DNA from: an uncultured Oscillospiraceae bacterium
Lineage (GTDB): Bacteria > Bacillota_A > Clostridia > Oscillospirales > Oscillospiraceae
Direction of reading: 5' to 3'
Assembly: GCA_944387755.1 (NCBI GenBank)
Contig: CALXGC010000170.1
Location: forward strand, 1 to 22,587
DNA: 22,587 bases
In this document: positions 1-22,587 of the stretch, piece after piece
How positions within the stretch are numbered: the first letter of the stretch is position 1
How the letters are laid out: the number at the start of each line of letters is the position of its first letter
Made by a program: the position numbers and the translations under genes
The notes under the pieces: generated by a model
Seen by the model: only the letters and a program-made list of their open reading frames with translations
Told to the model about the DNA's origin: nothing
Databases searched by the model: none

Positions 1-385
1 CCTGCTCCGCGGCCCAGTCGGCCACGAAGCGCTCCACCCGGCCGATGGCCACGGGCTCGCCCTTCACGCCCCGGACGCACTTGCCCTCGCACTGGTTCTC
101 CTGGGGGCACACCCGGCCGGAGATGGCAGGGAGGGCGTTGGCGTTGGAGAGAATCTCATAGGCGGCGGCGATGTCCCCCTCCGCCACCTTGGACAGAAAC
201 TCCGGGATGGGAATGCCTACCGGGCAGCCGCTGACGCAGGCGGGGTTCTTGCAGTGGATGCACCGCTGGGCCTCGTTCATAGCCTGCTCCAGGGTATAGC
301 CCTGGGCCACCTCCAGGAAGTTGTGGTTGCGGACCTGGGGGTCCTGTTCGGGCATGGGGGTCTTGTTCATCTGCATATTAGCCAT
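1..385 (-). CDS. gltA: NfnB/GltA-like NADPH-dependent flavoprotein, N-terminal part
   Basis: Only the first 128 residues lie in the window; the rest runs off the left edge. The N-terminus carries the two cysteine clusters typical of the Fe-S domain shared by glutamate synthase small subunit (GltD) and NfnB/SudA: a C-x2-C-x3-C-x3-CP group (CIHCKNPACVSGCP) and a later C-x5-C-x3-C group (CPQENQCEGKC). These ligate [4Fe-4S] clusters in the family. The start ATG sits inside the stop region of the upstream gene (ATGGCTAA, 8-base overlap), so the two are translationally coupled. With NfnA next door, the likely role is the large subunit of NADH-dependent reduced ferredoxin:NADP+ oxidoreductase, an electron-bifurcating cytoplasmic enzyme. 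Databases often name this protein GltA. A stand-alone glutamate synthase or SudA role cannot be excluded. Confidence 0.85.
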   Translation of the reverse strand, partial: MANMQMNKTPMPEQDPQVRNHNFLEVAQGYTLEQAMNEAQRCIHCKNPACVSGCPVGIPIPEFLSKVAEGDIAAAYEILSNANALPAISGRVCPQENQCEGKCVRGVKGEPVAIGRVERFVADWAAEQ

Positions 386-1235
386 TGAGGGCGCCTCCTC
401 CCAGACGGCAGAGGTGGGCCTCTTTCGCCTTGGTCTCAAAGTCTTTATAGGTGTTGTTCCGGGCAATGACCTCGTCAAAATCCACCTGGTGGCCGTCAAA
501 GTCGGGGCCGTCCACACAGGCGAACTTCACCTCGCCGCCCACGGTCAGGCGGCAGCCGCCGCACATGCCGGTGCCGTCGATCATGATGGGGTTCATGCTC
601 ACGGTGGTGGGGATCTCATACTGCTTGGTGAGCTTGCAGGCAAACTTCATCATCATCAGCGGACCGATGGCGAACACATGGTCAAACTTGACGCCGCTCT
701 TGATGAGCTCCTCCAGCTTGCCGGTGACAAAGCCGTGATAGCCGTAGGTGCCGTCGTCGGTGCACACATGGAGATCGGTGCAGGCCTTGCCCATCTCCTC
801 CTCCAGGATAACGATGTCCTTGGTCTTAAAGCCGGCAATCAGGTCCACCTGGTTGCCCGCCTCGTGGAGGGCGCGGGCCACCGGCAGCGCGATGGCGCAG
901 CCCAGGCCGCCGCCCAGAACGGCTACCCGCCCGTAGCCGTCCACGTGGGTGGGCTCGCCCAGAGGCCCCACAAAGTCATGGAGGAAGTCCCCCTCCTGAA
1001 GCCGGTCCAGCTCCAGGGTGGTGGCCCCCACCTTCTGGAAGATCACAGTGATGGTACCGTTTTCCCTGTCCGCGCTGGAGATGGTCAGAGGGATGCGCTC
1101 CCCGTTCCCGTCCACCCGCAGGATGATGAACTGCCCGGCCTTCGCCTTGGCGGCCACCAGCGGCGCGTGGACCGAGATCTGGCTGATCTCCGGCGTCAGC
1201 ACCTTCTTGCTCACGATCTGATACTGCTGTTTCAC
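378..1235 (-). CDS. nfnA: NfnA/SudB-like FAD, NAD-binding and [2Fe-2S] electron transfer subunit
   Basis: This 285-residue protein belongs to the ferredoxin-NADP reductase superfamily, close to the dihydroorotate dehydrogenase electron transfer subunit PyrK. Visible features are the FAD-binding beta barrel (residues 1-100, with RIPLTISSA around 47-55), a nucleotide-binding loop (AVLGGGLGCA, 105-114) and a C-terminal [2Fe-2S] site. The site contains D220, C225, C228 and C240. That spacing matches the unusual three-cysteine, one-aspartate cluster described for NfnA of Pyrococcus, and supports Nfn over PyrK, which uses four cysteines. The start is GTG with AGGAGG seven bases upstream. It is followed by the overlapping large-subunit gene, so the pair is probably NfnAB, exchanging electrons between NADH, NADPH and ferredoxin. 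No clear promoter is visible in the 108 bases before it, so it may be read from the nucleotidase promoter. Confidence 0.85.
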   Translation of the reverse strand: MKQQYQIVSKKVLTPEISQISVHAPLVAAKAKAGQFIILRVDGNGERIPLTISSADRENGTITVIFQKVGATTLELDRLQEGDFLHDFVGPLGEPTHVDGYGRVAVLGGGLGCAIALPVARALHEAGNQVDLIAGFKTKDIVILEEEMGKACTDLHVCTDDGTYGYHGFVTGKLEELIKSGVKFDHVFAIGPLMMMKFACKLTKQYEIPTTVSMNPIMIDGTGMCGGCRLTVGGEVKFACVDGPDFDGHQVDFDEVIARNNTYKDFETKAKEAHLCRLGGGALNG

Positions 1236-1262
1236 GCTTTCTCCTCCTTATGCGTCATACCC

Positions 1263-1335
1263 TGGGGCGCCGCATTCCATGCCGCGCCCCACGGTCCCTC
1301 CATCCTTCTCTTTATCACAGCGCGGAAGACCGCGC
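1263..1335 (-). other. Two GC-rich hairpins between nucleotidase stop and nfnA start
   Basis: Two inverted repeats fill the gap. TGGGGCGC (1263-1270) pairs with GCGCCCCA (1284-1291), with an inner GCAT/ATGC pairing after a C-C mismatch. GCGCGG (1320-1325) pairs with CCGCGC (1330-1335). Neither is followed by a T-run on the minus strand, so intrinsic termination is doubtful. They could be mRNA-stabilising or processing structures between the two gene sets. Confidence 0.4.
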
Positions 1336-1343
1336 GGAGATAC

Positions 1344-3245
1344 CTATTTTCTGAACAAACGCCTGCGGCGGCAGCCGCCGTACCGGCTGTTCCGGCGGCG
1401 GCGGACCAGGCCCCGCGCCAGAAGCGCCGCCGCGGCAATCAGCAGCGCCGCCAGCAGCAGCGCTCCCACGGTGAGCAGGCTGGGACTCTTCACCAGCTCA
1501 ATGGGGTTCCAGCTCTGGCTCACGTCCTTCCGGCCGTCCGGCCAGGCGCGGGAGGTGGGAATACCGTCCTCTCCAAAGCTCTGAAGGTAGGCCGCCAGGG
1601 CGTACCACTCCTTCAGCTCATGGCCGGCGCTGTCCCGGAGAATCCGGGACTCCAAATCCGTGATGGGTTCTCCGTTCTCGTCCTTGGGGACGATGGACAG
1701 CAGGCCGAAGGAGCGCTCCTCCACGGCGCTGAGCATCTGCCCGCAGTACAGGCTGGTGACGACGCAGTAGAGCCGCTCGCTCTCCGGCTTTTCTCCCGTC
1801 TGGGTGAGGCGGGCGTCCGTCACTTTATTCAAAAACATCCTGTGGGTGTTGAAGCCGTACTCTATGCCGGAGAAGTACAGCTGGGCGTCGGGCATCACAG
1901 GCGCGATGGAGGCGTCCACCTCCAGGGCCGCCCGCAGCTCCTTCCCGGTGAGGTAGCAGGACACCAGCGGCGAGCCGGCGGAGCCGTCCGCCCCGGAGCC
2001 CACGCACAGCACCTCGAATACCTGGGATGTGGTGAGGTCTCCCTTCGGCAGGGGCGCCCGGAGCACGCCGGAGGCCGTAAGCGCCGCTGCGGGGGCGTCC
2101 AATCCGCCCAGGCGCTCCGCCGCCCATAGGAAGGCGTCCGCCGTCAGCTCTCCCAGGGCGCTGCCCTCCTGGACGCCCGCCTCCGGCAGGGGGAGGAAAA
2201 AGTCGCTGCGGGTCAAAATTTCATCGCAGGTCAGGCCATAGGGCGCCAGATAGCCGATGTCCACCTGCTCCTTCCAGGTCTCCGCCATTGCGGAGAGGTT
2301 CGGGTCCTCCCCCGCCGCCCCGTCGATGGGAATCAGGCGGTAGTCCGCCACAGTCTTCTCCCCCGCCTCGTTCCAGGACAGGGTAACGCGCCCCAAATTT
2401 TCACAGTGGGAGCCCGCTGAGACGATATACGTATCCCCCACCGCCAGCGGCTCCTCCAGGGTGGTGTGGGTGTGCCCGGACACAATCAGGTCGATGCCCT
2501 CCACCGCTCTGGCCAGGTCCTCGTCCTCCGAGGTCCCCGTCTCGCTGGTACCGCTGTGGGACAGGCAGACAATCACGTCCGCCCCCTGCTCCTCCAGCCG
2601 CTCCACACACCGCTGGGCGGCGCGGGCGGGGTCCTCCAGAGCAAAACCGGAGGCGGGGGCGCTCTCATGGGCGCTCTCCCCCATCAGGCCGAAAATTCCA
2701 TAGGTGACGCCGCCCCGATCCAGCAGCAGATATTCCCGCACGCCGTAGGACGCCATCTCCCGCTGGAGGTCCAGCCGGTCCGCTGCATCCTCTGCCGGGC
2801 GGTAATTGGCCATCACCAGGGCGGGCAGCGGCTCCCCGCCGCGCCGGGCGGCGGCGAGCATTTGGCAGAACCCCTGGGGCCCGTTGTCAAACTCGTGATT
2901 TCCGGCGGTTACAGCGTCATAGCCCATCGCGCCCAGGGCGCGCAGCTCCGGGGCCTGGGAGGCGGAGAGGGTCTGAAGCAGCGACCCGGAGGAGAAATCG
3001 CCCCCGTCCACCACGAGGGCCTCCGGATATTCCGTCCGCTCCTGCGCCAACGCGGCGGACAGCCGGGCAAATCCCCCCAGCTCGCCGCTCTCCTGGCTTC
3101 TGGGGAAAAAACAGGAGTGGAGGTCGTGGGTAAACAGAATGGTGGCCTCCCGCACGGGCTGTGCGGCCGCCGCGCCAAGGGGAAGCAGCGCGCAAAGCAG
3201 CGCCGCCGCGGCCAAAACGCCCAAAAATCGGTTGATCTGTCTCAT
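1344..3245 (-). CDS. Secreted, membrane-anchored 5'-nucleotidase / metallophosphoesterase (UshA family)
   Basis: This 633-residue protein has the layout of bifunctional UshA/CpdB-type enzymes. A signal peptide covers about residues 1-28 (hydrophobic LAAAALLCALLPLG, then AAAAQ). The calcineurin-like domain follows with metal-ligand motifs THDLHS (39-44), DGGDFS, AGNHEFD, LSHSG and SGHTHT. The C-terminal substrate domain shows the TASGVLR...KGDLTTSQVFEVL signature. After it comes a hydrophobic segment (LLTVGALLLAALLIAAAALLA) and an Arg/Cys-rich tail, which should tether the enzyme outside the membrane with the tail inside. The family removes phosphate from extracellular nucleotides or cyclic phosphates; exact substrate unknown. 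Start: ATG with GAGGGG upstream. A plausible promoter lies at 3289-3317. Confidence 0.88.
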   Translation of the reverse strand: MRQINRFLGVLAAAALLCALLPLGAAAAQPVREATILFTHDLHSCFFPRSQESGELGGFARLSAALAQERTEYPEALVVDGGDFSSGSLLQTLSASQAPELRALGAMGYDAVTAGNHEFDNGPQGFCQMLAAARRGGEPLPALVMANYRPAEDAADRLDLQREMASYGVREYLLLDRGGVTYGIFGLMGESAHESAPASGFALEDPARAAQRCVERLEEQGADVIVCLSHSGTSETGTSEDEDLARAVEGIDLIVSGHTHTTLEEPLAVGDTYIVSAGSHCENLGRVTLSWNEAGEKTVADYRLIPIDGAAGEDPNLSAMAETWKEQVDIGYLAPYGLTCDEILTRSDFFLPLPEAGVQEGSALGELTADAFLWAAERLGGLDAPAAALTASGVLRAPLPKGDLTTSQVFEVLCVGSGADGSAGSPLVSCYLTGKELRAALEVDASIAPVMPDAQLYFSGIEYGFNTHRMFLNKVTDARLTQTGEKPESERLYCVVTSLYCGQMLSAVEERSFGLLSIVPKDENGEPITDLESRILRDSAGHELKEWYALAAYLQSFGEDGIPTSRAWPDGRKDVSQSWNPIELVKSPSLLTVGALLLAALLIAAAALLARGLVRRRRNSRYGGCRRRRLFRK

Positions 3246-3288
3246 GGCATCCCCTCATTCCACGGCTCTGCCGTCCAGTGCACGGTCT

Positions 3289-3317
3289 ATTCTGCCACAA
3301 ATCCGGACAATAAGCAA
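3289..3317 (-). promoter_or_regulatory. Possible sigma-A promoter of the nucleotidase gene
   Basis: On the minus strand TTGCTT (3317-3312) and CAGAAT (3294-3289) are separated by 17 bases, about 44 bases before the nucleotidase start. Both hexamers are only partial matches to consensus (3/6 and 4/6), so this is tentative. Confidence 0.35.
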
Positions 3318-3402
3318 GAGGGGATTCTGCCTCCGGATGGGAATTCTTTGGAAAACTGTCGTTTTTCACGGAACCGCCCACAGAAAAGCCCCCTTCTGCG
3401 GG

Positions 3403-3453
3403 CAAATAAAACCCGCGGCTTCCGCTGCGGGGCAAACGCAGCGGAAACCGCGG
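3403..3453 (-). terminator. Intrinsic terminator after the 39-residue small gene
   Basis: Arms of 17 bases (3437-3453 and 3413-3429) enclose a 7-base loop. On the minus strand the only non-Watson-Crick position is a G-U pair, whereas on the plus strand it is a C-A mismatch, so the structure is built for minus-strand RNA. It is followed by GTTTTATTTG. A second, weaker hairpin (3373-3400, also with a G-U pair only on the minus strand) follows directly. Confidence 0.75.
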
Positions 3454-3481
3454 ACCATAGCGCTCAGTAAGCTTCTTCCGG

Positions 3482-3601
3482 TCAGGCCACGCCCTCCAGC
3501 TCCTCCATGGCCTCCCGTTCGCTGTCCGCCGAGAAACAGAACCGGCCGGCCCAGTCATAGACCTCCACATGTCCTCTTACCCAAACGATGCTGTAATCCA
3601 T
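3482..3601 (-). CDS. Small hypothetical protein, 39 residues
   Basis: This short frame encodes a 39-residue acidic protein that starts MDYSIVWVRGHVEVYDWAG and ends EREAMEELEGVA. It has AAAGGAG nine bases before its ATG and its own intrinsic terminator (3403-3453), so it looks like a real, separately terminated gene. The first half alternates hydrophobic and polar residues like two short beta strands (SIVWVRG, VEVYDW); the second half, after FCFSADS, looks like one amphipathic helix. There is no signal peptide or membrane segment and no family I recognise. It is divergent from the tRNA-Gly unit and upstream of the nucleotidase gene, with no obvious functional link to either. Confidence 0.65.
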   Translation of the reverse strand: MDYSIVWVRGHVEVYDWAGRFCFSADSEREAMEELEGVA

Positions 3602-3676
3602 ACGATTCTGCTCCTTTCGTTTTTGATGGGAACAGCTTACTGTATTTGCTGTCCTATAGACGGGACTTTTTATTTT

Positions 3677-3730
3677 TCTCCAAATTTTTTTGAAAAAACC
3701 GTTGACAATCCGCCGCCCCTCTGCTACAAT
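3677..3730 (+). promoter_or_regulatory. tRNA-Gly promoter with A/T-rich UP-like element
   Basis: Perfect -35 TTGACA (3702-3707), 17-base spacer, and -10 TACAAT (3725-3730). Immediately upstream is an A/T tract (AAATTTTTTTGAAAAAA, about 3682-3698) at the distance where UP elements contact the RNA polymerase alpha subunit. The same arrangement precedes the tRNA-Ala gene. Expected transcription start is near 3737, giving a leader of about 7 bases. Confidence 0.88.
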
Positions 3731-3743
3731 AACACCCGTCGCC

Positions 3744-3819
3744 GCGAGTGTAGCTCATCTGGTAGAGCGCCACCTTGCCAAGGTGGAGGTAGCGAGTTCG
3801 AGCCTCGTCACTCGCTCCA
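3744..3819 (+). tRNA. tRNA-Gly (anticodon GCC)
   Basis: A 76-base cloverleaf with encoded CCA end. The acceptor stem pairs GCGAGTG with CACTCGC, discriminator T. The anticodon stem CCACC/GGTGG encloses loop TTGCCAA, anticodon GCC. The T-arm contains GTTCGAG. A strong promoter lies upstream and an intrinsic terminator directly downstream, so it is a single-gene unit. Confidence 0.97.
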
Positions 3820-3820
3820 G

Positions 3821-3857
3821 AAAAAAAGGACGTCCATACGGGCGTCCTTTTTGTTTT
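3821..3857 (+). terminator. Intrinsic terminator of the tRNA-Gly unit
   Basis: AAAAAGGACG (3823-3832) pairs with CGTCCTTTTT (3843-3852), followed by GTTTT. It starts two bases after the tRNA CCA end. Confidence 0.85.
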
Positions 3858-3900
3858 CTAAAAATACAGCGGCCGCGCAGCGGCTCTGAGGAGGCGCGCC

Positions 3901-5340
3901 ATGACGGAATACTTTCAGCAGATCACCCGCCTGATCAACTTGCACGGAGAGGACGTGGAGGGCATGATGGTGGTCAACAAGGACGGCATCGTGGAGTACT
4001 ACAAGCCGGGAAACGCCTTCGGAAAGCTGCCGGAGGAATTCGGCCGGGGCGTGGTGGGCAGCCACCTGCTCTCTGTGTACACCGAGCTGTCGGAGGAAAA
4101 CAGCACCGTGATGAACACCCTGCGCACCGGCCAGGTGACGGTGGGAGAAAAGCAGGTGCTGACCCACGGCCGCTTCCGGATCACCATGGCGACCACCACC
4201 TACCCCATTCTGGGGGAGCAGGGGACGATTCAGGGCGCGGTGGACATCGCGCAGATTCTGGAGGTGCAGGACCTGCTGGGCTCCCCTGCCTTTGCTGAGG
4301 ACCGCTCCATTCTGGACGGCATTGTCACCCGGAACGAGGAGATGTCCCGGCTGAAGGCGGCGGTGCGCTCCGTGGCGCAGACCGACTCCTCCGTCCTGCT
4401 CTATGGAGAGACCGGCACCGGCAAAGAGCTCTTCGCCCAGGCTCTCCACGCCCTCAGCGCCCGGAAGAGCCGCCCCTTTTTGGCGCAAAACTGCGCCGCC
4501 ATCCCGGTCAACCTGCTGGAGAGCATGTTCTTCGGCACAGAAAAGGGCGGCTTCACCGGCGCCGAGTCCAAAAAGGGCCTGTTTGAGCTGGCCGATGGGG
4601 GCACGCTGTTTTTGGACGAGATAAACTCCATGGACGCCGCTATGCAGGCCAAGCTGCTGAAGGCCCTGGAGGAACAGACGGTGCGCCGCATCGGCGGCCG
4701 GGAAAACATCCATTTCGACGTGCGTATCGTGTGCGCCTCCAACGAGGACCCGGAGCTGCTGGTCCAGGAGGGCCGGCTGCGCTCCGACTTCTACTACCGC
4801 GTCGGGGTGGTGCGCCTGCGCCTTCCTCCCCTGCGCCAGCGGCCGGAGGACATCCTGCCCCTGACGGAGCACTATATCCGCGGCTTTAACCAGCGTATGC
4901 ACCGGGACATCCGGGGCCTGAGCCAGATGGCCCAGGATCTGTTTCTCCGCTGGAGCTGGCCGGGCAACGTCCGGGAGCTGAAAAATACCATCGAGAGCGC
5001 GTTTAATCTGGAACACAGCCGTCTGATTACCCTGGACTCCGTCCGGGGGCTTCTGGAGAAGTTGGAGCGGCAGGAGAAGACGGCCGCCCAGGTCCAGCCC
5101 CCCTCCGCCCCAGCCGGCGGACCTCTCACCCTCCCCCAGGTTCAGGAGCGGCTTCAGACCGGCAGCGTCAATTTAAAGCGCCTGCTGGAGCAGTACGAGG
5201 CCGGCGTCATCACAGAGGCCCTCCGCCAGACCAGCCGCCTCAACGCCGCCGCGGAGAAGCTGTCCATCTCCCCTCAGAAGCTCCAGTACCGGATGGAAAA
5301 GCTTGGCCTGCGTGAAAATCCAAAATTTTTGATAAAATAA
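3901..5340 (+). CDS. Sigma-54-dependent transcriptional activator (PAS-AAA+-Fis HTH)
   Basis: This 479-residue enhancer-binding protein has a PAS-like sensor domain (about 10-120), a sigma-54 interaction AAA+ domain (about 135-365) and a Fis-type helix-turn-helix (about 435-475). The AAA+ part shows Walker A GETGTGKE (169-176), the sigma-54 contact loop as GGFTGA (216-221, usually GAFTGA) and Walker B GGTLFLDE (233-240). There is no receiver domain, so activation is probably by ligand binding to PAS rather than phosphorylation. AGGAGG lies six bases before the ATG. No separate promoter is evident in the 40 bases after the tRNA-Gly terminator, so read-through may supply it. A sigma-54 promoter lies just downstream before the amidohydrolase operon, its probable target. 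RocR/AtoC-type activators are the nearest general class. Confidence 0.93.
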   Translation: MTEYFQQITRLINLHGEDVEGMMVVNKDGIVEYYKPGNAFGKLPEEFGRGVVGSHLLSVYTELSEENSTVMNTLRTGQVTVGEKQVLTHGRFRITMATTTYPILGEQGTIQGAVDIAQILEVQDLLGSPAFAEDRSILDGIVTRNEEMSRLKAAVRSVAQTDSSVLLYGETGTGKELFAQALHALSARKSRPFLAQNCAAIPVNLLESMFFGTEKGGFTGAESKKGLFELADGGTLFLDEINSMDAAMQAKLLKALEEQTVRRIGGRENIHFDVRIVCASNEDPELLVQEGRLRSDFYYRVGVVRLRLPPLRQRPEDILPLTEHYIRGFNQRMHRDIRGLSQMAQDLFLRWSWPGNVRELKNTIESAFNLEHSRLITLDSVRGLLEKLERQEKTAAQVQPPSAPAGGPLTLPQVQERLQTGSVNLKRLLEQYEAGVITEALRQTSRLNAAAEKLSISPQKLQYRMEKLGLRENPKFLIK

Positions 5341-5375
5341 AAATTTTTTGATATTTTTATCAAAATTTTTTGATT
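5327..5375. promoter_or_regulatory. Candidate upstream activator sites: TTTTGATA cluster
   Basis: Four related 8-mers occur in 49 bases: TTTTGATA at 5327 and 5346, its reverse complement TATCAAAA at 5358, and TTTTGATT at 5368. The middle pair forms a perfect 8+4+8 dyad (5346-5365). The dyad centre lies about 195 bases before the -24 element at 5549, a usual range for sigma-54 enhancers. The region is A/T-rich, so chance is a real alternative, as is a weak terminator for the activator gene. Confidence 0.5.
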
Positions 5376-5460
5376 TTTGGCTTTCTTTGGGAAAAGCGAA
5401 TAGATTTCATCTCCATATTCCGAAAAAAATGCCGCTTTCTACAAAAGCCCGCAAAGTTAC

Positions 5461-5490
5461 TTGACAACTTCGCATTGGAAACATTACACT
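5461..5490 (+). promoter_or_regulatory. Possible sigma-A promoter upstream of the sigma-54 promoter
   Basis: TTGACA (5461-5466) and TACACT (5485-5490) are 18 bases apart. A transcript would start near 5497, directly before the hairpin at 5505-5535. It could give basal expression of the operon or a short aborted RNA. Confidence 0.4.
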
Positions 5491-5504
5491 ATGAAATGAG
5501 CAAA

Positions 5505-5535
5505 GGCGCTGAGTTCCCTCCCAGGTCTCAGCGCC
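5505..5535 (+). terminator. Inverted repeat, possible terminator or attenuator
   Basis: GGCGCTGAG (5505-5513) pairs perfectly with CTCAGCGCC (5527-5535) around a 13-base loop. The following CGCTTCATTTTATT is only moderately T-rich, so termination would be imperfect. It lies just before the sigma-54 promoter, so it would block read-through from the activator gene but not sigma-54 transcripts, which start downstream of it. Confidence 0.5.
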
Positions 5536-5548
5536 CGCTTCATTTTAT

Positions 5549-5563
5549 TGGCATCCAATTTGC
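5549..5563 (+). promoter_or_regulatory. Sigma-54 promoter of the amidohydrolase-transporter operon
   Basis: TGGCATCCAATTTGC matches the -24/-12 pattern TGGCA-N7-TTTGC. GG (5550) and GC (5562) are exactly 12 bases apart, the required spacing. Predicted start is near 5575, giving a leader of about 30 bases with AGGAGG at 5591-5596. The neighbouring gene encodes a sigma-54 activator. Confidence 0.8.
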
Positions 5564-5605
5564 TGTAACTAATAGACAGACATGCAAGACAGGAGGCTGC
5601 ACCCT

Positions 5606-7210
5606 ATGCGCATACAGTACTGCAACGGAAAGATTTTTACCTCTGACCCGGAGAACCCCTATGGGGAGGCTATGGTGGTACAGGACGGCCGGATTGTCTG
5701 GGTGGGCGGCCAGGCCGGCCTGCCCGGCGGTCCCTATGACGGGATTGTGGACCTCCAGGGCCGGCGCGTCCTCCCCGGCTTTGTGGACGCCCACATGCAC
5801 CCAGTGATGCTGGCGGACTTCAGCAAAAAGATCTCCAGCCTCCCCCCCAGGGTCAACTCCATTGAGGAGCTCAAGCAGGCCGTCCGGGACATGCGGGCGG
5901 CGCAGGGCCCCGGCCGCTGGATTGAGGGCTGGGGCTATGACGAGGGAAAGCTGGCCGAGGGCCGCTCCCCCACCCGCTGGGACCTGGACGAGGGGTGCAG
6001 CGACGCCCCCGTGTCCATCATCCGCACCTGCGGCCACATCCGCTGCGTCAACAGCAGAGCCCTGGAGCTTGCGGGCATCACCAGGGACACCCCCGACCCC
6101 CAGGGCGGCCAGATTGACCGGGACGAGAGCGGCGAGCCCACCGGCGTGCTGCGGGAAAACGCCCGCAATCTCATTACCCCCCTCATTCCGGAGACCACCC
6201 AGGCCCAGAAAGAGGATCTGGTTGTGGATTTGGGCAGGCTGCTGCTGTCCCAGGGCGTCACCGCCATCTGCGACATGGGCAGCCTGGACCCCAGCGACAA
6301 CTACGGCGTGTACGCCGGAGCCATCCGGAAGGGCCTGAAACAGACCGTGGGCGTCTATTATATGTGGGACTTTTACGCCGGAAATCCGGATTTTCAAATC
6401 CTGCCGGAGCGCCTCCGCCGGGACCAGCAGCTCTTTGTGGCGGGCCTGAAGCTCATCGGCGACGGCAGCGTCTCCGGCCGCACCGCCTGGATGTACGAGC
6501 CCTATCTGGACACAGCGGACTGCGGCCTGCCTGTGTGCTCCGACGAGCTGCTGGAGAGCGCCATCGCCTTCTGCAAACAGAACCGCTGCCAGCTCTCCAT
6601 GCACTGCATGGGCGGCCGGGCCATCGACCGCATTGTGGACCGGGTGTACGCCGAGGACAAGTGGACGGACGGAGACGTGCCCCACCTGCGCATGGAGCAC
6701 TGGACCGAGCCCTCTGAGAGGGCCATCCGGCGCTCCGCAGAGAAGGGCCTGGCTGTGGCCACCCAGCCCATCTTCCTCTACGCGGAGATTGAGAGCTACC
6801 TGGCCAACCTGGGCGCGGAGCGGATGAAGAAGACCTATCCCATTCAGGCCATGCTGAAGGCCGGCGTGCCTCTGTGCTTCTCCACCGACGCCCCCGCCAC
6901 CTCCTGGGCCGTGCCCTCCGATCCCTTCCCCAACCTGAAGGGAGCCGTCACCCGCACCGCCTGGGACGGCGCCGATTGCGGTCCGGAGCAGGCTGTGGAC
7001 ATCGAAACCGCCCTCCGCCTCTATACCCGCGAGAGCGCCCGCGCGGCCGGCTTCCCCGACATGGGAGAGCTGAAAACGGGCTTCCGGGCCAACTTCATCA
7101 CCCTCAGCGAGGATATTCTGACAGCCGACCCCATGAAAATCGACCAGATCTGCGTCACCGCCACCTATATAGACGGAGAGAAGGTCTTTGAAAGGAGAGA
7201 GGAGACATGA
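5606..7210 (+). CDS. Amidohydrolase family 3 protein (YtcJ-like)
   Basis: A 534-residue metal-dependent hydrolase. The start chosen is ATG 5606, nine bases after AGGAGG; an ATG at 5582 lies before that site and has no good ribosome binding site of its own. The short N-terminal beta sandwich (GKIFT...AMVVQDGRIVWVG) leads into LPGFVDAHMHP, with the metal-binding H-x-H at 63-65. Later motifs are GDGSVSGRTAW, LSMHCMGGRAID, LRMEHW and CFSTDAPA, in the order seen in PF07969 enzymes such as N-substituted formamide deformylase. There is no signal peptide, so it is cytoplasmic. It likely cleaves an amide or imide C-N bond; the substrate is unknown. The stop overlaps the next start (ATGA), so it heads a three-gene operon under the sigma-54 promoter at 5549. 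Confidence 0.88.
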   Translation: MRIQYCNGKIFTSDPENPYGEAMVVQDGRIVWVGGQAGLPGGPYDGIVDLQGRRVLPGFVDAHMHPVMLADFSKKISSLPPRVNSIEELKQAVRDMRAAQGPGRWIEGWGYDEGKLAEGRSPTRWDLDEGCSDAPVSIIRTCGHIRCVNSRALELAGITRDTPDPQGGQIDRDESGEPTGVLRENARNLITPLIPETTQAQKEDLVVDLGRLLLSQGVTAICDMGSLDPSDNYGVYAGAIRKGLKQTVGVYYMWDFYAGNPDFQILPERLRRDQQLFVAGLKLIGDGSVSGRTAWMYEPYLDTADCGLPVCSDELLESAIAFCKQNRCQLSMHCMGGRAIDRIVDRVYAEDKWTDGDVPHLRMEHWTEPSERAIRRSAEKGLAVATQPIFLYAEIESYLANLGAERMKKTYPIQAMLKAGVPLCFSTDAPATSWAVPSDPFPNLKGAVTRTAWDGADCGPEQAVDIETALRLYTRESARAAGFPDMGELKTGFRANFITLSEDILTADPMKIDQICVTATYIDGEKVFERREET

Positions 7211-8424
7211 AAGCTTTGTATCAGGAGGCCAGGGCCCTCCAGGACCAGATTGTGGCCGACCGCCGCTATCTCCACCAGATTCCGGAGGTGGGCATGGACC
7301 TGCCGGAGTCCGCCGCCTACATCGAAAAGCGCCTGGCGGAGATGGGCATACCGTCTCACCGCTGCGGCGTCATGGAGGAGCGCGTCCGCAAAAAATACGT
7401 GGACATGGGCTTCCCCGATATGGCCGCCTCCACCGGGGTGGTGGCCGTCATCGGAAGCGGCGGCCCCTGCATTCTCCTCCGGGCGGACTTCGACGCCCTG
7501 CCTATGGAGGAAATAAACGACCTGCCCTTCCGCTCCACCCGCAAAGCCAGCCATATGTGCGGCCACGACACCCACGCGGCCATGCTCCTGGGTGCGGCCC
7601 GGCTGCTGAAGAACCACGAGTCCGAGCTGAAGGGCACCGTGAAGCTCATGTTCCAGCCCGGCGAGGAGATGGGCTACGGCTCCAAGACCATGGTGGACGA
7701 CGGCCTGCTGGAGAACCCCAGGGTGGACGCCGCCTTCGCCATGCACATCTTCTCCACCACCCCCCTGGGCCAAGTAACCTACTGCACCGGCGTCACCAGC
7801 GCCTCTCTGGACACCTTCTCCCTCTCCATCCAGGGGAAGGGCGGACACACCTCCACCCCCCACCTGTCCATCGACCCGCTGATGATTGCCAACCAGGTGT
7901 ACACCGCCGCCAACCTGCTGATGACCAGAGAGGTGGACCCCAAGGCCACCGCCACCCTCTCCGCCGGCGTGCTGAAGGCGGGGACGGCCAGCAATGTGCT
8001 CCCCGACACCGCCCTGCTGCAGATGGGGCTGCGGACCTATGACAACGCGGCCCGCGCCCATATTCTGGAGCGCCTGCCCCAGCTCATTGACCACTATGTG
8101 ACGGCCTGGCGGGGCCAGTACGAGCTCACGACGTTCAACTGCCCCTGCACCTATACCGACAAGGCGCTCTCCCAGGAGCTGCTCCCCGCCATTGCGGAGA
8201 TGGCCGGCCCGGAGAACATCCAGGAAACCGGCCCCATGTCGGGGACGGAGGACTTCAGCTATGTTGCCGAGGCTGTTCCCAGCATGTTCGTCTGCCTGGG
8301 CGCCGGAGGGCCGGACCACTATCCCCATCACAACCCCAGAATGGTTCTGGATGAGAGCGTCCTCTTCCAGGGCGCCGCCATCTACGCCAACTGCGCCGTG
8401 GAGTGGCTCCGCCGGCATGGCTGA
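7207..8424 (+). CDS. M20 family amidohydrolase (N-acyl amino acid / hippurate hydrolase-like)
   Basis: A 405-residue peptidase M20D-type enzyme. Visible motifs are LRADFDALPM (91-100), MCGHDTHAAMLLGAA (117-131, Cys118/His120 as metal ligands), MFQPGEE (148-154, catalytic glutamates), AMHIF and the C-terminal GTEDFSY. The family removes acyl groups from N-acyl amino acids or related conjugates in the cytoplasm using one or two metal ions. An extra stretch, EERVRKKYVDMGFPDMAAS (57-75), lies between the N-terminal helix and the first beta strand and may shape the substrate pocket. GGAGAGAGGAG precedes the start, which overlaps the previous stop by four bases. Paired with a YtcJ-like amidohydrolase and a carboxylate-type transporter, it suggests stepwise opening and deacylation of an imported compound. 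Confidence 0.9.
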   Translation: MKALYQEARALQDQIVADRRYLHQIPEVGMDLPESAAYIEKRLAEMGIPSHRCGVMEERVRKKYVDMGFPDMAASTGVVAVIGSGGPCILLRADFDALPMEEINDLPFRSTRKASHMCGHDTHAAMLLGAARLLKNHESELKGTVKLMFQPGEEMGYGSKTMVDDGLLENPRVDAAFAMHIFSTTPLGQVTYCTGVTSASLDTFSLSIQGKGGHTSTPHLSIDPLMIANQVYTAANLLMTREVDPKATATLSAGVLKAGTASNVLPDTALLQMGLRTYDNAARAHILERLPQLIDHYVTAWRGQYELTTFNCPCTYTDKALSQELLPAIAEMAGPENIQETGPMSGTEDFSYVAEAVPSMFVCLGAGGPDHYPHHNPRMVLDESVLFQGAAIYANCAVEWLRRHG

Positions 8425-8443
8425 CTGTCCCACCACAGAGAAA

Positions 8444-8475
8444 GGAGTGCGCGGCGCCGCGCCGCGCGGACTGCT
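8444..8475 (+). promoter_or_regulatory. Ribosome binding site split from its start codon by a GC hairpin
   Basis: GGAG (8444-8447) lies 28 bases before the ATG, too far for normal initiation. Between them GCGCGGC (8449-8455) pairs with GCCGCGC (8461-8467) around loop GCCGC, an all-GC 7-base stem extendable by a U-G pair. When folded, the effective distance from GGAG to ATG becomes 9 bases, a normal spacing. No better start or binding site is visible nearby. Confidence 0.6.
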
Positions 8476-9867
8476 ATGGAAAAGAAAAAACGTTCCTTTG
8501 CTATCCCCCACGTCTTTGTCATCCTGACCATCATTATGGCCATCGTGTGGGCCGTCTCCTTCGTCGTCCCCAGCGGCAACTTTGAACGGGTGCTGGACCC
8601 CAACTCCGGCCGCGAAATCGTCAACCCCGATGTGTTCAATTTTGTGGAGAAGAACTACATCATGCCGGACACCTTCTTCCAGACCTTCTACAACGGCGTG
8701 GTGGGCGGCATCGGCATCATGGCCAACCTGCTCATCTGTTCCGGCGTGCTGGGCTTTCTGGAGTCCACCGGCAGCTTCTCCGCCGGCATTCACAAGCTGG
8801 TGCGCATCACCAAGGGAAAAGAGCTCAGCCTGGTGGTCATTATGTATGTCCTGTTCACCATCTTCGGTGTATTGGGCTACGGCGAGGGCGCCTACCCCTT
8901 CTACGCCCTGGGCGTGTCCGTCATCATGTCGGCGGGCTACGACCGCATGACCGGTGCGGCCGCCGTCCTGCTGGGCTCCTGCGGAAGCTTCGCCTGCGGC
9001 ATGCTGAACATGTTCACCACCGGCGTCTCCCAGCAGATTGTGGGGCTGCCCATCTTCTCCGGCATGGGGTACCGCTTCATCGTCCTGGTGGTCTTCTTCA
9101 CCATTGGTCTGATTTTCATCCTGCACTACGCGGTCAAAACCCGGAAGGACCCCACAAAGAGCTACTGCTTTGAGGAATATCAGAATCAGGACGCCAGCGC
9201 CTCCCTGGGAGAAGAAATTCCTATGGACTGGAAGCGCGCTCTGGCCCTGGTCGGCTTCGTCGCTCTGATTGTCATCCAGGGCTACGGCTGCGTGGCCCTC
9301 AGGTGGAGCTTCCCCAATATCACGGCGGCGTATATTATTTTCATGCTTCTTCTGGCCATCCTGTTCCGGGTGGGCCCCACAGAGATGTGCAACCGCTTCA
9401 CCGCCGGCGCGGCGCGGGTCCTCGGCCCCGCCCTGGCCATCGGCTTCGCCAATGGCGTGATGGTCCTGCTCAACGAGGCCAACATTATGGATACCATCGT
9501 GTACTACATGAGCAGCGCCCTGGAGGGTAAGAGCCCCATGATCACCCTGCTGATTGTCTACATCTTTGTCACCTGCTTCAACTTCTTCGTAGTCTCCGGC
9601 TCCGGCAAGGCCGTTATGATGATGCCCATCCTCAGCCCCATGGGACAGATCCTGGGCATCAACCAGCAGGTCATGGTGCTGACCTATCAGCTGGGCGACG
9701 GTCTGACCAACTACCTGTGGCCCGCCGGCTGCGTGGTGGGCTGCTCCCTGTGCGGCATTGACTACGGCAAGTGGTTCCGCTTCGCCGTGAAGTCCATCGG
9801 CACAATGATGGTGGCCGCCTACGTCCTGATTATCATCGCCGACGCCATTCACTACGGCCCCTTCTGA
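8476..9867 (+). CDS. YfcC/DcuC-type membrane transporter
   Basis: A 463-residue polytopic membrane protein with about 11-12 hydrophobic segments. It opens with a short basic N-terminus (MEKKKR) and a first helix (FVILTIIMAIVWAVSFVVP) followed by SGNFER, then GYGEGAYPFYALGVSVIMSAGYDRMTGAAAVLLGS and, near the end, VSGSGKAVMMMPILSPMGQILG. These fit the YfcC family within the C4-dicarboxylate anaerobic carrier superfamily (PF03606). Family members are associated with di/tricarboxylates, amino acids or peptides. It lies 51 bases after the M20 gene and is almost certainly co-transcribed with it, so it probably imports the substrate of the two hydrolases. Translation appears to depend on a structured spacer (8444-8475). 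No T-run terminator follows, only an A/T dyad that overlaps the next promoter. AbgT-like transporters are a weaker alternative. Confidence 0.85.
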   Translation: MEKKKRSFAIPHVFVILTIIMAIVWAVSFVVPSGNFERVLDPNSGREIVNPDVFNFVEKNYIMPDTFFQTFYNGVVGGIGIMANLLICSGVLGFLESTGSFSAGIHKLVRITKGKELSLVVIMYVLFTIFGVLGYGEGAYPFYALGVSVIMSAGYDRMTGAAAVLLGSCGSFACGMLNMFTTGVSQQIVGLPIFSGMGYRFIVLVVFFTIGLIFILHYAVKTRKDPTKSYCFEEYQNQDASASLGEEIPMDWKRALALVGFVALIVIQGYGCVALRWSFPNITAAYIIFMLLLAILFRVGPTEMCNRFTAGAARVLGPALAIGFANGVMVLLNEANIMDTIVYYMSSALEGKSPMITLLIVYIFVTCFNFFVVSGSGKAVMMMPILSPMGQILGINQQVMVLTYQLGDGLTNYLWPAGCVVGCSLCGIDYGKWFRFAVKSIGTMMVAAYVLIIIADAIHYGPF

Positions 9868-9873
9868 GCCTTC

Positions 9874-9932
9874 GAAAAATTTTAAAAAATTTTTCAAAAA
9901 CTGTTGACAACCCCCGATTGTTCTGCTAAAAT
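9874..9932 (+). promoter_or_regulatory. tRNA-Ala promoter with A/T dyad UP-like element
   Basis: -35 TTGACA (9904-9909), 17-base spacer, -10 TAAAAT (9927-9932). Upstream, 9874-9895 is an A/T dyad (GAAAAATT/AATTTTTC around TTAAAA) placed where UP elements act; it may also serve as a weak terminator of the transporter gene. Core words GTTGACAA and TCTGCTA-AATAA are shared with the tRNA-Gly promoter. Confidence 0.87.
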
Positions 9933-9935
9933 AAG

Positions 9936-9972
9936 CTTCGTTGTTCGCCAAGTGCTTCGGCGGACAGCGAAG
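9936..9972 (+). other. Hairpin in the tRNA-Ala 5' leader
   Basis: CTTCGTTGTTCGCC (9936-9949) pairs with GGCGGACAGCGAAG (9959-9972), 14 pairs including two G-U, loop 9 bases. It begins at about the expected start of transcription and ends two bases before the mature tRNA. Probably a precursor-processing structure. Confidence 0.6.
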
Positions 9973-9974
9973 TT

Positions 9975-10050
<76 letters not shown>

Positions 10051-10061
10051 ACTAAAAACAC

Positions 10062-10107
10062 GAAAAGCCCTGGAGCCAAACAGCTCCGGGGCTTTTCTCA
10101 TATTTTC
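10062..10107. terminator. Terminator shared by tRNA-Ala (+) and pcrA (-)
   Basis: A 15-base stem (10062-10076 with 10083-10097, one G-T position) has GAAAAGCCC outer arms. On the plus strand it is followed by TCATATTTT. On the minus strand it is followed by GTGTTTTTAG, so it probably works in both directions between the convergent units. Confidence 0.8.
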
Positions 10108-10135
10108 CTACAGCGCCGGCAAGCGGCCGCCGCGC

Positions 10136-10159
10136 GCGGGAGGGGCGAGGCCCTCCCGC
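10136..10159. other. GC hairpin downstream of pcrA
   Basis: GCGGGAGGG (10136-10144) pairs with CCCTCCCGC (10151-10159). It lies 35 bases past the pcrA stop without a T-run. It may protect the mRNA 3' end ahead of the terminator at 10062-10107. Confidence 0.45.
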
Positions 10160-10193
10160 ACGGCAGGCCGTCCGTATGCTGGCAGCGGAGGCG

Positions 10194-12644
10194 TCAGCTC
10201 AGCTTGGTCATAAGGGGCGCCGCGGTCTTCAGCATCAGCCGCTTTGTGCCCACGTCGTCAAAGGCAATCTCCAGCAGAACGTCTCCCCCCGTCTTCTGGA
10301 CAGACAGGACCATCCCTCTGCCGAAGGTTTTATGCCGCAGCATATCCCCCTTCCGGAAGGCGTCCAGATTGACGGCGGGCTTCTCCGGCGCGGCGGACGG
10401 GGCGGTCCGGGAGGCGGATCTATACCGCTGTTGACCGGAAGCGCTGCGGCCGGCGGCTTCATATCCCCCATAGCCGGAGGTCCGGCTGGGCATACCGCCC
10501 CAGCGCTCCCTGCTGTGGGAGTTCCACCCCGACTTCTCCAGGTGTTCCGGCGGAATCTCCTCCAGGAAGCGGGAGGGCCGGTTGGTGCTGGTGTGGCCAA
10601 AAATCATTCTCTGGTGGGCGCAGGTGAGGTAGAGCTTCTGCTTTGCGCGGGTCATGGCCACATAGCACAGGCGGCGCTCCTCCTCCATCTCCTCCGGCTC
10701 GCCGATGGAGCGGACGCCGGGGAAAATCCCCTCCTCCATTCCCACGGCGAAGACCACCGGGAACTCCAGCCCCTTGGCGGAGTGTACCGTCATCAACACC
10801 ACGCAGTCCTGGTCCGGGTCTTGACTGTCCAGGTCGGTATAAAGGGCAATCTCATCCAGGAAACCGGCCAGGGAGGCCTCGTCCCCGGCGTTCTCCAGGT
10901 AGCCGTTGATGGAGGTCAGCAGCTCCCGCACGTTCTCCAGGCGGGTACGGTCCTCCACCGTGTTGCGGGTCTCCAGCATGGTGGCATAGCCGGTGCGGAT
11001 CAGCAGCTCCTCATAGAACTGGTCCAGGGGCAGCTCCGTCAGAAGCTGCCGCAGCTCCTCCATCAGGTTGGTAAATACCGCCAGCTTGGGGGCGGAGCGC
11101 TCCAGCTCCGGGTAGTCCCTGGGCCGGTTCAGCACGGAGCACAGCGGGATATTCTCCCGCTGTGCAATCTCCTGGGCGGTCTCGATGGTCTTCTGGCCGA
11201 TTCCCCGGGGCGGGTTGTTGATAATCCGGGCCAGGCGCAGATCGTCCTCCGGATTGTTGAGCGCCGTCAGATAGGCCACCATATCCTTGACCTCCGCCCG
11301 GTCGAAGAACCGGGTGCCGCCGATGATCCGGTAGGGGATGTTGCTGCGCTTCATGGCCTGCTCCAGCTGGTTGGACTGGGCGTTCATCCGGTAGAGCACC
11401 GCGTGGTCCCTCCAGCGCAGGCCCTGGCTGTGCCCGCCCAAAATACGGGCGGCCACATACCGGGCCTCGTCGCTCTCATTCATGGCCTGGTACAGGCGGA
11501 GCTTCTCCCCCTCCCCCGCCCTTGTCCAGAGCTCCTTGCCCTTGCGGCCCTGGTTGTGGCGGATCACCGCATTGGCCGACTCCAGAATGTGTCCGGTGGA
11601 GCGGTAATTCTCCTCCAGGCGGATGGTGCGGCAGGCTGGATACTGCTTTTCAAAGGAGAGGATGTTCTCAATGGTGGCCCCCCGGAAGCGGTAGATGGAC
11701 TGGTCGTCATCTCCCACCACGCAGAAGTTTTCATAGCCGCCCGCCAGGGTGGAGGCCAGCAGGTACTGAAGGTTGTTGGTGTCCTGGTACTCGTCAATGA
11801 GGACATAGCGGAACTTTCTCTGGTAGTAGGCCCGCACGTCTTCAAACTTCTGAAGCAGGCGGACGGTATGGAGGATAATGTCGTCAAAATCCAGGGCGCT
11901 GGCCTCCCAGAGCCGGCGCTGGTACTCCATGTAGATTTGGGCGATTCTTGTCTGGCGGTAGTCGCCGCTTTTTTCGCACTGGGCCCGATAGTCCTCTGCC
12001 AGCAGCATGGCGTCCTTGGCGCGGGAGATGGCGCTCAGCACAGTGCGGGGCGGAAACATCTTGTCGTCCAGATTCAGGTCTTTTATGCAGTCTTTTATCA
12101 CCCGAAGTGAGTCGTCCGTATCATAGATGGTAAAAGACGAGGCAAACCCCAGGCGTTCAATCTCCCGGCGGAGAATGCGCACACAGGCGGAGTGGAAGGT
12201 AAAGGCCCACACGTCCTCCGCCTCCGGCCCCAGCATGGCGGCCAGCCGGTCCCGCAGCTCCCCCGCCGCCTTATTGGTAAAGGTGATGGCCAGAATGCTC
12301 CAGGGGGCGGCGGGCTCCAGGCGGCACAGGTTTTCCTGCCGCTCCTTGTCCGCTGGGGAGGGCGTCCCGGTTCCGGCGGCATAGCGCTCCAGAAAATCCA
12401 GGTCGCCGGGCGTAACCCACTCCGGCACCTCCTGGCTGTCCGAGCCCCGGCCGTATTTCATCAAATTGGCAATGCGGTGGATGAGCACGGTGGTCTTTCC
12501 GCTCCCCGCCCCCGCCAGCAGCAGCAGGGGACCCTCCGCGGCCAGCACAGCCTTCTGCTGCTCCGGATTCAGGCGGGCGTAATCCCGCGCGATGGCCGCC
12601 CGGCGGGCCCTGCAAAATCGAAGTTCTTCCTGATGATTCAGCAT
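10194..12644 (-). CDS. pcrA: ATP-dependent DNA helicase PcrA/UvrD
   Basis: An 816-residue superfamily 1 3'-5' DNA helicase used in nucleotide excision repair, replication restart and plasmid rolling-circle replication. Visible motifs: Q motif LNPEQQKAV (25-33), Walker A AGAGSGKT (44-51), TFTNKAAGEL, DEYQDTNNLQ, DDDQSIYRFRGA, LEENYRST, MTVHSAKGLEFPVVF and VAMTRAK. The C-terminal 50 residues form the Tudor-like region (HKTFGRGMVLSV...IAFDD), which binds RNA polymerase in PcrA. An extra segment of about 50 residues lies between Walker A and motif Ia. The start chosen is ATG 12644, with GGAG five bases upstream; the frame stays open farther but would run across the promoter at 12682-12710. It splits the two sigma-54 hydrolase units and is unrelated to them. 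Confidence 0.96.
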   Translation of the reverse strand: MLNHQEELRFCRARRAAIARDYARLNPEQQKAVLAAEGPLLLLAGAGSGKTTVLIHRIANLMKYGRGSDSQEVPEWVTPGDLDFLERYAAGTGTPSPADKERQENLCRLEPAAPWSILAITFTNKAAGELRDRLAAMLGPEAEDVWAFTFHSACVRILRREIERLGFASSFTIYDTDDSLRVIKDCIKDLNLDDKMFPPRTVLSAISRAKDAMLLAEDYRAQCEKSGDYRQTRIAQIYMEYQRRLWEASALDFDDIILHTVRLLQKFEDVRAYYQRKFRYVLIDEYQDTNNLQYLLASTLAGGYENFCVVGDDDQSIYRFRGATIENILSFEKQYPACRTIRLEENYRSTGHILESANAVIRHNQGRKGKELWTRAGEGEKLRLYQAMNESDEARYVAARILGGHSQGLRWRDHAVLYRMNAQSNQLEQAMKRSNIPYRIIGGTRFFDRAEVKDMVAYLTALNNPEDDLRLARIINNPPRGIGQKTIETAQEIAQRENIPLCSVLNRPRDYPELERSAPKLAVFTNLMEELRQLLTELPLDQFYEELLIRTGYATMLETRNTVEDRTRLENVRELLTSINGYLENAGDEASLAGFLDEIALYTDLDSQDPDQDCVVLMTVHSAKGLEFPVVFAVGMEEGIFPGVRSIGEPEEMEEERRLCYVAMTRAKQKLYLTCAHQRMIFGHTSTNRPSRFLEEIPPEHLEKSGWNSHSRERWGGMPSRTSGYGGYEAAGRSASGQQRYRSASRTAPSAAPEKPAVNLDAFRKGDMLRHKTFGRGMVLSVQKTGGDVLLEIAFDDVGTKRLMLKTAAPLMTKLS

Positions 12645-12681
12645 ACTTTCTCCTGTTCTGTATAAAATCGGCGTGACTGAT

Positions 12682-12710
12682 ATTGTAGCGCAAACCCGAT
12701 TGCCGGTCAA
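12682..12710 (-). promoter_or_regulatory. Sigma-A promoter of pcrA
   Basis: On the minus strand TTGACC (12710-12705), 17-base spacer, TACAAT (12687-12682). The predicted start is about 30 bases before the pcrA ATG. Confidence 0.8.
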
Positions 12711-12747
12711 CTGATTTGACGCTGTGTGCAATTTCAAATTAACATGT

Positions 12748-12763
12748 CCTGTTTTGATACAGG
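12748..12763. promoter_or_regulatory. Candidate activator site upstream of the second sigma-54 promoter
   Basis: CCTGT-TTTGAT-ACAGG is a 5-base inverted repeat whose centre contains TTTTGATA (12752-12759), the same word clustered before the other sigma-54 promoter. It lies about 80 bases before the -24 element. A single 8-base match is weak evidence. Confidence 0.35.
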
Positions 12764-12836
12764 TCCGGCGGGCGCGCTCCCCTGGGTTTCTGAGTCCGGA
12801 GGGACAAAAAACGCCGTTCTTCCCCCCGCTCTGTTT

Positions 12837-12852
12837 TGGCACGGCAGTTGCT
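12837..12852 (+). promoter_or_regulatory. Consensus sigma-54 promoter of the second amidohydrolase gene
   Basis: TGGCACG-GCAG-TTGCT is an exact match to the -24/-12 consensus TGGCACG-N4-TTGCW, with GG (12838) and GC (12850) 12 bases apart. The predicted start is near 12863, giving a 90-base leader. TATAAT at 12895-12900 inside that leader has only a T-run as a -35 and may add weak basal transcription. Confidence 0.87.
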
Positions 12853-12952
12853 GAAAAAAGAAATATCGGAGTTTTTTTCCGGCGCGGCATCCGATATAAT
12901 AAAATAAATGCAGCAAAACCCAGACCAACTTTCGGAAAGGCGGGAGGAAAAG

Positions 12953-14380
12953 ATGAAAACAGTGGACCTTCTGATTCTCAACGGCGTCGTCATCACCATG
13001 GAGGGACCCGGTACGGGGATCATCAACCGCGGTGCGGTGGCCATCCAGGGCTCCGACATTGTCGCCGTGGGCAGGACCGAGGACATCCGGAAGGAGTACG
13101 ACGGACACCGGGTCATCGACGCGTCGGACAAGGTGGTCATGCCCGGCCTTGTGGACTGCCACACCCACTCCGCCGACGCCATCGTCCGCGGCCTGGCCCA
13201 GGACGTGGACAACTGGCTGTACAACGCCTATTTCCCCCTGGGCTCCTATGTGGACGAGGAGGGCTGCCGCCTGGGCTCCATGGTCCACCTGGCGGAATCC
13301 CTCCTCAACGGGACCACCACCATCAGCGACATGGGCGGCAACGCCTCCATCGTCCTGGAAAATCACATCCGGCTGGGGGACCGGTGCGTCATTTCGGAGA
13401 TGATCCACGAGATGCCCCACGACATCTACCGGTATGACCCCATGGACGTCTTCCCCTTTGACCACAGCGTGGGGGAGGCCCGGTTCCAGGAGTGCCGGAA
13501 GCTGGCCGAACAGTACCACGGCTATGAGGGGCGGATCACCTGCATGGTGGGTCCCCAGGCGGTGAACATGGTCTCCCTGGAGTTCATGGACGAGCTGTAC
13601 CACTACGCCCGGTCCAACCACCTGGACATCCACATCCATGTCTCCCAGAGTATCCGGGAAAACGTCCAGATGGAAAAGCGCTATGGAAAGCGGGCCGTTC
13701 CCCTGCTGAAGGAGCACGGCTGGCTGGGGCCCGACGTACTCAGCGCCCACATCAGCCACGCCCGCCCGGAGGAGGTGCGCATGGCGGCGGAGGCCGGCTG
13801 CCGCATGGTGCTGTGCACCAACAGCATGGCCCTGATCAACGGCATTCTGCCCCCGGCGTCGGAATACCGGGAGATGGGCGGCATTGTGGGGCTGGGCAGC
13901 GACCAGGCCCCCGGCAACAACCGGAACAACATGTTCCAGGAGATGAAAAACACCGCCCTGCTGAACAAGGTCAAGGCTGGAAACGGAACCGCCTTCCCCG
14001 CCTGGCAGGTGCTGCGCATGGGCACCATCGACGGCGCCAGGGCCCTGGGTCTGGAGGACCAGATCGGCTCCCTCCGTCCGGGCAAGAAGGCGGACATCAT
14101 CCTGGTGGACCTGCTCCGGCCGGAGCTGACGCCGGTCTTCCTGGACCCCATCCGCAACATCGTACCCAACCTGGTCTACTCCGCCGACGGAAGCGAGGTG
14201 GACACTGTCATTGTCAACGGCCGCATCCTGGCCGAGGGACACCGGCTGCTCCACATCGACCTGGACAGCCTCATCCGCCAGGCCAACCGGAAGGCAAAGG
14301 AAATCGCGGCCCAGCTGGCCGTCTCCGACCGTCTGACCAATCTCCCCCTGGCCCAGTGGACCAGACAGGAGCTCTATTGA
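12953..14380 (+). CDS. Amidohydrolase of the ATZ/TRZ deaminase class
   Basis: A 475-residue cytoplasmic metal-dependent hydrolase resembling methylthioadenosine/S-adenosylhomocysteine deaminases and the s-triazine hydrolases. It shows PGLVDCHTHS (metal H70, H72), HIHVSQS (H227, H229), SAHISHA (H266) and LGSDQAPGNN (D317). The Glu that usually follows the second histidine pair in deaminases (HxHxxE) is not there (HIHVSQS), and the aspartate motif is SDQAPGNN rather than the common TDGAASNN, so a nucleoside substrate should not be assumed. Start: ATG 12953, with GGAGG five bases upstream; an in-frame ATG at 12908 lacks a binding site. It is a single-gene unit with a consensus sigma-54 promoter and its own terminator, so it is probably co-regulated with the hydrolase operon at 5606-9867. 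Confidence 0.88.
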   Translation: MKTVDLLILNGVVITMEGPGTGIINRGAVAIQGSDIVAVGRTEDIRKEYDGHRVIDASDKVVMPGLVDCHTHSADAIVRGLAQDVDNWLYNAYFPLGSYVDEEGCRLGSMVHLAESLLNGTTTISDMGGNASIVLENHIRLGDRCVISEMIHEMPHDIYRYDPMDVFPFDHSVGEARFQECRKLAEQYHGYEGRITCMVGPQAVNMVSLEFMDELYHYARSNHLDIHIHVSQSIRENVQMEKRYGKRAVPLLKEHGWLGPDVLSAHISHARPEEVRMAAEAGCRMVLCTNSMALINGILPPASEYREMGGIVGLGSDQAPGNNRNNMFQEMKNTALLNKVKAGNGTAFPAWQVLRMGTIDGARALGLEDQIGSLRPGKKADIILVDLLRPELTPVFLDPIRNIVPNLVYSADGSEVDTVIVNGRILAEGHRLLHIDLDSLIRQANRKAKEIAAQLAVSDRLTNLPLAQWTRQELY

Positions 14381-14391
14381 CCAGCCCCAGC

Positions 14392-14428
14392 GCACAGCGG
14401 GAGGACGCCGTCCTCCCGCTGTGCTTTT
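14392..14428 (+). terminator. Intrinsic terminator of the second amidohydrolase gene
   Basis: GCACAGCGGGAGGA pairs with TCCTCCCGCTGTGC (14 bases) around loop CGCCG, followed by TTTTAT. It starts 12 bases after the stop codon. The minus strand lacks a T-run, so it is mainly one-directional. Confidence 0.88.
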
Positions 14429-14445
14429 ATCCGGGTTCCGGAGCG

Positions 14446-14982
14446 CTAAAGCACCGCCTCCGCCCAGGCCAGAATGTCATAGACTCTTGTGTAGACCAGC
14501 ATTTTCAAAAACTTTCCCGCAAAACACAGCAGGAAAAACCTTCTCAGGGGCATTCCGGATCCGCCGGAGTAAATCCCCGCCACGTCGAACAGGGGCAGCG
14601 GGAGCAGCGCCAGCACAAACACCAGAATTTCCGGCCTGTGGATTCTGCGCCCCAGCGCCGCCAGACAGGCCCGGAACCTGGGGGACAGGTCCCGTCCCGT
14701 ATTGCCGAAGAGGTACCCCACAAGCTCCCCCGCGGAGGACCCCAACGCCGCCGTAAACGCCACCGCCAGCGGGTTCAGAATCAGCGCGCAGCTCGCCGCT
14801 ATCATCAGGCTGGGGGAGGGAAGCAGCACGGTGGCGTTGGCCAGCAGGCACAGGAAAAACAGCCCCAGGTACCCAACGTTTCCAACGTTCTGAAGCCGGT
14901 CCCGCAGGAGAAAAATTCCGATGGACAGGGCAATCAGCAGCACAAACAGGAGAACCTCCAGAACCTTCCGCGTCTTTCCCAT
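14446..14982 (-). CDS. VTT/DedA-like small membrane protein
   Basis: A 178-residue protein with a hydrophobic N-terminal helix (VLLFVLLIALSIGIFLL), a second membrane segment (YLGLFFLCLLANATVLLP) and then PSPSLMIAASCALILNPLAVAFTAALGSSAGELVGYLFGN. The last stretch resembles the VTT (SNARE-associated/YqaA) core, where a proline-rich re-entrant loop is followed by small-residue helices and G-x3-GY. Later segments (ILVFVLALLPLPLFDVAGIYSGG and a final helix) also fit. The family is tied to lipid scrambling or membrane homeostasis. It starts 3 bases after the upstream stop and has only a modest ribosome site (GGTGGG), so it relies on coupling. It is the last gene of the kinase operon, which hints that the pathway acts at the membrane. 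Confidence 0.7.
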   Translation of the reverse strand: MGKTRKVLEVLLFVLLIALSIGIFLLRDRLQNVGNVGYLGLFFLCLLANATVLLPSPSLMIAASCALILNPLAVAFTAALGSSAGELVGYLFGNTGRDLSPRFRACLAALGRRIHRPEILVFVLALLPLPLFDVAGIYSGGSGMPLRRFFLLCFAGKFLKMLVYTRVYDILAWAEAVL

Positions 14983-14985
14983 GGT

Positions 14986-15885
14986 TCACCCACCGGACGC
15001 CAGTCCCAGCAGCACGGCAATGACAACCACCACCCCCAATATGGCCAGGACCAGCTGCACAATAAACAAGACAATCATCACAACCGCCACCACCGCGGCC
15101 AGTACCAGCGCAAAGGCCGCCGGGCCCGCGGCCGCCGCAATCAGAGTCAGGTTATTGACGGCGCAGCGGGTCTGGCTCCACATCGCCTTGGCGGCCAAAA
15201 CCGACGCCGCTGTGGCAATCACCGCCAGAATTATCATCCCCCCGTCAATCCACCCCTGGGGCACGCCCTCGCTGAGCAGGCGCGGGGAGGCGGCGTCATA
15301 GACCGCCCAGCTCCCGGCCCCGGTCCAGACCAGGCAGGTCAGATAGTAGAGGATGTTCTTGGCCCTCTCCAGCAGCTCTGTATGCAGGGTCTCTATGTCC
15401 GAGAGCTGCATGTCAATCTGCCCGGCGGCCGCATCCACAGGCGGCCCCGCCTGGAGGGGGAGCTCCCAGCCGCTGGTCCGGGCGCTCTGAAAGGCCCGGA
15501 GATTGGACTCCAGGGCGCTCCGGCTCAGATTTAACTGGGTCTTCAATTGCAGCAGCTTCTCCCGCACGTCAAAAATCATCCCGTAGTACCGCAGCTGCAC
15601 CACGTCGTCCGCCACCATCAGGACCACCAGCAGGACGGACGCCGCAGCCGCGGCCGCCGTCAGCAGAACCGGAATCCGCCCTGAGACGATATAACAGGCC
15701 AGCCCATACGCCGCCGCCCAGAACAGCGTGCCGGCGATGGCGCCGGTGAGGCCGGCCCTGGTCCTCCCTCCCGCGCGGCTGTCCACAGCGGCTGAGAGGG
15801 CGTCCAGACTCTTCCCCGTGCGGTCAAAGCGCTCCTGGGCCTGGCGCATCATCTTCTCCAGCGCGGCGTTATTTTCCACCGTCAT
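14986..15885 (-). CDS. Multi-TM protein of unknown function with central coiled region
   Basis: I do not recognise this 299-residue protein. It starts with a polar helical stretch (about 1-45, rich in E, R, Q), then two close membrane helices (AGLTGAIAGTLFWAAAYGLACYIV and IPVLLTAAAAAASVLLVVLMVA). A central soluble region of about 100 residues is predicted helical (VREKLLQLKTQLNLSRSALESNLRAFQ...DMQLSDIETLHTELLERA). Two more helices follow, then a very long hydrophobic C-terminal stretch (about 50 residues) that could cross the membrane twice. The ATG overlaps the kinase stop (ATGA), so expression is tied to the kinase. It could be a membrane partner or target of the kinase, or a scaffold; no catalytic motif is visible. 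Longer in-frame starts before 15885 lie inside the kinase gene and lack a ribosome site. Confidence 0.75.
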   Translation of the reverse strand: MTVENNAALEKMMRQAQERFDRTGKSLDALSAAVDSRAGGRTRAGLTGAIAGTLFWAAAYGLACYIVSGRIPVLLTAAAAAASVLLVVLMVADDVVQLRYYGMIFDVREKLLQLKTQLNLSRSALESNLRAFQSARTSGWELPLQAGPPVDAAAGQIDMQLSDIETLHTELLERAKNILYYLTCLVWTGAGSWAVYDAASPRLLSEGVPQGWIDGGMIILAVIATAASVLAAKAMWSQTRCAVNNLTLIAAAAGPAAFALVLAAVVAVVMIVLFIVQLVLAILGVVVVIAVLLGLASGG

Positions 15886-18242
15886 TTGGGCGCACCTACC
15901 TCTCTGTCTGTATGTACAGGCTCCGCATTGGTTTTTGCCGGCGCAAGCCAGGCCTGAAAGCCCAGAGGCGCGGACCTGCCGAACAGCGCAAAGGCAAAAC
16001 AGCCTGCCAAATTGACGCACAGCACATTTCTGTTCTCATAGATTCCCGCGGAGACGCAGAAGGGGTTGTCCGCCAAATTCAGCTGGAGCTTCTTCACCAG
16101 CTCCAGCAGTGGGGCATAGGCCCGGTAAATGCCGTCCAGGTCCTGGGCGGCGGCGGGGTGAAAGCCGGCGATCTCCTCCAAAAGCTGCTTCCCCGCCGCG
16201 TTGAGGGGCTGGTAGACCGGGTTCTCCTTCCCCCGCTCCACCAGGCGCTTGGTATAGACGGCTATGCCCACAGGCCCGTACTCCGTAAAGAAGTGCCGCA
16301 GGGGGGCGGCGTCCGCCCCGGCCTTTTGGGCGGCGGCGTCCAGCATGGACAGCAGGAGGACGGCCCGATTGAACTCGTCGCACGCCTCCGCCTGCGCCCA
16401 GTACGCCTCCGCCATCTCCTGAAGGCCGAAGCTGTATAGGAAGCCGTACAGGTCCGCCCCGGCCTTCCGGCTCATCAGCTTTTTACAGCCGCCGTCATAG
16501 AAGGCGTCCGGCGTCTGGAAGAGGGCCTGCAGCAGCTCCTCCAGGCTGGAAACCCGCCGTCCGCCGACGTCCAGCGCCCGCTGTTCACAAAAGCTGTTTT
16601 CAAACCAGTAACCTGCCAGCTCCAGCTCCCTCTGGGAGAGGTCCTCTATGCTTCTCACCAGCGCCTTTGTCTCTTCCTCCGCCTGAATTCCCTGGGTGTA
16701 GTCCAGCCAGTGGGAGACGCACTGCCTCTGGAGGAGCTCGCTGCAGACGGATGGATTCCGGCTGCGGCGCATCTTCTCCGCCAGCTCCCGGAGTCCGGCA
16801 AAGACGTACCCCTTCCAGACCAGGGGACCCGGCGTGAAGAGGTGCTTTAAAAATACGGCCAGGCCCTTGTCCCGGTCCCTCATGCGCCAGGTTTCCTCCG
16901 CCTTCTGGGCCGCTCTGGCCAGGTCCGGGCGGAAGGATTTAAAAAAGTTCTCAAAATACTTCTCATAGAGGAGTTCCACCCCCTCCTTCCAGTGGGCGGC
17001 GTCCTTGGTAATCCCCTCAAAGAGGCTCTGCTCATCCCGGTACTCCTCCCCCAGCATTCGGAAGGGCCTGGGCCACTCGTCCCCCTCCGCGCCGCCGGTG
17101 TAGCTGTGGTCCTCCAGCCAGCGCTTCACATCCGCATACCCAAAACGGTACCGGGAGTCATAGCGGCACAGGCCGCAGAGGAGGTTCTCCAGCTCTCTCC
17201 GGTGGGGGTCCGTCCTGGTGAGGGGCAGGCGGCCCTGCCGGACCGCCAGCGTCACCATGGCCGGCGTCATACACTGGTACACAAAACGCCCTTCAAACAG
17301 AGAGCCCAGGGTGACGCCCAGGGAGTAGTAGTCGCTGGCCTCGTCGAAAAAGAAGGCCGACTCCCCGGCGGACACGGCCAGCACCGTCTCCGGCGCCCGG
17401 TAGCCGTCTGTGCCGGCAGTATGGACCGTCGCGCCGGCCCTGGCCAGCTTGGCCACGCCGAAGTCTCCGATGACCACCCGTCCGTCCAACAGGTAGAGGT
17501 TCTCCGGCTTGAGGTCCCGGTGCAGAATCCCGGCGCTGTGCATACTGTGCAGGGCCTCGTTGAGGTACTCCGTCAGCGCCACAATTTCCTCAAAGGAGTA
17601 GGGCGGACGGCCCGACAGGTCCCCCTCCCGGCAGTAGGGCGTAATTTCAAAGTAATACCGGCCGCCCCCCACCTCGGCCAGTCCAATCTCGCGGACCGCC
17701 AGGGTGTACTTCTGCCCCTCCTCCGTGCTCATGTACTCCAGCACCTTGGTCCGCGCCTCAATGGAGGAGCCCCGGCCGTCCACCGGCTCGAAATAGACCT
17801 TCGCCGCCGCCTCCCGGCCGTCGGGCGCGGTGCACAGAAGCACGGCGGACTCTCCCCCCTCTCTGGACAGAGTCCGCTGGATGGCGTACCGCGTCCCGGC
17901 GGAGGACACCAGCTCTCCCAGCTCCTCCACAGCCTGCCGGAACTCGTCTATGTGGGCATAGGCCCGGGCCGTTGCGCCGGACATCACCTGCACAGAGTCC
18001 AGCATTCCATCCACGGTGCGCCGCCACCCCTCGTCCACTTGCGTGGCCTGACGGCCCTGGGCCTCCCGCGCCCGCCATCCCTCGTCCACCTGGGTGGCCT
18101 GACGGCCCTGGGCCTCCCGCGTCCGCCACCCCTCGTCCACCTGGGTGGCCTGACGGCCCTGGGCCTCCCGCGCCCGCCATCCCTCGTCTACCTGAGTGGC
18201 CTGACGGGCCGGCAGCGCCTCATTCTCTCTGATATGCTCCAT
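15882..18242 (-). CDS. Ser/Thr protein kinase with N-terminal TQVD repeats
   Basis: A 786-residue Hanks-type kinase. Residues 13-74 hold four copies of a 17-residue repeat (core RQATQVDEGWR). The catalytic domain runs about 118-395: a glycine-loop region, K148 (AAAKVYF), HRDLKPEN (241-248), DFG (260-262), a Thr-rich activation loop (ATVHTAGTDGYR) and APE (283-285). All key catalytic residues are present. The C-terminal 390 residues are helical and unrecognised, without a convincing membrane helix, and no PASTA domains are present, so this is not the PrkC/StkP cell-wall kinase. Start: ATG 18242 after GGGGGAG; the frame extends upstream but overlaps the phosphatase end. The phosphatase lies 35 bases before it, an FHA protein is farther upstream, and a membrane protein overlaps its stop. 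Confidence 0.93.
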   Translation of the reverse strand: MEHIRENEALPARQATQVDEGWRAREAQGRQATQVDEGWRTREAQGRQATQVDEGWRAREAQGRQATQVDEGWRRTVDGMLDSVQVMSGATARAYAHIDEFRQAVEELGELVSSAGTRYAIQRTLSREGGESAVLLCTAPDGREAAAKVYFEPVDGRGSSIEARTKVLEYMSTEEGQKYTLAVREIGLAEVGGGRYYFEITPYCREGDLSGRPPYSFEEIVALTEYLNEALHSMHSAGILHRDLKPENLYLLDGRVVIGDFGVAKLARAGATVHTAGTDGYRAPETVLAVSAGESAFFFDEASDYYSLGVTLGSLFEGRFVYQCMTPAMVTLAVRQGRLPLTRTDPHRRELENLLCGLCRYDSRYRFGYADVKRWLEDHSYTGGAEGDEWPRPFRMLGEEYRDEQSLFEGITKDAAHWKEGVELLYEKYFENFFKSFRPDLARAAQKAEETWRMRDRDKGLAVFLKHLFTPGPLVWKGYVFAGLRELAEKMRRSRNPSVCSELLQRQCVSHWLDYTQGIQAEEETKALVRSIEDLSQRELELAGYWFENSFCEQRALDVGGRRVSSLEELLQALFQTPDAFYDGGCKKLMSRKAGADLYGFLYSFGLQEMAEAYWAQAEACDEFNRAVLLLSMLDAAAQKAGADAAPLRHFFTEYGPVGIAVYTKRLVERGKENPVYQPLNAAGKQLLEEIAGFHPAAAQDLDGIYRAYAPLLELVKKLQLNLADNPFCVSAGIYENRNVLCVNLAGCFAFALFGRSAPLGFQAWLAPAKTNAEPVHTDREVGAPK
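18021..18206 (-). repeat. Tandem 51-bp repeat array inside the kinase gene (3.6 copies)
   Basis: Four near-identical units of 51 bp encode RQATQVDEGWR plus the linker A/T-REAQG; the last is partial. Threonines fall at residues 16, 33, 50 and 67. The units differ by only a few bases, including the A/T linker change (GCG/ACG-type), which indicates recent duplication and a likely variable copy number. Confidence 0.95.
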
Positions 18243-18277
18243 AGTTTCTCCCCCTACTCCGTTTATTTCGGCTGCGC

Positions 18278-19069
18278 TCAGTCCAGGACAAACGGGACCT
18301 GCTCCACCGGCGCGCGCTCCCCCTGACCGGCGCACAGGCAGACTGTGATGTTGTCCTCGCTGCCGGCCTCCAGAGCCGCCGCCGCAAGCCGCTCCGCCAG
18401 CGCCTCCAGATCTCCCCCGCCGGACAGCAGTCTCTTAATCTGCCGGTCTCCCATGCACTCCCAGAAGCCGTCGGAGCAGAGGAGAAAAATTTCTCCCGGT
18501 CCGATGGGCACGTTGGAGATATAGAGCTCCGGCGGCGGGCTGTCCGTCCCAATGCACCGGCTGATGATGTTTCTCTGGGGACTGACCAGGGCCTCCTCCT
18601 CTGTCATCCGGCCCTGCTCCACCATCCGCTGCACCACGGAGTGGTCCACCGTCATTCGCGCCAGGCTGAAGCCGTCATACCGGTACACCCGGCTGTCCCC
18701 CGCATGGAAAATCAGGGTCTTTTCCGGGCAGAACACGCACCCGGCGATGGTGGTGCACATCCGCCCATACTGGGGGAACTCCCGTTTTTTCTCCCAAACC
18801 GCCTCTCCGGCCCGCTCCAGCGCCTGGGCCAGCCCCTCCGGGCTGGACAGCGCCTCCGGCGGCGTCTGTTCCAGCACAGACAGTGCCGTCTCCGCCGCCA
18901 GGCCGCCCCCGGCGTACCCGCCGCAGCCGTCGCACACCGCCGCCGCACAGGGCAGGGAGGCCTCTCCGGCCCAGGAGCCCGCCTCCAAAATCCGCCCCGG
19001 CAGCAGGGCGCGGTCGTCGCCGCTCTCCCGGCGGCCCTTTTCCACCCTACAGGCCAGCGCAATTTTCAT
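18278..19069 (-). CDS. PP2C-family Ser/Thr protein phosphatase
   Basis: A 263-residue PPM/PP2C phosphatase. Metal-binding and core motifs are visible: GDDR (17-20), CDGCGG (46-51, usually DG-GGH), GDSRVYR (124-130), DHS (142-144), CSDGFWE (198-204) and EDNITV (238-243). The first motif is ESGDD instead of the usual NQD, and the histidine of DGGGH is missing (CDGCGGYAGG), but the metal aspartates D19, D47, D200 and D239 are kept, so activity is likely. The family removes phosphate from Ser/Thr using two Mn or Mg ions. It starts inside the AAA+ gene (23-base overlap, GAGGTG upstream) and comes right before the kinase, the standard pairing in which it reverses kinase action. Cytoplasmic; no membrane helix. 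Confidence 0.93.
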   Translation of the reverse strand: MKIALACRVEKGRRESGDDRALLPGRILEAGSWAGEASLPCAAAVCDGCGGYAGGGLAAETALSVLEQTPPEALSSPEGLAQALERAGEAVWEKKREFPQYGRMCTTIAGCVFCPEKTLIFHAGDSRVYRYDGFSLARMTVDHSVVQRMVEQGRMTEEEALVSPQRNIISRCIGTDSPPPELYISNVPIGPGEIFLLCSDGFWECMGDRQIKRLLSGGGDLEALAERLAAAALEAGSEDNITVCLCAGQGERAPVEQVPFVLD

Positions 19070-20999
19070 CGCTCATCACCTCAAATGCCAGGCCGCCGTC
19101 CGGGCCCAGGCGGCACCGGAGGGCTCTGGGATTCTCCGCCAGCGTACAGATAAAGCCCGCCAGAGGGTTCAAAAATTCCCGCTCCAGCATATTGCCCACC
19201 CCACGGCCGCCGTTGCCGCGCTCCAGCACGGCCCGGCGGCGCAGCTCGTCCCGGACCTCCTCCGTGACAATCGCAATGCCCTTCTCCTCCCGGACCGTCT
19301 GGCAGATTTTGCCCAGCTTATAGTCGCAGATTGCCTCGGCGTCCGGCTTGTTGATGAACTGGAAGACCACAATGTTGTCGTCTCCCAGCCGGTTGAGCAG
19401 CTCCGGCCGGCCGATATTGTTGAAGTAGTCCTTGACGCCCCCGGTCAGCTGCTCCGTCACCTTTCGCCGGAACTCCGGGGTATCCTCCCGTTCGGGGTCC
19501 TCGATGGTGATGGCGGGGACCCGCCGGGCGGTTCCGAAGGGCTCTCCCGCAGCCTCCTTCGTCAGGCCGATGTTGCTGGTGAAAATAATGATGGTCTCCC
19601 CAAAGTAGACGGTGTTGCCCTGGTTGTCCGTCATGCGGCCGTCCTCCAGGATCTGAAGAAACTTGTCCAGGATGGTGGGGGAGGCCTTCTCAATCTCATC
19701 AAAGAGCAGCACGCTGAAGGGCCGGGACTTCACGGCGTTGGTGAGCTGCCCGCCGCCTTCATAGCCCACATACCCCGGCGGCGCGCCGAAGAGCTTCTGG
19801 TCGCTCTGCTCCAGGCGGTATTCGCTCATATCAAAGCGGATACAGGCGTTTTCATCGCCGAAGATGGCCTCCGCCAGCGCCTTGGCGGTCTCGGTCTTGC
19901 CCACGCCGGTGGGACCGGCAAAAAACAAAATGCCCTTGGGCTTATGGGACGCCCCGGAGTGCTGAAGTCCGGACAGGCCCTTCACAGCCCGCGTCACCAC
20001 CGCCTTCACCTTGCGCAGCGCCTCGTCCTGTCCCTTGACCCGCTCCTCCAGCTTGCTCTCAATGTGGACGAGAATGTCGTTCTCCAGGTTTTCCCACGGG
20101 TTGTCCAGCACGCCGTACTTGTACAGCCGGAAGGCCAGGCTGATTTCATCCGGCTTGATGCCCTTCCGGCGGGCCAGGCGGAGGATCTGCTTGATTTCCT
20201 GGAGCTGGAGGCCCTCCGTCTCCGCCACAAACTGCTTCCCCGGCTCATAGTTCTCCCGGCTGAGCAGCTGGAAGGGCGCCAGGTCGCCGTATAAATTCTC
20301 CAGGTACAGCCGCCGGGTGTTCCGGTCCGGCTTGTTGATGGATATGGTCCGGATGTTGGGGTTGTTCAGATAGACCCAGGCGGGGATGTCGTTGTACTTA
20401 TCCACCACCAGAATCAGTGAGTTGCAGAAGAGCTGGGAGGCCTGCCCGGCGGCGGTGGCCGCCATCAGGTTCAGAAACATGGTGTTGGCCTCCGCCTGAC
20501 GGAGATTGCAGGCGTCCAGCCGGGAGGCGAAATTCAGGACAAACGCCACATTTTCGTTCTCCCCTCCGCGGACGGCGTCGGTGATGGCGGCCCGGATGAT
20601 CTCGCTGACCCAGATATACTGCTCCGTCTCCGCCGCGCTCCGGCCTCTCTTCCTGCCGCTGGGCATCAGGCAGAGGGTGCAGCCGTGATTTTTCGTGGTC
20701 TCCGTGCAGGAGTAGCCCTCAAAAAGCGGCATGAGCGCCTCCCGCTGGGCCTCCATATCGGCCTGACAGCAGTAGAAGCCGTCCACGGGGTCGAAAAAAT
20801 ACAGCGCCGTCCTCTCCTCGTCCACAAGGCTTCGGATGGCCTGGTCCAGATTGTCGGTGTCCAGAAAGGAAACCCCGTCCTCCCCATAGCTGAAGCAGGG
20901 GTACTCGTCGTAGACGTTGCCCTCCAGGATGATGCCGCTGTTGATGCCCAGAAAGGCGCGCAGCTCCCGCTGCCACTTTGGAATGCTGTTCTCCCTCAA
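19047..20999 (-). CDS. ClpB-like AAA+ protein with degenerate first AAA half, TTG start
   Basis: A 650-residue protein. The start chosen is TTG 20999: it follows GGAGGGAG by five bases, overlaps the upstream stop as TTGA, and matches the coupling style of the operon. Upstream in-frame ATGs lie deep in the previous gene. Residues 320-600 form a ClpB/ClpX-type AAA+ domain: Walker A GPTGVGKT (362-369), pore loop GAPPGYVG (405-412), Walker B LLFDEIEKA (431-439), TSN sensor 1 (474-476) and RPELLNR (531-537). Residues 1-310 look like a AAA fold without a P-loop (LEGNVYDEYPC in its place; a Walker-B-like LILVVDK at 195-201). No Clp N-domain and no ClpP-docking loop is evident. It probably unfolds or remodels a protein target rather than feeding ClpP. 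Confidence 0.87.
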   Translation of the reverse strand: MRENSIPKWQRELRAFLGINSGIILEGNVYDEYPCFSYGEDGVSFLDTDNLDQAIRSLVDEERTALYFFDPVDGFYCCQADMEAQREALMPLFEGYSCTETTKNHGCTLCLMPSGRKRGRSAAETEQYIWVSEIIRAAITDAVRGGENENVAFVLNFASRLDACNLRQAEANTMFLNLMAATAAGQASQLFCNSLILVVDKYNDIPAWVYLNNPNIRTISINKPDRNTRRLYLENLYGDLAPFQLLSRENYEPGKQFVAETEGLQLQEIKQILRLARRKGIKPDEISLAFRLYKYGVLDNPWENLENDILVHIESKLEERVKGQDEALRKVKAVVTRAVKGLSGLQHSGASHKPKGILFFAGPTGVGKTETAKALAEAIFGDENACIRFDMSEYRLEQSDQKLFGAPPGYVGYEGGGQLTNAVKSRPFSVLLFDEIEKASPTILDKFLQILEDGRMTDNQGNTVYFGETIIIFTSNIGLTKEAAGEPFGTARRVPAITIEDPEREDTPEFRRKVTEQLTGGVKDYFNNIGRPELLNRLGDDNIVVFQFINKPDAEAICDYKLGKICQTVREEKGIAIVTEEVRDELRRRAVLERGNGGRGVGNMLEREFLNPLAGFICTLAENPRALRCRLGPDGGLAFEVMSDENCAGL

Positions 21000-21565
21000 T
21001 TTCGCTCCCTCCGATCCTGTATGCCGGTGATGATGACCGCCCCGTTGTGGGAAAAGCTCTCCAGAAATCTGCCCCGCTCCATATAGGCCCGGTAGCGGCC
21101 GGCCAGCTCCGGGGTCAAAAAATGTATGCCCTGATTTTCGGACCCCCGGAGGGCGCATCCGCAGTTGAGAGCCTCAACATAGGGGCCGTCTATCAGCACG
21201 TCTGTCAGTCCCAGGCAGTCCAGACCCGCCCGGCCCGCCGCGCCCTCCTGAAGCTCCTCCAGTCGGAAGCCGGTGTAGACCAAAATGTCGCCAAAATCCC
21301 CCCGGACGGCGGTCAGAAGCTCCCGCAGGCCCTCCGCCTGTTCAAAGGGCTCTCCCCCGGAAATGGTCAGGCCGTCACAGCCGCGCCGGGCGGCGGAGCG
21401 GAGAAGCTCCGCCAGCAGGCTCTCGTTTGCCTCGTGGGACGTGTGGGGCTGGAGCTCCGGGGAGATACAGCCCCGGCAGCCCCTTGTGCAGCCCTGCACC
21501 CACAGCGCCGCCCGCTCCCCCGGCCCCAGGGAGTGGACCGGGGCGATCATCCGCGCAATTCTCAT
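20996..21565 (-). CDS. Radical SAM activase-like protein (NrdG family)
   Basis: A 189-residue small radical SAM protein. The cluster motif is C26-x3-C30-x2-C33 (GCTRGCRGC), with SGGEPF (69-74) as the SAM-binding loop, and the fold length matches NrdG/PflA-type activases. Such enzymes place a glycyl radical on a partner enzyme. No NrdD, PflB or other glycyl-radical enzyme is in the window, and the gene sits inside a kinase/phosphatase operon with four-base overlaps on both sides (ATGA with the FHA gene, TTGA with the AAA+ gene). It may instead modify another protein of the system, or have lost its original role. Database name would be 4Fe-4S cluster-binding or anaerobic ribonucleotide reductase-activating protein; I avoid nrdG because the partner is absent. 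Confidence 0.85.
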   Translation of the reverse strand: MRIARMIAPVHSLGPGERAALWVQGCTRGCRGCISPELQPHTSHEANESLLAELLRSAARRGCDGLTISGGEPFEQAEGLRELLTAVRGDFGDILVYTGFRLEELQEGAAGRAGLDCLGLTDVLIDGPYVEALNCGCALRGSENQGIHFLTPELAGRYRAYMERGRFLESFSHNGAVIITGIQDRRERN

Positions 21566-22296
21566 TGAATCTGGACCCGAAAGGCCATGGACGCGGCGTG
21601 GTGCCCCAGAGTGAGCTCGTCCCCGTCCCGAAGGACCTGCTCCCCACCGGGGTCCAGAAACCGGCGGTTCACCGCCGTGCCGTTGCGGGAGTGGTTGTCA
21701 ATGACCACCCAGTCCCCGTCCCGGAAGGTCAGGTAGCAGTGCTCATTGCCCACATAGGGGTCCTGCTGCAAAAAGCTCCCGTACTCCGCCGCGCGCCCCA
21801 GCAGGAGGGGCAGTCCCTCCTGGTCCGCGCGCAGCGTAAAGGAGAGCGCTCCATACCGGAGGGCCGTCAGCGTCAGCGTCTGCCCGGTCAGACCGCTCCG
21901 GGCCGTCTGGACGCCCTCCAGAAGCGCCGTCCAGAGGGATTCGCCGTTCTCCTCCGGTTCCTCCGGTTCCTCCGGCGCTGCGGCGTCCTCCTGTTTCTCC
22001 TCCGCGTCCAGATACAGCGCCGGCTTCACAGCGGCAATCCGGGCCTTGTGGCAGTTCCAGCAGGCCTTCACCCCTCTGGAGGGGTCTAAAGTAAAATTTT
22101 CCGCGCCGCAGGCCGAGCACTTCTGTACATACACCGGCAGGTCCGGATTGATCTCCCCCCGCTGCTGGGGCGGGATGGTCTCCAGGTCCGTCAGGCGGCC
22201 CGGCGTCTCCCGCAGGTCCGCTCCGCACCGGCAGACCTGCGCCGAGAGGTCGTGGTAGAGGCCGCAGGCGCACAGCTTGCATGGAATTTTCCTCAT
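21562..22296 (-). CDS. Zinc-ribbon and FHA domain protein
   Basis: A 244-residue cytoplasmic adaptor. The N-terminus has two cysteine sets, C6/C9/C11/C22/C24 and C60/C63/C79/C82, the latter a standard zinc ribbon. An acidic, Pro/Glu-rich linker (EEPEEPEE) follows. The FHA domain is at about 150-240: LLGR (165-168), GNEHC (183-187; the usual Ser of the SxxH motif is replaced but H186 is kept) and SRNGT (203-207) with the conserved Asn-Gly-Thr. FHA domains bind phosphothreonine, often with Asp three residues later. The kinase of the same operon carries four T-Q-V-D motifs, a natural partner. Start: ATG with GGGGAG upstream, overlapping the previous stop (ATGA). Confidence 0.88.
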   Translation of the reverse strand: MRKIPCKLCACGLYHDLSAQVCRCGADLRETPGRLTDLETIPPQQRGEINPDLPVYVQKCSACGAENFTLDPSRGVKACWNCHKARIAAVKPALYLDAEEKQEDAAAPEEPEEPEENGESLWTALLEGVQTARSGLTGQTLTLTALRYGALSFTLRADQEGLPLLLGRAAEYGSFLQQDPYVGNEHCYLTFRDGDWVVIDNHSRNGTAVNRRFLDPGGEQVLRDGDELTLGHHAASMAFRVQIQ

Positions 22297-22587
22297 GCTC
22301 TCTCTCCCCTTTGTTGTCTGGCCAGCTGCTTCTCTTCCCGGCCCGTCTCACGGACGCCCGCGTCCGCCCCCTGGCCGGTCCACGCGTTTCCATCCAGGGT
22401 CCGCCAGTCCTCCACCGTGAGCACCTGCTCCGCCGCGGCGATCTCCTCCGGGTCGTACAGGATGAACCAGTTCTCCCGCAGGCGCTGGTAGAGGGTCCGC
22501 ATTTTGGCGCAGTGGGCCTTCTGGACCGCCGCCGCCCGTCCGGCGTCTCCATCCGAAGAGATGGCCTGCATGACGGCGGTGCCGTCC
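22293..22587 (-). CDS. Unrecognised protein, C-terminal 97 residues
   Basis: The frame is open to the right edge, so this is the end of a longer gene; the Met at 22571 has no ribosome site and is probably internal. The visible part is helical and charged (VMQAISSDGDAGRAAAVQK, then TLYQRLRENWFILYDPEEIAAAEQVL) and ends in a Gln/Arg/Glu-rich tail. No membrane helix and no motif I recognise. Its stop overlaps the FHA gene start by four bases, so it belongs to the same operon. Confidence 0.6.
   Translation of the reverse strand, partial: DGTAVMQAISSDGDAGRAAAVQKAHCAKMRTLYQRLRENWFILYDPEEIAAAEQVLTVEDWRTLDGNAWTGQGADAGVRETGREEKQLARQQRGERA

Follow-up and report, generated by a model that had tools for sequence, protein, structure and literature searches.

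The window, the whole stretch of 22,587 nucleotides analyzed here, carries on its minus strand a run of genes that encodes, in the order of transcription, a zinc-ribbon/FHA protein, a radical SAM protein, an AAA+ ATPase, a PP2C-type phosphatase, a protein kinase and a hydrophobic protein. The features are as follows:

14986..15885, minus strand: hydrophobic protein adjoining the kinase; start placed by overlap with the kinase stop codon
15882..18242, minus strand: Ser/Thr protein kinase of 786 residues with an N-terminal repeat array (PF00069, E 1e-22; catalytic residues)
18021..18206, minus strand: the array, four R-Q-A-T-Q-V-D-E-G-W-R cores in 17-residue units (repeat finder and translation); proposed FHA docking sites, putatively autophosphorylated
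18278..19069, minus strand: PP2C-type phosphatase, candidate eraser (PF00481, E 1.8e-07; Stp1-type match under the model cut-off)
19047..20999, minus strand: ClpB-like AAA+ ATPase of 650 residues, probable TTG start (PF07724, E 4.4e-47; partial ClpB match under cut-off)
20996..21565, minus strand: radical SAM protein resembling NrdG-type activases (PF13353, E 4.9e-29; NrdG match under cut-off)
21562..22296, minus strand: zinc-ribbon/FHA protein, candidate reader (PF00498, E 2.4e-12; putative zinc ribbons, from conserved Cys pairs)

Gene ends overlap throughout this run, with the sole exception of a 35-base gap upstream of the kinase. The original prediction had placed an FHA protein in the operon of the kinase, and one is indeed encoded in the same run, four genes upstream. 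The kinase reads from an ATG at 18242 to a stop codon at 15884-15882, and it has the catalytic Lys148, the HRD Asp243, Asn248 and the DFG Asp260, all invariant in 37 kinases; by sequence criteria it is a Hanks-type Ser/Thr kinase with the residues of an active enzyme. The domain scan of the AAA+ protein used the frame 19047-21011, its TTG start being a probable assignment, and the hydrophobic protein gave no family match in scans of the longer frame 14986-16020. Upstream of the FHA gene, a partial gene (22293-22586) shows only a weak DUF6083 match, under cut-off. We do not claim membership in a PADLOC defense system, because the kinase matches cover nothing beyond the kinase domain, mad6 being the best (E 1e-24), and the AAA+ matches are partial, PDC-M37B being the best (E 2.1e-30).

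Tandem Repeats Finder places the N-terminal array at 18021-18207, with a period of 51, 3.7 copies and 93% match. The repeat unit is 51 bp, or 17 residues, and the four near-identical units yield the same core, RQATQVDEGWR, at residues 13-23, 30-40, 47-57 and 64-74 (minus strand 18174-18206, 18123-18155, 18072-18104 and 18021-18053, respectively), so that Thr16, Thr33, Thr50 and Thr67 each have Asp at +3. In the fourth unit, RQATQVDEGWRRTVDG, the 11-residue core is intact and the remainder has diverged. A minimum of five codon changes separates the four cores, and every one of them is synonymous (p 0.0007 with equal rates and 0.0014 with transitions weighted 4:1, both values assuming random and independent changes). 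The description from which we started, four 17-residue repeats with Thr followed three residues later by Asp, encoded by near-identical DNA units, is therefore borne out.

We searched for relatives of the window kinase and used the best 120 of 1127. Dropping two (P0098 and P0116) left 118 kinases for scanning, and 115 of these, the window kinase included, have the downstream anchor. Across the 115, the array takes the form of an 11-residue core, R-x-A-T-[QE]-[VAI]-D-x-G-W-R, joined by variable linkers. The 528 sites anchored on GW[RK] are not independent, as copies duplicate inside proteins and the proteins are kin; among them, the position five residues ahead of the Gly is occupied by Thr at 526, by Asp at one and by His at one (in P0114, whose start is truncated), and nowhere by Ser. 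The +3 residue is Asp at 504 sites, Glu at 22, Asn at one and Pro at one, and the -3 residue is Arg at 451, Lys at 24 and His at 20, with the rest fewer. After thinning at 75% identity (37 kinases, 34 anchored), Thr is found at 140 of 141 sites, with Asp at +3 in 129, Glu in 11 and Asn in one. The docking idea was open to refutation by repeats that persist while TQVD is lost; the opposite was seen, with Thr and the acidic +3 residue among the best-kept positions. The conserved unit is broader than the TQVD originally singled out, though, and amounts to R-x-A-T-x-x-D-x-G-W-R, with GW[RK] equal to Thr and Asp in constancy in aligned columns. The exclusion of Ser is evidence of modest weight, because Ser does occur in other conserved Thr columns, at 13 positions beside 440 with Thr; compared with 140 to 0 in the array, this gives p 0.046. 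A single Ser copy, KASQVEQGLR, was spotted by eye in P0101; it has also lost the Trp.

One relative (P0073) is from Candidatus Spyradocola sp., of the Christensenellaceae. One further relative (P0241) is a 445-residue version of the kinase with six repeats and a different tail soon after the kinase domain, either a natural truncation or an assembly artifact. A query with the array among proteins of about 165-525 residues returned six, all of them pieces of the array kinase; proteins with a single copy of the motif would escape such a search.

Intact copies number 2 to 6 in 116 of the 118 kinases, and the number can differ between kinases more than 99% identical elsewhere, which fits the recent expansion originally suggested. 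In particular, P0026 and P0050 are 99.85% identical across the 661 residues outside the tail and have six and five copies, respectively, their sizes of 800 and 783 residues differing by one unit. This pair, near-identical elsewhere and one unit apart, supports a recent change of copy number within the family, while some of the 183 unequal pairs represent decay (P0022/P0031) and not deletion, decayed copies having been scored as absent. Such near-identity of the 51-bp units, together with a copy number that varies between kinases 99.8% identical elsewhere, is also what neutral slippage of a functionless repeat would produce. We reject that explanation as very improbable: the window cores differ synonymously only, and the core persists in kinases less than 75% identical to one another. 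Copy-to-copy spacing ranges from 14 to 52, most commonly 18 (47/115) and then 17 (24/115), and between adjacent equal-spaced repeats core identity is 86% (510/594) against 66% (301/459) for the linkers.

The location of the sites on the kinase itself raises another explanation, namely that the array works in cis, its copies being pseudosubstrates or autophosphorylation sites that sit in the kinase's own active site and thereby set its activity, with no partner to read them. Arg at -3, present at 451 of 528 sites, is a common kinase determinant and suits this explanation. A pseudosubstrate, however, would have no need of Thr, the copies differ widely in number and spacing, and an FHA family with an Arg of the type associated with Asp at +3 is encoded alongside the kinase. 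We consider action in cis unlikely, and turn to the FHA protein as the candidate reader.

Residue counts for this protein were made on the best 120 of 137 homologues. Arg168 and Asn205 of the phosphothreonine pocket are present in 120/120, and with the fold and these contacting residues the window protein qualifies, by sequence, as an FHA domain protein. At position 183, Gly occurs in 89/120 and Ser in 31/120, the window protein having Gly183; the usual phosphate-contacting Ser of the S-x-x-H stretch is absent from the window protein and from most of the family. A profile of 36 FHA members compared with the PDB ranks Rad53 FHA1 (1g6g) second, with E 4.1e-08. The alignment is ungapped in this stretch, and position 181 of the family, which is Arg in 117/120, falls on the Arg of R-L-S-N-K-H, which we take to be Arg83 of Rad53 FHA1. 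Arg83 has been credited with the selection of Asp at +3 (PMC4037201); the rule is not absolute, because the same source has Rad53 FHA1 also binding pTxxI and pTxxT. As background we took the 30 best-scoring FHA loci of 99 clostridial-class genomes, a sample that is biased to strong matches and includes some close kin; in the 27 that were readable, the position equivalent to Arg83 is never Arg and is Phe or Tyr in 19, and the phosphate-contact position is Ser in 26 and Gly in one. Two distant operons, whose kinases lack the array, encode FHA proteins with Tyr and His at this place. Given 117/120 against 0/27 and 0/2, Arg181 seems to be characteristic of the family with the repeats, and it would fit a pThr-x-x-Asp ligand.

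The three exceptions to Arg181 are P0207 (Gln), P0147 (Tyr) and the window protein itself (P0121), with Tyr181 encoded by TAT at 21754-21756. This is a real departure, to a residue that other clostridial FHA domains often have. The proposal that the FHA protein reads pThr with Asp at +3 is plausible for the family, where Arg168 and Arg181 speak for it and the frequent Gly183 against it, and is weakened for the window's own protein, which has Tyr181 and Gly183. Elsewhere in that protein, a 9-base tandem repeat (21950-21975, 2.9 copies) lies within an acidic EEPEEPEEN stretch; many homologues have at this place long Asp runs followed by W-x-x-[IL]-L-G, in some twice.

The lack of an Asp+3-type Arg in the window protein also favors a different explanation, in which the 11-residue motif docks another partner (the AAA+ protein, the radical SAM protein or one encoded outside the window), mainly through Trp and Arg and without phosphorylation, while the FHA protein reads something else. 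GW[RK] anchors the 528 sites of the 115 kinases and varies no more than Thr and Asp do; the conserved unit exceeds what an FHA +3 rule requires, and FHA recognition does not predict the conservation of GWR. Docking of another partner leaves the invariant Thr, the absence of Ser at intact sites and the family-specific Arg181 unaccounted for, however, and P0105 retains T-x-x-D in its listed repeats despite replacement of the Trp by Pro, so the two halves of the motif can part. We regard it as a rather improbable explanation, if the strongest of these alternatives.

Reading of the array by the FHA protein gains from the linkage of the two families. By exact agreement of longest-contig size, 12 pairs of kinase and FHA clusters were placed on one contig, compared with a mean of 0.38 and a maximum of 4 in a jittered control; the pool comprised 82 kinase and 51 FHA clusters on contigs of at least 10 kb, and a partner among the listed FHA clusters was traceable for only 12/82 kinase clusters. 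Arg181 is present in each of the 12 FHA partners, and T-x-x-D copies in each of the 12 kinases. Linkage here means a shared contig, and the window is an additional linked case, with Tyr181.

More distant loci were sought in genomes. A genome-contig search with the window kinase turned up no relatives among 26 pattern matches, and with the kinase alignment the best 80 of 552 matched the kinase-domain part at 26-42% identity; in viral contigs nothing was found. Whole-genome searches (E cut-offs 1e-20 to 1e-50 or 1e-60) covered 1711 genomes counted with overlaps, a true reach below that number because several order searches listed identical first genomes; they recovered no member of the repeat family and three distant kinases, all without the array. 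The GW[RK] repeat is found in 0/3 of these, and a lone T-x-x-D lies close to the start of the G1078 kinase. Two of the genomes, G557 and G1057, have the FHA, radical SAM, AAA+ and kinase genes in the order of the window. G557 also has a PP2C gene, located between the AAA+ and kinase genes, a place where G1057 leaves no space for one. Around the G1078 kinase no such neighbors were seen within 18 kb, in plus-strand frames only. As the distant operons share the genes and their kinases lack the GW[RK] repeat, the gene set extends more widely than the array. The gene that precedes the FHA gene in each of the two distant operons (L082 2196-3554 and L085 3045-4898) encodes a Gln/Arg-rich, helical-looking protein with MSGPK close to the N-terminus, and the window ends before the equivalent place. 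One distant kinase (L086 7837-10635) has a C-terminal SH3_3 domain, and TVYD and TVYE near its N-terminus, possibly a looser T-x-x-acidic form.

Several known systems offer partial parallels. In Rad53, FHA domain and kinase are joined in a single protein, whereas here they are two; Rad53 FHA1 shares with the FHA family the Arg at the position that selects Asp at +3, the window protein itself having Tyr. PppA is the phosphatase of the type VI secretion threonine phosphorylation pathway, in which kinase and FHA protein form one module, as here. In that PpkA/Fha pathway, Fha binds pThr14 of TssL (PMC3953482), so the phosphothreonine sits on TssL and not, as proposed here, on the kinase tail. No Tss structural genes were found among eight window proteins with Pfam or seven with NCBIfam, the window end cutting the gene run, and the AAA+ protein matches TssH partially and well under cut-off. 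In Actinobacteria, PknG recruits GarA (PMC8546545), and PknG-GarA/OdhI resembles our proposal in the recruitment of an FHA protein to a kinase; as described there, the PknG sites form no tandem array and the PknG N-terminus is poorly conserved. PknG also has a C-terminal TPR domain and, in most members, a rubredoxin domain, neither of which was matched in the window kinase (Pfam, E 0.01; divergent TPRs could escape). Vertebrate MDC1 has four TQXF repeats that are phosphorylated on Thr and read by the FHA domains of RNF8 and Pellino (PMC11884936). Its +3 residue is Phe, versus Asp here (504 Asp, 22 Glu, one Asn and one Pro of 528), its marks are written in trans by ATM, MDC1 not being a kinase, and we claim no homology. 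In DgcB of Bdellovibrio, an FHA domain reads phosphothreonine on a flexible N-terminal tail (PMC6733907), with tail and FHA in one protein, a single site and Val at +3. By analogy, the window system would resemble PknG-GarA or MDC1-RNF8 in mode and be a member of neither. The motif strings were not found in the open-licence PMC literature, the sole match there to the gene set appears to describe other systems, and among the papers listed for FHA arrays and for PknG/GarA none came to notice that places a tandem array for FHA docking on a bacterial kinase.

We therefore favor, as the probable function, a phosphothreonine array written by the kinase and read by the FHA protein of the same gene run, and the docking-array idea as a whole is partly supported. 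The kinase would phosphorylate the Thr residues of its own tail motifs, with Arg at -3 as a likely kinase determinant, and the FHA domain of the zinc-ribbon/FHA protein would read the pThr-x-x-Asp part. The array would thereby collect FHA proteins at the kinase, where they would serve either as its substrates or as a link to the radical SAM and AAA+ partners, and the marks would be taken off by the PP2C phosphatase; through GWR, the motif may make a second contact, whether to the FHA protein or to the kinase. Autophosphorylation, FHA binding, valency and erasure are the parts of this mechanism that we infer. Such arrays could also drive clustering, as reported in a review for the phosphorylated FHA modules of Rv1747 (PMC9312465). 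A bolder version, which we put forward tentatively and hold to be doubtful, is a self-written multivalent scaffold in which pTxxD is read by the FHA protein and GWR by a second partner, and in which a fast-changing copy number sets how many FHA proteins sit on the kinase; this would make it the bacterial equivalent of the MDC1 array.

In the papers that we compared, the bacterial FHA ligands are single or scattered sites; here, the array is tandem, variable in copy number, located on the kinase itself and family-wide, and its partner FHA family has a matching specificity residue. The natural series that results, mostly of 2 to 6 copies and with an Arg or a Tyr reader, would suit the study of how valency and specificity of a bacterial phosphosignal are tuned.
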